From Prolixibacteraceae bacterium (lineage in GTDB: Bacteria; Bacteroidota; Bacteroidia; Bacteroidales; Prolixibacteraceae), in the NCBI GenBank assembly GCA_028282195.1, contig JANQII010000102.1, forward strand, positions 20,799 through 84,798: a stretch of DNA of 64,000 bases, read 5' to 3'. Positions 1-64,000 of this stretch are shown here, in pieces (positions within the stretch are counted from its first letter, which is position 1; the number at the start of each line of letters is the position of its first letter). Made by a program: the position numbers and the translations under genes. Below the pieces are notes generated by a model. That model saw only the letters and a list, made by a program, of their open reading frames with translations, did no database searches and had not been told where the DNA came from.

Positions 1-1
1 T

Positions 2-1396
2 ATCCGTTTAAACGAGGATCAGGTAAAAAAATACATCGAATTATTTGATTCAAATGTAAATGAAGGTACTAAACCATTGAAGTTTGTTCCTGCTTCAGGC
101 GCTGCAAGTCGCATGTTTAAATCTTTGTTTTCTGCCAAAGAAAAACTGGATGCAGGTGCATCTGAAGAAGAAATTTTAAAAGATAATGATATTAACCAAT
201 TTCTGACTGATTTACAGAAGTACGCTTTCCTTCCTGAACTGGAAAAACTAGCCGGTAAAAGTTCATCGGAATTGAGTTTGCTGGAAATTCTAAACCTTGT
301 TCTTACCGAAGAAGGGCTTAACTACGGAAATCTTCCAAAAGGTTTACTATTGTTTCACAAATATGAAGACAAGGCCAGAACCCCGTTTGAGGAACATTGT
401 GTAGAAGGCGCCCTTCATGCAAAAGATAACCGTTCAGGTGTTCAGCTCCATTATACGGTTTCACCGGAACATCAGCAAGCTTTTGAGGCTCATTTAAAAG
501 ACATCAAGTCTAAATACGAAAGCAGGTTTGGGGTTAGTTACTCAATTAGTTTCAGCCAGCAAAAACCATCAACCGATACCATTGCCACAACAATGGATAA
601 TGAGCCATTCCGAAATAAGGATGGAACTCCACTCTTTAGGCCGGGTGGACACGGTGCTTTGCTTGAAAACCTGAATGACCTGGATGCCGATATCATCTTC
701 ATAAAAAATATCGACAATGTAGTTCCTGACTTTATAAAAGATGAAACAATAAATTATAAGAAAGCCCTGGCTGGCCTGTTGATTTATTACCAGAAGAAAA
801 TATTTGATTATCAGCGTATTTTTGATACCCATCATTATTACGCGCTTGATAGTGCATTCTTTGCTGAAGCTTCAAACTTTCTGGAAAATATTTTGAATTC
901 GAAACCACCACAAAGTCAGTATTATACTGAAAAAGAAGATTTATACCATTACCTGAAAGCCAAATTTAACCGGCCAGTCCGGGTTTGTGGCATGGTTAAA
1001 AATGAAGGTGAACCTGGAGGAGGTCCTTTCTGGTCAAAGAACAGAGATGGGTCGGTGTCTCTTCAGGTTGTAGAAAGTTCGCAAATAGATTTGGATAATG
1101 CCCAACAAAAAGAGTTAGTGAACAATGCAACCCACTTCAACCCTGTTGATTTAATTTGTGCGGTAAAAAATTTCAAAGGTGAAAAATTTGACCTTTTAAA
1201 ATACAGAGACCCTAAAACGGGTTTTATCTCTTATAAATCGAAAGATGGAAAAGAACTGAAAGCCCAGGAACTACCAGGGTTATGGAATAGTGCTATGGCA
1301 GATTGGAATACCTTGTTTGTTGAAGTTCCGATAATAACGTTTAACCCGGTAAAGACGGTGAATGACCTGTTAAGAAAGGAACACCAGCCGGAGTGA
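2..1396 (+). CDS. DUF4301 family protein, 5' end cut by window edge
   Basis: The reading frame is open from base 2 to the stop at 1394-1396, so the true start lies upstream of the window. A TTG at 77 is only an internal codon. The motif KFVPASGAASRMFK near the visible start, and GGHGALLENLNDLDADIIFIKNID further on, are characteristic of the DUF4301 family, which is common in Bacteroidota. The GAASRMFK stretch recalls a nucleotidyltransferase loop, but no activity is established for the family. The C-terminal part carries GEPGGGPFW and NPVDLICAVKNF motifs. It is followed 47 bases later by a TPR gene with its own -10-like element, so an operon is not required. Family call is firm, function unknown. 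Confidence 0.85.
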   Translation: MRLNEDQVKKYIELFDSNVNEGTKPLKFVPASGAASRMFKSLFSAKEKLDAGASEEEILKDNDINQFLTDLQKYAFLPELEKLAGKSSSELSLLEILNLVLTEEGLNYGNLPKGLLLFHKYEDKARTPFEEHCVEGALHAKDNRSGVQLHYTVSPEHQQAFEAHLKDIKSKYESRFGVSYSISFSQQKPSTDTIATTMDNEPFRNKDGTPLFRPGGHGALLENLNDLDADIIFIKNIDNVVPDFIKDETINYKKALAGLLIYYQKKIFDYQRIFDTHHYYALDSAFFAEASNFLENILNSKPPQSQYYTEKEDLYHYLKAKFNRPVRVCGMVKNEGEPGGGPFWSKNRDGSVSLQVVESSQIDLDNAQQKELVNNATHFNPVDLICAVKNFKGEKFDLLKYRDPKTGFISYKSKDGKELKAQELPGLWNSAMADWNTLFVEVPIITFNPVKTVNDLLRKEHQPE

Positions 1397-1416
1397 GAAC
1401 TTTAGGAAAGTATTGT

Positions 1417-1424
1417 TATTTTTG
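1417..1424 (+). promoter_or_regulatory. Bacteroidota -7 element before the TPR gene
   Basis: TATTTTTG matches the Bacteroidota TAnnTTTG -7 consensus and lies 20 bases before the ATG at 1444. No convincing TTTG -33 element is seen at the usual distance, so this is tentative. Confidence 0.4.
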
Positions 1425-1443
1425 CATACGCAATTGATATTTT

Positions 1444-2862
1444 ATGAACGAGGACGCAAGAGATTTTTACGAAGGTGATGACATAATTGAAGCTGTTGGC
1501 CGTTTTAAGAAAATGATGGCCAGTAAGCAATTTCAATATTTCGATGTATATGAAATTGAAGGAATTGGTGACTTCTTCCTTGATGAAGGAAAAATAAAGA
1601 TGGCTCAGGAAGCTATTGACTTTGGCCTTGAAATGCATGCTTCTGCAATTTCCCTAAAGATTAAAAAAGCCCAAATTTTATTGGTCGATGGTAAAGTCGA
1701 AGAAGCCCTTGAAATAACTCAATTCGTTGAAAAGATTGAAGATACGAACTCTGATGTATACCTGATAAAAGGATCAGCATTAATTCTGCTGGGCAAAGAT
1801 GAAGAAGCAATTGAAGCTTATGAAAAGTCTATTTTCTACAGCTATGAAGAGCAAGATGAATTGCATTATAACATTGGAATTACTTTGGGCCAGGCTGGTT
1901 ATACCCAAAAAGCGATTGAGTTTTTAAGTCGTGCCCACGATCTTAACCCGAAGAACGAACTTGTATTGTACGAGTTAGGCTACTATTTTGATAAAGAGCT
2001 AAAATCTGAAGAAACCATTAACTATTATAACAAGTACCTGGATATTGATCCTTTTAATTCATCGGTTTGGTACAACCTGGGGATTACATACAACCGCACT
2101 GGCGAATATAAAAAAGCAGTTGAAGCGTATGATTATTCAATAGCCCTGAACGATCAGTTTGAGCAGTCATACTTTAACAAGGCTAATGCGCTCACAAACG
2201 ACAATTGTTACGAAGAAGCGATTGAGTGTTACAAAGCGTATTTAGGACTTGACAAAGATAATGATGACGCTTACTGCTATTTAGGCGAGTGTTACATGAA
2301 CCTAAACCGTAACAATGAAGCTTTGATTAGTTATCAAAAAGCAATTCGTTTAAATAAAAATAACGCAAATGCCTGGTACGGTTCTGGTTTAATTATGTGG
2401 ATGGAGGGTCAATTAACCGAAGGACAGACATTCATCAAAAAAGCCATTAAGCTTGATGAAGAGAATGCTGATTTTTGGATGATCTACGGGAAGATAAACG
2501 AGGAACTTGGGTTGTATGAACAAGCTGAATCAGCATTTGAGATGTCAACCATGCTTGAGCCAATAAATTCTGAATGTTGGGTTTATTATGCCGAAATGCA
2601 ATACGACCTGGGCAAACTAAGTAAAGCAATTGATATACTGAAGCAAGCCTGTAAATATATTTCTGACGATTCGGGCATTAATTACAGGCTAACTGCATAT
2701 TTGCTGGAAAACAAGGAAGAAACATCCGCAACCGGTTATTTTGAAAAAGCGCTTAAAGCTGACTTCAACGGCCATAACGATCTATTCAACTACTACCCTG
2801 AGGCCAACCAGAACGAAACAATAAAAAAGCTCATAAAAAAATACCAATCCTCTAAATTATAA
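1444..2862 (+). CDS. Tetratricopeptide repeat protein
   Basis: A 472-residue protein made almost wholly of TPR units, for example VWYNLGITYNRTGEYKKAVE and the similar blocks before and after it, about ten in total. There is no signal peptide and no membrane segment, so it is probably cytoplasmic. The N-terminus is acidic and helical. TPR arrays act as protein-binding scaffolds; nothing in the sequence identifies the partner. It lies between the DUF4301 gene and a phosphosulfolactate synthase gene, all on the same strand, with gaps of 47 and 67 bases. The repeat fold is certain; the role is unknown. Confidence 0.85.
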   Translation: MNEDARDFYEGDDIIEAVGRFKKMMASKQFQYFDVYEIEGIGDFFLDEGKIKMAQEAIDFGLEMHASAISLKIKKAQILLVDGKVEEALEITQFVEKIEDTNSDVYLIKGSALILLGKDEEAIEAYEKSIFYSYEEQDELHYNIGITLGQAGYTQKAIEFLSRAHDLNPKNELVLYELGYYFDKELKSEETINYYNKYLDIDPFNSSVWYNLGITYNRTGEYKKAVEAYDYSIALNDQFEQSYFNKANALTNDNCYEEAIECYKAYLGLDKDNDDAYCYLGECYMNLNRNNEALISYQKAIRLNKNNANAWYGSGLIMWMEGQLTEGQTFIKKAIKLDEENADFWMIYGKINEELGLYEQAESAFEMSTMLEPINSECWVYYAEMQYDLGKLSKAIDILKQACKYISDDSGINYRLTAYLLENKEETSATGYFEKALKADFNGHNDLFNYYPEANQNETIKKLIKKYQSSKL

Positions 2863-2929
2863 ATTGCTGGTCAGGCTACCCCATTGTTAAAATGCTTAAC
2901 TTGCAACTTTTCTACAAACGACTAAAAGA

Positions 2930-3688
2930 ATGAATTTCAATTTACCTTTACTACCTGAACGCCCTGAAAAACCAAGGCAATCTGGTCTTACTATGGTTAT
3001 GGACAAAGGATTAAGCACACGGGAAGCTGAAAACCTTTGTGAAGTAGCATCTTCTTATATTGATATGGTAAAACTTGGTTTTGGCACAGGCCTTATAACA
3101 CCAAACACAAAAGAAAAAATCAAAATATATCAAAGTGCTGGAATCACCCCTTATTTCGGTGGAACCATGTTTGAAGCCTTTATTGCCCGCGACATGTTCG
3201 ATGAGTTCATACAATTTATTAGCGAATGCGGAGTGAACATGGCTGAAGTATCTGATGGCGTACTTCCAATTGAACACAATAAAAAATGTGAATACATTCA
3301 AGGTCTCGCTAAAGATTTTACGGTTCTTTCAGAAGTTGGTACAAAACTAAAAGGAAAGGAAATCAGCAATGAAGAGTGGATTAACTGGATGAAAAAAGAA
3401 CTGGAAGCCGGTGCCTGGAAGGTAATTGCCGAAGCCAGGGAAAGTGGTAATATTGGCATTTACAAAGAAGATGGTTCTGCTAACAGCCAATTGATCCTTG
3501 ATATACGTGAACAAATTGATGTTTCTAAGATATTGTGGGAATCTCCATTAAAAAGCCAGCAGGTGTGGTTTATCAAATTGCTTGGTCCTAACGTGAATCT
3601 TGGAAATATTAATAGCAATGAAGTAATTGCTTTGGAAACACTTCGCCTTGGATTAAGAGGGGACACATTACTCAGTTTTCTTCCTTAA
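2930..3688 (+). CDS. Phosphosulfolactate synthase (ComA-like)
   Basis: 252 residues matching the ComA family, which adds sulfite to phosphoenolpyruvate to give (R)-2-phospho-3-sulfolactate. Family marks include GLTMVMDKGL near the N-terminus, MVKLGFGTGLI, GITPYFGGTMFEAF, EVSDGVLPI and a conserved Lys/Glu-rich barrel core ending in GPNVNLGNI. In archaea this is the first step of coenzyme M synthesis; in Bacteroidota the end product is not settled and may be a sulfonate. The gene sits directly upstream of the sulfite reductase operon, so both draw on the same sulfite pool. ATG at 2930 is a natural start. Family identity is strong; the pathway here is inference. Confidence 0.85.
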   Translation: MNFNLPLLPERPEKPRQSGLTMVMDKGLSTREAENLCEVASSYIDMVKLGFGTGLITPNTKEKIKIYQSAGITPYFGGTMFEAFIARDMFDEFIQFISECGVNMAEVSDGVLPIEHNKKCEYIQGLAKDFTVLSEVGTKLKGKEISNEEWINWMKKELEAGAWKVIAEARESGNIGIYKEDGSANSQLILDIREQIDVSKILWESPLKSQQVWFIKLLGPNVNLGNINSNEVIALETLRLGLRGDTLLSFLP

Positions 3689-3819
3689 TACTAATTTACC
3701 AAAATTTAACACAAGCGAAATAAAATCATAAAGACATCATAATCAGAAACTTGAAACAATTACCAAAAGATAAAACTCAACTCTTATTTAGATTTAATAA
3801 AAATTTACACCGGTTTTCT

Positions 3820-3849
3820 TTTGATTTTTAAATCTTAAGTCTATTTTTG
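3820..3849 (+). promoter_or_regulatory. Promoter of the sulfite/siroheme operon
   Basis: TTTG at 3820-3823 and TATTTTTG at 3842-3849 are separated by 18 bases, a close match to the Bacteroidota sigma-ABfr consensus (TTTG, about 19 bases, TAnnTTTG). Transcription would begin near 3855, leaving about 25 bases before the leader ORF at 3881. Confidence 0.7.
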
Positions 3850-3880
3850 AATCGTATTAAAAGACAAAAAAGTCTCATAA

Positions 3881-3973
3881 ATGAGTAATCACACTTCTGT
3901 AAATAAAATGATGAATGTTGCATGTGCTATGATGTGTATGTGTAGAAATCATTTTGTGCAGAAGGAAGAATGA
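3881..3973 (+). CDS. 30-residue Met/Cys-rich leader peptide
   Basis: An ATG at 3881 opens a 30-codon frame ending with TGA at 3971. Codons 10-21 read MMNVACAMMCMC, giving three Cys codons (3923, 3935, 3941) and five Met codons in twelve, far above chance; RNHF follows. It is too short to be an enzyme and lies between a good promoter and an intrinsic terminator just before sulfur-assimilation genes. The pattern is that of a translated attenuation leader whose ribosome stalls when charged tRNA-Cys (or tRNA-Met) is scarce. RNA segments inside and after it can form mutually exclusive helices (see the attenuator entry). No named family is recalled for this peptide. Confidence 0.75.
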   Translation: MSNHTSVNKMMNVACAMMCMCRNHFVQKEE

Positions 3974-4039
3974 ATATGAACTAATATATTGAATCGATAT
4001 AAACTCAAAAGCCCTTCTGTACCAGCAGAGGGGTTTTTT
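3894..4039 (+). promoter_or_regulatory. Transcription attenuator with four pairing segments
   Basis: Segment 1 (3894-3901) pairs with segment 2 (3957-3964), 8 bp. Segment 2 (3956-3965) pairs with segment 3 (4013-4022), 10 bp including one G-U. Segment 3 (4012-4019) pairs with segment 4 (4026-4033), 8 bp including one G-U, followed by six T. These are the 1:2, 2:3 and 3:4 states of a trp-type attenuator. The Cys codons lie between segments 1 and 2: a ribosome stalled there leaves segment 2 free to form the antiterminator 2:3, while one that reaches the stop at 3971 covers segment 2 and allows the terminator. Pairing was worked out by eye from the sequence; the mechanism is inference from the trp/his/leu paradigm. 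Confidence 0.72.
4012..4039 (+). terminator. Intrinsic terminator of the attenuator
   Basis: CCCTTCTG (4012-4019), loop of six, CAGAGGGG (4026-4033), then T at 4034-4039. Flanking AAAAG can extend the stem against the T run. It stops 13 bases before the first structural gene at 4053, so it can only serve to gate that gene. Confidence 0.8.
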
Positions 4040-4052
4040 ATTGAAAAAAATT

Positions 4053-4949
4053 ATGGTTGAACTTTTAAAAACAAATCGAACTGATTCGCTAAACACCAGG
4101 GAACTGATCCTCCAGAAGTACCTTAAGAGAGAACTCAAAACCGGGGTCTTTCTGCAAACGTGCAACAGAATTGAATGGTACAAGGGAGATGGGGACATTA
4201 CCGAAAATATTGCTCGTCACCTGTTTCGTGTTGTAGCAGGATTAGAGTCTGCTCTAATTGGAGAAACTGCAATTGCCGGACAAGTTAAGCGTGCCTATCG
4301 TCTGGCTCATGAAAACGGAAGGCTAAGCAAGAGCCTTCACAAACTTTTTCAAACATCATTTTTTGTTGCAAAAAAGGTGAAGAGGGAAACAGGCATTTCA
4401 AAAGGTGCAATGTCCCATGGGCAATCAGTTGTACAAATTCTTCAGAATAAAAAAACGAACCTTGCGAACCAAAAGGTCACGCTTATTGGAGCAAACAATC
4501 TTACTGAAAGTATTATCCGGTTTTTAAGGTCTAAGGGGGCAAGCGTTTTCTTTATTGGAAACAGAACTTTTGAAAAGGCATCAACCCTTGCAAGCAAATA
4601 TGACGGTAAAGCTTTCCAATTTCAGGAATTACCAAACATCCTGGAAGAAACGGACATTCTTATCTCTGCCACTTCAGCCCCACACCAGGTATTAAAAAAA
4701 GAGCAGCTTCCTAAAAACAAGCAAATGATACTATTTGATTTAGCTGTTCCCCGGGATATCGACCCAAGGGTTTCTGACCTGGAGAATATGGAACTATTCA
4801 ATATTCAGGAAATTGAACAAGAAATTATTAAAAACCGCAAACTGCGCTCTGAAGAAGTTTTAAAAGCTGAAGCTATTATTGAGTATGAACTGGAACGTTT
4901 CTTTGAAACTTTCGCAAAATCAGTTAACCAACAAAAACTTGCAGTATGA
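4053..4949 (+). CDS. Shortened glutamyl-tRNA reductase paralogue
   Basis: 298 residues from ATG 4053; a TTG at 4041 sits against the terminator T run and is unlikely. It carries the catalytic-cysteine motif TCNRIEWY (Cys near residue 37), GLESALIGE, AGQVKRAY and an NADPH-binding domain with VTLIGANNL. Compared with the 415-residue HemA encoded at 16633-17880 it lacks the N-terminal GLSHKSAPV strand and the whole C-terminal dimerisation domain, ending just after the spinal helix. HemA reduces glutamyl-tRNA to glutamate-1-semialdehyde, the entry to all tetrapyrroles. First gene of the siroheme/sulfite operon behind the attenuator, overlapping the next gene by four bases. Whether it is catalytic alone, or acts with full-length HemA, cannot be told. 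Confidence 0.8.
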   Translation: MVELLKTNRTDSLNTRELILQKYLKRELKTGVFLQTCNRIEWYKGDGDITENIARHLFRVVAGLESALIGETAIAGQVKRAYRLAHENGRLSKSLHKLFQTSFFVAKKVKRETGISKGAMSHGQSVVQILQNKKTNLANQKVTLIGANNLTESIIRFLRSKGASVFFIGNRTFEKASTLASKYDGKAFQFQELPNILEETDILISATSAPHQVLKKEQLPKNKQMILFDLAVPRDIDPRVSDLENMELFNIQEIEQEIIKNRKLRSEEVLKAEAIIEYELERFFETFAKSVNQQKLAV

Positions 4950-5176
4950 AAGAAAAAGCCTACAGGAGCGTAGCTAAAACAGTTTCATGGAGGACACTTG
5001 GAACAATAGACACCATAATAATTGCGTGGTTTGTTGTAGGGAAACTTGAATTTGCAATTACAATTGGTGGCGTAGAGTTACTTACAAAAATGGTTTTGTA
5101 CTACTTTCATGAGCGTACATGGAACAAAATAAAGTTTGGAAAAACAAACGAATCAGATATTGAATATCACATTTAA
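4946..5176 (+). CDS. DUF2061 small membrane protein
   Basis: 76 residues with the DUF2061 pattern: RSVAKTVSWRTLGTIDT, a hydrophobic helix, a second helix beginning GGVELLTKM, and YYFHERTWN. Two membrane segments are predicted by eye. It overlaps the end of the HemA paralogue (ATGA), which implies translational coupling. DUF2061 domains occur beside or fused to sulfate-activation enzymes in other bacteria, so a link with sulfur uptake or sulfite handling at the membrane is plausible but unproven. Confidence 0.85.
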   Translation: MKEKAYRSVAKTVSWRTLGTIDTIIIAWFVVGKLEFAITIGGVELLTKMVLYYFHERTWNKIKFGKTNESDIEYHI

Positions 5177-5177
5177 A

Positions 5178-5645
5178 ATGGAAAAGAACTTTTTACCCAT
5201 AGCAATCAATATTTCCGGCGAAAAGATACTTGTCATCGGCGGAGGCAAATCTGCCTGGAGCAAAATTCAAATCCTGCAACGTTTTGATGCGGAGATTGAA
5301 GTGATTGCGAAAGAAGTTAGTCGGGAGATTAAGGAAAGTGGCATTCAATATAAAGAAAAAGCATACGAAGCTCCAGATTTAAACGGATACCTGATGCTTT
5401 ACTCTTGCACCAATAATCCTGAGTTGGATAAACAAATTGAAAGTGATGGCAGAAAAGCAGGAGTACTAGTCAATATCCATGACAAACCAAGGCTATGCCA
5501 GTTTGTTTCACCGGCCATTTACCAGGATGGTGATATTCGGGTAGCAGTAAGCTCAAATGCAAAAAATGTATTTGCATCCATACAGATTAGAAATGAGATA
5601 CAAGAATTTTTAGAAAACAAAAAAGCTAAAGAGATAGAAAGATGA
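5178..5645 (+). CDS. Precorrin-2 dehydrogenase (siroheme synthase N-terminal domain)
   Basis: 155 residues from ATG 5178; an upstream ATG at 5136 would overlap the previous gene by 41 bases, whereas 5178 follows its stop directly. NAD-binding loop LVIGGGKSAW and the family motif NIHDKPRLCQFVSPA with the conserved Asp, followed by IRVAVSSNAKN. It oxidises precorrin-2 to sirohydrochlorin. It is much shorter than Met8p or CysG-N (over 200 residues) and lacks most of the C-terminal dimerisation helices thought to help chelation, so Fe insertion may need another enzyme. It overlaps cysJ by four bases. Confidence 0.85.
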   Translation: MEKNFLPIAINISGEKILVIGGGKSAWSKIQILQRFDAEIEVIAKEVSREIKESGIQYKEKAYEAPDLNGYLMLYSCTNNPELDKQIESDGRKAGVLVNIHDKPRLCQFVSPAIYQDGDIRVAVSSNAKNVFASIQIRNEIQEFLENKKAKEIER

Positions 5646-7432
5646 GCATCAAATTAAGCCCATTAAATGAGAACCAGCTTAAAGCCCTCGAACAGCTTAG
5701 CGAGGGATTGGAGAAAGAGCAAGCCATTTGGTTGAATGGCTACTTTCAGGGGCTGACCGGAGCAAAACTTAACGGACATGCCCCACAGGCCAGTAATGGA
5801 GAAAGCATACCTACTGCTGTTGAGCAAATACCACTGACCATTCTTTATGGTACACATACAGGCCGTTGCGAAAACTTAGCAAAAAAGCTATGCGAACTGG
5901 CATCAGGAAAAGGCATTGATTGTAAAATTCACCCAATGGATGATTACAAACCCAGGCAGTTGAAAGATGAAAAGAACCTGTTTGTGATTGTAAGCACCCA
6001 TGGTGAAGGCGAACCTCCTGAAATGGCTGAAGAGTTTCACGAATTCATTATGGGAAAAAGGCTTCCAAAACTAAATGGATTGAATTACTCTGTCCTTGCT
6101 TTGGGAGATAAAAGTTATAAACTGTTCTGCCAAACAGGAATTGATATTGACAATGCATTGAAAAAAGCCGGTGCAGCAGAACTGTATCCCATTGTGAAAT
6201 GTGATGTTGATTTTGAAGATAATGCTGAAAGCTGGACAAATGCTGTAATTGATAAACTGGCAAGTACATTACCTGCCCAAACTCAATCATCAGCAAGTTT
6301 AAAGCAGCAAGTTGAAAGCAAAACGTATACAAAAAAGAATCCTTTTAAAGCAACGGTAATTGATAAAACCAGAATAACCGGACGAGATTCCGATAAGGAA
6401 GTATTTCATTTAGAAATATCGCTGGAAGATTCCGGTATAACTTATGAACCAGGTGATTCCTTAGGAATAATCACTGAAAATCCGCCACAGTTGGTAAATC
6501 AGATTATTGAAAAACTGGGAGTTGATAAATCAGAACTGGTTGAAACAAAAGAAGGGCAAGTACCTTTTGAAGAAGCATTGAAGCATCATGTTGAAATAAG
6601 CCTGTTAACACGGGATGTTATTCAAAAATATGCAGACAAAACACAAACAGAAGGTGTTGCAAAGATTCTGGAGGATGATCAGTTACTTGATGAGTATTTG
6701 TATGGTTACGATGTTTTAGACTTGTTAACTGAGTTTCCTTTTGAGTTTACTGCTTCTGCTTTTATTGAATTATTAAGGCCGCTTCCGGCACGTTTATACT
6801 CAATATCGTCAAGTCAGGCAGCCGTAGAAGATGAAGTCCACATTACGGTTTCCAGGGTAAATTACAACAACAAAGGACGGGAACGGGTTGGCGCCTGTTC
6901 AAGCTTTTTAGCAGACCGAATTGAAGTTGATGATGAGTTATTGATTTATATAGACAAGAACCCAAACTTCAGGCTACCACTAAACGGAACACCAATTATT
7001 ATGGTGGGTGCAGGAACCGGAATTGCCCCTTATCGTGCATTCTTACAGGAAAGGGAAACCAACAACCAAAAAGGCAACAGCTGGCTGTTCTTTGGAGATA
7101 GACGGTTTAATTCTGATTTTCTGTATCAGCTTGAATGGCAGAAACTACTAAAAAAAGGTTACCTGGAGAAAATTCATCTTGCCTTCTCCCGTGATCAGGA
7201 TGAAAAGATTTACGTTCAGCACAAACTGAAAGAAAATCAGGAAGAACTTTTCAAATGGATTGAAAAAGGAGCAAACTTTTACCTCTGTGGCGATATGAAA
7301 TACATGGCCAAAGATGTACAGCAAACCTTGCTTGAAATTATTCAGGCACAAGGGGGTTTAACTCCAGAAAAAGCGAAAGAATACTTTAAAAAATTAAAAA
7401 AAGAAAAACGCTTCCAGGCGGATGTGTATTGA
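5642..7432 (+). CDS. cysJ: Sulfite reductase [NADPH] flavoprotein alpha subunit
   Basis: 596 residues, normal length. A short N-terminal extension leads to an FMN-binding flavodoxin domain (ILYGTHTGRCENLA near residue 68, VSTHGEGEPP), an FAD-binding domain (ARLYSISSS, GACSSFLAD) and a ferredoxin-reductase-type NADPH domain (MVGAGTGIAPYRAF, FFGDRR), ending in the typical FQADVY. It passes electrons from NADPH to CysI for the six-electron reduction of sulfite to sulfide. ATG overlaps the precorrin-2 dehydrogenase stop. A 336-base repeat-bearing gap separates it from cysI. Confidence 0.95.
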   Translation: MSIKLSPLNENQLKALEQLSEGLEKEQAIWLNGYFQGLTGAKLNGHAPQASNGESIPTAVEQIPLTILYGTHTGRCENLAKKLCELASGKGIDCKIHPMDDYKPRQLKDEKNLFVIVSTHGEGEPPEMAEEFHEFIMGKRLPKLNGLNYSVLALGDKSYKLFCQTGIDIDNALKKAGAAELYPIVKCDVDFEDNAESWTNAVIDKLASTLPAQTQSSASLKQQVESKTYTKKNPFKATVIDKTRITGRDSDKEVFHLEISLEDSGITYEPGDSLGIITENPPQLVNQIIEKLGVDKSELVETKEGQVPFEEALKHHVEISLLTRDVIQKYADKTQTEGVAKILEDDQLLDEYLYGYDVLDLLTEFPFEFTASAFIELLRPLPARLYSISSSQAAVEDEVHITVSRVNYNNKGRERVGACSSFLADRIEVDDELLIYIDKNPNFRLPLNGTPIIMVGAGTGIAPYRAFLQERETNNQKGNSWLFFGDRRFNSDFLYQLEWQKLLKKGYLEKIHLAFSRDQDEKIYVQHKLKENQEELFKWIEKGANFYLCGDMKYMAKDVQQTLLEIIQAQGGLTPEKAKEYFKKLKKEKRFQADVY

Positions 7433-7768
7433 GTTGCGGGTTGCGGGTTACGGGTTACTGTTATCAAATAACTAATGATCAATAATCAATGACCAATAAC
7501 TAATAACAAATGACTATTTACTAATGACTAAAATGAAACAAGATACTGGATGCCTGATGTTGGATACTTGATAGCCCGTAGGGCTAAAACATTAGTAGCC
7601 CGGGGTAAATGATACCGGGAATTCGGGGGAATGCAATCCCGGGATATAATGATCAGGCCATAAAGGCGCAACTGCATTCATTGCAAATAATAATGGATTT
7701 TCATGCGCCGCAAACAAACAAGTAAAAGGAAGCAATGAGAGATAAAATGATTTTAAATACTGAGAAAA
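7433..7768 (+). other. Intergenic gap in the sulfite operon with dispersed repeats
   Basis: Bases 7433-7512 are low-complexity (tgcgggttacggg then ataactaat / aatcaatgacc words) and match, in inverse orientation, 12890-13011. Bases 7572-7645 hold nested GC hairpins (AGCCCgtaGGGCT, then two CCCGGG-type stems). No terminator with a T run and no ORF are seen. cysI may be reached by read-through or from a weak local promoter that cannot be identified. Confidence 0.6.
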
Positions 7769-9466
7769 ATGAGCAACGAAATAGATTGGACAACTCTTTC
7801 AGAAGTTGAAAAAATAAAATATGACAGCAACTACTTACGTGGAACATTGGTTGAAAGTCTGGCTGATCCGGTTACCGGAGCAATCGCTGATGCGGACACT
7901 CAACTATCAAAATTCCATGGGATTTACCAGCAACACGACAGGGATTTGGAGAAAGAACGCAAACGCCAAAAGCTGGAGCCAGCTTTCTCATTCCTGATCC
8001 GTGTGAGGCTTCCCGGGGGTATTGCTACCTCGCAGCAATGGCTACAGATGGATAAACTTGCAGATGAACGTGCCAACGGAACCCTTAAGCTCACTACCCG
8101 TCAGGCATTTCAACTGCATGGTGTAATTAAAAAGAAACTGAAGCCAACCATTCAAGGCATTAACGATGCATTAATGGATACCATTGCTGCCTGTGGTGAT
8201 GTCAACCGCAATGTAATGTCGCATGCCAATCCTGCTGAATCGGAGCTACACGCTGAGGTTTATCAATTGGCTAAAGACATTTCAGCACATTTAACGCCAC
8301 AAACTTCAGCCTACCACGAAATTTGGCTGGATAAAAAATTAATTGCCAATTCCAAATCGGATGTAGAACCCATTTACGGAGATCGCTATTTGCCTCGCAA
8401 ATTCAAAATGGCTGTGGCTATTCCCCCGTATAACGACACGGATATTTTCTCTCAGGACCTGGGCTTCATTGCCATTGAAGAAAAAGGTAAACTAATTGGC
8501 TACAATGTTAGTGTTGGTGGCGGACTTGGCTCTACATTTGGTGTTCCTGAAACCTACCCTCGCTTAGGGGATGTTATTGGTTTTTGTACTCCTGAACAGG
8601 CTGTTGATGTTGCCGAAAAAGTTGTATTGGTTCAAAAAGACTATGGCGACAGGCAAAACCGCAAACATGCCCGCTTAAAATACACCATTGATGATCGTGG
8701 TCTGGCCTGGTTTAAAGACGAGTTAAACAAATATTTGGGATACAAACTACAACCGGCCAAACCTTACACATTTACACGTAATGGCGACCGGTACGGATGG
8801 AAAAAAGGAACAGACGGCAAATGGAGCCTGAACCTGTTTGTAGAAGGTGGACGGGTAAAAAATACAGATCAACTTCAACTTAAAACAGCTTTAAAAGAAG
8901 TTGCAACGGAAGTGCCTGACGCCCAATTCATTTTAACAGGTAACCAGAACTTAATCATTGGAAATACATCTGAAAAGGCCAAAGTAGCAGCCATTCTGAA
9001 AAAATATAATGTTTGGCCGGTTGGGCTTTCAGGATTGCGGCAAAATTCAATCGCCTGTGTTGCAATGAACACTTGTGCCCTTGCCTTTGCAGAAGCCGAA
9101 CGCTACCTGCCAGATTTAATTACTAAAATTGAATCCATTCTGGAAGAACATCGTTTAATAAAAGAAGAGATTATTATTCGAATGACAGGCTGCCCCAATG
9201 GATGCGGTCGCCCTTACCTTGCCGAAATAGCATTCATCGGCAAATCACCTGGGCATTATAACCTCTATTTAGGCGGAAACTTTAATGGAACCCGTTTGAA
9301 TACATTGTATAAAGAAACGCTCTCTGAAGAAGAAATTCTTAATGAACTACGGCCAATTATTGCCGATTTTGCTGAAAACAGAAATCCAAAAGAAAGATTT
9401 GGGGACTTTGTAATCAGAAAAGGATATGTGAAAGAAATTAAAGAAGGAAAAGAATTTAAACATTGA
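7769..9466 (+). CDS. cysI: Sulfite reductase hemoprotein beta subunit
   Basis: 565 residues. The siroheme/4Fe-4S ligands are in CVAMNTC (C-x5-C) and TGCPNGCGRPY (C-x3-C), exactly the assimilatory CysI pattern. Substrate-binding basic residues fall in the conserved TLKLTTRQAFQLHG block, and a second ferredoxin-like repeat contains LTGNQNLII. With CysJ it reduces sulfite to sulfide using NADPH. The siroheme cofactor is made by flanking genes. hemD follows after three bases. Confidence 0.96.
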   Translation: MSNEIDWTTLSEVEKIKYDSNYLRGTLVESLADPVTGAIADADTQLSKFHGIYQQHDRDLEKERKRQKLEPAFSFLIRVRLPGGIATSQQWLQMDKLADERANGTLKLTTRQAFQLHGVIKKKLKPTIQGINDALMDTIAACGDVNRNVMSHANPAESELHAEVYQLAKDISAHLTPQTSAYHEIWLDKKLIANSKSDVEPIYGDRYLPRKFKMAVAIPPYNDTDIFSQDLGFIAIEEKGKLIGYNVSVGGGLGSTFGVPETYPRLGDVIGFCTPEQAVDVAEKVVLVQKDYGDRQNRKHARLKYTIDDRGLAWFKDELNKYLGYKLQPAKPYTFTRNGDRYGWKKGTDGKWSLNLFVEGGRVKNTDQLQLKTALKEVATEVPDAQFILTGNQNLIIGNTSEKAKVAAILKKYNVWPVGLSGLRQNSIACVAMNTCALAFAEAERYLPDLITKIESILEEHRLIKEEIIIRMTGCPNGCGRPYLAEIAFIGKSPGHYNLYLGGNFNGTRLNTLYKETLSEEEILNELRPIIADFAENRNPKERFGDFVIRKGYVKEIKEGKEFKH

Positions 9467-9469
9467 ATC

Positions 9470-10210
9470 ATGGAGTTACCTTCAATTTTTATTGGTAGAA
9501 AACTAAGCTCCCTAAGCCGCAAGTGGCTGGAAAGCGAGCAAATAAAATTTATTGAACAACCGCTCATCCGGATAAACTATAAAAAACCGCTGTTGGCCTT
9601 TTTTAAGTCATACGGAGATGAACCCAAAAAGTGGGTAGTAACCAGTTCTTATGCAGCCTATTGGTTATTGCGCTTCTCAGACAAAATTGGCTTAAATGAA
9701 AAGGATAAAGTTTATTGCTTGTCTGAAAGACAACAAAGCATTTTAAAAGAATGCAATGTGCAGGCGGTTCGTTCCAAATCACCCAATGCTAAAAGCCTGG
9801 CTGAATTAATTATCAGCGAAGATACCGGATTGAAAGTTATTTATTTAAGAGGCAACAAATCGCTGAACCATTTGCCAGAACAATTGACTGCCGGCAATAT
9901 TGATTGGCAAGCTGTTGAAGTTTACCAAAACACGGCTATTGAGATTTTTCTGAATGAGGTATTTGATGGTTACTTGTTTTTTAGCCCGAGCGGAATAAAA
10001 AGTTACAAGCAAGCCGGGAACTTTCCAGAACCTAAAGCTGATATCCTGGCCATTGGGAATACAACAGCACAAGCAGCATGGAAAGAGTTTCCAAACAGGG
10101 TATTGGTGTCTCCTGAGCAGGAAGAACTTTCGTTTGTAAAATATGCTATTCAGCGAATAAAAGAGAAATTGGATGAACCAGAGGCTGATAGCAGGGTTAT
10201 AGTTGAATAA
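9470..10210 (+). CDS. hemD: Uroporphyrinogen-III synthase
   Basis: 246 residues of the poorly conserved HemD family: WVVTSSYAAYWLL in the first lobe, LKVIYLRGNKS and WQAVEVYQN in the second, then the signature FFSPSGIKSY and AIGNTTAQAAW. It cyclises hydroxymethylbilane with D-ring inversion, the last step shared by heme and siroheme. It is in the sulfite operon rather than with hemA/C/B/L/E on the opposite strand, so heme synthesis may depend on this operon for urogen III. It overlaps the next ORF by eight bases. Confidence 0.85.
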   Translation: MELPSIFIGRKLSSLSRKWLESEQIKFIEQPLIRINYKKPLLAFFKSYGDEPKKWVVTSSYAAYWLLRFSDKIGLNEKDKVYCLSERQQSILKECNVQAVRSKSPNAKSLAELIISEDTGLKVIYLRGNKSLNHLPEQLTAGNIDWQAVEVYQNTAIEIFLNEVFDGYLFFSPSGIKSYKQAGNFPEPKADILAIGNTTAQAAWKEFPNRVLVSPEQEELSFVKYAIQRIKEKLDEPEADSRVIVE

Positions 10211-11051
10211 CAATTATAATCTTTTGGCAAGTACAATTTCCATATTAGGATGTGGCTGGCTAGGCCTCCCGTTTGGCAAGCACCTGTTATTCAAAGGCTT
10301 TCAGGTAAAAGGCTCAGTAACCGCTAAAGAAAAAACCGGTGACCTGGCAAGGTCTGGAGTTGAACCGTTTCAGGTTGTTTTACAAACGAATAAAGCAATT
10401 GTAAGTGATGAGCGCTTTTTTAAAACCGATGTGCTTGTAATTGCCATTCCCCCTGCCCGGGTAGAATCCATTGAATCAATATTTGTACAACAGATTTCAC
10501 AAGTGATCCCATACATTACAAAATATCAAATACCTAAGGTTTTGTTTATTTCTTCTACTTCTGTTTATAATGAAGAAAACCAAATGGTTAAGGAAGATGA
10601 TGTTTTTATTCCAAACAAATCAAGTGGACGTGCTTTATTAATTGCAGAGAAGCTACTTCAGGAACATGAAGCATTTAAAACAACTGTAATTCGCTTTGGG
10701 GGTTTAATCGGGCAAGATCGTAATCCTGCCCGTTTTCTGATTAGGAAAAAAGAAAAATTAAGCGGAACAAAACCCGTCAACTTAATTCATCAGGATGACT
10801 GTATTTCTATTTTGTACCAAATTATTCTTAAAGACATTTGGGGTGAAACGTTTAATGCCTGTTGTCCTGATCATCCAACACGTAAAGCTTTTTACACGAA
10901 AGCTTCCGAGGTTTCCGGGCTTCCTTGTCCAACGATGAGTGATCAAAAAGTAAAATTCAAATTGGTTGACAGCAGCAAATTGGTCAAGATTTTAAATTTT
11001 CAATTCAAGTATAAAAACCCGTTGGATTACCTGGCTGCAAGTAGCGAATAA
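10203..11051 (+). CDS. NAD(P)-dependent epimerase-like protein (YeeZ type)
   Basis: 282 residues with an N-terminal dinucleotide loop ISILGCGWLGLPFG, then VLFISSTSVYNE (Ser/Tyr region of extended short-chain dehydrogenases) and VIRFGGLIG. The start is uncertain: TTG at 10203 overlaps hemD, and no ATG lies near the conserved N-terminus. YeeZ-like proteins have no proven substrate. Its place inside a siroheme/sulfite operon suggests a link with tetrapyrrole or NADPH metabolism, but that is only context. Confidence 0.75.
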   Translation: MNNNYNLLASTISILGCGWLGLPFGKHLLFKGFQVKGSVTAKEKTGDLARSGVEPFQVVLQTNKAIVSDERFFKTDVLVIAIPPARVESIESIFVQQISQVIPYITKYQIPKVLFISSTSVYNEENQMVKEDDVFIPNKSSGRALLIAEKLLQEHEAFKTTVIRFGGLIGQDRNPARFLIRKKEKLSGTKPVNLIHQDDCISILYQIILKDIWGETFNACCPDHPTRKAFYTKASEVSGLPCPTMSDQKVKFKLVDSSKLVKILNFQFKYKNPLDYLAASSE

Positions 11052-11084
11052 GCACTTTCATAAAATCCCGATAAATAATTTTAA

Positions 11085-11855
11085 ATGAATAGAGAACAAT
11101 CTTTACATCAAGGATTTATTTCTATAGTTGGTGCCGGACCAGGTGACCCTGATTTGCTAACGGTAAAAGCATTAAAAAGAATTGAGCAAGCCGACGTAAT
11201 TCTTTACGATGCTTTGCATGGAACAGAAATTCTGGAATTAGCTGGTCCAAAAACTGAATTGATTTATGCCGGTAAAGTCTATTGCGATGGACAGCACCCA
11301 ACTGAACGTCAGGAAAAGATTCACGCCCAGCTGAAAAAACTCGCTCTTGAAGGAAAAAAGGTTGTCCGCCTAAAAGCTGGTGACCCTTTTATTTTTGGGC
11401 GTGGTGCTGAAGAACTTGCTTTTTGCTTAAAAGAAGGATTGAATGTTGAAATTATTCCCGGAATTACTGCTGGCCTGGCCGCTGCCACCTGCTTTCATAT
11501 ACCGGTGACATTGCGTAATGTCAATAGTATGGCTTTATTTTATACGGGACATAAACGCAAAGGAGGATTTGATGAAATTGAAGTTGTTGCATCGGTATTG
11601 AAAACCAATGCACCTGTTATTGTCTACATGGGTTTGAAAAACCTGGTTTTATTTTCAAAAGAACTTCTTCAACTTGATATTGCCCCTGAAACCCCTGTTC
11701 AAATAGCCAGTAAAGTTGGGCATTCTGATCAACAACTTTATACAACAAATTTGAAAGAAGCTGAACCGTTTTTAAAAGAAAATGATCCCGTTATGCCAGC
11801 AGTAATTATTTTGGGTAGCTATGCGAATCAGGTAGATAACAAATCTGCTATTTGA
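11085..11855 (+). CDS. cobA: Uroporphyrinogen-III C-methyltransferase
   Basis: 256 residues, usual length for single-domain SUMT. VGAGPGDPDLLTVKA at the N-terminus, GDPFIFGRGAEE and PGITAGLAAA are the SAM-binding signatures. It methylates uroporphyrinogen III twice to precorrin-2, the substrate of the dehydrogenase encoded at 5178. Last gene of the operon; it converges on hemE with only four bases between the stops and no visible terminator. Confidence 0.95.
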   Translation: MNREQSLHQGFISIVGAGPGDPDLLTVKALKRIEQADVILYDALHGTEILELAGPKTELIYAGKVYCDGQHPTERQEKIHAQLKKLALEGKKVVRLKAGDPFIFGRGAEELAFCLKEGLNVEIIPGITAGLAAATCFHIPVTLRNVNSMALFYTGHKRKGGFDEIEVVASVLKTNAPVIVYMGLKNLVLFSKELLQLDIAPETPVQIASKVGHSDQQLYTTNLKEAEPFLKENDPVMPAVIILGSYANQVDNKSAI

Positions 11856-11859
11856 TTTT

Positions 11860-12882
11860 TTACCAATCTGTGTTTTTTATCCAATCCACTACAAATTTTG
11901 CATTTTCATAGGGAATGTCCGGCAAAAAGCCATGCCCCAAATTAAATATCCATTTATCATTTTCTTTGAAGAAAGGCTTGTATTTTTCCAGTTCTGCTGC
12001 AATTTCATCATGTGTGGCATAAAGAGTTCGTGGATCAAGGTTTCCCTGAAGGCCTACTTTCTCATGAACCAGTTTACGGGCATCATTTATTGGCATTTGC
12101 CAGTCAATACCCACAAAGTCAGCAACATCCGGCGTTACATATTTTAAGCCTGTTCCAACTCCTTTAGGAAAGAAAATAAACGGAGTTCCTGTTTCACGAA
12201 CTGCTCTGCTAATTTTCAGGACTGCCGGCATAAAAAGCTCGTTGTACATTTCAACAGGAATCAAATTGGCGTGCGTTTCAAAAAGCTGAAAAGCGTCAAT
12301 GCCATGCCCAATCTGTTTTTTTGCATAAACCACTGATAAATCTGCAATGGCATCAATTAGTTTAATTGCTTCTTTTTTATGCTGAAACAAAAACCTGATC
12401 GCATCAGGAAAGTTCGGGTTGGAACTAATTCCCTGGATCATGTAGCAAAGTGTTGTAAGTGGAGCACCACAAAAACCAATTAGCGGAATATTGGAAGGCC
12501 GTTGTTTGATAATTTCGTCAATCGCGGCATAGATGTACTCTAACTTTGATGGATCAGGATTTAAATGAGAAGCAGGATTTATGAGCCCTTTTAACGGTTT
12601 ATTGAAAACCGGCCCATGATCAGTAAACTCCAGTTCCATTCCCATGGCATTCGGAATAACAAGGATATCAGAAAATAAAATTGCAGCATCAACTCCCAGA
12701 TCATCAACAGGCATAAGCGTAACTTTCGCAGCCAGCTCTGCATCATCCATTAGTTCACGAAAAGTGTACTGCTCTTTCAGTTTGTTATAATTGGGTAAAA
12801 CCCGACCAGCCTGGCGCATAAACCAAACCGGAGGCCTTTTAGTCTTTTTTCCCTGAAGCGTATCTAAAAATATGGAATGCAT
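11860..12882 (-). CDS. hemE: Uroporphyrinogen decarboxylase
   Basis: 340 residues. FMRQAGRVLPNY near the N-terminus is the URO-D signature with the active-site Arg residues; LFSDILVIPNAMG carries the conserved Asp, and GNLDPRTLYA and NLGHGFLPD close the protein. It removes four carboxyl groups from urogen III to give coproporphyrinogen III. Last gene of the minus-strand heme cluster; a 129-base repeat-filled gap separates it from hemL. Confidence 0.95.
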   Translation of the reverse strand: MHSIFLDTLQGKKTKRPPVWFMRQAGRVLPNYNKLKEQYTFRELMDDAELAAKVTLMPVDDLGVDAAILFSDILVIPNAMGMELEFTDHGPVFNKPLKGLINPASHLNPDPSKLEYIYAAIDEIIKQRPSNIPLIGFCGAPLTTLCYMIQGISSNPNFPDAIRFLFQHKKEAIKLIDAIADLSVVYAKKQIGHGIDAFQLFETHANLIPVEMYNELFMPAVLKISRAVRETGTPFIFFPKGVGTGLKYVTPDVADFVGIDWQMPINDARKLVHEKVGLQGNLDPRTLYATHDEIAAELEKYKPFFKENDKWIFNLGHGFLPDIPYENAKFVVDWIKNTDW

Positions 12883-12889
12883 TGAAAAT

Positions 12890-13011
12890 TTGTAATTGGT
12901 AACTAGTCATTGATTATTGATTATTGATTATTGATTATTGATTATTGGTCATTGGTCATTTGGTTATTAGTTATTTGATAACAAAACCCGAAACCCGTAA
13001 CTCGCAACTCG
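12890..13011. repeat. Low-complexity repeat, inverse copy of 7433-7512
   Basis: Runs of attgattattg and ggtcattggtc words followed by acccgtaactcgcaactcg. A 17-base exact match (12966-12982) to the reverse complement of 7460-7476 ties it to the gap before cysI. Similar aactcgtaactcg words recur near 45335. Confidence 0.65.
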
Positions 13012-14301
13012 TTATAAACTCCTCAGTGCTTGTTCATTTGCCTGAATAATTGCAGAAATATCATCTTCTGAATGTGCGTCAGAAACAAACAGGCATTCAA
13101 ACTGCGATGGTGCCAGATAAATCCCGCTTTCAAGTGACTGTCTAAAATAAGCCGCATACCTTTCAGTGTCTGATCTCATAGCCTGATCAAAACTCTTTAC
13201 TTCTTTTTCTTCGGTAAAAAATAATGTCATCATTGAACCAACCCTATTGATTACGCCAGGCACACCTGTTTTCTCCAGGTTGCTTCGAATTCCGGCTTCC
13301 AGTAAAGCAGTCTTACCTCCCAGTTTGTCATAAATAGCAGGATTGTCCTTCAATGTTTTTAGCATTACAGTTCCTGCAGCCATCGCCAGCGGATTCCCGG
13401 AAAGTGTTCCTGCCTGATAAACCGGCCCCTCGGGTGCAAGTTTCTCCATAATATCTTTTCGGCCTCCATAAGCACCAACCGGCAAACCACCTCCGATAAT
13501 CTTACCCAGGGTTGTCAGGTCAGGTTGAACCCCAAAACGTTCCTGAGCACCACCGGCACCAAGCCTGAAGCCTGTAATAACCTCGTCAAATATCAATAAC
13601 GAACCATACTGGTTTGTAATGTCCCTTAATCCTTGCAGAAAACCATCTTCAGGCAAAACAACCCCCATATTACCTGCAACCGGCTCAAGAATAATCGCAG
13701 CAATATTTTCACCATGCTCTGCAAAAAGCTTTTCAACGGATTCGAGCTTGTTGTATTCAGCCGTTAACGTATTCTGAGCAGAAGCTTTTGTAACGCCAGG
13801 GCTATCAGGCAGCCCCAACGTGATAGCCCCGGAACCAGCTTTAATCAGGAAACTATCCGCATGTCCATGGTAACATCCGGCAAACTTAACAACCAATTCA
13901 CGGCCTGTAAATCCACGGGCTAACCGAAGAGCACTCATTGTTGCTTCAGTACCTGAGTTTACCATCCGAACCTTTTTAATTGATGGAACCATTTCAGTAA
14001 TCAACTGAGCCATTTCATTCTCGATGAGCGTTGGAGCACCATAACTTGTACCGAGCTCTGCTGCTTCCTGTATTGCTTTTATAATATTGTCATGGGCATG
14101 ACCAAGAATTAACGGCCCCCAGGAAGATACAAAATCGATATACTTATTTCCATCAATATCCCAAATCTTTGAACCTTTCGCTTTAGCTATAAAAACCGGA
14201 TCAGTCTGTACACTTTTAAATGCCCGTACCGGTGAATTTACACCACCGGGAATAAGCTCTTTTGCTTTACTGAATGCGTTAACGCTATTGTTGTTTGTCA
14301 T
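13012..14301 (-). CDS. hemL: Glutamate-1-semialdehyde 2,1-aminomutase
   Basis: 429 residues of class-III aminotransferase type. N-terminal [11 protein letters not shown], the PLP-binding [11 protein letters not shown] and the Schiff-base Lys in [17 protein letters not shown] are all present, with [11 protein letters not shown] in the middle. It converts glutamate-1-semialdehyde to 5-aminolevulinate, directly after the HemA step. It lies between hemB and hemE on the minus strand. Confidence 0.96.
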
Positions 14302-14574
14302 TATTATTGTTTTATGTCATCCCGAGAACCTACCCAATTTTATTAGGTATAATGAGGAAATGACAGTTTATTTTTAGTTATATGACCCTGTCAGGTGCAA
14401 GCACACTGACAGGTCTTTGTCTTTTCCCAAAACCTGTCAAAATTCAAAGAACCTGACAGCGTTGAAACAACTGAACAAAAATCTGTCATTGGCAACTTGT
14501 TTCGGGATCTGTTTTTTAAGTTTTCCTAAATAGTATAAAGATCCCTATCCGGCAGCCGCCGGACGGGATGAAGA
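14302..14574. repeat. Hairpin repeats between hemB and hemL
   Basis: CCTGTCAG (14387-14394) pairs with CTGACAGG (14406-14413), and a second pair of the same words follows around 14430-14460. TCCGGC (14548-14553) pairs with GCCGGA (14558-14563); the same core appears near 36971. No ORF is seen. Confidence 0.55.
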
Positions 14575-15567
14575 CTACACTCTGTTCCCTTTCTTTAATT
14601 CACTCAACACAAATTCCTTCGCATGGTAGGTAATAATTACATCAGCTCCGGCCCGTTTAATTGATGTCAGGATTTCCTTGATTAAACGCTCTTCGTCAAT
14701 CCACCCATTTGAACCTGCTGCTTTTACCATCGAGAATTCACCACTTACATTATAAGCCACTACAGGAATATTATAATTCGATTTCACACGATTAATAACA
14801 TCCAGATAACTTAGGGCCGGTTTCACCATAACCATATCAGCACCTTCTTCCAAGTCAGTCTCAACCTCACGAAGCGCTTCATCGCTATTGGCAGGATCCA
14901 TCTGGTAAGTGCTGCGATCACCAAACTGAGGAGCACTCTCGGCTGCATCGCGGAATGGCCCGTAAAAGCCGGAAGCAAATTTTGCAGAGTACGACATAAT
15001 TGGCGTATTTTTGAAACCATTGGCATCCAACTGTTCGCGAATGGCTGCAACGCGCCCATCCATCATATCGCTTGGCGCTATCACATCTGCACCGGCATTT
15101 GCCAATGTTACAGACTGGGCAGCCAAAGTTCGAAGTGTGCTGTCGTTATCCACATCACCGTTAATGATGGTTCCGCAGTGACCATGGGTAGTGTACTCGC
15201 AATTACAAACATCTGCAACAATCATCATATCCGGAAGCACCTTTTTGATTGCGCGAATAGCCTGTGGCACAATAGCATCGTGCTCACAAGCTACAGCTCC
15301 CGTGTCATCTTTCTGTGCAGGAATACCAAAAAGCAGAATTTTATCTACCCCGGTCGATTCATACAAATCTTTTACTTCTTCAACCAATAATTCAATGGAT
15401 AACTGAAAATTGCCAGGCATTGATTGGATTGGATTTCGTACATTCTCACCAGCAATTACAAAATAAGGCATGATTAAATCATCCCGATTCACTTCAGTTT
15501 CGCGAATCATATTGCGTATTGCCGCTGTTTTTCTTAATCGTCTTAGTCTGGTTACCGGAAAACTCAT
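14575..15567 (-). CDS. hemB: Delta-aminolevulinic acid dehydratase (porphobilinogen synthase)
   Basis: 330 residues from the ATG at 15567 (protein begins MSFPVTRLRRLR), which fits the family; an in-frame ATG at 15612 would add 15 unusual residues. The zinc ligands are in VCNCEYTTHGHCG, placing it in the Zn-dependent class. The two active-site lysines are in SYSAKFASGFYGPFRDA and MVKPALSYLD. It condenses two 5-aminolevulinate molecules to porphobilinogen. Confidence 0.95.
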   Translation of the reverse strand: MSFPVTRLRRLRKTAAIRNMIRETEVNRDDLIMPYFVIAGENVRNPIQSMPGNFQLSIELLVEEVKDLYESTGVDKILLFGIPAQKDDTGAVACEHDAIVPQAIRAIKKVLPDMMIVADVCNCEYTTHGHCGTIINGDVDNDSTLRTLAAQSVTLANAGADVIAPSDMMDGRVAAIREQLDANGFKNTPIMSYSAKFASGFYGPFRDAAESAPQFGDRSTYQMDPANSDEALREVETDLEEGADMVMVKPALSYLDVINRVKSNYNIPVVAYNVSGEFSMVKAAGSNGWIDEERLIKEILTSIKRAGADVIITYHAKEFVLSELKKGNRV

Positions 15568-15710
15568 ACTATTCGTTTTTGATTTGTTTTTAACGTAATT
15601 GACTATTCTCAATCAAACCTTCATAGCTGGGTTTGATAGAAACAGCTATAGGTTTTTAGTAATTTCTTGAATTGTTATTCTTCTGTTTTTTTCTTCGATT
15701 ACTTAATATC

Positions 15711-16640
15711 TTAGCTAGTTCTGATTTTATTTAAAATTTCTTGTCCCCCTTCATCCAGGATACTTTGAGCAAGTTCGATGGCCAGCACTGAAGCTTCGTC
15801 AAAAGAACAAACGGTCGACTTTTTAATCATTTCTTTTCCATCTAAACTACAAACCATAGCAGTTAAGTTTATCTGTTCATTTTCTATTGCTGAATAACAG
15901 CCTACCGGAACCTGGCAGCCACCTTCTAAATGACGTAAAACTGCCCGCTCTGCCAATGTTGCTATCCGCGTTTGCTCGTCAGTAATTTTATCCAGTTTTT
16001 GCTGAGTTGAAAAATCATCTTCTCTTATTTCAACTGCAATTGCGCCCTGTCCCACAGCCGGAAGCATAACTTCAGGGTTAAGATACTCTGTTATCACTTC
16101 ATTGTACCCTAACCTTAACACACCAGCTGCTGCAATAACCATAGCATCACAAAAACCATCATTCATCTTTTTAATGCGGGTATCCACATTTCCACGAATA
16201 TCAATAACCGTTAGCTCAGGATTGTACTTGAGAAGTTGCGCTCTTCTGCGCAAACTGGAAGTGGCTATTTTATCTTTAGCTGTAAATTCAGAAAGCTTAC
16301 GACCATCTTTTGAAATAAACACATCCCTAACATCAGCACGCTTAAGCATTCCACCCAAAATCAAACCTTCTGGCAATTCAGTAGGCAAATCTTTTAAGCT
16401 GTGTACGGCAATATCAACTTCATTATCATATAAAGCCTGTTCAATTTCTTTGGTAAAAAGCCCTTTATCTCCAATTTTTGATAAAGAAACATCCAGAATT
16501 TTATCACCCTTTGTCTTTATAATTTTAATATTCACCCCAATATTTGGATGAGCTTTTTCAAGTTCAGATTTTACAGCTTCAGCTTGCCACAAAGCAAGTT
16601 TACTACCTCTTGTCCCAATGGTAACCGTTTGCTTATTCAT
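15711..16640 (-). CDS. hemC: Hydroxymethylbilane synthase
   Basis: 309 residues. IGTRGSKLALWQAE at the N-terminus, TSSLRRRAQLL and the dipyrromethane-cofactor Cys in EGGCQVPVGCYSA identify it. It polymerises four porphobilinogens to hydroxymethylbilane. Its start overlaps the hemA stop by eight bases, so the two are translationally linked. In many Bacteroidota hemD would follow; here it is absent. Confidence 0.96.
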   Translation of the reverse strand: MNKQTVTIGTRGSKLALWQAEAVKSELEKAHPNIGVNIKIIKTKGDKILDVSLSKIGDKGLFTKEIEQALYDNEVDIAVHSLKDLPTELPEGLILGGMLKRADVRDVFISKDGRKLSEFTAKDKIATSSLRRRAQLLKYNPELTVIDIRGNVDTRIKKMNDGFCDAMVIAAAGVLRLGYNEVITEYLNPEVMLPAVGQGAIAVEIREDDFSTQQKLDKITDEQTRIATLAERAVLRHLEGGCQVPVGCYSAIENEQINLTAMVCSLDGKEMIKKSTVCSFDEASVLAIELAQSILDEGGQEILNKIRTS

Positions 16641-17880
16641 TTGAAAAAGAAAAAAGATCGTTTATGATTTTGACACACTCTGCTTTTCGGCCATTATCGC
16701 TAATGGCCTTCAAATTTTTAATCAATGAATTTACAATTTTTTCAGTAATATGTTTACCATACTTTTCGATAGTCTCATATTCACCTTTACTGTGAAATTT
16801 CCTGAAAACCTCCAGTTCAGTATGGTTAATCTCATTTACTTCAGAAATCATAGTTTGAATAACCGGTGATAATTTTTTTGTACTCAACCAATTTGAAAAC
16901 TCATTTTGTTTTTCGTCAATAATGCTTTCAGCTTCGTTTATGTAAATTTTCTTTTTCTCCATATTTTGGTTAACTACTTCTTGTAAATCATCAACATTGT
17001 AAAGGGTAATAAAGTCAAACTCATTCAGTTTCTGGTCTATATTCCGGGGAACACCAAGGTCAATCAATACAGTTTGTTTGCTCGTACTGAATAGTGAAAA
17101 CATCCCCAAATCAATAATTGGCTCTTTAGAGGAAACTGAGCTAACAATAATATCAGCATTATTAATTCCTTCCTTTAGCTTCCTGAAATCTAACACAGTG
17201 CCTTCATATCGTTTTGCGAGTTTTTCAGCTTTTGAAATTGTTCGGTTTGAAACAACAATATTCCTACAAGCTTTTTTGTACAGATTTTTAATAGCTAGTT
17301 CTCCCGTTTCACCTGCCCCAATTAATAGAATCTTTTTATCAGTTAGCTGCTCAAAAATGCTGCTACACTTTTCAACAGCAGCATAGCTAACAGAAAATGC
17401 ACCATTACTTAAGCCCGTTCTTGTTCTGACTTGCTTCCCTGTTTCAAGTGCTTTATAAAAAAGACGTTTAAGAATCTTACCAGCAGAACCAATGTCTTCA
17501 GCATGGTTAATGGCATCTTTTACCTGAGCAACAATTTGATATTCGCCAATAATCATCGATTCTAATCCGGAAATTACCCGAAAAAGATGATTGACTGCAT
17601 CAATGGTCTTAAACTGATAAAAGTATGATTCGATGGAATCTTCCTGAACTTTGGTCTTTAAATAATTAAAAACAGAACCAAATGCCCCTGTGTAATACTT
17701 TTCTTGTGCTGAAAAATAAAACTCGGTACGGTTACACGTTGAGATGATGACCAGCTCATCAAAATGTAGATTCTTTAGTATTATTTTGGATAAGTCGGTA
17801 TATTCTTCCTTGTTGAACGCAAATTTCTCTCGAATATTTACGGGAGCCGATTTATGGCTTAAGCCTACTACCCCAATCAT
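16633..17880 (-). CDS. hemA: Glutamyl-tRNA reductase, full length
   Basis: 415 residues with all three domains: N-terminal GLSHKSAPV and catalytic STCNRTEFYF (Cys50), GLESMIIGEYQI and QVRTRTGLSNGAFS, the NADPH domain (ILLIGAGETGELA), and a complete C-terminal dimerisation domain. It makes glutamate-1-semialdehyde from charged tRNA-Glu. It sits 39 bases behind a small membrane-protein gene. The window holds a second, shortened copy in the sulfite operon (4053-4949). Confidence 0.96.
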   Translation of the reverse strand: MIGVVGLSHKSAPVNIREKFAFNKEEYTDLSKIILKNLHFDELVIISTCNRTEFYFSAQEKYYTGAFGSVFNYLKTKVQEDSIESYFYQFKTIDAVNHLFRVISGLESMIIGEYQIVAQVKDAINHAEDIGSAGKILKRLFYKALETGKQVRTRTGLSNGAFSVSYAAVEKCSSIFEQLTDKKILLIGAGETGELAIKNLYKKACRNIVVSNRTISKAEKLAKRYEGTVLDFRKLKEGINNADIIVSSVSSKEPIIDLGMFSLFSTSKQTVLIDLGVPRNIDQKLNEFDFITLYNVDDLQEVVNQNMEKKKIYINEAESIIDEKQNEFSNWLSTKKLSPVIQTMISEVNEINHTELEVFRKFHSKGEYETIEKYGKHITEKIVNSLIKNLKAISDNGRKAECVKIINDLFSFSNE

Positions 17881-17919
17881 ATTGGATAATTTAATTTGTT
17901 ATTGATTTCTTTTTTGTGT

Positions 17920-18279
17920 TTAAAAAATCAATACAGGAGGAGAAAGGCCTGAACGAGATGTTCGATAGATTTCTTCATGAACCGGGGTATTGGAAGTTGA
18001 AATATTTATTACCAAAGAATAATCAAAGAAATCAACACAACAGAATTTGAACTGAGTGCTTTGATCGATATTTTTTACATTACTGATTTTACCAAAGAAA
18101 TAAGAATCTTCTTCAGTTGCTGAATAGCTTTGTCCTATGAAAAAATAAGCAATATTTTTCTCATCAAGCCCTGCAAGCATAACTTCCTTATCCTTGTTTA
18201 TTCCTAAAGTAAGAAAAAACATAAGCCCGACTCCGATCAGGTAAGGCAAGAATGAACCGGCTATTCCGAGAAAAAACAT
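17920..18279 (-). CDS. Small membrane-anchored protein of unknown function
   Basis: 119 residues starting with a hydrophobic segment (FLGIAGSFLPYLIGVGLMFFL), followed by a soluble region with no recognised motif. It is the first gene upstream of hemA on the minus strand, 39 bases away, and lies behind a candidate -7 element at 18394-18401, so it probably opens the heme transcript. Not recognised; a role in heme synthesis is only suggested by position. Confidence 0.55.
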   Translation of the reverse strand: MFFLGIAGSFLPYLIGVGLMFFLTLGINKDKEVMLAGLDEKNIAYFFIGQSYSATEEDSYFFGKISNVKNIDQSTQFKFCCVDFFDYSLVINISTSNTPVHEEIYRTSRSGLSPPVLIF

Positions 18280-18393
18280 AGTGTTATTAAATTAAAAACC
18301 ACAAAATAAAAAGACTATTTCAAAAATGAAAGTTTATTTAATTGGTATTTGTTAACTCTCATGCGTTCAATTTTTTCGATTTTAACAACAATA

Positions 18394-18401
18394 CAAAGCT
18401 A
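18394..18401 (-). promoter_or_regulatory. Candidate -7 element for the heme cluster
   Basis: On the minus strand the bases read TAGCTTTG, matching TAnnTTTG. No clear -33 element is seen. It would leave a leader of roughly 105 bases before the ORF starting at 18279. Confidence 0.35.
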
Positions 18402-18442
18402 CTTATGTTTTTAGATGAACCCGTATTTTCAACTTAACAGCA

Positions 18443-18471
18443 AAAAAAAGCTCCCAGATTTCTGAGAGCTT
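18443..18471 (-). terminator. Intrinsic terminator after the C1 peptidase gene
   Basis: Read on the minus strand: AGCTCTCAGA, AA, TCTGGGAGCT (one T-G pair), followed by eight T (18450-18443). It lies just beyond the stop codon of the gene ending at 18477. Confidence 0.8.
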
Positions 18472-18476
18472 CATTG

Positions 18477-19691
18477 TTATAAATTTAGTTTCTTTCGAAT
18501 ATGCTTTGGAATGCCATCCTTATGGACCATTATACTCATCGTTTTGTAACGAATATATGGTTTCGATGCATAAAAATAGCCTTTGAAATCATTGTACTCA
18601 CCCCACGAGTTTTTAACCCTGTAGTAAAAAGTCCCTTCCTGATCTTTAGCCGTACCAACAATTAACATTCCATGATCATCTGTTGTTTGGTAGTTATCAA
18701 AAGCCAATTGGCGCATCTCCTGGGTAATTTCTTTTTCTTTTCCGGGCTTCTCAAGTTTATAAAGATCAGCTTCTTTTTCTTTTTCTGACATGTCTTCCCA
18801 CTTGGCAATCTCAGCATCACTCATTTCATCTTTATTTAATTCTGGAATAACGGCAACACCTTTTTTTGAAGTATTGAAACCTTTTTCACTTACATCAGCA
18901 GCCCAAGCCACTGAGAATTCATTTTCAAGTGAAAAATCAATAACTTCTTCCAATTCATCCAAAGGAACATTATAAACCTGCCCCCACATCCAGTTATCAG
19001 GAACTTCAATAATGAATTGTTTGTAAAATGGGTGGTGGGTGTACGAGCTAATTTGAACATAATCATCCATATCCAAACCAACATATTCATCAGCAAAACT
19101 CTTTGGTGTATATTCTTTACCTTCAAATTCAAAAGTTTCAGGAATTTCTCCCAAATATGAATTTAATGTTCCCCGAATTGCATCGCGCCAGGCTGTGCTC
19201 AATTTTTTATTACGGTTTAAAATCACAGCATCAACCTGTTCTTTCAACACACGGTCCATTTCGCCATGAACGTGTTTTTCTTCTCCATAGTGTAAGCCAT
19301 GATAAATCTCTTCAGGTACAATTCCATAATTCCTGATCATATTAATTACATCATGAAAAGCACCACCCGCAGCAAAATTCAAATTACCATGTAAACGAAC
19401 GTGTTTCACTGCTTTCTCGTCGTAGGTATGCCAAACAATAAACATCTCTGACAAATCAATCTCTGGTTTTCCCAAACGCAACATTTCTGCTTCAAGAAAA
19501 CCCAGACCAGAAAATGACCAGCATGTCCCTGAACGGTTTTGATCTTTAACCGGAGTATCTTTTAAAACTTTTACATCAGTGAATTTATAACCCTCTTCTT
19601 TTTTCTCATCGTCCTCTGCTACTACAATTCCTACAGACAGTAAGGATAGAGCAAACAATAAAAATATAGCCCTAAGATCTTTCATATTCAA
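18477..19691 (-). CDS. Secreted C1-family (bleomycin hydrolase-like) peptidase
   Basis: 404 residues. An N-terminal signal peptide (IFLLFALSLLSVGIVVA) is followed by the active-site block VKDQNRSGTCWSFSG with the catalytic Cys. The His is in DDHGMLIVGTAKD and the Asn in RVKNSWGEYNDFKGYF, in the order of papain-fold aminopeptidase C enzymes. It probably degrades peptides in the periplasm. Monocistronic, with a terminator directly after it. Confidence 0.92.
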   Translation of the reverse strand: MNMKDLRAIFLLFALSLLSVGIVVAEDDEKKEEGYKFTDVKVLKDTPVKDQNRSGTCWSFSGLGFLEAEMLRLGKPEIDLSEMFIVWHTYDEKAVKHVRLHGNLNFAAGGAFHDVINMIRNYGIVPEEIYHGLHYGEEKHVHGEMDRVLKEQVDAVILNRNKKLSTAWRDAIRGTLNSYLGEIPETFEFEGKEYTPKSFADEYVGLDMDDYVQISSYTHHPFYKQFIIEVPDNWMWGQVYNVPLDELEEVIDFSLENEFSVAWAADVSEKGFNTSKKGVAVIPELNKDEMSDAEIAKWEDMSEKEKEADLYKLEKPGKEKEITQEMRQLAFDNYQTTDDHGMLIVGTAKDQEGTFYYRVKNSWGEYNDFKGYFYASKPYIRYKTMSIMVHKDGIPKHIRKKLNL

Positions 19692-19885
19692 AATAATTTA
19701 ATATCCCCTTTAAAATTTGTTTAAATATATAAAAATTCAACTCTCGTTTTATATCGTTTTTTATGATTTCTGACAGGATTTATTAACAAATAAAATAACG
19801 AGTTGATTCAAATTTAACACATATGTAGTAATTCAGGGATAAAAATTACAACAAAACATAATGTTTCATTCTTGAAAAATAAAAA

Positions 19886-19904
19886 AGACCTCATAATGAG
19901 ATCT
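19886..19904 (-). terminator. Intrinsic terminator after rny
   Basis: Minus strand AGATCTC, loop ATTAT, GAGGTCT, then a T run (bases 19886-19881). It follows the rny stop at 19930. Confidence 0.75.
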
Positions 19905-19929
19905 TTCCTATACAATATTTTGTGTATGA

Positions 19930-21483
19930 CTATTTAGCGTAATTAACAGAACGTAATTCGCGAATTACTGTAATCTTAATCTGACCAGGATAAGTCATTT
20001 CATCCTGAATGTGTTTTGCGATATCATAAGAAAGCTGTTCAGACTCCTGATCGGTAATCTTATCACTTCCAACAATTACGCGCAGCTCTCGACCTGCCTG
20101 AATTGCATAGGTCTTAAGCACACCCGGATAAGAAAGTGCCAAATCTTCCAAGGCCTTCAAACGTTTGATGTAAGATTCAACCACCTCACGGCGGGCACCA
20201 GGGCGGGCACCTGATATAGCATCACAAACCTGTACGATGGGCGCAAGTAATGATTCCATTTCAACTTCATCGTGGTGGGCACCAATTGCATTTGAAATAT
20301 CTGGTTTTTCCTTGAACTTCTCAGCAAGTTTCATACCCAGAACTGCGTGTGGTAATTCCGGCTCATCATCTGGCACTTTGCCAATATCGTGAAGCAATCC
20401 GGCACGTTTTGCGCGTTTAGGATTTAGGCCAAGCTCTGAAGCCATAATCGCACAAAGATTGGCAACCTCACGTGAATGCTGAAGCAAGTTTTGCCCATAA
20501 GATGAACGATACTTCATTTTACCAATCAGGCGAATCAATTCGGGATGTAATCCATGAATACCTAAATCGATTGTAGTGCGCTTACCGGTTTCAATGATTT
20601 CTTCTTCAACCTGCTTTTTCACTTTATCAACTACTTCTTCAATACGTGCCGGGTGAATACGACCATCAGTTACTAATTGATGAAGCGCCAAGCGAGCGAT
20701 TTCGCGACGTACAGGATCAAAGCCTGAAAGTACAATCGCTTCAGGCGTGTCGTCAACAATAATCTCAACACCTGTAGCAGCTTCCAAAGCCCGGATATTA
20801 CGTCCCTCGCGACCAATAATCCGACCCTTAATTTCGTCACTCTCAATGTGGAATATGGTTACTGCATTTTCAATAGCAGTTTCAGTTGCAACACGCTGAA
20901 TTGTTTTTACAACAACTTTTTTTGCTTCTTTATTTGCAGTTAACTTGGCATCTTCCATAATCTCGTTGATGTAGGATAATGCTTCAGTTTTAGCTTCATT
21001 TTTAAGAGATTCAACCAGCTGGGTTTTTGCTTCCTCTGCCGACAAGCCCGAAATTGCTTCCAGCTGTTCTACTTGCTGACGGTGCATTTTTTCAAGATCT
21101 TCTTCTTTATGCTGCACTACACTTAACTGGTTGTTCAAATTCTCGCGAATGGCATCAACTTCGCGTTTAGTAGTTTCAAATTCTTTTTGTTTTCTCTGGA
21201 ACTCATCTTTGCGTTGCAGAAAAGCTGATTCTTTTTGTTTCAGCTTATTCTCAAGAACGCCCATCTTGCTGTTCTTGTCATTAATGTACTTTTCGTGCTC
21301 AGATTTCAGCTGCAGGAATCTCTCCTTTGCTTGCAGCATCTTATCTTTTTTAATGACTTCCCCTTCAGACTCAGCCTCTTTTATTATTTTCTTCTTTTTA
21401 CCCTGGATGGCCTTATCCCACAAAAAGTAGGCAAGCACCCCTCCACCTAAAAAGCCAGAAACTGTGTATATTAATATTTCCAT
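19930..21483 (-). CDS. rny: Ribonuclease Y
   Basis: 517 residues from the ATG at 21483 ([15 protein letters not shown]); an in-frame ATG at 21534 would add 17 residues unlike the family. N-terminal membrane anchor, long charged coiled coil (about residues 30-200), KH domain with [15 protein letters not shown], and an HD domain with [10 protein letters not shown] and GLLHDIGKV. It is the membrane-bound endonuclease that starts mRNA decay. It lies downstream of zapA on the same strand. Confidence 0.95.
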
Positions 21484-21576
21484 ATCAAAGTTATTAATTA
21501 ATAAAAAAGCCATGCTCAGAATTACCCTGTTCAAACGAACAGAATAACCAAAGCGGGCTTTGACTATATTTGGTTA

Positions 21577-21870
21577 CTAATCGTTCAACAACAAATAATC
21601 ACTCAGTTGTTCGTTAAGCTTTCTAATTTCATCTACAAAGGGAGAATCGTCTGCTTTATCTTCCATTTCCAAATTCTTCAATACAAACTGAAAAGCAGTC
21701 ATTGCAAGGAAGTCCTGAGAATCGTGGTTAGCATATTTGGTTTTGTACTGAAGAATAATCTCGTTTAACATTTTAGCAGCTTTCCGGTACTTTTCCTCTT
21801 GTTCCCGATCGATTTTAAGCGGATAAACCCGTCCATCGATTTTTATTGTTATTGAAAGCTTGTCCTTCAT
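21577..21870 (-). CDS. zapA: Cell division protein ZapA
   Basis: 97 residues. ITIKIDGRVYPLKIDREQEE is the N-terminal ZapA domain, followed by a helix (AAKMLNEIILQYK) and a coiled-coil tail. ZapA crosslinks FtsZ filaments. It lies 15 bases after a coiled-coil gene and before rny, an arrangement common in Bacteroidota. Confidence 0.88.
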   Translation of the reverse strand: MKDKLSITIKIDGRVYPLKIDREQEEKYRKAAKMLNEIILQYKTKYANHDSQDFLAMTAFQFVLKNLEMEDKADDSPFVDEIRKLNEQLSDYLLLND

Positions 21871-21885
21871 TTTAATGATGCATTA

Positions 21886-22179
21886 CTACACATTCAACTG
21901 AGCAATACACTTATCAATTTCCCGCACTATTTTATTTAATTTCTGCTTAGCAGATTGTTGCTCCACCTGCGAAGCAGCAAATACTTTTGCTAACTTAATA
22001 TTCTCATACTTCCTGACGAGCATCTCGTTTTCTTCCTGAAGACTGACCATTTCATTTTTTAAAGCCTGTAGCTGATCTTGCAATTGCTTGTTATCTTCCT
22101 TTAAGCGATCGTGTTTTCGGATCAGCAGCCTAAATTTAGTCTTGAATTCATCGAGTAAAACTTGATCTTGCTCGGTCAT
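21886..22179 (-). CDS. Coiled-coil protein upstream of zapA
   Basis: 97 residues, nearly all heptad coiled coil (KEDNKQLQDQLQALKNEM and so on). No enzyme motif. Its place directly before zapA suggests a division-associated factor in the manner of ZapB, but the similarity is only structural. A -7-like element (TAATTTTG on the minus strand, 22199-22206) lies just upstream of its start. Confidence 0.7.
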   Translation of the reverse strand: MTEQDQVLLDEFKTKFRLLIRKHDRLKEDNKQLQDQLQALKNEMVSLQEENEMLVRKYENIKLAKVFAASQVEQQSAKQKLNKIVREIDKCIAQLNV

Positions 22180-22324
22180 TGCTGCATGCTTTCCTGGACA
22201 AAATTAATATTTTTGCCCAATTGATCATGCTAAGATAAGCTTATTTGTGAAAACCCCACCGGCTTTGAACAAAACTTATGTGATCAAGTTTTAGGTAAAT
22301 GATACGATAAACCAACTGCTTTTT

Positions 22325-24034
22325 ATGAGGTTAGCTTTTTTTGTACTGATATTTTCGATTTCACAACATATTTTTTCACAAGAAATAGATCGGAATTATT
22401 TTGCTCCGCCAGTAAAAATCCCGATTCTTCTAACAGGAAATTTTGGAGAACTGCGCAGTAACCATTTTCATTCCGGAATTGATATAAAAACTGAAGGAAA
22501 AACCGGGCTTCCAATTTATGCTGCTGCAGATGGCACAGTTTCCCGCATCAACATTTCGCCTGTCGGTTTTGGCCTGGCATTATACATTGATCATCCTAAC
22601 GGAACCACCACAGTATACGGTCATTTACAAAAATTCAGGGATGATATTCAAAAATATGCCCGTGACATTCAATACCAAAGAGAATCTTTCCGGGTTGACC
22701 TGACTGTTCCAAAAGGAAAATTCAACATTAAAAAAGGTGAACTAATTGCATATGGAGGAAATAGCGGGAGTTCAAGTGGCCCACACCTTCATTTTGAAGT
22801 GAGAAAAACAAGTAACCAGCATCCTGTTAACCCGCTTCATTTCAATTTTCCGGTTAAGGATGATATGAAACCCAAAGTGCTTTCGGTAATGATTTATCCT
22901 CTCTCTGAAAACGCCCATGTAGCTTCCAGGCAAACCCCGAAAAGAATCGAAACGGTTTATTATGATGGTGCATATCATTTAAAAGGGAATCCTGTTCTTT
23001 CAGTATATGGCGATATTGGTTTTGGTCTGCAAGCATTGGATTACCTGAATGGGAGCTGGAGTAAATGCGGAGTTTACAAAATCAAGTTATCTGTAAACAA
23101 AAAGCCTGTTTACACTTTTTTGATGGATGAATTTAGTTTTTCAGAAACCCGTTATTTGAATAGCCACATTGACTATGAACACTATCAAACCAACTGGCGA
23201 CGAGTGCATAAAAACTGGATTGAGCCAGGTAATAAACTGACTAACTATCACGAAGTCCAAAACAGGGGGATAGTCAATTTATCGGATGGGCAGGTTCATC
23301 AAGTTGACTATGAAATAACTGACGTTCATGGGAACCTGAGCAAACTCTCGTTTAAAGTAAAGTCAAAAGAATTCACTGTTTTAGCAAAAGAAAAGAATGG
23401 CCTTAAGGTTTTTCACAATAAACCTGCCTCCATCTCAAAAGCTGATTTTTCTGCACAGTTTAAAGCGGAAACATTTTATTCGAACCATACTCTTGAATAC
23501 GAAAAGAAACCGTCCAATAATTTATTCTTTTCTGAAATTCATAAACTTCACCGCTCTTCAACTCCGGTTCACAAGCATTTTGATTTAAGTATAAAGGCTA
23601 CGGGTTTGCCGGACAGTTTACAGGAAAAAGCAATTATTGTAAGCATCAACGAAAAAAACAGCAAAAGCTATTCAATGGGTGGAGAGTTTAAGGATGGTTG
23701 GGTTAAAACCAGAATTCGTTCACTGGGAACTTTTGCAGTTTCTGTGGATACCATCGCTCCAACTATTCGATCGTTAAGCATCCGAAATAAGAAAAACTTA
23801 ATTGAAAAGAACCGAATCCGATTTAAGATTAAGGATGATTTGTCAGGGATTTCTAAATACAGGGGAGAAATTGATGGGAAATGGGTGCTTTTTGAATACG
23901 ATGCAAAAAATGCTTTGATCGAATACAAATTTGATCCAGAGCGTATTGATTTTCAAAAAAATCACAAGCTAGAACTTACAGTTACTGATGCTAAAGGAAA
24001 TGAAACAGTTTACCAGGCAAACTTTTTTAAATAA
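22325..24034 (+). CDS. M23-family (LytM-type) metallopeptidase, secreted
   Basis: 569 residues with a signal peptide (LAFFVLIFSISQHIFS). The LytM domain covers about residues 35-160: zinc ligands in HFHSGIDIKT (H-x3-D) and HLHFEVR, with YAAADGTVSRI and [10 protein letters not shown]. The remaining 400 residues are beta-rich, with no further catalytic motif, and may bind wall or envelope components. It probably cleaves peptidoglycan cross-links. It is divergent from the zapA cluster. Confidence 0.9.
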   Translation: MRLAFFVLIFSISQHIFSQEIDRNYFAPPVKIPILLTGNFGELRSNHFHSGIDIKTEGKTGLPIYAAADGTVSRINISPVGFGLALYIDHPNGTTTVYGHLQKFRDDIQKYARDIQYQRESFRVDLTVPKGKFNIKKGELIAYGGNSGSSSGPHLHFEVRKTSNQHPVNPLHFNFPVKDDMKPKVLSVMIYPLSENAHVASRQTPKRIETVYYDGAYHLKGNPVLSVYGDIGFGLQALDYLNGSWSKCGVYKIKLSVNKKPVYTFLMDEFSFSETRYLNSHIDYEHYQTNWRRVHKNWIEPGNKLTNYHEVQNRGIVNLSDGQVHQVDYEITDVHGNLSKLSFKVKSKEFTVLAKEKNGLKVFHNKPASISKADFSAQFKAETFYSNHTLEYEKKPSNNLFFSEIHKLHRSSTPVHKHFDLSIKATGLPDSLQEKAIIVSINEKNSKSYSMGGEFKDGWVKTRIRSLGTFAVSVDTIAPTIRSLSIRNKKNLIEKNRIRFKIKDDLSGISKYRGEIDGKWVLFEYDAKNALIEYKFDPERIDFQKNHKLELTVTDAKGNETVYQANFFK

Positions 24035-24253
24035 CAGACGGTCATTTCATATTGACTACTTTTTTTTCTTAGCGACCTTTGCACTGACTTAAAATCTTTG
24101 CGGTAAAATATTTAAACGCAAAGACAACAAAGTTATCGCAAAGAATTATAAGTTGAATTTATAGCATTCCCAGAAAAACTCTCGAACATTTTATTCTAAT
24201 GGTTGATAGCAAACTGTTAAAAAATCTTCAGAATACCCAAATGTGATTTTTCT

Positions 24254-24286
24254 TTTGCCGCTACCATAAAAAAGCTGTTATCTTTG
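24254..24286 (+). promoter_or_regulatory. Promoter of fabD
   Basis: TTTG (24254-24257) and TATCTTTG (24279-24286) are 21 bases apart, matching the Bacteroidota consensus. The ATG of fabD is 27 bases downstream. Confidence 0.65.
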
Positions 24287-24313
24287 CCGCGTTTAAAATT
24301 TAAAACACACATT

Positions 24314-25201
24314 ATGAAGGCTTACGTATTTCCCGGACAAGGAGCTCAATTCCCAGGAATGGGTAAAGATTTGTACGAAAACTCTCCTGAAGCAAGGGAA
24401 CTTTTTGATAAAGCAAACGATATTTTAGGTTTCAACATCACTGAAATCATGTTTGAAGGTGAAGTTGAAGACCTAAAGCAAACTAAAGTTACGCAACCAG
24501 CTATTTTCTTACACTCGGTTTTACTGGCTAAAACATTAAAAGATTTTAAACCGGAAATGGTTGCCGGTCACTCATTGGGTGAGTTTTCTGCACTAGTTGC
24601 AAATGGAACATTGAATTTTGAAGATGGCTTAAAGTTGGTTTCTCAACGTGCCATAGCTATGCAAAAGGCTTGTGAAATTGAACCATCAACGATGGCTGCA
24701 ATTGTTGGTTTGGAAGATGCTATTGTAGAAGAGGTATGCGCTTCAATTGAAGATGTTGTTGTGCCGGCAAATTATAATTGCCCTGGGCAGCTAGTTATTT
24801 CAGGTTCAATTGCCGGTATTGGTAAAGCTTGTGAAATCCTTACAGAAAAAGGGGCACGCCGTGCATTGAAGCTGGTTGTTGGTGGAGCTTTCCACTCACC
24901 ATTGATGGAGCCTGCACGCGAAGAATTGGCTGCAGCTATTGAAGCAACTGAATTCAATACTCCGATTTGCCCTGTTTACCAAAACGTAAATGCGGCTCCA
25001 ACTTCTGATCCTGCAGTAATTAAAGAAAACCTGATTGCTCAGTTAACAGCTCCGGTACGCTGGACAAAAACCATGCAAAATATGATCGCAGATGGTGCTT
25101 CTTCATGGACAGAGATTGGTCCGGGGAAAGTGCTTCAAGGTTTGATGATGAAAGTTGACCGTAAAATGGAAACTTCTGGGATCAACAGCTACGAAGGATA
25201 A
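24314..25201 (+). CDS. fabD: Malonyl-CoA:ACP transacylase
   Basis: 295 residues from ATG 24314; an in-frame TTG at 24284 lies inside the promoter and is rejected. FPGQGAQFPGMG at the N-terminus, the catalytic Ser in GHSLGEFSALVA, and the His in GGAFHSPLMEPA are all present. It loads malonyl groups on acyl carrier protein for fatty-acid synthesis. Single gene with its own promoter and terminator. Confidence 0.96.
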   Translation: MKAYVFPGQGAQFPGMGKDLYENSPEARELFDKANDILGFNITEIMFEGEVEDLKQTKVTQPAIFLHSVLLAKTLKDFKPEMVAGHSLGEFSALVANGTLNFEDGLKLVSQRAIAMQKACEIEPSTMAAIVGLEDAIVEEVCASIEDVVVPANYNCPGQLVISGSIAGIGKACEILTEKGARRALKLVVGGAFHSPLMEPAREELAAAIEATEFNTPICPVYQNVNAAPTSDPAVIKENLIAQLTAPVRWTKTMQNMIADGASSWTEIGPGKVLQGLMMKVDRKMETSGINSYEG

Positions 25202-25228
25202 AAACTTTGTATAGAAGATATATTCAAA

Positions 25229-25256
25229 AGCTGCACTTTCAAGTGTGGCTTTTTTT
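25229..25256 (+). terminator. Intrinsic terminator after fabD
   Basis: AGCTGCACTT / AAGTGTGGCT stem (two G-U pairs) followed by seven T. It also overlaps the 3' end of the minus-strand small ORF at 25239-25451. Confidence 0.75.
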
Positions 25257-25451
25257 CGTTTTATCTCTTTGGTTTTTCATCTCATACCGGTTAGACAAAA
25301 ACATCGCAACAGCGCATAAAGACATTGAAAACATCCCCAAATAATTACTTTGATTATTTGACCATTGTAAATTTTCATAATCCAGAGAATAGATATTTAC
25401 GATTAGTAATACTAAGGCTAAAATTAAAATAACAATTCTTGCTTTCTTCAT
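25239..25451 (-). CDS. Small two-helix membrane protein, unknown
   Basis: 70 residues with two hydrophobic helices (IVILILALVLLIVNIYSL and YLGMFSMSLCAVAMFL) and a basic tail. Its last codons lie within the fabD terminator hairpin. Not recognised; the two clear membrane segments favour a real gene. Confidence 0.5.
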   Translation of the reverse strand: MKKARIVILILALVLLIVNIYSLDYENLQWSNNQSNYLGMFSMSLCAVAMFLSNRYEMKNQRDKTKKSHT

Positions 25452-25540
25452 ATATTAGAAATTCAATTTTATCAAATATAGTAAATCACTACTAACCGGG
25501 TAAAATAGATTGAAACCGCTATGCTTCTTTATCATTCTAA

Positions 25541-25673
25541 CCTCTACGAGGTATTGGCTGATAAGGGGTCAACATTTCTACCATATTTTATCCGCAACGC
25601 GGAAATTCTCCGTAGGAGATAAAGTATTGTAAAACAAGGTAAATACGAAGTAAATCATTCCACGTAGTGGATT
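25541..25673. repeat. CGTAG-type hairpin repeat
   Basis: A series of short stems: CCTCtacGAGG, TCCGCaacGCGGA, TCTCCgtaGGAGA and TCCACgtaGTGGA, joined by AT-rich spacers. It is the kind of intergenic repeat scattered in Bacteroidota genomes. Apart from the edge of the following gene, the span 25452-25769 holds nothing else. Confidence 0.5.
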
Positions 25674-25769
25674 AACAAATTGTACCCGAACAGTAGTGAT
25701 AGTAAATTACTTTTCTAATGGCACAGTTTTTGGATTTTGCTTACCAACAGAAACAGAAAAACAACAGTC

Positions 25770-26138
25770 ATGAAAAGAATTACCTACAAAAACAGCCTTA
25801 TTAAGCTTGCAAGCTTAATGTTCTTCATTCTACTATTTACACAATGCAGAAAGGATGAAGATGAAAACTACCGGATACTAATCGAAAACCACTGTGACTT
25901 TGGAATAAAAGTTTACTACGATAACCAGGACATTGAATATTACGGAGGGGATTTTGAAGAAATTGATGTAATAGGCGCTGTTACTTTTGTTGGACCGTAC
26001 GAGGATAAAGTTGTCTTTTCAAAATACACCTCGGTTTGGGTTGAACCGGAAGTTAATCTTAGAGCCCGGAAATTCAGAAGTTATAATGATGGTCCATGGA
26101 GAAAGAAAATTATTGTCATGGATGAAGATTTTTATTAA
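25770..26138 (+). CDS. Small putative lipoprotein, unknown
   Basis: 122 residues from ATG 25770; an ORF start at 25737 would precede the signal. LIKLASLMFFILLFTQC ends in a lipobox-like Cys, so export and lipidation are likely. The mature part is acidic and beta-rich, with no motif recognised. A REP-like repeat starts four bases after its stop. Confidence 0.5.
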   Translation: MKRITYKNSLIKLASLMFFILLFTQCRKDEDENYRILIENHCDFGIKVYYDNQDIEYYGGDFEEIDVIGAVTFVGPYEDKVVFSKYTSVWVEPEVNLRARKFRSYNDGPWRKKIIVMDEDFY

Positions 26139-26141
26139 AGG

Positions 26142-26184
26142 TGTGGAGATTTATAACTTATCAGCGGATAAATCCGCTGCACCC
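26142..26184 (+). repeat. REP-like repeat R1
   Basis: Begins GGTGTGG and ends with the hairpin AGCGGAT-aa-ATCCGCT plus GCACCC (26163-26184). It closely resembles R2 (26822-26867). The bases after it (ctactcctccaa) resemble those after R6 at the end of ftsE. Confidence 0.65.
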
Positions 26185-26283
26185 TACTCCTCCAATAAGC
26201 ATTAGAGTTTCAGGAACAACTTCTAGCTTAATTGTTCCAAATCCACTATAAATTCATTAAATTTGAAAAAAATACGGTTTAAA

Positions 26284-26454
26284 ATGGTATCCACATTGAA
26301 AAAAGGTGCTACAAGAAAAGACATCAATCTCATCCTGAAAAAGATGCTCTTAAATAAAGGCAAAAGTATAAATTTAAAAAAATACTTTGGAAAACTGAAC
26401 TTTCAGGACGACCCCCTGATAATCCAAAAAGATCTCCGTAATGAGTGGGAATAG
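26284..26454 (+). CDS. Antitoxin-like small protein upstream of a PIN toxin
   Basis: 56 residues from ATG 26284 (a TTG at 26263 is possible). Basic helical N-terminus and the tail DPLIIQKDLRNEWE, a pattern seen in small antitoxins paired with PIN-domain toxins in Bacteroidota. It overlaps the next gene by 14 bases. The antitoxin role is inferred from position and size. Confidence 0.65.
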   Translation: MVSTLKKGATRKDINLILKKMLLNKGKSINLKKYFGKLNFQDDPLIIQKDLRNEWE

Positions 26455-26812
26455 CATCTTACTGGATACCAACATTATTTTGTACTTCTTAAGTGGAGAT
26501 CAAACACTTTTAGAAATTCTTGAAGACAAACGAATTTATATTTCATTTATCACAGAACTTGAACTTCTGAGCTATAGTAAACTATCAGATTCAGATTCTT
26601 CATTGATTAAATTATTTCTGGAAGAATGTATCATCATCGACATAAATCCTGAAATAAAAAAACACACAATAAAAATAAGAAAAGAGTACGGTTTAAAACT
26701 ACCTGACAGCATAATATCTGCAAGTTCAATATATCTTAACATTCCTTTGCTAACAGCAGATAAAGGGTTTCAAAAAGCCCAATTACTCAATCTGATCATT
26801 TATGAAAAATAA
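26441..26812 (+). CDS. PIN-domain toxin (VapC type)
   Basis: 123 residues. The acidic residues of the PIN active site are visible: LLDTNIILYFL (Asp8), ITELELLSY (Glu), KLPDSIISASS (Asp) and LLTADKGF (Asp). VapC toxins are Mg-dependent RNases that often cut tRNA or rRNA. It forms a toxin-antitoxin pair with the preceding small gene, and the pair lies between two near-identical REP-like repeats (R1, R2). Confidence 0.85.
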   Translation: MSGNSILLDTNIILYFLSGDQTLLEILEDKRIYISFITELELLSYSKLSDSDSSLIKLFLEECIIIDINPEIKKHTIKIRKEYGLKLPDSIISASSIYLNIPLLTADKGFQKAQLLNLIIYEK

Positions 26813-26821
26813 TACTTTTTT

Positions 26822-26867
26822 GGTGTGACAGTTTATAATATATCAGCAGATTTTATCCGCTCCACCC
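26822..26867 (+). repeat. REP-like repeat R2
   Basis: GGTGTGACAGTTTATAATA followed by a slightly degenerate AGCAGAT/ATCCGCT hairpin and CACCC. It aligns with R1 over its whole length, and the two flank the toxin-antitoxin genes. Confidence 0.6.
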
Positions 26868-27318
26868 TATTTTTTTCTATAAACAGGGTACGGAAGTTTC
26901 CAACTTCCGATGATCTGAGGTTAAAAACCTCATCACCCAAACAAGAGCTCTCAACAGCATGAATAAAATTAATCATCTCACCATGCATCACAAAAAGCTC
27001 TTCTTTCTCAAAATCGACAAACGCATCATAATCCCCTTTCGTCCTGTTCTGAAAAGCGTTCCTTAATATTTTTTATCAATTAATCCGGTTATCACAAACT
27101 CCTTGTTGAACCAACCGATCAACTGAGCATGCCTGGAAGTTTCAAAACCATTTTTGACAGCCAGGGCTGTTACGGCATAATATAATCCCATAATATATCC
27201 GATTCACAGCTACAGCCAACTTATCTGACTCAATAAGAAATTTTGCCAGTTCCACTGTTTCTCTGGCTTGTTCAACCCGATATACAATTAGGGGGTTTCT
27301 GCTATTATCATTTATCAT
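26833..27318 (-). pseudogene. Frameshifted HEPN-domain gene (partner of the nucleotidyltransferase)
   Basis: Read on the minus strand from ATG 27318 the frame gives YRVEQARETVELAKFLIE and VAVNRIYYG, then breaks at about 27186 (an extra A). The next frame gives YYAVTALAVKNGFETSRHAQ and FNKEFVITGLIDKKY before a stop; after a probable small deletion near 27070 a third frame gives LRNAFQNRTKGDYDAFVDF and continues into repeat R3. Joined, these form a HEPN domain. The ATG overlaps the stop of the nucleotidyltransferase gene (ATGA), the usual MntA-HepT layout. HEPN proteins are RNase toxins, so the toxin half is dead. Confidence 0.78.
26886..26938 (+). repeat. REP-like double hairpin R3
   Basis: GGGT ... 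ACCC ends enclose two stems, GGAAGTT-tcc-AACTTCC and GAGGTT-aaa-AACCTC. It has the same layout as R4 at 29585-29638. It lies at the 3' end of the broken HEPN gene. Confidence 0.65.
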
Positions 27319-27638
27319 GCGCGGTACCCTTGTTTTATTGCCTTAATAAAAATCGGCTGTTTCCCCCGTGGGCCATCTAAATCGGCATCGCTCAAAATGT
27401 GGGTATCTGTTAAAATGCCATATTTTAAATCAATATCATAACAAATATCTGAGACCTCTCTTTCCAATTTCCAGTCAGCTCGATTTTTTACAAGGACAAG
27501 AATATCAAAATCCGAGCTATTAGTACTACTATCAGACAATTGCGAACCAAATAAGATAACATCCTTCAAATTGTCATGTAAGCTATTCATAAGGCTCTTC
27601 TTCAAATCGGTCAATATTGCAATCTTATTTTCGTCCAT
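27315..27638 (-). CDS. MNT-type minimal nucleotidyltransferase (MntA-like antitoxin)
   Basis: 107 residues. The nucleotidyltransferase signature is complete: VILFGSQLSDSSTNSSDFDILVLV gives GS-x-DxD-type metal ligands. In MntA-HepT modules such proteins AMPylate and silence the HEPN toxin. The partner gene downstream is frameshifted, so this antitoxin is an orphan. It is transcribed away from the RAYT gene. Confidence 0.82.
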   Translation of the reverse strand: MDENKIAILTDLKKSLMNSLHDNLKDVILFGSQLSDSSTNSSDFDILVLVKNRADWKLEREVSDICYDIDLKYGILTDTHILSDADLDGPRGKQPIFIKAIKQGYRA

Positions 27639-28093
27639 CTTTCAAAACCTTTTTTTCAAAGATAATAAATCATGAATAATTACCCTACAAATGATTTTAC
27701 CGGAAGGAGCACTATGACAAGCTCTTATATTATAAGCAGACTTTGATAAGTTCGCCAACTCCACTCTCCTTTAGACAAAATACCTCTTCTCCTACAAGTA
27801 TACTTATACCAATAATTCCCTTCAACCCTATAAACAACATCATTTTCTTCCCAACGAGCACACTCATAACCAGAAGCACAATCACCATTATCCCAATAAC
27901 CATACTCATTCCAGGAACAACCACCATCCCCGGGTGTGGCAAACTCCGATTCGCCATAATACATAACCACTACGGATCGGAATCCGCAGCACCCGGGCAA
28001 GGAGAATATGGGCTGGTCTTTAAAAAAACAATTCGCACCATACTCCACTCATCCAAATATATATTTGTATCTTGAAGCATAAATTCCATCCCA
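27639..28093. other. Degraded region before the RAYT gene
   Basis: Holds repeat R5 and, on the minus strand at 27725-28048, a 107-codon open frame that is Cys/Trp/Tyr-rich (WDNGDCASGYECARWEE) in its middle and runs through R5 at its N-terminal end. That frame may be the remnant of a secreted protein; no family is recognised and its start is not credible. Confidence 0.4.
27929..27997. repeat. REP-like double hairpin R5 (5' of the RAYT gene)
   Basis: CCCGGGTG (27929-27936) pairs with CACCCGGG (27990-27997) and encloses TGGC...GCCA and CGGAT-cgga-ATCCG stems. It lies about 100 bases upstream of the transposase start. Confidence 0.7.
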
Positions 28094-28744
28094 ATGAAAA
28101 AGAAAGAATACTACAAGCACCGCCTTCCCCACTTCCAGCAACCCGGTCAGGCATATTTTGTAACCTGGAGTTTAAGCGATGCCATTCCTCGCAAAGCATT
28201 AATGCGCTATTCAAAAAAACTGGAACAGCTTAAGAATCAAATAATATTCCAGGAAAAACAGCATTCAACAAGACAAATAATTAACAAACTGAAATCAGAG
28301 TATTCCTCAACCAAAGGTAAATACCTAAAAGCCTATAATAATTTACTGCATACAAAGAAGATGACCTCAATTGACTTAATGTCTCCACGTATTATTGAAA
28401 TATTAAAGGAAAGCTTTCACTTTTGGGAACAGCAAAAACTGGAGAATTTCGCTTATTGTATCATGCCCAATCACATCCATTGGGTATTTGGATTATATGA
28501 GAAGGACCAGGACAATGCACCTGTTTATTTACAGGATATCCTATACTCTGTAAAACGTTTCTCCGCGAATAAGATTAATAAGCACTTGAAACGCCGGGGA
28601 ACAGTTTGGCAAAAAGAGAGCTTTGACACTACTATCAGGGATAACAATCATTTGTATTACGCAATAAAATATACACTTAATAATCCTGTCAAAGCCAGAT
28701 TTGTAAAAGACTGGAAAGATTGGCCTGGCTGCTGGTGTTTTTAA
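28094..28744 (+). CDS. REP-associated tyrosine transposase (RAYT, Y1_Tnp)
   Basis: 216 residues. The HUH motif is in YCIMPNHIHWVFGL, and the catalytic Tyr is probably in the YYAIKYTLNNPVKA helix; YFVTWSL at the N-terminus and the C-terminal WPGCWCF are typical of RAYTs. These single-domain HUH enzymes cut at REP hairpins and are not self-mobile insertion sequences. It is bracketed by double-hairpin repeats R5 and R6, with R1-R4 within 2 kb, so its substrates are probably present here. Confidence 0.92.
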   Translation: MKKKEYYKHRLPHFQQPGQAYFVTWSLSDAIPRKALMRYSKKLEQLKNQIIFQEKQHSTRQIINKLKSEYSSTKGKYLKAYNNLLHTKKMTSIDLMSPRIIEILKESFHFWEQQKLENFAYCIMPNHIHWVFGLYEKDQDNAPVYLQDILYSVKRFSANKINKHLKRRGTVWQKESFDTTIRDNNHLYYAIKYTLNNPVKARFVKDWKDWPGCWCF

Positions 28745-28763
28745 TAGTAAGGATCCCTACCTG

Positions 28764-28822
28764 CCCGGGTATGGCGAATTCCGATTCGCCATTCTAACCC
28801 GCGGATAAAATCCGCTGCACCC
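28764..28822. repeat. REP-like double hairpin R6 (3' of the RAYT gene)
   Basis: CCCGGGT, then ATGGCGAAT-tccg-ATTCGCCAT, then GCGGAT-aaa-ATCCGC and GCACCC. It begins 20 bases after the transposase stop and touches the stop codon of ftsE at 28822. Confidence 0.75.
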
Positions 28823-29535
28823 TACTCTTCCAACAGCTCAGAAAAGTTCATTTCCTCATTACCTTTATTTGCCTCTATCACTTGTTGATCGCCACAAATT
28901 AATGTACGGGCAGGGTATTTATCCAACATGGGGTAATCATGGGTAGCCATTAAAATGGTTTTCCCTTGCTCATTAACTTCTTTAAATATTTTCATTAAAT
29001 CCTCCGAAGTTTCCGGATCAAGGTTTCCTGTTGGTTCATCGGCAAGTATAATTTCAGGATCATTGAGCAAAGCCCTTGCAACTACTATGCGCTGTTGCTC
29101 ACCACCGGAAAGTTCATGTGGCATTTGCTTTTGATGCTCGGTCATTCCAACTTTCTCAAGTACTTCTTCAACACGGCTTTTAATATCTGCCTGCTTCCAA
29201 CCGGTTGCTTTCAACACAAAAGCAAGGTTTTCATATACATTGCGATCAGACAACAAACGAAAATCCTGAAAAACAACGCCCAACTTTCTTCTTAAAAAAG
29301 GAACTTCTGAACGTTTAATTTTTTGCAAGTCGTAACCAGCAATATTGGCTTCGCCGGCATACAAACCAAGTTCAGCATTAAGAATTTTAATTAAGCTTGA
29401 TTTTCCACTCCCCACCTTACCAATAAGATAAACAAACTCTCCAGCTTCAATGTCAAGATTTACATTATTCAAAATAAGCTTTTCCTGTTGAAATACATCA
29501 ACATTTTTTAGAGAAATAATCGCATTGTTTTCCAT
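28822..29535 (-). CDS. ftsE: Cell division ATP-binding protein FtsE
   Basis: 237 residues. Walker A GKVGSGKSS, ABC signature LSGGEQQRIVVARAL and Walker B IILADEPTGNLDPE, with FQDFRLLSDRNVYENLAF typical of FtsE. With FtsX it controls septal peptidoglycan hydrolases. ftsX is not adjacent. Its 3' end abuts a REP-like repeat, so the last codons could have been altered by insertion. Confidence 0.92.
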   Translation of the reverse strand: MENNAIISLKNVDVFQQEKLILNNVNLDIEAGEFVYLIGKVGSGKSSLIKILNAELGLYAGEANIAGYDLQKIKRSEVPFLRRKLGVVFQDFRLLSDRNVYENLAFVLKATGWKQADIKSRVEEVLEKVGMTEHQKQMPHELSGGEQQRIVVARALLNDPEIILADEPTGNLDPETSEDLMKIFKEVNEQGKTILMATHDYPMLDKYPARTLICGDQQVIEANKGNEEMNFSELLEE

Positions 29536-29560
29536 GTAACTAGTTTTTGATTGCTCTTCA

Positions 29561-29568
29561 CAAAACTA
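29561..29568 (-). promoter_or_regulatory. Candidate -7 element for ftsE
   Basis: Minus strand TAGTTTTG matches TAnnTTTG, 26 bases before the ftsE ATG. No -33 element was identified. Confidence 0.4.
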
Positions 29569-29584
29569 ACTTTTCCCCGATTAA

Positions 29585-29638
29585 GGGTGTGAAAGTTTCC
29601 AACTTCCAGTTAATATGCGGTTAAAAACCGCAGCACCC
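29585..29638 (+). repeat. REP-like double hairpin R4
   Basis: GGGTGTGAAAGTTTCC, AACTTCC, then GCGGTT-aaa-AACCGC and GCACCC. Same layout as R3. It lies between the divergent ftsE and TPR genes. Confidence 0.65.
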
Positions 29639-29769
29639 AAAAATAAAAAAAACACTTTGCAAATAATAATGTAGGGAAATAAACAGTTTCTTGTTAAGAA
29701 GTCGGTTGCTGAACCGGCCAGATTCGAAAACAGATTAGCTATTTTTATCAAAAAAATAAAACAAAGTCT

Positions 29770-32700
29770 ATGAGAACAAAATGTTTTCTGCTTATGCTGC
29801 TGGTTGGTTTGTTCCCGGCAATGCTTTTTGCACAGCAAACTGAATATTACTCTTCTCTTGCAGCAGACATCCAACAGGCAAAAGAACTTTTCAATAAAAA
29901 TAAATTTATCGCGGCCCAGGAAAAATTTGAAAGCATTTCAAAAGAAGCCGGGATGGATACTGAGATACAGTCGGAAGCCATGTTTTATCAAGCCATTTGT
30001 GCTTTACGACTTGAAAATGACAACAGCCTTAAGCTGGTAGAGCAATTTATCGACAAACATCCTGAAAGCCCATACACCAACAAAGCCTGGTTTGAACTTG
30101 GAAACTACCAGTTCAATGAAGGTCAATATGGTAAAATGCTGAAATCGTATCGTAAACTTAAATCGGGATCATTGAGTAAAGATGATCAGATAAAGATCAG
30201 CTACCAAAAAGGTTACTCCTATTTCAAAACAAAAAAATACCAGCAGGCAGAAAAGGAATTTACCAGAATAAAAGACACTAAAAACTTGTATGCTGCACCC
30301 GCCAGGTACTACTGGGCACATATTAAATACATGCAGGAAGATTATGATGCAGCTATTTCTGAATTTGAGAAATTGAAGGATAATCAGGCTTTCGCAGGGG
30401 TTATTCCTTTTTATATGAGCCAGATTTATTATAAGCAAGGCAAGTATGGAGAGGTAGTTGATTTTACAGTTCCGCTTTTAAGCAAAGTGAAAGCAGACCA
30501 GAAGCCTGGCCTCGAAAAGATTATTGGAAGTTCGTACTTTCATTTAAATCAGTTTGACAATGCCATTCCTCATTTTGAAAACTATTTTGATGAAACCAAA
30601 AGCCGTCAGCGTGATGAAAACTACATGTTAGGTTATTGCTACTATGTAAATGGTGACTATGTAAAAGCTATTGCCCCATTGGTTTTTGCATCGAAAGGAA
30701 AAGACGAGCTAGCACAAAATGCTTACTATCATTTAGCAGACTCATATATCAATGCTGGCGATAAAGACAAAGCCAGGGTAGCATTTGAAGCAGCTTCTGA
30801 AATGGATTTTAATGCTGAAATAAAAGAAGACGCTCTTTTCAATTTTGCAAAAATCACTTACGAGCTTTCCTATTCTCCTTTCAACGAAACGATAAAAGCA
30901 TTTGATAAATACATTTCGCTTTACCCTAATTCGGAAAGGAATGATGTAGCTTACGATTATTTGGTGAATGTTTACATGAGTACCAGCAATTACAGGGATG
31001 CAATTGCCTCCATTGAAAAAATACAGGTAAAAAATACTTCCGTAAAGAAAGCATATCAAAGAGTAACTTACTACCGCGGACTGGAAATGTTCAACAACCT
31101 TGATTACATAGGTGCAATCAAGTTCTTCGACACCTCCTTACAAAACGGACAATATAACAGCAACCTGAAAGCATCAGCTACCTTTTGGAAAGCCGAAGCC
31201 AATTATCGTTTGCAGGATTACAATTCTGCAATTGCAGGATTTAACCGCTTTTTGCAAACTCCTGGTGCTATTTCATTACCCGAATTTCAAACCATTTATT
31301 ATAACCTGGGGTATGCTTATTTTAAGCTGGAAGATTATACTTCATCAAAATCGATGTTTGAAAAGTTTTTACTAGCTAATAAAGATGACAGAACTGAAAA
31401 GCTTGCTGATGCTTTTAACCGTTTAGGAGATTGTCTGTATCTCTCCAGGGACTACAAAAACGCCATTAAAAGCTATGAAGAATCATATAGTTTGAAAAGC
31501 TATGATCCGGATTACGCGTTGTTTCAAAAAGCTATTTGTCTTGGCCTTTTACAAGAGCAAGGACAAAAAATAAGCACTTTACGTTCACTTGTTCAGACGT
31601 TTAACGAATCGGCTATGCTTGATGATGCATTTTACGAACTGGGTAGAGCATGCGAACGTAACGGGCAACCCAAAGTGGCTTCCGGCTATTACCAGGATTT
31701 GCTGGACGAGCACCCACAAAGCAGCTACCGTCCCAAAGCCATGCTTCAGTTAGGATTGATCCTATACAATCAGGGAGACTTCAAAAAGTCTATGCCTTAT
31801 TATAAACAAGTTGTTGAGCAATACCCGGATAGCCCTGAAGCACAGGCCGCACTGCTTGGAATTAAGAACAATTATGTAGAAATGAACAATGTGGATGGGT
31901 ATTTTGCGTACACACGCAGATTAGGTTCCGGAGTTCATGTTTCAATCTCAGAACAAGATTCATTAAGTTACCTTGCTGCCGAGAAGCTTTACATGGCAAG
32001 AGACCCAAAAGCGAAAGATCAGCTTGAAAAATATCTGCGATTATATCCTTCCGGAAGCTTTGCCATAAACGCACATTTTTATTTAGGAGAAAGTCGTTAT
32101 CAGGACAAAGAATTTAACCTTGCCTTAAATAACTATGAGTACGTACTGGATCAATCCGATAATATATTTACAGAACCCGCTTTATCTAAGGCTTCAGAGC
32201 TTCAATTTAATGCATCGAATTATGAAAAAGCCTTAAGCTATTTTGAAAGACTCGAGCAAACTTCGAACACCAAATGGAATTTATTAAAAGCCCGTGCAGG
32301 AAAAATGCGCTGCTACTATGAACTGGCAAATTATCCTGCCACGATTGATGCGGCTAAAAGCTTGCTAACTTCCGATAAGCTAACGGACATATTAAAACGA
32401 GAAGCCAATTACAAGCTTGCCAAAAGTTATTACAACAATAATCAAGCTGCGAAGTCACTTCCGATATTTGGAGATCTGGCTGAAGATACCAAGTCACAGG
32501 AGGGAGCAGAAGCAAAATTCCTGATTGCTGAAATTCTGACCAGTCAAAACAATCTTGAAAAAGCGGAAGAAGAAGTGATGGATTTCATTTCGAAGAATAC
32601 CCCACACCAATTTTGGTTAGCAAAAAGTTTTATCCTTCTTTCGGATATATATTTAACTCAAGGAGATGAATTCCAGGCAATGCATACCATTAAAAGTATT

Positions 32701-32835
32701 GTTGAAAATTACCCGGTTGAAGATGACGGAATTATCGAAACAGCTTCGGCAAAACTAAAACACCTTGAAGATAAAATACAGGCAAGCCAGCAAACAGAAG
32801 AAAGCCCAATGAAAATTGATATCAACCAACGCTAA
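29770..32835 (+). CDS. Secreted TPR protein, 1021 residues
   Basis: A signal peptide (FLLMLLVGLFPAMLFA) is followed by about 20 TPR-like units with FxxAxxxF and YxxGxxYF patterns through almost the whole length, of the YbgF/Outer_lipo type. It probably acts in the periplasm as a scaffold. The next gene, 17 bases downstream, encodes an outer-membrane barrel, so the two likely work together in the envelope. Specific function not recognised. Confidence 0.85.
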   Translation: MRTKCFLLMLLVGLFPAMLFAQQTEYYSSLAADIQQAKELFNKNKFIAAQEKFESISKEAGMDTEIQSEAMFYQAICALRLENDNSLKLVEQFIDKHPESPYTNKAWFELGNYQFNEGQYGKMLKSYRKLKSGSLSKDDQIKISYQKGYSYFKTKKYQQAEKEFTRIKDTKNLYAAPARYYWAHIKYMQEDYDAAISEFEKLKDNQAFAGVIPFYMSQIYYKQGKYGEVVDFTVPLLSKVKADQKPGLEKIIGSSYFHLNQFDNAIPHFENYFDETKSRQRDENYMLGYCYYVNGDYVKAIAPLVFASKGKDELAQNAYYHLADSYINAGDKDKARVAFEAASEMDFNAEIKEDALFNFAKITYELSYSPFNETIKAFDKYISLYPNSERNDVAYDYLVNVYMSTSNYRDAIASIEKIQVKNTSVKKAYQRVTYYRGLEMFNNLDYIGAIKFFDTSLQNGQYNSNLKASATFWKAEANYRLQDYNSAIAGFNRFLQTPGAISLPEFQTIYYNLGYAYFKLEDYTSSKSMFEKFLLANKDDRTEKLADAFNRLGDCLYLSRDYKNAIKSYEESYSLKSYDPDYALFQKAICLGLLQEQGQKISTLRSLVQTFNESAMLDDAFYELGRACERNGQPKVASGYYQDLLDEHPQSSYRPKAMLQLGLILYNQGDFKKSMPYYKQVVEQYPDSPEAQAALLGIKNNYVEMNNVDGYFAYTRRLGSGVHVSISEQDSLSYLAAEKLYMARDPKAKDQLEKYLRLYPSGSFAINAHFYLGESRYQDKEFNLALNNYEYVLDQSDNIFTEPALSKASELQFNASNYEKALSYFERLEQTSNTKWNLLKARAGKMRCYYELANYPATIDAAKSLLTSDKLTDILKREANYKLAKSYYNNNQAAKSLPIFGDLAEDTKSQEGAEAKFLIAEILTSQNNLEKAEEEVMDFISKNTPHQFWLAKSFILLSDIYLTQGDEFQAMHTIKSIVENYPVEDDGIIETASAKLKHLEDKIQASQQTEESPMKIDINQR

Positions 32836-32852
32836 CAGAAAATTACTGAAAC

Positions 32853-34604
32853 ATGAAGAATAAACTCATTCAATATAGTTTTATACTGACATTCGTTTTT
32901 GCTCCTTTCTTTTCAAATGCGCAACAAGACAGTCTTCGCAAAGAAGTTGAAGTAGTAAAAGCATATCAACCGAGCATATCAGACGCATTTAAAATAAATG
33001 ACATTCCAAAAATTGAAGATGCCAAAACTGATAAACCAACCTTTAATTATAAAATAAATCCACAACCCGTTTTCCGTACTTTTTCAACCGATCCTGTACA
33101 AGCAGCTGAAATGGTTGGTGAACCTAAAGCTGAGGTCGGGAAAGGGCTTTTAAAAGCCGGAGTTGGCAATTATCAAACCCCTTACGCCGAATTATTCTAC
33201 AATGCTGATGGCGGAAAGAATTCAGACTTTGGCCTACACTTTAAACACATTTCATCAAACGGTAAGGTAAAGCTGATTAATGACGATAAAGTAAAGGCGC
33301 CATTTAGTAATTCATTAGCAGAACTATACAGCAAACATTACCTCAGTGGTTCCAACCTGCAAACCAAGCTTTATTTTAGTCGTGATGCTCATCGTTATTA
33401 CGGATACACTGGTCCGCAAATTGCAGACGAAAGAAAAGAAACAGTTATAAGTAACTGGCAACAAAAACAAGCTTTTACAAAAGGTGGCCTTTCACTTGAC
33501 TTATACAGCAATGAGTCAAACAGGGCCGACACAGATTATGCGATCAAGCTAAACTATCAATATTTCAGCACAAAAACCGGTCAAACTGAAAATTTTGCTG
33601 AACTAAGCACCAGCCTTGCTCATGAATTTGACTCATTTAAAGGTTTGCTTGATGCTTCTGTTAGTTATTTAAATACTGATAGCATTTTCAACACAACCAG
33701 CAATGCTTACGGAAAAAAACAACAAATCCTGCTCAATGCCAGCCCAGCCGTATTACTGGAAGCCGACAATGCCTTACTCAAAGCGGGACTCAACCTTTCT
33801 TTAATGATTGACGATGATGAAGATGCTCGTTTCCTGCTTACACCAAACATTCGTGGAGAATGGTCCCCAATTGAGAATATTATCAAAGTTTATGCAGGCG
33901 CTGGTGGTTTTCTGCAACACAATCATTACTCAGTTATAGCCAAAGAAAATCCTTTTGTAAACCCTTACCAGGATATTAAAAACAGCGAACATCAATACAT
34001 ATTATTTGGGGGGATTAATGGTAAATTCAGTCAAAAGTTCAATTACAGGATCCAGCTTGATTATGCTTCAATTAAGAGTGAACATTTTTATGTCATAAAC
34101 AGCATTACAGACCCAAACATTAACACCATAGAACCCATAAGCTTAGACAATACTTTTGAGGTAATATATGATGATTTAAATCAACTAACTGTAATCACCG
34201 AATTATATTATACAGCGTCTGATTTATTTAATTTTCATTTTAAAGGGAATTTCTATTCCTATGATTTAGAAGTGCTTGAACACCCATGGCATAAACCTGA
34301 GTTTGATGCAACTATTTCAACTCTGTTTAAACCAGATGGCCCTTTAAGTTTCACGGCAGATGTTATCATTATCGGGGAACGTAATGCAACAGAAATATCA
34401 ACCTTAACTACAGAAGGGTTTCAGGCCAGAAATATAACTATGGATCCTGTTTTTGATCTGAATTTTGGGGTTGAATATCAATACAGTCCTCAGCTGAGCT
34501 TTTTCGGTCGTGCAAACAACTTTGCCTTCCAAAAATATGAAAGTTGGTCAGGCTATGCAAAACAAGGTTTTAACCTCTTGTTTGGAGCTAGTTATTCGTT
34601 TTAA
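32853..34604 (+). CDS. Outer-membrane beta-barrel protein
   Basis: 583 residues. Signal peptide (FILTFVFAPFFSNA), a short soluble segment (EVEVVKAYQPSISDAFKIND), then alternating amphipathic strands to a C-terminal FGASYSF, the terminal Phe expected of BAM substrates. No TonB box or plug domain is evident despite some resemblance to TonB-dependent receptors. Co-transcribed with the large TPR protein. Ligand unknown. Confidence 0.8.
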   Translation: MKNKLIQYSFILTFVFAPFFSNAQQDSLRKEVEVVKAYQPSISDAFKINDIPKIEDAKTDKPTFNYKINPQPVFRTFSTDPVQAAEMVGEPKAEVGKGLLKAGVGNYQTPYAELFYNADGGKNSDFGLHFKHISSNGKVKLINDDKVKAPFSNSLAELYSKHYLSGSNLQTKLYFSRDAHRYYGYTGPQIADERKETVISNWQQKQAFTKGGLSLDLYSNESNRADTDYAIKLNYQYFSTKTGQTENFAELSTSLAHEFDSFKGLLDASVSYLNTDSIFNTTSNAYGKKQQILLNASPAVLLEADNALLKAGLNLSLMIDDDEDARFLLTPNIRGEWSPIENIIKVYAGAGGFLQHNHYSVIAKENPFVNPYQDIKNSEHQYILFGGINGKFSQKFNYRIQLDYASIKSEHFYVINSITDPNINTIEPISLDNTFEVIYDDLNQLTVITELYYTASDLFNFHFKGNFYSYDLEVLEHPWHKPEFDATISTLFKPDGPLSFTADVIIIGERNATEISTLTTEGFQARNITMDPVFDLNFGVEYQYSPQLSFFGRANNFAFQKYESWSGYAKQGFNLLFGASYSF

Positions 34605-34955
34605 ACAAAGACTTTTTAGCTAAATAAAACGAGTAAATTTTTCAATATTTTCTCCACCTCTCTAATAGGCTGAAAATCTGCACCTTAGTTTTCAACATTT
34701 TGTTGAAAACTTTAACATATTGCAATACCCTGAGATAGCTGATCTAAGCATATTTTTAGTATATTTGTGTGTTATATGTAGCGGGAAAAGAATGATGAGC
34801 AAAAGATTGAAATTTAGACACCTTTCGAACCATATATCCATCATAAAAATGAGCTTCGGGGAATCGGATAAATGAACCGATTTTCAAAATAAAAAATTTA
34901 GAATGTGCTCCGCCACATGGAACTGGTTTTTTGAGTAAAATTAAACAGAATATAG
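34605..34955 (+). promoter_or_regulatory. gyrB upstream region with inverted repeats and a -7 element
   Basis: AGTTTTCAAC (34687-34696) and GTTGAAAACT (34702-34711) form a perfect 10-bp inverted repeat that could end the barrel transcript or bind a regulator. TATATTTG (34760-34767) is a -7 match, giving gyrB a leader of about 185 bases that contains AATCGG/CCGATT (34862-34882) and a 27-codon ORF (34792-34875, doubtful). Confidence 0.5.
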
Positions 34956-36926
<1,971 letters not shown>

Positions 36927-36936
36927 TACACAGAGG

Positions 36937-37061
36937 TTCTCAAAAACCAAACCTTAACCAGTGCATGTCATCCTGTCCGGCAGCTGCCGGATCTGGATCT
37001 TCGTCTAAACAGACTCTGAAACAAGTTCAGGGTGACGGTCAGTCATTAGGGTTTTTGAGAA
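36937..37061. repeat. 125-bp MITE-like inverted-repeat element
   Basis: Ends are perfect 12-bp inverted repeats, TTCTCAAAAACC (36937-36948) and GGTTTTTGAGAA (37050-37061). The interior includes GTCATCC/GGGTGAC and TCCGGCagctGCCGGA, and shares words with repeats at 14548 and 63180. It carries no gene. Confidence 0.6.
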
Positions 37062-37110
37062 TTTCTTTGTTTATCTAGCATCCAGTATGTAATAATCCAG
37101 AATCCAGTTT

Positions 37111-37695
37111 ATGAAAATCTGTATTTTTTCTTCCTCCAGTAACGCCATTAATCCTGTTTATATTGAAGAAGCCATTAAGCTTTCAAAATTAATTGGCGGA
37201 CAGAAACACACACTTGTAAATGGTGGTGCCAATGTTGGCTTAATGGAAACCGTTTTGAAAGAAGCTAAAAATGCAGGTGCAAAAACCATTGGGGTCATTC
37301 CCGAAAAGCTGAATGGTCATAAATTGGCATCAGATCATGCTGATGAATTGATTGTATCAAAAGACATGATGGAACGCAAATCTATCATGCGTAATTTATC
37401 AGATGCTTTCATTGCTTTACCTGGTGGCTTCGGCACCTTAGAAGAAATACTTGAGGTTATAACTCTCAAGCAGCTCGACTACCACAATAAAGCCATCATC
37501 TTTCTAAATACTAACGGGTTTTACAATGATCTATTCAAGCAATTTGAGCGTACTTTTGATGAGAAATTTGCCAAACCTGCCTACAGGGATTTATATTTTA
37601 TTGCCAACACAAGCGAAAAAGCAATCAACTATCTAAAAAGCTACTCACCACCCCAACCAATTAATAAATGGTATAAGGTTCCTCAAAAGAGTTAA
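37111..37695 (+). CDS. LOG family (cytokinin riboside monophosphate phosphoribohydrolase-like)
   Basis: 194 residues. The LOG signature PGGFGTLEEILEVITLKQL and the upstream MMERKSIM are both present, with NGGANVGLM near the N-terminus. Family members hydrolyse nucleoside 5'-monophosphates to a base and ribose 5-phosphate. In bacteria they may act in nucleotide salvage. Confidence 0.9.
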   Translation: MKICIFSSSSNAINPVYIEEAIKLSKLIGGQKHTLVNGGANVGLMETVLKEAKNAGAKTIGVIPEKLNGHKLASDHADELIVSKDMMERKSIMRNLSDAFIALPGGFGTLEEILEVITLKQLDYHNKAIIFLNTNGFYNDLFKQFERTFDEKFAKPAYRDLYFIANTSEKAINYLKSYSPPQPINKWYKVPQKS

Positions 37696-37885
37696 GCAAC
37701 TGGTTCTTTAAATCAATTTTAAATAAGCCCTCATTTTTAAAACATATACATAACTACATATTTTACTAATGTTTTTTTAATATCTTAAAGGCAATCCTGG
37801 AAACATGGAAACCTTTGAGCCTTGTTTTTGTTAAAAATGGTGAAAATTATTTGCCGCAAACAAACACAATTTAAAAACCATAAAT

Positions 37886-40147
37886 ATGTTTGATCTTGAA
37901 TTGATTAAAAGTACCTACGGGAATTTTGGCGTCCGTATACAAAAAGCCAGAGAAGTCCTGAAAAAACCACTTACACTTTCTGAAAAAATCCTTTACTCTC
38001 ATCTATTTAATCCTGAGGAAGTAAAAGACTTTCAACGAGGAGTTGACTATGTTGATTTTGCACCTGACCGTGTTGCTATGCAAGATGCAACTGCACAGAT
38101 GGCTTTACTCCAGTTTATGAACTCTGGAAAAAGTAAAACTGCAGTTCCCTCTACAGTTCATTGTGACCATCTTATTCAGGCTCATGTAGAAGGAGTGACA
38201 GATTTAAAACACGCCCTAAACACCAACAAGGAAGTTTTCAATTTCCTTGAATCAGTATCAAATAAATATGGAATTGGTTTTTGGAAACCTGGTGCAGGTA
38301 TTATTCACCAGGTAGTTTTGGAAAACTATGCTTTCCCCGGAGGAATGATGATTGGAACCGACTCACACACCGTGAACGCCGGAGGGCTAGGAATGATCGC
38401 AATTGGAGTTGGCGGTGCAGATGCGGTTGACGTGATGGCAGGAATGCCCTGGGAATTGAAATTCCCGAAGCTGATTGGTGTTAAACTAACAGGCAAACTA
38501 AATGGCTGGACAGCCCCCAAAGATATAATCTTAAAAGTAGCTGGAATACTTACTGTTAAAGGTGGGACCGGTTGTATCATTGAATATTTTGGCGAAGGTG
38601 CAGAAGCACTTTCTGCAACTGGAAAAGGAACTATTTGTAACATGGGAGCAGAAGTAGGTGCAACAACTTCAACCTTTGGCTATGATGAATCCATGGAGCG
38701 TTACCTCAGGTCAACAGGACGATCTGAAGTTGCTGACTTAGCTAATGGAGTTAAAGAGCATCTTATGGCAGATCCAGAGGTTTACACAAATCCGGAACAG
38801 TACTTTGATCAACTAATAGAAATCAACCTGGATGAATTGGAACCACATATAAATGGGCCATTTACCCCAGACCGTGCTACGCCTATTTCAAAAATGGCAG
38901 AAGAAGCCGAAAAAAACGGGTGGCCAACTAAAATTGAAGTTGGTCTGATTGGTTCGTGTACTAATTCATCTTATGAAGATATTTCAAGGGCTGCATCCCT
39001 TGCAAATCAAGCAATTGAAAAAAAGCTTGTTGCCAAATCAGAGTTTACGGTTACCCCGGGATCGGAACAGGTAAGGTACACAATTGAGAGAGATGGTTTT
39101 ATAGACACCTTTTTAAAAATCGGTGGTAAAGTTTTCGCCAATGCCTGTGGCCCCTGTATTGGTCAATGGAACCGGCCATCAGTAAAAGACGGACGTATTA
39201 ACACGATTATTCATTCGTTTAACAGAAATTTTTCGAAACGAGCTGATGGAAACCCAAACACGCATGCATTTGTTGCGTCTCCCGAACTGGTAACGGCAAT
39301 GGCCATTGCGGGGGATTTGCGTTTCAATCCATTGAAAGATTCATACACCAATGAAGAAGGCGAACAAGTAATGCTTGATCCTCCACATGGATTTGAATTA
39401 CCACCAAATGGATTTGACGTTAAAGATCCCGGTTACCAGGCACCAGCTGAGGATGGTTCTTCTGTTGAAGTTGTAGTTGCAGATGACTCTAATCGTTTGC
39501 AGTTACTGACAGCTTTTGAACCATGGAATGGCAAAAACATTGAAGGGGCAAAACTTCTGATAAAGGCGGAAGGCAAATGTACTACCGACCATATTTCAAT
39601 GGCAGGTCCCTGGCTTCGTTACCGTGGTCATTTGGACAATATATCAAACAATATGTTGATAGGAGCTGTAAATGCTTTCAATGGTGAAACCAATAAAGTA
39701 AAAAACCAGTTGACTGGGGTTTACGATGAAGTTCCCAAAGTTCAGCGTGAATACAAAGCTACAGGAGTTCCATCAATAGTAGTTGGTGACCACAATTACG
39801 GAGAAGGCTCTTCACGTGAGCATGCCGCTATGGAACCACGTCATTTGGGAGTAAAAGCTGTTATTGTAAAATCATTTGCCAGAATCCACGAAACCAACCT
39901 CAAAAAACAGGGTATGCTTGGGTTAACTTTTGCAAATGAAAATGACTATGACAAAATCAACGAAAATGACACCTTCAACTTTATTGATTTAGTTGATTTT
40001 GCTCCCGGCAAACCGCTTACACTTGAAATAGTACATAAAGATGGAAGCAAGGAGAATATCATTTTAAACCACTCATATAATCAACAACAGATCGATTGGT
40101 TTAAAGCAGGCTCAGCATTAAATCTCATAAAAAAACAAAATTCATAA
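37886..40147 (+). CDS. Aconitate hydratase
   Basis: 753 residues, the mitochondrial-type length. The three 4Fe-4S cysteines are in [14 protein letters not shown] and [21 protein letters not shown] and [11 protein letters not shown] hold active-site residues, and the swivelling C-terminal domain carries [15 protein letters not shown]. It isomerises citrate to isocitrate. First gene of a four-gene TCA block; 22 bases to the next gene. Confidence 0.95.
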
Positions 40148-40169
40148 CTAATCATAAAAACACCCGAAA

Positions 40170-41396
40170 ATGAAAAAAATTAAAGTAGTTAATCCGGTTG
40201 TTGAACTGGATGGGGACGAAATGACCCGGGTTATTTGGTCATTCATTAAAGAAAAACTGATTTTCCCTTACCTTGACTTGGACATCAGGTATTTTGATCT
40301 GGGCATGGAAAGCCGCGATGAAACCGACGATCAAATTACAATTGATGCAGCGCATGCAATTAAAAAATACGGTGTGGGAATTAAATGTGCTACCATCACC
40401 CCTGATGAAGCACGAGTTGAAGAATTTGGATTGAAACACATGTGGAAATCCCCAAACGGTACTATCCGAAATATACTGGGAGGAACTGTTTTTAGGGAAC
40501 CCATTATTATTAATAATATTCCACGGTTGGTTCCGGGCTGGAAAAAACCAATTTGTATCGGACGTCATGCTTTTGGTGACCAATATCGTGCAACCGATTT
40601 CCTTACAAAAGGAAAAGGCAAACTAACCATTACTTTTACTCCTGAAGATGGAAGTGAGCCACAATCATTCGATGTATATGATTTTGAAGGCGATGGCATT
40701 GCAATGGCCATGTACAACACGGACGAATCGATTATTGGATTTGCCCGTGCCTGCATGAACCAGTCTCTTGATAAAACCTGGCCGCTTTATATGTCAACTA
40801 AAAACACCATCCTTAAAAAATATGATGGCCGTTTTAAAGACCTTTTCCAAAAAGTTTTTGACGAAGAATTTAAAGACAAATTTGAAGCAGCTGGCATAAC
40901 TTACGAGCATCGTTTGATCGACGACATGGTTGCTGCAGCCATGAAATGGGAGGGTGGCTTTGTTTGGGCATGTAAAAATTACGATGGCGATGTACAATCA
41001 GATACTGTTGCTCAAGGCTTTGGATCACTGGGGTTAATGACCTCAACATTAGTTACCCCTGACGGACAAACGATGGAAGCTGAAGCTGCCCACGGCACAG
41101 TTACCAGGCATTACCGTCAGCACCAACAAGGCAAGCCAACATCAACAAACCCAATTGCTTCAATATTTGCATGGACCCGTGGTTTAGCTTTCAGGGGCAA
41201 ACTTGATGACAATCAGGAACTCATTAATTTTTCAGAGACACTCGAACAAGTTTGCATTGAAACTGTTGAAAGTGGAAAAATGACCAAAGACCTTGCTCTC
41301 ATCATACATGAAAAAGATTTAAAAGAAGAACATTATCTCACAACAGAAGAATTTTTAAGTGCTATCGATGAGAATCTGCAAAATAAATTGGGCTAA
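40170..41396 (+). CDS. NADP-dependent isocitrate dehydrogenase, eukaryotic-type (type II)
   Basis: 408 residues like animal IDH1/IDH2: [33 protein letters not shown], and the NADP-binding [14 protein letters not shown] with its Arg/His pair. It oxidises isocitrate to 2-oxoglutarate with NADP+. It is followed 11 bases later by a second IDH of a different subfamily. Family assignment is clear from the motifs. Confidence 0.94.
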
Positions 41397-41407
41397 CTGA
41401 ATATTGC

Positions 41408-42673
41408 ATGGGAAGTAAAATAATAATAAATAATGGTAAGCTTCAAGTACCAGATAACCCAATAATCCCTTTTATTAAAGGAGATGGTATTGGGAAGGAC
41501 ATTACTGTTCCAAGTCAACGGGTATTGAACGCTGCCATTGAAAAAGCCTATGGAGATTCAAAAAAGTTAGCCTGGAAAGAAGTTCTTGCAGGAGAAAAAG
41601 CTTATAAAAAAACGGGGAATTACCTACCGGAAGACACACTTGCAGAATTCAAAAAATATCTTGTAGGAATTAAAGGACCACTGCAAACCCCTGTTGGCGG
41701 AGGTATTCGATCATTAAATGTTGCATTACGACAAACACTTGATTTATACGTTTGCCTACGACCAGTTCGCTGGTTTAAAGGTGTACCCTCACCGATCCGC
41801 TATCCTTCTTTGGTTGATATGCATATCTTCCGTGAGAATACGGAAGATATTTATGCCGGGATAGAGTTTATGACAGGCGATGAAAAAGCTCAAAAGTTTC
41901 GTGATTTTCTGATTAATGAGATGGGATCAACACAGATTCGGTTCCCTGAAACAACATCTTTTGGAATTAAACCAATTTCGAAAGAAGGTTCTGAGCGATT
42001 GATCAGAGATGCTATTCAATATGCAATAGATAGAAATCTTCCTTCTGTAACATTGGTTCATAAAGGAAATATTATGAAGTTTACGGAAGGTGCTTTTAAA
42101 AACTGGGGATACGATTTAGCTGAGAATGAGTTTGAAGCAGATGTTTTCACATGGAGACAATATGAAAATATACAGACTGAAAAAGGGCAAATTGATGCTC
42201 AAAAAGCATTGGAAGAAGCTAAAAAAACGGGAAAAGTCATTATAAAAGATGTTATTACCGATGCTTTTTTACAGGACAGTTTACTTCATCCATATGATCA
42301 TTCTGTAATTGCCACAATGAATTTGAACGGTGATTATGTTTCGGATCAACTTGCTGCAATGGTAGGTGGAATTGGAATTTCTCCCGGTGCAAACATCAAT
42401 TATCAAAGTGGCTATGCCATTTTCGAAGCTACCCATGGTACAGCCCCGAACATCGCCGGAACGGGAAAAGCAAATCCAAGTTCTTTGATTCTTTCGGGAG
42501 TAATGATGCTTGAATACCTGGGTTGGAATGAAGCTGCGGAACATGTACTTGATGCAATGGAGCATGCTTTTTCAAAAAGAAGGGTAACATCTGATCTATA
42601 TGCAATGATGGAAGGGGCAACACTTTTAACAACAACTGAATTTGCTGATGAAATTATCAGTAATATTCATTAA
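41408..42673 (+). CDS. Isocitrate dehydrogenase, E. coli-type fold (type I), probably NAD-dependent
   Basis: 421 residues like E. coli Icd: [25 protein letters not shown] (the Ser phosphorylated in E. coli), [13 protein letters not shown]. At the coenzyme site, E. coli has K344/Y345 and Y391/R395 for NADP; here the segments read [15 protein letters not shown] and VTSDLYAMM, so those positions are Asn, Ile, Ser and Ala. Loss of all four suggests NAD+ use. That is inference from alignment by eye. Confidence 0.88.
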
Positions 42674-42710
42674 CTTACTAGGCAAAAACGAATAACTAAA
42701 AATAATAACA

Positions 42711-44033
42711 ATGGAATACATTAAAAATCGGTTTTATCAAAAGGCAAGCAAGTGCATTGCTGAATATCAAAAGCTCAAATCAGAGTATAGTGACAAAGTT
42801 CTGGCAGAAGTAACTGTTGGACAGGTAATGACAGGTATGAAAGGCGTTCCAAGCCTGATAACAGATACATCAAAGCTTGACCCAACTACAGGGATTCGTT
42901 TCCGTGGTTATTCAATTCCTGATTTAAGAGAAAAACTTCCGCGTTTAAATCCGGAAGGTGAACCACTTCCTGAAGGTCTTTTCTATTTAATGCTTATTGG
43001 TGAGATACCTGAAAGAGATGACGTTTTAAACATTAGCAAAGACTGGGCCACACGAGCACACGTTCCACAGCACGTGTTTGACGTAATCGACGCATTGCCT
43101 AAAAATTCAAAACCAATGACCCAGTTCAGTGCAGCAATTTTGAGTATGGCCACTGATTCGATTTTCCAAAAAGCTTATCGTGCAGGTGTTCATAAAAAAC
43201 ATTACTGGGACACAACTTATGAGGATGTGATGAACCTGATTGCCCGCCTGCCAAGAATTGCAGCGTACATTTACAGGCGTAATTTCCACAATGATGATCA
43301 TATTGAACCAGATCCGCGTCTTGACTGGGCAGGTAACCTGGGGCACATGATGGGACACGACAGCGAAGAAGTGAAACGTTTACTTCGCCTTTATATGGTA
43401 ATTCATGCTGACCATGAAGGTGGTAATGTTTCTGCACACACGACTCACCTGGTTGGCTCGGCCCTAAGTAATCCATACTATGCTTATGCAGCTGGTATGC
43501 TGGGCTTGGCAGGACCACTTCACGGATATGCAAACCAGGAGGTAATAAACTGGATTTTTGATTTAATTCAGGAACTTGATACCGAAAAACCAAGCGAAGA
43601 GCAAATCATTGAATATGCGAAAAAGACCCTTGCTGAAGGTCGTGTTATTCCAGGCTATGGACATGCTGTATTGCGCCAAACGGACCCTCGTTTTACAGCA
43701 CAACAAGAGTTTGCTAAGAAATATGTAAAAGATGATTCGCTGATTCACATTGTGAATACGCTTCATAAAGTTGTTCCTCCGATTCTTGAAGGAACCGGAA
43801 AAGTGAAAAATCCATGGCCAAATGTAGACGCTTATTCCGGATCGCTACTTTACCATTATGGAATTGAGGAACACACATTTTATACTGTTCTTTTCGGGGT
43901 TTCAAGAGCACTTGGAGTATTGGCTTCATTAATAATGGATCGTCTTTATGGGCTACCTATTGAACGTCCATCATCATTTCCTCTTAAATGGTATAAAGAA
44001 AAAGTTAATGATACCAGTTCTGAAGGCTGTTAA
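42711..44033 (+). CDS. Citrate synthase
   Basis: 440 residues, closest in layout to the eukaryotic-type enzymes. Catalytic residues are visible in VGSALSNPYYAYAAGMLGLAGPLHG (His), VIPGYGHAVLRQTDPR (His) and NVDAYSGSLLYHYG (Asp). It condenses acetyl-CoA with oxaloacetate. It ends the block aconitase-IDH-IDH-citrate synthase, with a strong terminator 26 bases later. Confidence 0.95.
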   Translation: MEYIKNRFYQKASKCIAEYQKLKSEYSDKVLAEVTVGQVMTGMKGVPSLITDTSKLDPTTGIRFRGYSIPDLREKLPRLNPEGEPLPEGLFYLMLIGEIPERDDVLNISKDWATRAHVPQHVFDVIDALPKNSKPMTQFSAAILSMATDSIFQKAYRAGVHKKHYWDTTYEDVMNLIARLPRIAAYIYRRNFHNDDHIEPDPRLDWAGNLGHMMGHDSEEVKRLLRLYMVIHADHEGGNVSAHTTHLVGSALSNPYYAYAAGMLGLAGPLHGYANQEVINWIFDLIQELDTEKPSEEQIIEYAKKTLAEGRVIPGYGHAVLRQTDPRFTAQQEFAKKYVKDDSLIHIVNTLHKVVPPILEGTGKVKNPWPNVDAYSGSLLYHYGIEEHTFYTVLFGVSRALGVLASLIMDRLYGLPIERPSSFPLKWYKEKVNDTSSEGC

Positions 44034-44058
44034 ATCAATTAAAAATATCGTATGTGAG

Positions 44059-44084
44059 ATGCCCTTTTCGAAGGGCATTTTTTT
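44059..44084 (+). terminator. Intrinsic terminator after citrate synthase
   Basis: ATGCCCTT-TTCG-AAGGGCAT, a perfect 8-bp stem with a stable tetraloop, followed by a run of seven T. Confidence 0.92.
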
Positions 44085-44348
44085 GCTTTCCCTGGAAAAT
44101 ATTTCTCTTTTAATTTTCATTCTTACAGAAAATCAACCTTTATCCGAATTTATCAAATCAAAAAAGCAAACTCATTTTCAAAAAATTAGATGTTCAACTG
44201 TTAATTTCCTGCATACATTGACTGTTAATATCGCTAAAAAAAGACAAAAAAATCTCCTAAGTACCCTATTAATACTGACTATATGGGAGTTACTAACATT
44301 TGTTGATTTCGTACGTGAATTTAAAGTGAATTTAAAACCTCAAAAAAA

Positions 44349-44381
44349 TTTGCACCAAGTAACTTATCTTTAGTACTTTTG
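44349..44381 (+). promoter_or_regulatory. Promoter of the candidate ncRNA
   Basis: TTTG (44349-44352) and TACTTTTG (44374-44381), 21 bases apart, match the Bacteroidota consensus. No protein gene starts within a kilobase downstream, so the transcript is probably an RNA gene. Confidence 0.65.
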
Positions 44382-44387
44382 ATTGTA

Positions 44388-44920
44388 TCAGGTGAGCGAT
44401 AAAAGGCAGCTCAGAAAATGTGGAGGCGAAAAAAGCTCTTAGCCGAGCCAGATTCAACTCTTCCAAATCCTTGGATTTGCACATTGAAAGAGCCGAAGTT
44501 TTAGCCACAAAAGACCAGTTCTTTTAAAGCTTGAATAATAACGAACCCCGTGCAAACGGGCAAGTAGTTTTTATAAATGACAAACTCTTCTGCTGAAGAA
44601 CCCCGGTTCTGAAACGGAAGTGAGATTACAGAAGCCTCGGTTTTTGAAATCAACATCAGAAATGAAGATCGCAAGACCTATCATATCTGGAGGATGTCAA
44701 AAACTTCGTCTGGGAAGGTAAATCCTTCGGGAATTACCGAAAAGACATCCGGAAAATGCAACTGTAAAAGGGAACATGGGAAGGATAAGGGTTATCAGAA
44801 ATGGTTTCGGCCACGGAAGATAGCCAGCCAAAATAACAGTAGCCTGACATGGAAGGTAATTTCGATTACCCGAAGTGGATGGGAGCTATTCATACCCGAA
44901 TGGTTCCCATTATTGTTTTT
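44388..44920 (+). ncRNA. Candidate structured non-coding RNA, about 530 nt
   Basis: Between a promoter and a terminator-like hairpin lie many helices: TGAGC/GCTCA (44393-44413), CAAATC/GATTTG (44464-44479), CCCG/CGGG (44547-44560), TCTTC/GAAGA (44586-44599), GGATGTC/GACATCC (44692-44750) enclosing GGTAA/TTACC, GATAA/TTATC (44784-44796) and GGTAAT-TTCG-ATTACC (44855-44870). It does not match tmRNA, RNase P, SRP or 6S as remembered. Strings GGGAA (44729), GCAACTGTAA (44758), ATGGGAAGG (44776) and AGCCAG (44822) occur in the order of cobalamin-riboswitch boxes, but GCCACTG and GAGACCTGCC are absent. Class unknown; a decayed cobalamin riboswitch in the 3' part is possible. Confidence 0.5.
44879..44920 (+). 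terminator. Terminator-like hairpin ending the ncRNA
   Basis: A 13-bp helix with two G-U pairs (44879-44891 with 44898-44910) and a six-base loop, followed by a T-rich stretch (tattgttttt). Confidence 0.7.
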
Positions 44921-45020
44921 ATACACTTCGCAAATGCTTATATTTTATTCTCGAAACCGGATCACTTCAATATTCGGGTGGGTAACTTTGTTGAATTTCT
45001 GATCCTCGTATAGGGGGAAT

Positions 45021-45120
45021 TTGATTCTTGATTCTCGATTCTTGATTCTCGATACTTGATTCTCGATACTTGATTCTCGATACTTGATTCTCGATACTTG
45101 ATTCTCGATACTTGATTCTT
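45021..45120. repeat. Tandem 14-bp repeat
   Basis: Successive copies of CTTGATTCTCGATA, five nearly exact, with degenerate copies on both sides. The rest of 44921-45480 is repeat-rich spacer (aactcgtaactcgcaac words at about 45335) with no ORF. Confidence 0.8.
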
Positions 45121-45526
45121 GATGGATACTCGATTGTTGGATTACCTGATTTTGATTTGGAATTTGTTTTTTGGGATTTGGAATTTTACCTCAGTGCTTA
45201 TAATTTGTCGCCTGCGCAACCCCTAACCCGGCAGTCAGGTACTTATCCATTTTTTGTTCCTTATTTCTTATTTTAACTTTCTGTATTTGGAAACAATGGG
45301 TGTCATCTTTTGGAAAGATGAACCCCCTGTACAACTCGTAACTCGTAACTCGCAACCCATATTCTCAGCTTCTCCCTTTCCCACTTTCTCACCCTCTCAC
45401 CAACCTGAATTATGAAGTGCTCCTCGAAACCAACCTCTGAAGTTAACATTAACTTTACAAAACCTGCTTATTACTTATACATCTTCAAAATAACTTTTAG
45501 GTAATTCTTAGTGCAGGATTAATTTC

Positions 45527-45534
45527 TATATTTG
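45527..45534 (+). promoter_or_regulatory. -7 element before the CoA-transferase gene
   Basis: TATATTTG matches TAnnTTTG and places the transcript start near 45540, which supports ATG 45574 as the start codon rather than an upstream codon at 45532. No good -33 was found. Confidence 0.45.
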
Positions 45535-45573
45535 CGCCAAATTTTAAGAGCAATATATTCTAATTATAAAATT

Positions 45574-46890
45574 ATGAAACAGATCAAATTCATATCTCCA
45601 GAGGAGGCAGTTAAAGTTATAAAATCGGGCGATCGCGTACACCTTAGTAGTGTGGCTGTTACACCCCATACGCTTATTAAGCCCATGGTTGAAAGAGGAA
45701 GGAATGGAGAATTTTGTGATGTAAAGGTACAACATATCCATATTGAGGATAAAGTAGATTTTGCAAATCCTGAATTTGAAGGAATATTTGTTTCAGAGCA
45801 GTTCTTTGTTGGGGCTAACCTACGTAAACAAACCCAGGCTGGTTATGCTGATTATATTCCTGTTTTCCTAAGTGAAACCCAAAAACTTATTCGTGAAGGA
45901 TATTTGAAAGTAAATGTAACAATGATCATGTGCTCACCTCCTGATAAGCATGGTTTTGTTTCTCTTGGAACTTCTGTTGATGCAACTCTTGCAGCTATTG
46001 AATGTTCAGATGTTGTGATTGCTGCAGTTAACCCAAATGTTCCACGTGCGTGGGGTGACGCTATGGTTCACATTGACGAGATTGATTTATTTGTTGAAGA
46101 CGACATTCAATTATATGTTCACGATCCGGCACCATTAACCGACCTGGATATTGCTATTGGTAAAAATGTTGCTGAATTGGTAGAAGACGGTGCTTGTTTA
46201 CAAATGGGTATTGGAGGTATTCCCAATGCAGTTCTGGCACAACTGGGAAACCACAAAGACCTTGGTGTCCATACTGAAATGTTTGCTGATGGTATTCTTC
46301 CTTTGGTTGAAAAAGGGGTTGTTACCGGTAAACATAAAAATATCGACAAAGGTAAAATGGTAGCTTCATTCTTAATGGGATCACAAGCTCTTTACGATTT
46401 TGTTGATGATAACCCACGTGTCGCAATGATGGATGTTGCCCACACAAACAATGTGCATGTTATTCGTAAAAATGACAAAGTAACTGCGATTAACTCAGCA
46501 CTTGCAATCGACTTAACGGGTCAGGTTTGTGCCGATTCAATTGGAATTAAACACTATTCAGGTGTTGGTGGACAAATTGATTTTATTCGCGGTGCAGGTC
46601 ACTCAATAGGTGGTAAACCAATTATTGCTTTACCATCTGTAACGGCAAAAGGCGTTTCTAAAATCTGTCCAACCTTAATTCAGGGATCAGGCGTTGTTAG
46701 CACAAGAGCTAATATGCACTGGGTAGTTACTGAGTATGGGGCTATCAACCTGTACGGAAAGACCCTTCAGGAACGTGCCCGTCTACTGATTTCAATTGCA
46801 CACCCGGAACACAGGGAAGAATTGGATAAAGCTGCATTTGAACGTTTCGGGGCTCACTTTCACTTTGTATCAAAACATCAGGAAGTATAA
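45574..46890 (+). CDS. Acetyl-CoA hydrolase / CoA-transferase family protein
   Basis: 438 residues from ATG 45574. Family motifs include MCSPPDKHGFVSLGTSVD, GIGGIPNAVLAQL, HTEMFADGIL (catalytic Glu), GVGGQIDFIRGA and the C-terminal RARLLISIAHP. Members include succinyl-CoA:acetate, 4-hydroxybutyrate and propionyl-CoA:succinate CoA-transferases. Beside a methylmalonyl-CoA decarboxylase operon, propionyl-CoA:succinate transfer is the most attractive role, but substrate cannot be read from the sequence. Confidence 0.88.
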   Translation: MKQIKFISPEEAVKVIKSGDRVHLSSVAVTPHTLIKPMVERGRNGEFCDVKVQHIHIEDKVDFANPEFEGIFVSEQFFVGANLRKQTQAGYADYIPVFLSETQKLIREGYLKVNVTMIMCSPPDKHGFVSLGTSVDATLAAIECSDVVIAAVNPNVPRAWGDAMVHIDEIDLFVEDDIQLYVHDPAPLTDLDIAIGKNVAELVEDGACLQMGIGGIPNAVLAQLGNHKDLGVHTEMFADGILPLVEKGVVTGKHKNIDKGKMVASFLMGSQALYDFVDDNPRVAMMDVAHTNNVHVIRKNDKVTAINSALAIDLTGQVCADSIGIKHYSGVGGQIDFIRGAGHSIGGKPIIALPSVTAKGVSKICPTLIQGSGVVSTRANMHWVVTEYGAINLYGKTLQERARLLISIAHPEHREELDKAAFERFGAHFHFVSKHQEV

Positions 46891-46899
46891 GATAACTCA

Positions 46900-46922
46900 G
46901 GCAGGCTTATCCCTGCCTTTTT
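46900..46922 (+). terminator. Intrinsic terminator after the CoA-transferase gene
   Basis: GGCAGG-cttatc-CCTGCC followed by five T. Confidence 0.75.
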
Positions 46923-47012
46923 AATTGCCTAAACCTGACGAATATTATTAAATAATTATCAACTATTTAATAAGCTTGCAGTCTTATTAAAATCGTTCTT
47001 TTTTGAATAGTC

Positions 47013-47020
47013 TAATTTTG
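47013..47020 (+). promoter_or_regulatory. Candidate -7 element of the decarboxylase operon
   Basis: TAATTTTG fits TAnnTTTG, 138 bases before the epimerase gene. No convincing -33. The remaining spacer 46923-47157 is AT-rich without other signals. Confidence 0.35.
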
Positions 47021-47157
47021 TTCAGCATTTACAATGCAAAAAAATTTATCTGCATTTTCGAATTTTTGAGCTATTTGTTTGAAAAGCTTTACTGAATAAT
47101 GTTTAGAGATGGAATAGGAAATATTTTTTTCATTTATATATTTTTAATTACAATACG

Positions 47158-47562
47158 ATGAAAGTATCACATATTGAACACATTGGAATAGCAGTAAAAA
47201 GCCTTGACGAGGCCATACCTTATTACGAGGATGTATTAGGTATGAAATGTTATGCCATTGAAGAAGTGACAGATCAAAAAGTAAAAACAGCCTTTTTCAA
47301 AGTAGGCGACACCAAAATTGAACTTTTGGAATCCACTGATCCGGCAGGCCCAATTGGTAAATTTATTGAAAAGAAAGGGCAAGGAATCCATCATCTTGCA
47401 TTTGCAGTTGACAATGTAAACGAAGCTTTAACTGAAGCGGAAAGCAAAGGTGTTCAGCTAATTGACAAAACATCCCGTAAAGGAGCTGAAGGATTGAATA
47501 TTGGTTTTCTTCACCCAAAAGCAACCATGGGTGTATTAACTGAGTTTTGCTCTGAACAATAA
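47158..47562 (+). CDS. mce: Methylmalonyl-CoA epimerase
   Basis: 134 residues of VOC-fold type. HIEHIGIAVKSLDEAIPYYEDVLG holds the first metal His, GQGIHHLAFAVDN the second, and GVLTEFCS the Glu. It interconverts the (R) and (S) forms of methylmalonyl-CoA, linking the B12-dependent mutase to the decarboxylase made by the next genes. 27 bases to the carboxyltransferase gene. Confidence 0.93.
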   Translation: MKVSHIEHIGIAVKSLDEAIPYYEDVLGMKCYAIEEVTDQKVKTAFFKVGDTKIELLESTDPAGPIGKFIEKKGQGIHHLAFAVDNVNEALTEAESKGVQLIDKTSRKGAEGLNIGFLHPKATMGVLTEFCSEQ

Positions 47563-47589
47563 TCTGAAATATCTCTATTTATAATACCG

Positions 47590-49149
47590 ATGAGCAATCA
47601 AGATAAAATCAAGAAACTAATTGACTTACGTGCAGAAGCCAAGTTAGGCGGCGGGATCAAAAGAATTGACTCCCAGCATGCAAAAGGAAAATTTACTGCA
47701 CGGGAACGTATTGAAATGTTACTTGACGAAGGTAGTTTCGAAGAGTTCGATATGTTTGTAACCCACCGTTGCACCAATTTTGGAATGGAAAAGAAAAAAT
47801 TCCTTGGAGATGGTGTTATTACCGGTCACGGAACAATTGACGGACGTGTTGTTTACATTTTTGCGCAAGATTTCACCGTATTCGGAGGTTCTCTTTCTGA
47901 GACTTTCGCAATGAAGATCTGCAAGATTATGGACATGGCCATGAAAGTAGGTGCACCACTAATTGGAATTAACGATAGCGGGGGTGCCCGTATCCAGGAA
48001 GGTGTGACAAGCCTGGCAGGCTATGCAGAGATTTTCGAACGCAACATTCTTGCTTCCGGGGTAATCCCGCAAATTTCGGCAATCTTTGGCCCGTGTGCCG
48101 GGGGTGCAGTTTACTCCCCTGCCCTTACCGACTTCATTATGATGACCGAGGAGAATTCGTACATGTTTGTTACCGGCCCTAAAGTTGTTAAAACGGTTAC
48201 CGGTGAGGACATTTCAACTGAAGACCTTGGTGGAGGTAAAATTCATGCAAGCAAATCGGGTGTTGCCCACTTCCTTGCTGAGAATGAGCAGGAAGGGATC
48301 ATGCTTATTCGTAAGCTGTTAAGTTACCTTCCACAAAATAACCTGGAGGAAGCTCCAGTAATAGAATGCAACGACCCTATTGATCGTTTGGAAGATTCTT
48401 TGAATGAAATTATTCCTGAGAATCCCAACCAGCCGTACGAGATAAAAGATGTAATTCATTCATTAGTTGATAATGGTGAGTTTTTAGAAGTTCACAGGAA
48501 TTATGCTAAAAATATCGTTGTCGGTTTCGCCAAATTTGACGGTCAATCTGTAGGTATTATTGCAAATCAGCCTAATTACCTTGCCGGTGTCCTTGATATT
48601 GAAGCTTCACGTAAAGCTGCCCGCTTTGTACGCTTCCTGGACTGCTTTAACATTCCAATTATTACATTGGTAGATGTTCCCGGGTTCTTACCTGGCAGTG
48701 GACAGGAATATGGCGGTATTATAACTCACGGCGCCAAACTGATGTTTGCATACGGAGAAGCTACTGTTCCTAAAATTACGATCACACTTCGAAAATCATA
48801 TGGTGGTGCACACGATGTAATGTCATGTAAACAACTGCGTGGTGACTTAAACTATGCATGGCCATCTGCAGAAATTGCTGTAATGGGTGCTGCCGGGGCA
48901 GTTGAAGTTCTTGAAGGTCGTAAAATCAAGAAAATTGAAGATCCTGAAGAAAGAGCAGCTTTTATCGCTAAACACGAAGAGGATTACAAAGAAAAATTTG
49001 CTAATCCATATCAGGCTGCTTCACTTGGTTATATTGATGATGTGATTGAGCCAAGAAACACCCGTTTCCGTATTATTCGCGGACTACAAAGTCTTGCAAC
49101 CAAAAAACTGGTGAATCCTCCAAAGAAACATTCTAACATTCCTTTATAA
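47590..49149 (+). CDS. mmdA: Methylmalonyl-CoA decarboxylase carboxyltransferase subunit (PccB/MmdA type)
   Basis: 519 residues, full length. Biotin-dependent carboxyltransferase motifs [14 protein letters not shown] and [15 protein letters not shown], and C-terminal [22 protein letters not shown], define the acyl-CoA carboxyltransferase family. PccB of propionyl-CoA carboxylase is the same family, but the neighbouring OadG-, biotin-carrier- and OadB-like genes, and no biotin carboxylase gene, point to the sodium-pumping decarboxylase. Confidence 0.9.
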
Positions 49150-49156
49150 TAGAACG

Positions 49157-49516
49157 ATGAACAGTTTAGCAATCATATTAGCTTCCCTTACTGATGTAGG
49201 ATTTACAGTGGCACTGGTTGGTTTTTCTATCGTACTGATTTCATTGACTTTGCTTGTATTGGTATTCACCCGTTTACCCAAGCTGATCAATATTAAATTG
49301 AAAAAACGACCCAGGAAACTGGAGTCTCATTGCGAAGATGAAGTATGTCATATTGAAGGGAACGTAACCGCTGCTATCAGTACTGCGCTACATCTCTATT
49401 TTAACGAACTACATGATGAAGAAAGTAATATTGTAACCATTAAAAAGGTACGCAAGGCTTATTCTCCATGGAGTTCTAAAATTTACAGTGTGACCAATAA
49501 CTGGCCGCGTCAATAA
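49157..49516 (+). CDS. OadG-like gamma/delta subunit of the Na+-pumping decarboxylase
   Basis: 119 residues with one membrane helix (VALVGFSIVLISLTLLVLVF) and a cytoplasmic tail. The tail ISTALHLYFNELHDEES and TIKKVRKAYSPWSSKIYSV is typical of the Bacteroidota form. Two Cys in CEDEVCHIEG are noteworthy. OadG proteins tether the carboxyltransferase to the membrane beta subunit. Seven bases after the carboxyltransferase gene. Confidence 0.85.
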   Translation: MNSLAIILASLTDVGFTVALVGFSIVLISLTLLVLVFTRLPKLINIKLKKRPRKLESHCEDEVCHIEGNVTAAISTALHLYFNELHDEESNIVTIKKVRKAYSPWSSKIYSVTNNWPRQ

Positions 49517-49673
49517 ATGTTTCCTTAAAAAGAAGAAAAATGAAACGAACATGAATTTTAGCATGCTAAACTTCACACTAGAGCATGATTACCCCAATAA
49601 CTATCGGGGCATCGAGAGTTCCCTGTCTGCCGACAGGCAGGCATCTGGCAATTGAAAAATAAATAATAAACAG
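49517..49673. repeat. Intra-operon hairpin repeat
   Basis: CCCC...GGGG (about 49593-49610) and CCTGTC-tgcc-GACAGG (about 49621-49636). The CCTGTC/GACAGG core resembles other scattered repeats in this window. No T run, so transcription probably continues. Confidence 0.5.
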
Positions 49674-50096
49674 ATGAAAAAGTACAAATTTACCATAAGC
49701 GGCGATGCGTATGATGTTCACATTCAGGATTTGGAAGACAATGTTGCCACAATTGAAGTGAACGGAACAAAATACGAAGTGGAAATTCACGCCGAAGTTA
49801 AACAGAATAAAACACCAAGACTTGTTCGTAAACCAGTTGTTCAACAACCGGGCGAAGGGCAAATCCAGAAATCTGCTGCCGGAGGTCAAACTATTAAAGC
49901 ACCTCTGCCAGGTACAATTTTGAAGATTTCTGTAAAAGAAGGTGATGAAGTTAAAACCGGTCAAAACCTAATGATTATGGAAGCAATGAAAATGGAAAAC
50001 CAGGTTCTTGCTGAAAAAGATGGAGTTATTAGCGCCATCAAAGTAAAAGAAGGTGATGCCGTTCTTCAGGATGATATTTTGATTGAAATCAGCTAA
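49674..50096 (+). CDS. Biotin carboxyl carrier subunit
   Basis: 140 residues. The C-terminal biotinyl domain carries MIMEAMKMENQV with the Lys that is biotinylated; a Pro/Gln/Lys-rich linker precedes it. It carries CO2 from the carboxyltransferase to the membrane decarboxylase subunit. Directly followed by the OadB-like gene. Confidence 0.93.
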   Translation: MKKYKFTISGDAYDVHIQDLEDNVATIEVNGTKYEVEIHAEVKQNKTPRLVRKPVVQQPGEGQIQKSAAGGQTIKAPLPGTILKISVKEGDEVKTGQNLMIMEAMKMENQVLAEKDGVISAIKVKEGDAVLQDDILIEIS

Positions 50097-50111
50097 TTGA
50101 AAGGAATTCAA

Positions 50112-51752
50112 ATGAAAAATATACTTCTGATAATAGCTGCTTTCCTTATTTTGCTTCCTCAGTTTGCCTGGGCTAATGGACCACTTACGGAAGAATTAAC
50201 TTCCGGAAAATGGATTAACAGGGCGGGGGGTTACGTAGCAAACCCCACTTATGATGCTGAAAGCAGTGAAGATAAGAACCCGAGAACAGTTGAGCGTTTC
50301 AAAACCTTAGGCTTTGATGAAGACTATTCTTTCATCCTTGATTCTGCCAAGCAACGTTACACAGGTAAATGGCATTTGGAAAACGACAAAGTAGTCCTGC
50401 TCTTCAATGCTAAAAAAATTACCCATCTCCGTAAAAATACTGATCCGAACAGCATGGGATCAAGCTATACCACAAGAGATGAAATTATTAAGCTACCTAA
50501 AAGAGTGCTCAGCATTAACAGCGATGGAGAGTTAAGTGGCGATGGCTTTATTTATAAGCAATATCCGAATGCAGTTTCGGGCCTGTATAACTTTTATGAA
50601 TTTTCAGGTTTTGCCAACGTAACATGGCAACACCTGGTAATGATGCTGGTAGGGTTCTTTTTTATCTTCCTGGCTATTAAGTACGATTTTGAGCCATTAC
50701 TGCTTATTCCAATTGGTTTTGGTATTTTAATTGGGAATATTCCCATGTTCCAGGCAGTCGACTTCAACCTAAAGTTGGGGGTTTACGAACCTGGTTCAGT
50801 TTTGAATATTCTTTACCAGGGGGTTGTTCAAGGGTGGTACCCTCCATTAATTTTCCTTGGTTTGGGTGCAATGACAGATTTTTCTTCATTAATCTCAAAC
50901 CCAAAATTGATGCTTTTAGGTGCTGCGGCTCAAATTGGTATCTTTCTAACCTTCCTTGGGGCACTATACCTTGGATTCTCTGCTCCTGAAGCTGGTGCAA
51001 TTGGTATTATTGGTGGTGCTGATGGCCCAACAGCGATCTTTATTTCTTCCAAACTGGCAAATGGTGTTAACATCATGCCTAATGGGGAAACGGTTAAAAA
51101 CCTGATTGGTCCTATCGCAATTGCTGCTTATTCTTACATGGCCCTTGTACCTGTTATTCAACCTCCTGTAATTCGTTTGTTAACAAGTAAACGTGAGCGT
51201 AGAATTAAGATGAAACCACCAAGAGCAGTTTCTAAACTGGAGAAAATCCTCTTCCCTATTGTTGGGTTAATGCTTACCGCGTACATTGCTCCTTCTGCAT
51301 TGCCTCTGTTGGGTATGCTTTTCTTCGGAAACTTGCTGAAAGAATCAGGCGTTACTAAACGTTTGGCAAATACTGCCAGCAACGCTCTAATTGATACGAT
51401 TACTATCCTGTTAGGGATTACAGTAGGTGCATCAACACAAGCTGATGTATTCCTGACACCATCATCAATTAAAATCTTCGGACTAGGTGCTGCATCATTC
51501 ATCATTGCAACTGCAGGTGGTGTATTGGGCGCAAAACTAATGAACCTGTTCCTTTCCAAAAGAAATAAGATTAATCCGATGATTGGTGCTGCTGGTGTTT
51601 CAGCTGTTCCTGATAGCTCCAGGGTAGTTCAACACTTAGGCTTAAAGTATGACCCTTCTAACCACTTGCTGATGCATGCAATGTCACCTAATGTATCTGG
51701 TGTGATTGGCTCTGCAGTTGGTGCTGGTATCCTGCTTAGCTTCTTAATGTAA
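50112..51752 (+). CDS. Na+-translocating decarboxylase beta subunit (OadB type) with N-terminal extension
   Basis: 546 residues from ATG 50112, preceded by AAGGAATT; a TTG at 50097 abuts the previous stop. The C-terminal 370 residues are the multi-spanning OadB/MmdB domain with IGGADGPTAIFISS and HAMSPNVSGVIGSAVGAGILL. Before it lies a signal sequence and a roughly 140-residue soluble extension (TGKWHLENDKVVLLFNAKK) absent from E. coli/Klebsiella-type subunits. It couples decarboxylation of carboxybiotin to sodium export. Confidence 0.92.
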   Translation: MKNILLIIAAFLILLPQFAWANGPLTEELTSGKWINRAGGYVANPTYDAESSEDKNPRTVERFKTLGFDEDYSFILDSAKQRYTGKWHLENDKVVLLFNAKKITHLRKNTDPNSMGSSYTTRDEIIKLPKRVLSINSDGELSGDGFIYKQYPNAVSGLYNFYEFSGFANVTWQHLVMMLVGFFFIFLAIKYDFEPLLLIPIGFGILIGNIPMFQAVDFNLKLGVYEPGSVLNILYQGVVQGWYPPLIFLGLGAMTDFSSLISNPKLMLLGAAAQIGIFLTFLGALYLGFSAPEAGAIGIIGGADGPTAIFISSKLANGVNIMPNGETVKNLIGPIAIAAYSYMALVPVIQPPVIRLLTSKRERRIKMKPPRAVSKLEKILFPIVGLMLTAYIAPSALPLLGMLFFGNLLKESGVTKRLANTASNALIDTITILLGITVGASTQADVFLTPSSIKIFGLGAASFIIATAGGVLGAKLMNLFLSKRNKINPMIGAAGVSAVPDSSRVVQHLGLKYDPSNHLLMHAMSPNVSGVIGSAVGAGILLSFLM

Positions 51753-51774
51753 AAAAACCATACTATTATATTGT

Positions 51775-51815
51775 AAAAGGCTGTTTGAAAATTCTCTTTC
51801 AGCCTTTTCTTTTTG
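51775..51815 (+). terminator. Intrinsic terminator of the decarboxylase operon
   Basis: AAAAGGCTG (51775-51783) pairs with CAGCCTTTT (51800-51808), followed by a T-rich run. Confidence 0.8.
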
Positions 51816-51899
51816 ATTAAAACTCCCTTTCAAACTAAAAATATTAACTGTATTTTTGGAAGAATGATTATACCTAAATCAATATAAACTTTATTAAAA

Positions 51900-52658
51900 A
51901 TGAAAAAATTATTTCTATTATTACTAACTGCAATTTTACTTATTCCTGCTTTCTCTGAAGAAAAAGAAGAACAAGTGGAAAAGCTGGACGTGTTAGTATT
52001 TTCTAAAACTGCTGGGTTCAGGCATAAATCAATTTCAAATGGTATTAAAATGATGTTTGACCTTGCCACAGAACAAAGCTGGGAAGTTACTTCGACTGAG
52101 AATCCAGGTTTATTTTCGCTGGATTTTTTAATGAATTTTGACGTGGTTGTATTCCTAAACCCAACACAGGATGTTCTTTCGAACAAACAACAGAAAGCAT
52201 TTGAAACATTTATGAATACCGGAAAAGGCTTTATTGGCATTCATGCAAGCGCTGATTGTGAATATGATTGGGAATGGTATGGCAAATTGAATGGTGCTTA
52301 TTTTAAAACCCACCCGCCTGCACAAGAAGGTAAAGTGATATTTGAAAACTTTGATCACCCTTCGATGGAAGTATTCAAAGGAATGGACAGTTATATCACT
52401 GTTGATGAATGGTATACTTTCAAAGCTAATCCACGTGAGCATGTAAATGTTCTGGCGCGATTAGATGAAGACTCTGTTGTGAAAAGTGAGAATGACGATT
52501 GGAAAATGGGTGACCATCCAATAATCTGGTGGCAGGAGTTTGACGGAATTCGTTCATTCTACACTGTTTTTGGACACACTGATGAAGCTTTTGACGATCC
52601 AAATGTTCGTGCACATATTGCTGGTGCAATTAATTGGGCCGGGAAACGAATTGACTAA
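51900..52658 (+). CDS. ThuA-like domain protein, secreted
   Basis: 252 residues with a signal peptide (FLLLLTAILLIPAFS). ThuA-fold marks: VLVFSKTAGFRHKSI, GFIGIHASADCEYDW, and WWQEFDGIRSFYTVFGHTDEAF. The family is related to class-I glutamine amidotransferases and occurs with sugar-utilisation genes; enzymatic role is not established. Monocistronic, converging on the bfd operon. Confidence 0.88.
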   Translation: MKKLFLLLLTAILLIPAFSEEKEEQVEKLDVLVFSKTAGFRHKSISNGIKMMFDLATEQSWEVTSTENPGLFSLDFLMNFDVVVFLNPTQDVLSNKQQKAFETFMNTGKGFIGIHASADCEYDWEWYGKLNGAYFKTHPPAQEGKVIFENFDHPSMEVFKGMDSYITVDEWYTFKANPREHVNVLARLDEDSVVKSENDDWKMGDHPIIWWQEFDGIRSFYTVFGHTDEAFDDPNVRAHIAGAINWAGKRID

Positions 52659-52688
52659 CAAACAATCTTTACAATTACCCCCTCCGTC

Positions 52689-52751
52689 CCCCTAATTCCG
52701 ATAGCTATCGGGAGGGGACAAATTATTCAGCGAAAGCTGGATAATTAGGGG
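52689..52751. repeat. Hairpin repeat between convergent genes
   Basis: CCCCTAATT (52689-52697) and AATTAGGGG (52743-52751) enclose the palindrome CCGATAGCTATCGG and the stem CAGC-gaaa-GCTG. It may act as a two-way terminator. Confidence 0.5.
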
Positions 52752-52964
52752 TTACCCAAATTGCAAACTTTGTTGTGGCCCTTCGGGGCGTTTGGCATTA
52801 AATTCCTCAATAATCTGATCAATGCTTAGAAGGCATTTACCGCAAGTTGTTCCTGCTGTAGTAATCTTTTGGATATCAGCAGTTGTTCTTGCCCCTTTTT
52901 TTAATGCTGAAAGGATTTCTTTCTCGGAAACCATACTGCATATACAAATAAGCCTGTTTCCCAT
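52752..52964 (-). CDS. BFD-like [2Fe-2S] protein
   Basis: 70 residues. Cysteines CIC near the N-terminus and TTCGKC further on fit the BFD [2Fe-2S] fold (C-x-C ... C-x2-C). Stand-alone forms donate electrons to bacterioferritin for iron release. Overlaps the preceding YjbQ gene by one base, so they are co-translated. Confidence 0.85.
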   Translation of the reverse strand: MGNRLICICSMVSEKEILSALKKGARTTADIQKITTAGTTCGKCLLSIDQIIEEFNAKRPEGPQQSLQFG

Positions 52965-53371
52965 TATTTGTCCTCCAGAATAGTTACAACAACCGATCGT
53001 TTATCACGAGGCCCATCAAATTCGCAGAGAAAAATATTTTGCCAGGTAGACAAACCCATTTTCCCATTTATAACAGGAATTGTTTCAGAAGGGCCAACCA
53101 AGCCAGCTTTTAAATGAGAGTCGCCGTTGTTATCTTGTGCATCGTGTTGCCATACTCCGGCAGGAATCAACTTTTTTAAAAGCCTGACAACGTCATTCTG
53201 AACAGAGTCATCCCAGTTCTCCTGGATCATAATTCCTGCAGTAGCTCCCTGCACATAAACACTTACCAGCCCCTGCTGAACACCACTTTTTTTTACAACA
53301 TGTTCAACCTTGGGTGTAATATCATAAAGCCCATTGTGTTGATTGGTTGGTATATGAATTACTTCCAGCAT
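52964..53371 (-). CDS. YjbQ / UPF0047 family protein
   Basis: 135 residues, family length. GLVSVYVQGATAGIMIQEN, HLKAGLVGPSETIPV and STWQNIFLCEFDGPRDKR are family signatures. Members show weak thiamine-phosphate synthase activity in vitro; the true role is uncertain. Middle gene of a three-gene minus-strand operon with one-base overlaps on both sides. Confidence 0.9.
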   Translation of the reverse strand: MLEVIHIPTNQHNGLYDITPKVEHVVKKSGVQQGLVSVYVQGATAGIMIQENWDDSVQNDVVRLLKKLIPAGVWQHDAQDNNGDSHLKAGLVGPSETIPVINGKMGLSTWQNIFLCEFDGPRDKRSVVVTILEDK

Positions 53372-54174
53372 TATATCACAAACTTATTTTCAATATACAG
53401 CTTCACCTGCCTGTATGCCTCATAAACTTCATCTTTTTTTGACATTGATTCGTATATTTTCCTTATTAGCTGCTTTTCATTTAGCAAATGAAAACTACTT
53501 TTGAAATTTAAATCAAAAACCATCGATATCAAAAAAAGTTTATAATCATCAAGTGATTTTAAATCGCCTTTCAAAACTGATTTTTGTTGAGTGATCCGTT
53601 TGATAACGGACTCATTGATTTGATTGCTTTTAGGTAATCCAAATCCTAAAGATGAAATGTTAAACGATCCGTCACGTTTAAGGTTATCCACATTCGTTTC
53701 CCAAATATCAAGCTTATCAGCATCTCTCAGAATCTGACAAAACAAAAGTGTTTGTTTATCCAATTTATCTGGTAGATCTACCAGGTTATGATGACGAATT
53801 GCTTCAATAATAATCTGCTTATTTCCATCAGCTACACTCAACATGAACTCCTGGTTCTCAAGCACCGAAACACTTAACTCTGCATGATTTTCTGAATCCA
53901 GATCATTAAATGTACGGTATTTTTTAAACTGCTCAAATCGACCTATATCATGCCACAGGCCAATAAACCCAGCCATCTTCTGCTCTTCTTTGTCAAGAAA
54001 GGATTTTTCAGCAATCAAACTACATAGTTTTGCAACACGTTCAGAGTGATTTTTTTTCAATTGAAGCGATTCCGCAACCAATTCATCTTCAGTACTAATA
54101 AAATTATCAACATACTTTGCAAAAAAAAGATGACCTGCTTCAATCGTTTCCTTCTCGAAGGTTATTGTTTCCAT
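53371..54174 (-). CDS. HD-domain hydrolase
   Basis: 267 residues. HD metal site in HSERVAKLCSLIAE, GLWHDIGRFEQF, AIRHHNLVD and ILRDADKLDIWE gives the H...HD...D order. Such proteins are phosphohydrolases of nucleotides or related compounds. Substrate not known. First gene of the HD-YjbQ-BFD operon. Confidence 0.85.
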   Translation of the reverse strand: METITFEKETIEAGHLFFAKYVDNFISTEDELVAESLQLKKNHSERVAKLCSLIAEKSFLDKEEQKMAGFIGLWHDIGRFEQFKKYRTFNDLDSENHAELSVSVLENQEFMLSVADGNKQIIIEAIRHHNLVDLPDKLDKQTLLFCQILRDADKLDIWETNVDNLKRDGSFNISSLGFGLPKSNQINESVIKRITQQKSVLKGDLKSLDDYKLFLISMVFDLNFKSSFHLLNEKQLIRKIYESMSKKDEVYEAYRQVKLYIENKFVI

Positions 54175-54282
54175 AGGGGCACAAAAATAAGTATTTTGTA
54201 TTCTTAACGATTAGCAAAAGCATTCATTTTATCAACAATCTCTTTAAGTTGAACGAATACTTTAACTTTTCTTTTGAAAATG

Positions 54283-54311
54283 GTTGAAAAAAAAATGTTT
54301 TGCTATTTTTG
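54283..54311 (+). promoter_or_regulatory. Promoter of tRNA-Arg
   Basis: TATTTTTG at 54304-54311 with GTTG 17 bases upstream (54283-54286). A TTTG lies further up at 54273. The transcript would start about 45 bases before the tRNA. Confidence 0.55.
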
Positions 54312-54362
54312 CACGGCACAGTTCCCATACCTTCCTCCGGTAGGCAGGGTTCAATGATAAAT

Positions 54363-54434
54363 GGTCCCATAGTTCAATGGATAGAATACAAGATTCCGGT
54401 TCTTGCGATCTGGGTTCGAATCCCGGTGGGATCA
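54363..54434 (+). tRNA. tRNA-Arg (anticodon CCG)
   Basis: A full cloverleaf can be drawn: acceptor GGTCCCA/TGGGATC, D stem GTTC/GAAT, anticodon stem CAAGA/TCTTG with loop TTCCGGT (anticodon CCG at 54396-54398, reads CGG), four-base variable loop, T arm CTGGG-TTCGAAT-CCCGG, discriminator A. CCA is not encoded. A terminator follows. Confidence 0.93.
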
Positions 54435-54461
54435 CTTTTCGGGAAATCAAACAAAACCAAA

Positions 54462-54495
54462 AACCTGTAAGTTATTTGATTTACAGGTTTTTATA
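54462..54495 (+). terminator. Intrinsic terminator after tRNA-Arg
   Basis: AACCTGTAA (54462-54470) pairs perfectly with TTACAGGTT (54481-54489), followed by T-rich bases. Confidence 0.85.
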
Positions 54496-54936
54496 TTTTC
54501 AACAATATCAATATAGCCCATACTATATCAAATAACTGGTGAGCAATACGGTGAGTAGTTTTTTTCATATATTTGATTAAGCAAGGAACTATAACCCCCT
54601 ATTTATCAAACTCATACGCACTAAATATGCCTATCTTGTTTTAATAAAATTTGTTTGATTTATATGGATATATACAAGTAAAAATACCCCTACTATCGTC
54701 TAAATACCTTTCAAACTAACCCAACCAAAATGATAGTCTTTAAGCAGGAAAAACTTCTTTTCCGGCTCAAAAAGAATCATTAAAACGTAGATGACATTTA
54801 TTGACTTTATAGAATATTATCCACATAATAAGTAAAAACCGTGTACAAATCCAGTATAAATCCATTTTGTTACCCATATCAAACAATACAAAAATAAACA
54901 ACTAATAAACAACACATTAAGTCACCTCAACATGCA
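54496..54936. other. AT-rich gap between tRNA-Arg and the regulator gene
   Basis: About 440 bases with no ORF of note and no recognisable RNA. No second copy of the tRNA 3' end was found in the window, so an att site for an element integrated here is not supported. Confidence 0.5.
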
Positions 54937-55011
54937 TTTCAGGTAGTTTTCAGGTAGCTCTTTTTTTGACATTTTACCCCCATCCAGCTTATGTTTGATA
55001 TGTCAAAAAAA
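54937..55011 (+). promoter_or_regulatory. Direct and inverted repeats before the regulator gene
   Basis: TTTCAGGTAG occurs at 54937-54946 and 54948-54957, spaced 11 bases (one helical turn); TTTCAGGTGG recurs just after the gene at 55296-55305. TTTTTTTGACAT (54961-54972) and ATGTCAAAAAAA (55000-55011) form a perfect 12-bp inverted repeat 20 bases before the start codon. Operator sites for autoregulation are likely. Confidence 0.55.
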
Positions 55012-55030
55012 TGCTAAAAGTGAAAATGAC

Positions 55031-55294
55031 ATGGAAGTAAAAAACATCAAACAAAATCAAAGCTCATTGGATTTTTCAAACACCTTACTTGAAAAGTATC
55101 CGGAATTGTCCCCTACTGAACTTAAGATTTGTTCCTACCTCCGAATGAACCTTTCGAGCAAAACGATTGCGCAAGTAACCAACAGGAGTTTAAGAACAAT
55201 TGAATATACAAGGAACAACATTCGAAAGAAAATGAAGCTCAAACATCAGGAAAACTTAATTAAGCATCTAATTACCATACAAAAAAACCAGTAG
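55031..55294 (+). CDS. Small LuxR-type HTH regulator
   Basis: 87 residues from ATG 55031 (a TTG at 54995 lies within the inverted repeat). The C-terminal two-thirds is a GerE/LuxR helix-turn-helix: LSPTELKICSYLRMNLSSK, then TIAQVTNRSLRTIEYTRNN and IRKKMKL. There is no receiver or ligand domain. It lies upstream of a T9SS protein and the giant repeat protein on the same strand and may control them. Confidence 0.85.
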   Translation: MEVKNIKQNQSSLDFSNTLLEKYPELSPTELKICSYLRMNLSSKTIAQVTNRSLRTIEYTRNNIRKKMKLKHQENLIKHLITIQKNQ

Positions 55295-55530
55295 TTTTCA
55301 GGTGGTATCTTATCGCAAGAATATGATCAATCACACTTACATTTGACATACATGCCCTTTACATGTAAGGCAAACTGGTATTACATAAATAAAACAACAT
55401 GAAAAATAATCTGCAGGTATATTCTGCAAATCCCTGCAATCCTAAACTACCTATATATAACAAACACAAATACAGACACTTATAAGCCAAATTCATACAA
55501 AACAAAAAAATACAACTAAAGAACAACAAC

Positions 55531-56022
55531 ATGAGAAAAGGTTTTACAATGATGCTAATGATATGCCAATTCTTTTTGGTGCAACATACAAAAGCCCAGC
55601 TGCACTCAGCAATGGGCAGTTCCGGTGGCGAATATGAAGGGAAAGATTATCGCCTTTCGTTCACAATTGGCGAGGCAGCCATTCAAACACTGGAGAGTAC
55701 AAACTACATCCTTACCCAGGGTTTTCAACAACCCCAACTTTGGGTGACATCAATTGATGGGTTTACCGAACTAAAGAACAATATCCAGATATACCCAAAC
55801 CCCGCTATTGAATACCTGGTAATAAGTACCGATAAAGCACTGCCCGGGCAGGCTATCTGCCGGCTTTATGATATGAACGGGCAATTAAAACACAAATCCT
55901 TTCTTGACGGTACAAACACCACCATTGATCTGCAGGGACTCGCCCCTGCCCCTTATTTCATGAAAATCAGTTACAAGGGCAATACCTTGAAAACAACTAA
56001 AATCATTAAGCAAAGTATTTAA
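55531..56022 (+). CDS. Secreted protein with T9SS type A sorting domain
   Basis: 163 residues. Signal peptide (MMLMICQFFLVQHTKA) then a short beta-rich region (GEYEGKDYRLSFTIGEAAIQ), and the C-terminal sorting domain: IQIYPNPAIEYLVI, CRLYDMNGQL, LQGLAPAPYFMKI. The CTD directs export through the type IX system and surface attachment. 116 bases upstream of the giant gene, probably in the same transcript. Confidence 0.88.
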   Translation: MRKGFTMMLMICQFFLVQHTKAQLHSAMGSSGGEYEGKDYRLSFTIGEAAIQTLESTNYILTQGFQQPQLWVTSIDGFTELKNNIQIYPNPAIEYLVISTDKALPGQAICRLYDMNGQLKHKSFLDGTNTTIDLQGLAPAPYFMKISYKGNTLKTTKIIKQSI

Positions 56023-56138
56023 AACGGGCCTGTAAATACAAAACAAGCATGTTACGGGCTTTCTATGGGGAACAGGCTTCTTACAAATTAAGCCTGAACA
56101 AGCAACACGAAAATTCATAAAAATCAATACATCCAAAA

Positions 56139-59100
56139 ATGTTAAAACAAATGAAAAAGCTTCTTTACTTTATGGTAGTCCTGCTGCTGGGCTTAAGTGG
56201 CATGGCACAGGACGGGAACAGGTTCAATTACCAGGCCGTGGTGCGTGATGCATCCGGGGGTATCCTTCCCAACAAGCAAGCAGTGATCGATATTGAGATC
56301 ATCAAAGGGACAGTAAACGAACAAGTAATTTATACTGAACAATGGGACGTGCAGACCACAGCACTCGGGCTGGTCAACCTCGAAATCGGGTCGGGCGACC
56401 CGGAAACCTTTGAGGAAATTAGCTGGGCCAGCGAGCCTTATTTTATATCGGTCACCATTGATGGTGAGTTTATGGGCAAGAGCCAGCTTTTGAGTGTACC
56501 GTTTGCCATGAAAGCCATAAGCTCGGTAAACGACCAGGTAGACGACGCAGATGCCGATCCTCAAAATGAGATCGAACTGCCAACCCAAAGCATTTATGAT
56601 AAGAACAGGGCACTGGTTGCTGATGGCTACGGAAATGTGAAATGGAAAACAATTTCATCATCAGGCAGTGTAAGTGTTGTCAATGACTTAACTACCGGGG
56701 GAACTGATAAAGCCCTTGCAGCCGAACAAGGGAAAACACTGAAGACATTGGTCGATGCAAAACTAAACAAATCCGCTTTGGAGAACAGCCTTTCCGCAGG
56801 AGGTACTGACAAAGCACTAACTGCTGAACAAGGCAAGAAACTATATGAACTGCTCGGCGACAAGGTTGATAAAGTAAATGGCAAAGGGCTTTCAACCAAC
56901 GATTTTACCGATACCGAAAAATACAGGCTGGCCGATGCAGAAATACAGAGCAACAAAAACCAGGCAAATGGTTATGCCGGATTGAACGGCGACAAAAAAA
57001 TAGATGTCTCACAACTGCCTGCCATGACCATCAACAATGTATACCCGGTAAGCAGTCAGGCAGCACAACTGGCTCTTTCTGCCAACCAGGGGGATGTGGC
57101 CATACGCACTGATTTACAGAAAAACTACATTCACAACGGAGGTGTTGCAGGTACCATGGGCGACTGGACCGAACTGGCCTCACCCAACGTGGAAGTGACC
57201 AGTGTAAACGGCAAAACCGGCAACGTAATGGTCGAAATATCCGATATTGGAAACCTGCAGTATGAGCTGCTCACAAAGGCTTCTGCATCGGAAACCTACA
57301 CCAGGACACAAACCGACGGGCTACTGGATACCAAAATCGATAAAGAAAGCGGTAAAAGGCTATCGACCAATGACCTGACCGATGACCTGAAACTCAAACT
57401 GGAAGGGGCAGAAGAAGTGAGCAACAAGAACCAGGCAAACGGTTATGCCGGTCTGGATGCCAATAAAAAGATAGATGCCTCCCAACTTCCGGCAATTACC
57501 ATTAACAATGTATTCCCGGTAGACAGTGAAGCGGCACAACTGGCGCTCTCGGCCAATACCGGTGATATTGCCATACGCAGCGACAATAACAAAAACTACA
57601 TCCATAATGGGGAAACCGCCGGAGACATGACAGACTGGACAGAAATGGCTTCTCCAAATGTAGAAGTAACCAGTGTGAACGCGAAAACAGGGGACGTCGT
57701 AATTGGCATTGCCGATATTGCCACCCTGCAAACTGAACTGGATGCCAAACTGGCCAAAGCCAGCCTGGTAGACGACCTCACTTCGGGTGGTTCGGACAAA
57801 CCTTTAACAGCTGAACAGGGAAAAGAACTGAAAAGCCAGTTGGACGGTAAGGTTGACAAAGAAACCGGCAAAATACTTTCTTCGAACGATTATACCGACG
57901 CCGAAAAAAACAAACTAGCTGGAGCAGAAATACAAAGTAACAAAAACCAGCCAAACGGCTATGTGGGGTTGGATGCTGCCAAAAAAATAGATGTGGCACT
58001 GCTGCCCGATATTACCATTAACAATGTATTCACTGCAACTAGTGAAGCAGAACAATTAGCATTCGTGGTGAAGTTGGGCGACGTGGTCATCCGTAATGAT
58101 ATCAAAAGAAACTACATCCATAACGGGGGCACTTCCGGTACTATGGCTGACTGGGCAGAAATGGCTTCACCGGACATTGATGTGACCAGCGTGAACGGTA
58201 AAATGGGTAATGTGGTGATTGACATTGCCGATATTGCCAGCCTGCAAAGCTCACTTGATGCGAAAGCTGCATCGGCAGATACCTATACAAAAACCGAATC
58301 GGACAATCTTTTGGATGATAAAGTAGATAAAGTAACGGGCAAAGAGCTTTCGGATAATAATTATACCGATACCGAAAAAACAAAACTGGAAGGTACAGAA
58401 GAAAAAAGCAACAAGAACCAGGCTAACGGTTACCCGGGACTAGGTGCTGACGGCAAAATTGATGTGGCACAACTGCCAGCCATGACCATTAACAGTGTGT
58501 TCTCGGTTGCCAGTCAAGCTGAACAACTGGCCCTTAGCGCTACCACAGGTGACATAGCTATACGTAGCGATAACAATAAAAACTATATCCACAATGGGGG
58601 GTCGGCAGGCGATATGACCGACTGGACAGAAATGGCATCGCCCAGTGTGGACGTAACCAGTGTGAACTCCAAAACAGGGGCAGTAGTAATTGGCATTTCG
58701 GATATCGCAACCCTTCAGGGCGAGCTGGATGCGAAAGTGGCCAAAACCGACCTGGTGGATGACCTGACAACAGGAGGTACAAACAAAGCCCTGACCGCCG
58801 AGCAGGGAAAAGCACTAAAAACATTGATTGATGCAAAAGCGGCAACTACCGACCTGGCACCAATAGCCACATCGGGCAGTTTTAACGACCTGGTTGATTT
58901 ACCGACAAACCTGGATACGGATTCTTCGGATGATTTTGACGGCTCATTCAACAACCTGACCGATGTTCCTGCTAATCTGGACGTGGACGGTACAGATGAC
59001 CTCACTACAGCTGACCTGGTCAATAACCTGTCTTCGGGTGGTACCGGCAAAGCCCTGACCGCCGAACAGGGGAAAGTGTTGAATACCCTGCTTAGCGGGA

Positions 59101-62100
59101 AAGTGGATCAGGAAACAGGGAAAGGGCTTTCTGAAAACGATTTTACAACAGCCGATAAACTCAAACTGGACGGGGCGGAACAAGTGAGTAACAAAAATGT
59201 TCCAAATGGTTACGCGGGACTGGATTCAAACAAGAAAATTGATGCTTCACAACTGCCTGCCATCACCATTAACAGTGTTTACTCGGCAGCAGATGAAGCT
59301 GAACAGCTTGCCCTTTCGGCCAACCAGGGGGATGTGGCCATACGGACCGATGAAAACAAAAACTACATTCACAACGGCGGAAATACCGGAACCATTGCGG
59401 ACTGGACAGAAATGGCATCACCCAATGTGGACGTGCTCACTGTAAACGGCAAAACCGGTAACGTGACCATAGACATTGCCGATATTGCAAACCTGCAAAG
59501 CTCACTCGATGAAAAAGCAGCATCGGCAGATACCTATACAAAATCAGAATCGGACAATCTCCTGGATGATAAAGTAGATAAAGTAAGCGGCAAAGAACTT
59601 TCGGATAATAATTATACCGATGCCGAAAAAACAAAACTGGCAGGTGCAGAAATACAAAGCAATAAAAACCAGGCCAATGGTTACCCCGGACTGGGTGCTG
59701 ATGGTAAAATTGATGTGGCACAACTGCCAGCTATTACCACCAACAGCGTGTACCCGGTTAGCAACGAAACCGAACAACTGGCCCTTTCTGCCCACACAGG
59801 GGATATTGCCATACGCAGCGACATTAATAAAAACTACATCCACAACGGGGGAACTGCCGGTGACATGACCGACTGGACAGAAATGGCTTCGCCAGACGGG
59901 GCCGTGACCAGCGTGAATACCAAAACAGGAGATGTAGTTATTGGCATTTCTGACATTGCCACCCTGCAAGGCGAACTGGACGGTAAGCTAACCAGCTCGG
60001 ACATCATTGACAATATCACTTCAGACAACACCGACAAAGCACTGTCTGCCAAACAGGGTAAAGAACTCAAAGCCCTGATTGATGCGAAAGTAACGACAGC
60101 CGACCTGGCCGATATTGCCACTTCGGGAAGTTACAATGACCTGACCGATTTACCGGCAAACCTGGATACGGATGCCTCGGATGATTTTGATGGTTCATTT
60201 AACAGCCTGACCGATGTCCCTGCCAACCTGGACACCGATGCCAGTGATGACCTAAGCACAGGCGATATTATCAATAATTTAACTGCTGGCGGTACAGCCA
60301 AAGCACTGTCTGCCGAGCAGGGAAAAATACTGAAAGGACTGCTGGACGATAAAGTGGACAAAGAAGCAGGAAAAGGACTTTCAGATAATAATTATACCGA
60401 TGCCGAAAAAACAAAACTGGCCGGGGCAGAAGAAAAAAGCAACAAAGACCAGGCTAACGGGTACGCCGGGCTGGATGCAAACAGCAAGATTGATGCAGCA
60501 CAATTGCCGGAAATGGCTATTGACAATGTATTCACTGTCCCTGACGAAGCGGCACAAACATCCCTTACGGCTGAAAAAGGGGACATGGCCATTCGTACCG
60601 ATGAAAGCAAAAACTACGTCCATAACGGGGGCAGTTCGGGCACCATGGCCGACTGGACAGAACTGCTAGCGCCGGCAGCGGCAGTAACGGCAGTGAATAG
60701 TAAAACAGGCAACGTGGTTATTGGCATTGCCGATATTGCAAGCCTGCAAAGTGAACTGGATGCCAGGGCAACATTATCTGAAACCTATACAATAACAGAA
60801 AGCGATAACCTGTTGGATGATAAAGTCGATAAAGTAAGCGGCAAAGGGCTTTCTGAAAATGATTTTACCAATGCCGAAAAAACCAAACTGGCAGGGGCAG
60901 AAGAAAAAAGTAACAAGAACCAGGCAAACGGTTACCCGGGACTGGGTGCAGACGGGAAAATCGATGCGGCACAACTGCCTGCCATTACCACCAACAATGT
61001 GTATTCCGTAAGTAGTGAAGCAGAACAACTGGCCCTTTCCGCCAACTCGGGGGACATAGCCATACGCAGCGATATAAACAAAAACTTTATCCACAACGGG
61101 GGAACGGCCGGTGACATAACGGACTGGACAGAAATGGCCTCGCCTGACGGTGCCGTGACCAGCGTGAACACCAAAACCGGCGATGTGGTCATCGGGATTG
61201 CAGACATAGCCAGCCTGCAAAGCGAACTGGATGACAAGCTGCCGAAAGCCAACCTGGTGAATGACCTGACCACAGGCGGTACAAGCAGTGCCCTTACAGC
61301 CGAACAGGGGAAAGAACTGAAAACACTGCTGGATGACAAAGCAGACCTGGACTCCCCAACGTTCACGGGCACACCTTCACTGCCAACCGGGGCAACCGCT
61401 GTGACCCAAACCGTTGGTGACAACTCCACCAAACTGGCAACAACGGCTTTTGTGAGTGCCATGGCAGCGGCAAGCAATGTACCCATTGGCGACGGGGCAG
61501 GGAAAATGCTTTACTGGGACAATGTGAACACCAAATGGGACCAAACGGATTTTATAAAAATGATGACCACTTCCAACACGGCCATTAACATTAACAACAG
61601 TTCGTACCCCTATGCCAAACTAAATGTAAATGCGGCAAGTTATGCTGCACCGGCTACGTCCGGGACAACACAAGCCGGGGGTGCCATAAGGATAGGATCT
61701 CCGTCTTCAGCTGTTGTTATGGATATTGGAACCCATGGGGGAATTGGAGGTACCTGGATACAATCAACAACCGGTGCCAACCTGGCTTCAAATTACCCGC
61801 TAAGCCTGAACCCTAACGGCGGGGAGGTTCGTATTGGCTCAGGGGGTTTAAAAAGTGGTGGATCCATTACCCCTGCCGTCAGCAGTAGTTATAGTTTGGG
61901 CAGTTCAAGCAACAGATGGTATGACTTGAGTCTAAGCAGGGCTATTCAAGCAACCAACAACTTTTACATACATGATGGGAACAGAAACAGAATTCAACTT
62001 GGTACTAGCAGCACGGCATTGTTTTCGCCTGATGGGAGTAACTCCATGATAGTGGGTAATACTTACAGTCAATCGTCAAAAAGTTTCTTACCAACCGCAA

Positions 62101-63020
62101 ATAATTCTATGGATTTAGGGAATAGTTCCTACAAATGGAGAAACCTGTACCTGCAAAGTGACCTGCACCTGGCTGATGACATCATGGCTTCAACAAACTT
62201 TACAATTTATGATGGAACAAGAAATCGTTATGTGCAAGAAAGCAATGCTTTAACATTGTATTCCGGTAACGCAGGGAGTTATTTGCAGGTAACTAACAGT
62301 AGTGTAATTTTGGGCGCTAATAGCAATAATGGCTATTTGCAATTGAATGCTGGTGAGATGGTGATAAGAGGTACCATCAGGTCTATTATTAATAATGCGT
62401 ATGACCTAGGTACAAATTCCTATAAATGGCGTGACCTGTACCTAGGAGATGATATCATGGCTACAAAAGCTTTTTCAATTCATGATGGAACCAGGGATCG
62501 GATACAGACAAATACCGCTTATACAGTACTCTTCTCACCCGGTGGAAACAACTTATCTGTTGGGAATGGTTATACGTATTCAGGTAATCATTTTTGCCCC
62601 GCTTCTACTTCTTCTTATGACCTGGGAATAAGTACTCATAGGTGGAAAACTATTTATGCAACAAACGGAACAATAAACACTTCGGACCGGAGCTTAAAAA
62701 AGAATATCAAAGACCTTCCGGCAGGGCTAATAAAAGCTATTTCGAAACTACGCCCGGTAGAGTACGAATGGAAAGAAAATGAAAACGGCAAACACATTGG
62801 TTTTATTGCCCAGGAAGTAGAGGCAGTTTTTGCAGGCAGTGGGCTTAATCCCAAAGAATATTTTGCCATTCAGCAACCCGATGAAGAAAGCGAGTATTAC
62901 TCGCTGGTATACAGCGAATTTGTAGCTGCCATTTTAGGCTATACCCAACAGGTCGAAAAACGGGTTGAAACCCTTGAAGCTGAACTGGAAGCTATTAAAG
63001 CTCACTTAGGCATAAAATAA
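56139..63020 (+). CDS. Giant secreted tail-fibre-like repeat protein with S74 chaperone domain
   Basis: 2293 residues. Signal peptide (LLYFMVVLLLGLSGMA) and an N-terminal beta domain (FNYQAVVRDASGGIL ... SVPFAMKAIS) common to Bacteroidota surface proteins. Residues about 180-1760 hold eight copies of a unit with KNQANGYAGL, QLPAITINNV, GDIAIRSD, NYIHNGG, DWTEMASP, VTSVNGKTGDVVI, plus eight linkers of DKALTAEQGK type. These resemble phage tail fibres, as does SPTFTGTPSLPTGA. A beta-helix region (YDLGTNSYKWRDLYL repeats) leads to the S74 intramolecular chaperone beginning at Ser2182 (SDRSLKKNI). Probable trimeric fibre. Base composition of the repeat region looks more GC-rich than that of its neighbours. 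Confidence 0.9.
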   Translation: MLKQMKKLLYFMVVLLLGLSGMAQDGNRFNYQAVVRDASGGILPNKQAVIDIEIIKGTVNEQVIYTEQWDVQTTALGLVNLEIGSGDPETFEEISWASEPYFISVTIDGEFMGKSQLLSVPFAMKAISSVNDQVDDADADPQNEIELPTQSIYDKNRALVADGYGNVKWKTISSSGSVSVVNDLTTGGTDKALAAEQGKTLKTLVDAKLNKSALENSLSAGGTDKALTAEQGKKLYELLGDKVDKVNGKGLSTNDFTDTEKYRLADAEIQSNKNQANGYAGLNGDKKIDVSQLPAMTINNVYPVSSQAAQLALSANQGDVAIRTDLQKNYIHNGGVAGTMGDWTELASPNVEVTSVNGKTGNVMVEISDIGNLQYELLTKASASETYTRTQTDGLLDTKIDKESGKRLSTNDLTDDLKLKLEGAEEVSNKNQANGYAGLDANKKIDASQLPAITINNVFPVDSEAAQLALSANTGDIAIRSDNNKNYIHNGETAGDMTDWTEMASPNVEVTSVNAKTGDVVIGIADIATLQTELDAKLAKASLVDDLTSGGSDKPLTAEQGKELKSQLDGKVDKETGKILSSNDYTDAEKNKLAGAEIQSNKNQPNGYVGLDAAKKIDVALLPDITINNVFTATSEAEQLAFVVKLGDVVIRNDIKRNYIHNGGTSGTMADWAEMASPDIDVTSVNGKMGNVVIDIADIASLQSSLDAKAASADTYTKTESDNLLDDKVDKVTGKELSDNNYTDTEKTKLEGTEEKSNKNQANGYPGLGADGKIDVAQLPAMTINSVFSVASQAEQLALSATTGDIAIRSDNNKNYIHNGGSAGDMTDWTEMASPSVDVTSVNSKTGAVVIGISDIATLQGELDAKVAKTDLVDDLTTGGTNKALTAEQGKALKTLIDAKAATTDLAPIATSGSFNDLVDLPTNLDTDSSDDFDGSFNNLTDVPANLDVDGTDDLTTADLVNNLSSGGTGKALTAEQGKVLNTLLSGKVDQETGKGLSENDFTTADKLKLDGAEQVSNKNVPNGYAGLDSNKKIDASQLPAITINSVYSAADEAEQLALSANQGDVAIRTDENKNYIHNGGNTGTIADWTEMASPNVDVLTVNGKTGNVTIDIADIANLQSSLDEKAASADTYTKSESDNLLDDKVDKVSGKELSDNNYTDAEKTKLAGAEIQSNKNQANGYPGLGADGKIDVAQLPAITTNSVYPVSNETEQLALSAHTGDIAIRSDINKNYIHNGGTAGDMTDWTEMASPDGAVTSVNTKTGDVVIGISDIATLQGELDGKLTSSDIIDNITSDNTDKALSAKQGKELKALIDAKVTTADLADIATSGSYNDLTDLPANLDTDASDDFDGSFNSLTDVPANLDTDASDDLSTGDIINNLTAGGTAKALSAEQGKILKGLLDDKVDKEAGKGLSDNNYTDAEKTKLAGAEEKSNKDQANGYAGLDANSKIDAAQLPEMAIDNVFTVPDEAAQTSLTAEKGDMAIRTDESKNYVHNGGSSGTMADWTELLAPAAAVTAVNSKTGNVVIGIADIASLQSELDARATLSETYTITESDNLLDDKVDKVSGKGLSENDFTNAEKTKLAGAEEKSNKNQANGYPGLGADGKIDAAQLPAITTNNVYSVSSEAEQLALSANSGDIAIRSDINKNFIHNGGTAGDITDWTEMASPDGAVTSVNTKTGDVVIGIADIASLQSELDDKLPKANLVNDLTTGGTSSALTAEQGKELKTLLDDKADLDSPTFTGTPSLPTGATAVTQTVGDNSTKLATTAFVSAMAAASNVPIGDGAGKMLYWDNVNTKWDQTDFIKMMTTSNTAININNSSYPYAKLNVNAASYAAPATSGTTQAGGAIRIGSPSSAVVMDIGTHGGIGGTWIQSTTGANLASNYPLSLNPNGGEVRIGSGGLKSGGSITPAVSSSYSLGSSSNRWYDLSLSRAIQATNNFYIHDGNRNRIQLGTSSTALFSPDGSNSMIVGNTYSQSSKSFLPTANNSMDLGNSSYKWRNLYLQSDLHLADDIMASTNFTIYDGTRNRYVQESNALTLYSGNAGSYLQVTNSSVILGANSNNGYLQLNAGEMVIRGTIRSIINNAYDLGTNSYKWRDLYLGDDIMATKAFSIHDGTRDRIQTNTAYTVLFSPGGNNLSVGNGYTYSGNHFCPASTSSYDLGISTHRWKTIYATNGTINTSDRSLKKNIKDLPAGLIKAISKLRPVEYEWKENENGKHIGFIAQEVEAVFAGSGLNPKEYFAIQQPDEESEYYSLVYSEFVAAILGYTQQVEKRVETLEAELEAIKAHLGIK
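57123..61140 (+). repeat. Eight in-frame coding repeats of about 470-780 bp
   Basis: The unit marked by the codons for NYIHNGG starts near 57123, 57595, 58111, 58581, 59361, 59831, 60611 and 61081. Spacing is about 470, 515, 470, 780, 470, 780 and 470 bases; the long ones contain an extra LTDVPANLDTDASDD block. The alternation suggests duplication of larger two-unit blocks. Confidence 0.85.
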
Positions 63021-63059
63021 AAGCGTGCTGCGATAGTTTATCGCATGGATGTATTTAAC

Positions 63060-63185
63060 ATTTACTGATCGGATGACTTCGAGTCATCCGATCAGTATCT
63101 TCAAAGCAACCGTCACACATTCCCAAACCACGTCATCCTGTCCCCCAAAGAAACCCGTCATGCTCTCCCCAACGACGTCATCCTG
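63060..63185 (+). repeat. 126-bp direct repeat, copy 1, with 15-bp palindrome
   Basis: Contains ACTGATCGGATGACT-TCG-AGTCATCCGATCAGT (63064-63096), a perfect 15-bp inverted repeat, then cgtcatcctg words. Copy 2 lies at 63736-63862 and differs at only a few bases. Confidence 0.85.
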
Positions 63186-63311
63186 TTCCCCAACGACGTC
63201 ATCCTGAACTTGATTCAGGATCTCCGTCGGACAAGGAAGGCGCAACCAGAAACAGATTCCGAATCAAGTTCGGAATGACTGTAGGCAGGAGTTCGGAATG
63301 ACTGTGTCAAC

Positions 63312-63342
63312 TCCTCTTAGCGGTTTAAAACCGCTAAGAGGA
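63312..63342. repeat. 31-base perfect palindrome
   Basis: TCCTCTTAGCGGTTT and AAACCGCTAAGAGGA flank a single central A. It lies 41 bases before the small gene at 63383. No T run, so it is not an ordinary terminator. The span 63186-63311 holds CGTCATCCTG and TTCGGAATGACTG repeat words and no ORF. Confidence 0.75.
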
Positions 63343-63382
63343 TAACAACCAACTTAAGCGAAAGAAATAACAAATTGTAAAA

Positions 63383-63637
63383 ATGAACCAAAAAGAAATT
63401 AAAAACATTACCATCCAGTTGTTTAAGCTGGAATACAATAAACCCCAGCCAAGGAAAGACGCCCCTGAGTTGAGTGTGGATGTTTTTATTTTAGATAAGG
63501 ACGGTCTGCATGGATTGGCCTTCTTTTCTTTTAAAGAGGAAAAGTGGTACGTTCATACAGATACTTTTGTGGGCTATATGAAGTGCCCCATTGAAGCAAA
63601 CTGGATGTGGTACTACCCCCCGGTAAATTCATGGTAA
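63383..63637 (+). CDS. Small protein of unknown function
   Basis: 84 residues, acidic/basic mixed, with Trp/Tyr-rich C-terminus (NWMWYYPPVNSW). No signal peptide or membrane helix, and no family recognised. It lies between two copies of a 126-bp repeat, so the segment may be mobile or recently duplicated. Start ATG 63383 is plausible. Confidence 0.55.
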   Translation: MNQKEIKNITIQLFKLEYNKPQPRKDAPELSVDVFILDKDGLHGLAFFSFKEEKWYVHTDTFVGYMKCPIEANWMWYYPPVNSW

Positions 63638-63735
63638 GCTTTATTCCTTTCGCTGGCGCAAATTTGTAATTTGTGCCAACTATTTCTTGCTTTTACAAAG
63701 CAAAACATGGATAACATATCCGCACTAGCCTCGGG

Positions 63736-63862
63736 ATTTACTGATCGGATGACTTCGAGTCATCCGATCAGTATCTTCAAAGCAACCGTCACACATTCCC
63801 CAAACCACGTCATCCTCTCCCCCAAAGAAACCCGTCATCCTCTCCCCAACGACGTCATCCTG
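63736..63862 (+). repeat. 126-bp direct repeat, copy 2
   Basis: Same 15-bp palindrome at 63740-63772 and the same following sequence as copy 1. The remaining bases to 64000 show no gene; an ORF covering the repeat is not credible. Confidence 0.85.
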
Positions 63863-64000
63863 AGACCCAAAAATTTTCATTTAGTAATGTGGGATGACGT
63901 AAGGTTGGTGTTACCTTTGAGGTTTTGACTACACAGTGTGACCGAACATCAGTATAGTGCTTCGAGCCTGTTCCTGAGCATGGTCCCAAAAGAATGAGCA

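Follow-up and report, generated by a model that had tools for sequence, protein, structure and literature searches.

The 64,000-nucleotide stretch of Prolixibacteraceae DNA analysed here (the window) contains two adjacent genes on the forward strand, a small partner gene and, 116 bases further on, a large fibre gene. The fibre gene is the second member of a conserved pair, with the partner gene directly upstream. The features of the locus, in window positions, are as follows.

55031..55294, + strand: stand-alone LuxR-type HTH ORF, 87 aa, upstream of the pair (Pfam GerE, 3e-7)
55531..56022, + strand: partner protein, 163 aa, with a signal peptide, a short conserved N-domain and a T9SS type A sorting domain
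55600..55746, + strand: partner N-domain, residues 24-72 (...SFTIGEAAIQT...LTQGFQQP), unnamed in Pfam and NCBIfam
55789..56007, + strand: partner T9SS type A C-terminal sorting domain, residues 87-159 (Por_Secre_tail; AlphaFold pLDDT 90-98)
56139..63020, + strand: fibre ORF, 2293 aa, a single uninterrupted frame, MAT-like, without a T9SS sorting domain
56139..56207, + strand: fibre signal peptide, residues 1-23, by inspection, without a lipobox Cys
56208..56528, + strand: fibre N-terminal domain (NTD), residues 24-130, a conserved beta-sandwich distantly related to Bdello_MAT_N
56856..57281, + strand: fibre unit 1, residues 240-381
57327..57752, + strand: fibre unit 2, residues 397-538
57843..58268, + strand: fibre unit 3, residues 569-710
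58314..58739, + strand: fibre unit 4, residues 726-867
59094..59519, + strand: fibre unit 5, residues 986-1127
59565..59990, + strand: fibre unit 6, residues 1143-1284
60345..60770, + strand: fibre unit 7, residues 1403-1544
60816..61241, + strand: fibre unit 8, residues 1560-1701
61296..62681, + strand: distal stalk and tip, about residues 1720-2181, an endosialidase/T5-type triple-beta-helix
62682..63017, + strand: S74 self-cleaving chaperone and C-terminal coil, residues 2182-2293, with a predicted cut before Ser2182

The fibre contains modules of phage type. Pfam finds Phage_fiber_rpt (E 4e-38), PTR (E 5e-9), an endosialidase tail spike over residues 2142-2181 (E 4e-4) and Peptidase_S74 from residue 2182 (E 2e-15; 57.2 bits against a curated cut-off of 22). 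PHROG matches, to tail and unknown phage families, reach 1e-121 and place the units and tail of the protein in phage tail/fibre families, and residues 2149-2244 match the phage T5 L-shaped tail fibre 4uw8. The original prediction of a 2293-residue reading frame with eight tail-fibre-like units and an S74 domain from Ser2182 is borne out by these matches. In the distal stalk, an 'LG.SS..RW..LY'-like motif, read by eye, recurs four times. The S74 catalytic motif SDxxxK reads S2182-D-R-S-L-K2187 (SDRSLK) and is kept in all 23 S74 domains detected among related fibres. SDxxxK and the preceding triple-beta-helix motif are shared with phage S74 proteins such as the K1F endosialidase and the T5 L-shaped tail fibre (4UW8); unlike these, the window's S74 domain lies on a chromosomally encoded, predicted exported protein whose N-terminal domain is bacterial, and not on a virion. 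Cutting at the S74 serine has been demonstrated experimentally for Bd3182 (PMC10769870). Homology gives good support to the view that the fibre would trimerise on its S74 domain and then cleave itself.

By inspection, the signal peptide of the fibre reads MLKQMKKLLYFMVVLLLGLSGMA followed by Q and stands directly before the NTD, and all 64 fibres have a hydrophobic stretch ahead of this domain. A linker joins the NTD (24-130) to the fibre units, which begin at residue 240. A T9SS sorting domain is absent from all 64 complete fibres scanned, the window's own included. The expectation of an exported protein with a bacterial signal peptide and N-terminal domain agrees with what inspection and a distant match to the MAT N-domain indicate. 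Judged by sequence, it is well supported that the gene encodes a bacterial, probably exported protein in which phage-fibre modules are reused and a predicted self-cleaving chaperone forms the C-terminal end. This part of the original prediction stands, and its proposal of ongoing duplication does not.

The latter had been drawn from the repeat periods. The eight units of about 142 aa span residues 240-1701, with start-to-start spacings of 471, 516, 471, 780, 471, 780 and 471 bases in order. DNA identity among the units is 65-83%, and 32-69% of the comparable fourfold sites carry differences. Because the copies are so diverged, the array must be old, and we reject recent repeat duplication in this gene. 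Length change does occur in the family, since two Maribellus relatives (L027 and L028) with closely similar ends differ in the copy number (14 and 16) of a 69-aa shaft unit, which is coiled-coil-like and unrelated to the phage-type units of the window. GC content is 46-47% over window positions 56001-64000, the region of the fibre gene, versus 34-41% outside this region, and the rise could come either from acquired modules or from the codon composition of the repeats. At 63068-63310 and 63740-63870, 3' of the fibre gene, the intergenic DNA carries repeated palindromic TGATCGGATGACTTCGAGTCATCCGATCA and CGTCATCCTG-type short repeats.

What is the N-terminal domain of the fibre? Whole-chain scans left it unnamed in Pfam and gave no NCBIfam match to MAT at 0.001 on the 2293-aa chain. 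With the isolated domain as query, the NTD matched NCBIfam NF053851 (Bdello_MAT_N) at E 2.5e-6 and 27.4 bits, under the curated cut-off of 60 and over about half of the model. Bdello_MAT_N was matched by 73 of 76 sequences comprising the window's NTD and its homologues. Run against the whole genome, the model hit exactly five places, each a fibre gene of MAT-like type, and it had no match in 14 control genomes. MAT-like fibre genes number six in total in this genome. The AlphaFold model of the NTD is a beta-sandwich with a pLDDT of 89-97 over most of the core, and comparison of the fold with the PDB returned nothing with E <0.001 or TM >0.5; the MAT N-domain likewise has no clear PDB counterpart (PMC10769870). 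Matches to phage beta-sandwich domains were weak (TM about 0.5) and were not used. Given a match that is significant but lies below the family threshold, we regard the NTD as distantly related to the Bdellovibrio MAT N-domain.

Among the 198 Bacteroidota genomes sampled, about a third (62 genomes) carry a MAT-like NTD. The closest relatives of the window's fibre come from Maribellus, Sunxiuqinia and Prolixibacteraceae. Tip and shaft domains across 64 fibres are S74 (24), YadA_head (8), FISUMP (7), collagen (5), Lcl_C (3) and Collar (2). At three loci (L057, L052 and L033), three to four MAT-like fibre genes stand in tandem, and the array at L033 begins with a single small gene for a T9SS partner. 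Homologous fibres elsewhere resemble the YadA and Lcl/Scl adhesins in using a YadA head or collagen repeats as shaft; they differ from them in the MAT-like NTD and the T9SS partner, and no YadA-type membrane anchor occurs among the matched families.

The MAT fibres of Bdellovibrio bacteriovorus have been shown by experiment to be displayed on the surface, and their trimeric tips have been crystallised (Caulton et al. 2024, PMC10769870). The window's fibre shares with the MAT superfamily a signal peptide, a conserved beta-rich N-domain of similar size, a mosaic shaft with phage-type modules, a tip formed by S74 (SDxxxK) or other adhesive domains, and the presence of several paralogues per genome. 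It differs in that its N-domain scores below the family cut-off, its host belongs to the Bacteroidota, its length is 2293 aa versus about 1000, and it is paired with a gene for a T9SS-addressed partner. The main text of the MAT paper makes no mention of Bacteroidota (PMC10769870).

Both the MAT kinship and the T9SS-addressed partner were missed by the first reading of this DNA, and nothing else at the locus is as informative as the partner. TIGR04183 scores 47.5 bits on it against a cut-off of 23, and Por_Secre_tail is present in 46 of 46 adjacent partner homologues. The partner model resembles solved T9SS C-terminal domains (8glk_D, TMt 0.83; 8qb1_A, TMt 0.75), and its N-domain is predicted alone with low confidence (pLDDT about 46-55 over residues 41-80). 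By its sorting domain, the partner is classed as a T9SS cargo. Such partners are like other T9SS substrates in carrying a standard domain, type A in the window and type B at three further loci (L160, L162 and L164). The difference is that the window's sorting domain is carried by a small protein of its own, beside a large fibre that lacks one.

The machinery for such cargo is encoded in the same genome. Type A cargo is recognised by PorV/SprA through the sorting domain (PMC10994853). The genome contains an SprA translocon gene (2767 bits) and a PorV gene, the latter on another contig (C301), where a different fibre gene lies about 4.5 kb upstream of it. Positions 2184-7784 of that locus (L019), 3' of the S74 fibre, also hold genes for an 800-aa ZirU/SinI-family-like protein and a thioredoxin-like protein, together with a degenerate small partner-like ORF (6022-6501). 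SprA is present in all 62 genomes with the NTD, and the NTD in none of 44 SprA-negative genomes; nearly all of the latter listed belong to one family, and this confounding make-up leaves the association weak.

Pairing of partner and fibre genes recurs well beyond the window. Four further fibre genes of the same genome have a partner-type gene just 5'. Among 83 related fibre genes at 70 loci, a partner gene lies directly upstream of 45 and directly downstream of one, and the upstream partners mostly lie about 60 bases or less from the start of the fibre domain match. A second sample, of Bacteroidota genomes, has a partner gene upstream of 42 of 65 MAT-like genes. Many MAT-like genes, above all the weaker matches, have no recognisable partner alongside. 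Searched against the 198 Bacteroidota genomes, the partner N-domain alone, stripped of the sorting domain, gave 42 matches. All except one lie within 3 kb of a MAT-like gene on the same strand (36 upstream and 5 downstream), where about 0.0005 per match would be expected by chance; the model used (A7) was trained on proteins chosen for adjacency, and distant non-adjacent relatives could escape it. The exception (L159) adjoins YadA-head fibre frames that look broken.

At L160, L162 and L164, the partner N-domain is joined to a type B sorting domain in place of type A, and three-gene clusters run from a MAT-like fibre (collagen or other) through the type B partner to a PorP/SprF gene. PorP/SprF is a carrier family that serves type B T9SS cargo (PMC12618676). 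Because partners occur on either side of the fibre gene and with either type of domain, the link between N-domain and fibre persists while gene order and sorting class vary. Partner and NTD distances correlate (r 0.54, exceeding all 1000 permutations), as expected for any linked pair, and such co-inheritance and neighbourhood do not prove contact. We found no description of this gene pair among open-licence papers.

How might the two proteins work together? We propose, with a probability of roughly 0.6, that the pair makes a self-processing trimeric adhesive fibre that is carried to the surface, held there, or both, by its T9SS-exported partner. Sec would export both proteins. Three fibre chains would wind into a long fibre by means of the phage-type units, and the S74 domain would nucleate the trimer and then detach by cutting before Ser2182, so that the tip is left as a bare beta-helix. 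The T9SS (PorV/SprA) would recognise the C-terminal domain of the partner and deliver it to the outer face of the outer membrane, and the short N-domain of the partner would bind the conserved NTD, so that the fibre is carried out and/or held on the surface. Shaft and tip are exchanged freely from one member to another, whereas both partner domains persist, as a repertoire of adhesins would require. We infer binding and towing from the genomic linkage. The boldest form of this proposal is a two-partner T9SS, in which the short protein gives the sorting signal in trans, tows the fibre through SprA and anchors it via the MAT-type NTD; we offer this form tentatively, at clearly less than even odds.

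The main alternative is that the partner serves solely as a surface anchor or receptor, and that the fibre passes through the outer membrane by a different route, as the MATs of Bdellovibrio have to, and then docks on the partner delivered by the T9SS. Bdellovibrio displays its MATs, whose surface element was left unidentified (PMC10769870), and the MAT-like genes that have no adjacent T9SS protein also fit an anchor. Against this, the window encodes no other outer-membrane export route next to the pair, and the lineages with a partner followed by a PorP/SprF carrier have nothing else for export of the fibre. On balance, we consider the anchor-only role rather unlikely, at odds below those of our main proposal.

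The partner could also have nothing to do with holding the fibre, for example as a separate, co-regulated small surface protein whose linkage reflects co-expression. Adjacency alone cannot show contact, and the intergenic gap in the window is compatible with this view. However, the near confinement of the partner N-domain to the vicinity of MAT-like genes, and an association that outlasts reversed gene order and a swapped class of sorting domain, make mere co-expression improbable. The LuxR-type HTH ORF upstream of the pair is possibly a regulator, and it probably does not belong to the conserved parts of the system. We rejected it as a conserved third component, as a similar HTH occurs near only two other searched loci; at L025, a TPR-LuxR-type protein precedes a paralogous pair.

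A fibre that has no role at the surface, either because it stays in the periplasm or because it is released into the medium once S74 has cut, would accord with the lack of a T9SS signal, lipobox or outer-membrane anchor on the fibre itself. The conserved T9SS partner and the surface display of Bdellovibrio MATs built to the same plan (PMC10769870) speak against this, and we regard such a fate as very unlikely. One feature of Bdellovibrio, however, counts against our main proposal. To our knowledge, it has no T9SS. Since it displays MAT fibres all the same, a T9SS is not a general requirement for fibres of this sort.

Finally, could the gene belong to a phage or a phage-derived device? The fibre unit is partly covered in Arthrobacter and Aeromonas phages and mostly covered in one viral contig (L158), and S74 proteins and LuxR-type regulators are found in loci of extracellular contractile injection systems (eCIS; PMC8213781). 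The neighbouring genes of the window encode citrate synthase, acetyl-CoA hydrolase/transferase, carboxyltransferase, biotin carrier, the oxaloacetate decarboxylase beta subunit and similar proteins, and PHROGs finds no structural phage gene among them. The original prediction that no phage genes surround the fibre therefore held up. It had named a prophage remnant as the outcome that would count against it, and none was seen as far as neighbours, sheath and tRNA-Arg were tested: a contractile sheath gene was not found in the genome, and the 3' end of the nearby tRNA-Arg has no duplicate. We accordingly reject a prophage remnant, and also an eCIS or tailocin fibre, given the missing sheath gene and the signal peptide; with five further genes in this genome for fibres built alike, and a spread over about a third of the sampled Bacteroidota genomes, a phage or injection-system origin retains almost no weight. 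The fibre modules are a common property of phages and cells, and the gene itself is cellular.

Why would a Bacteroidota fibre of this kind matter? A predatory bacterium recognises its prey with MAT fibres, and the way in which the constant N-domain of these fibres is held at the surface was left unexplained (PMC10769870). The window locus and its relatives extend the MAT fibre plan to about a third of sampled Bacteroidota, and offer in the neighbouring gene a specific, testable candidate for the surface element in this phylum. If the partner does act in trans through the T9SS, it would itself be the surface element that MAT-like fibres have lacked, as far as Bacteroidota are concerned. It would also define a new class of T9SS cargo, and a route by which a large multimeric protein with no T9SS signal of its own could use the T9SS.
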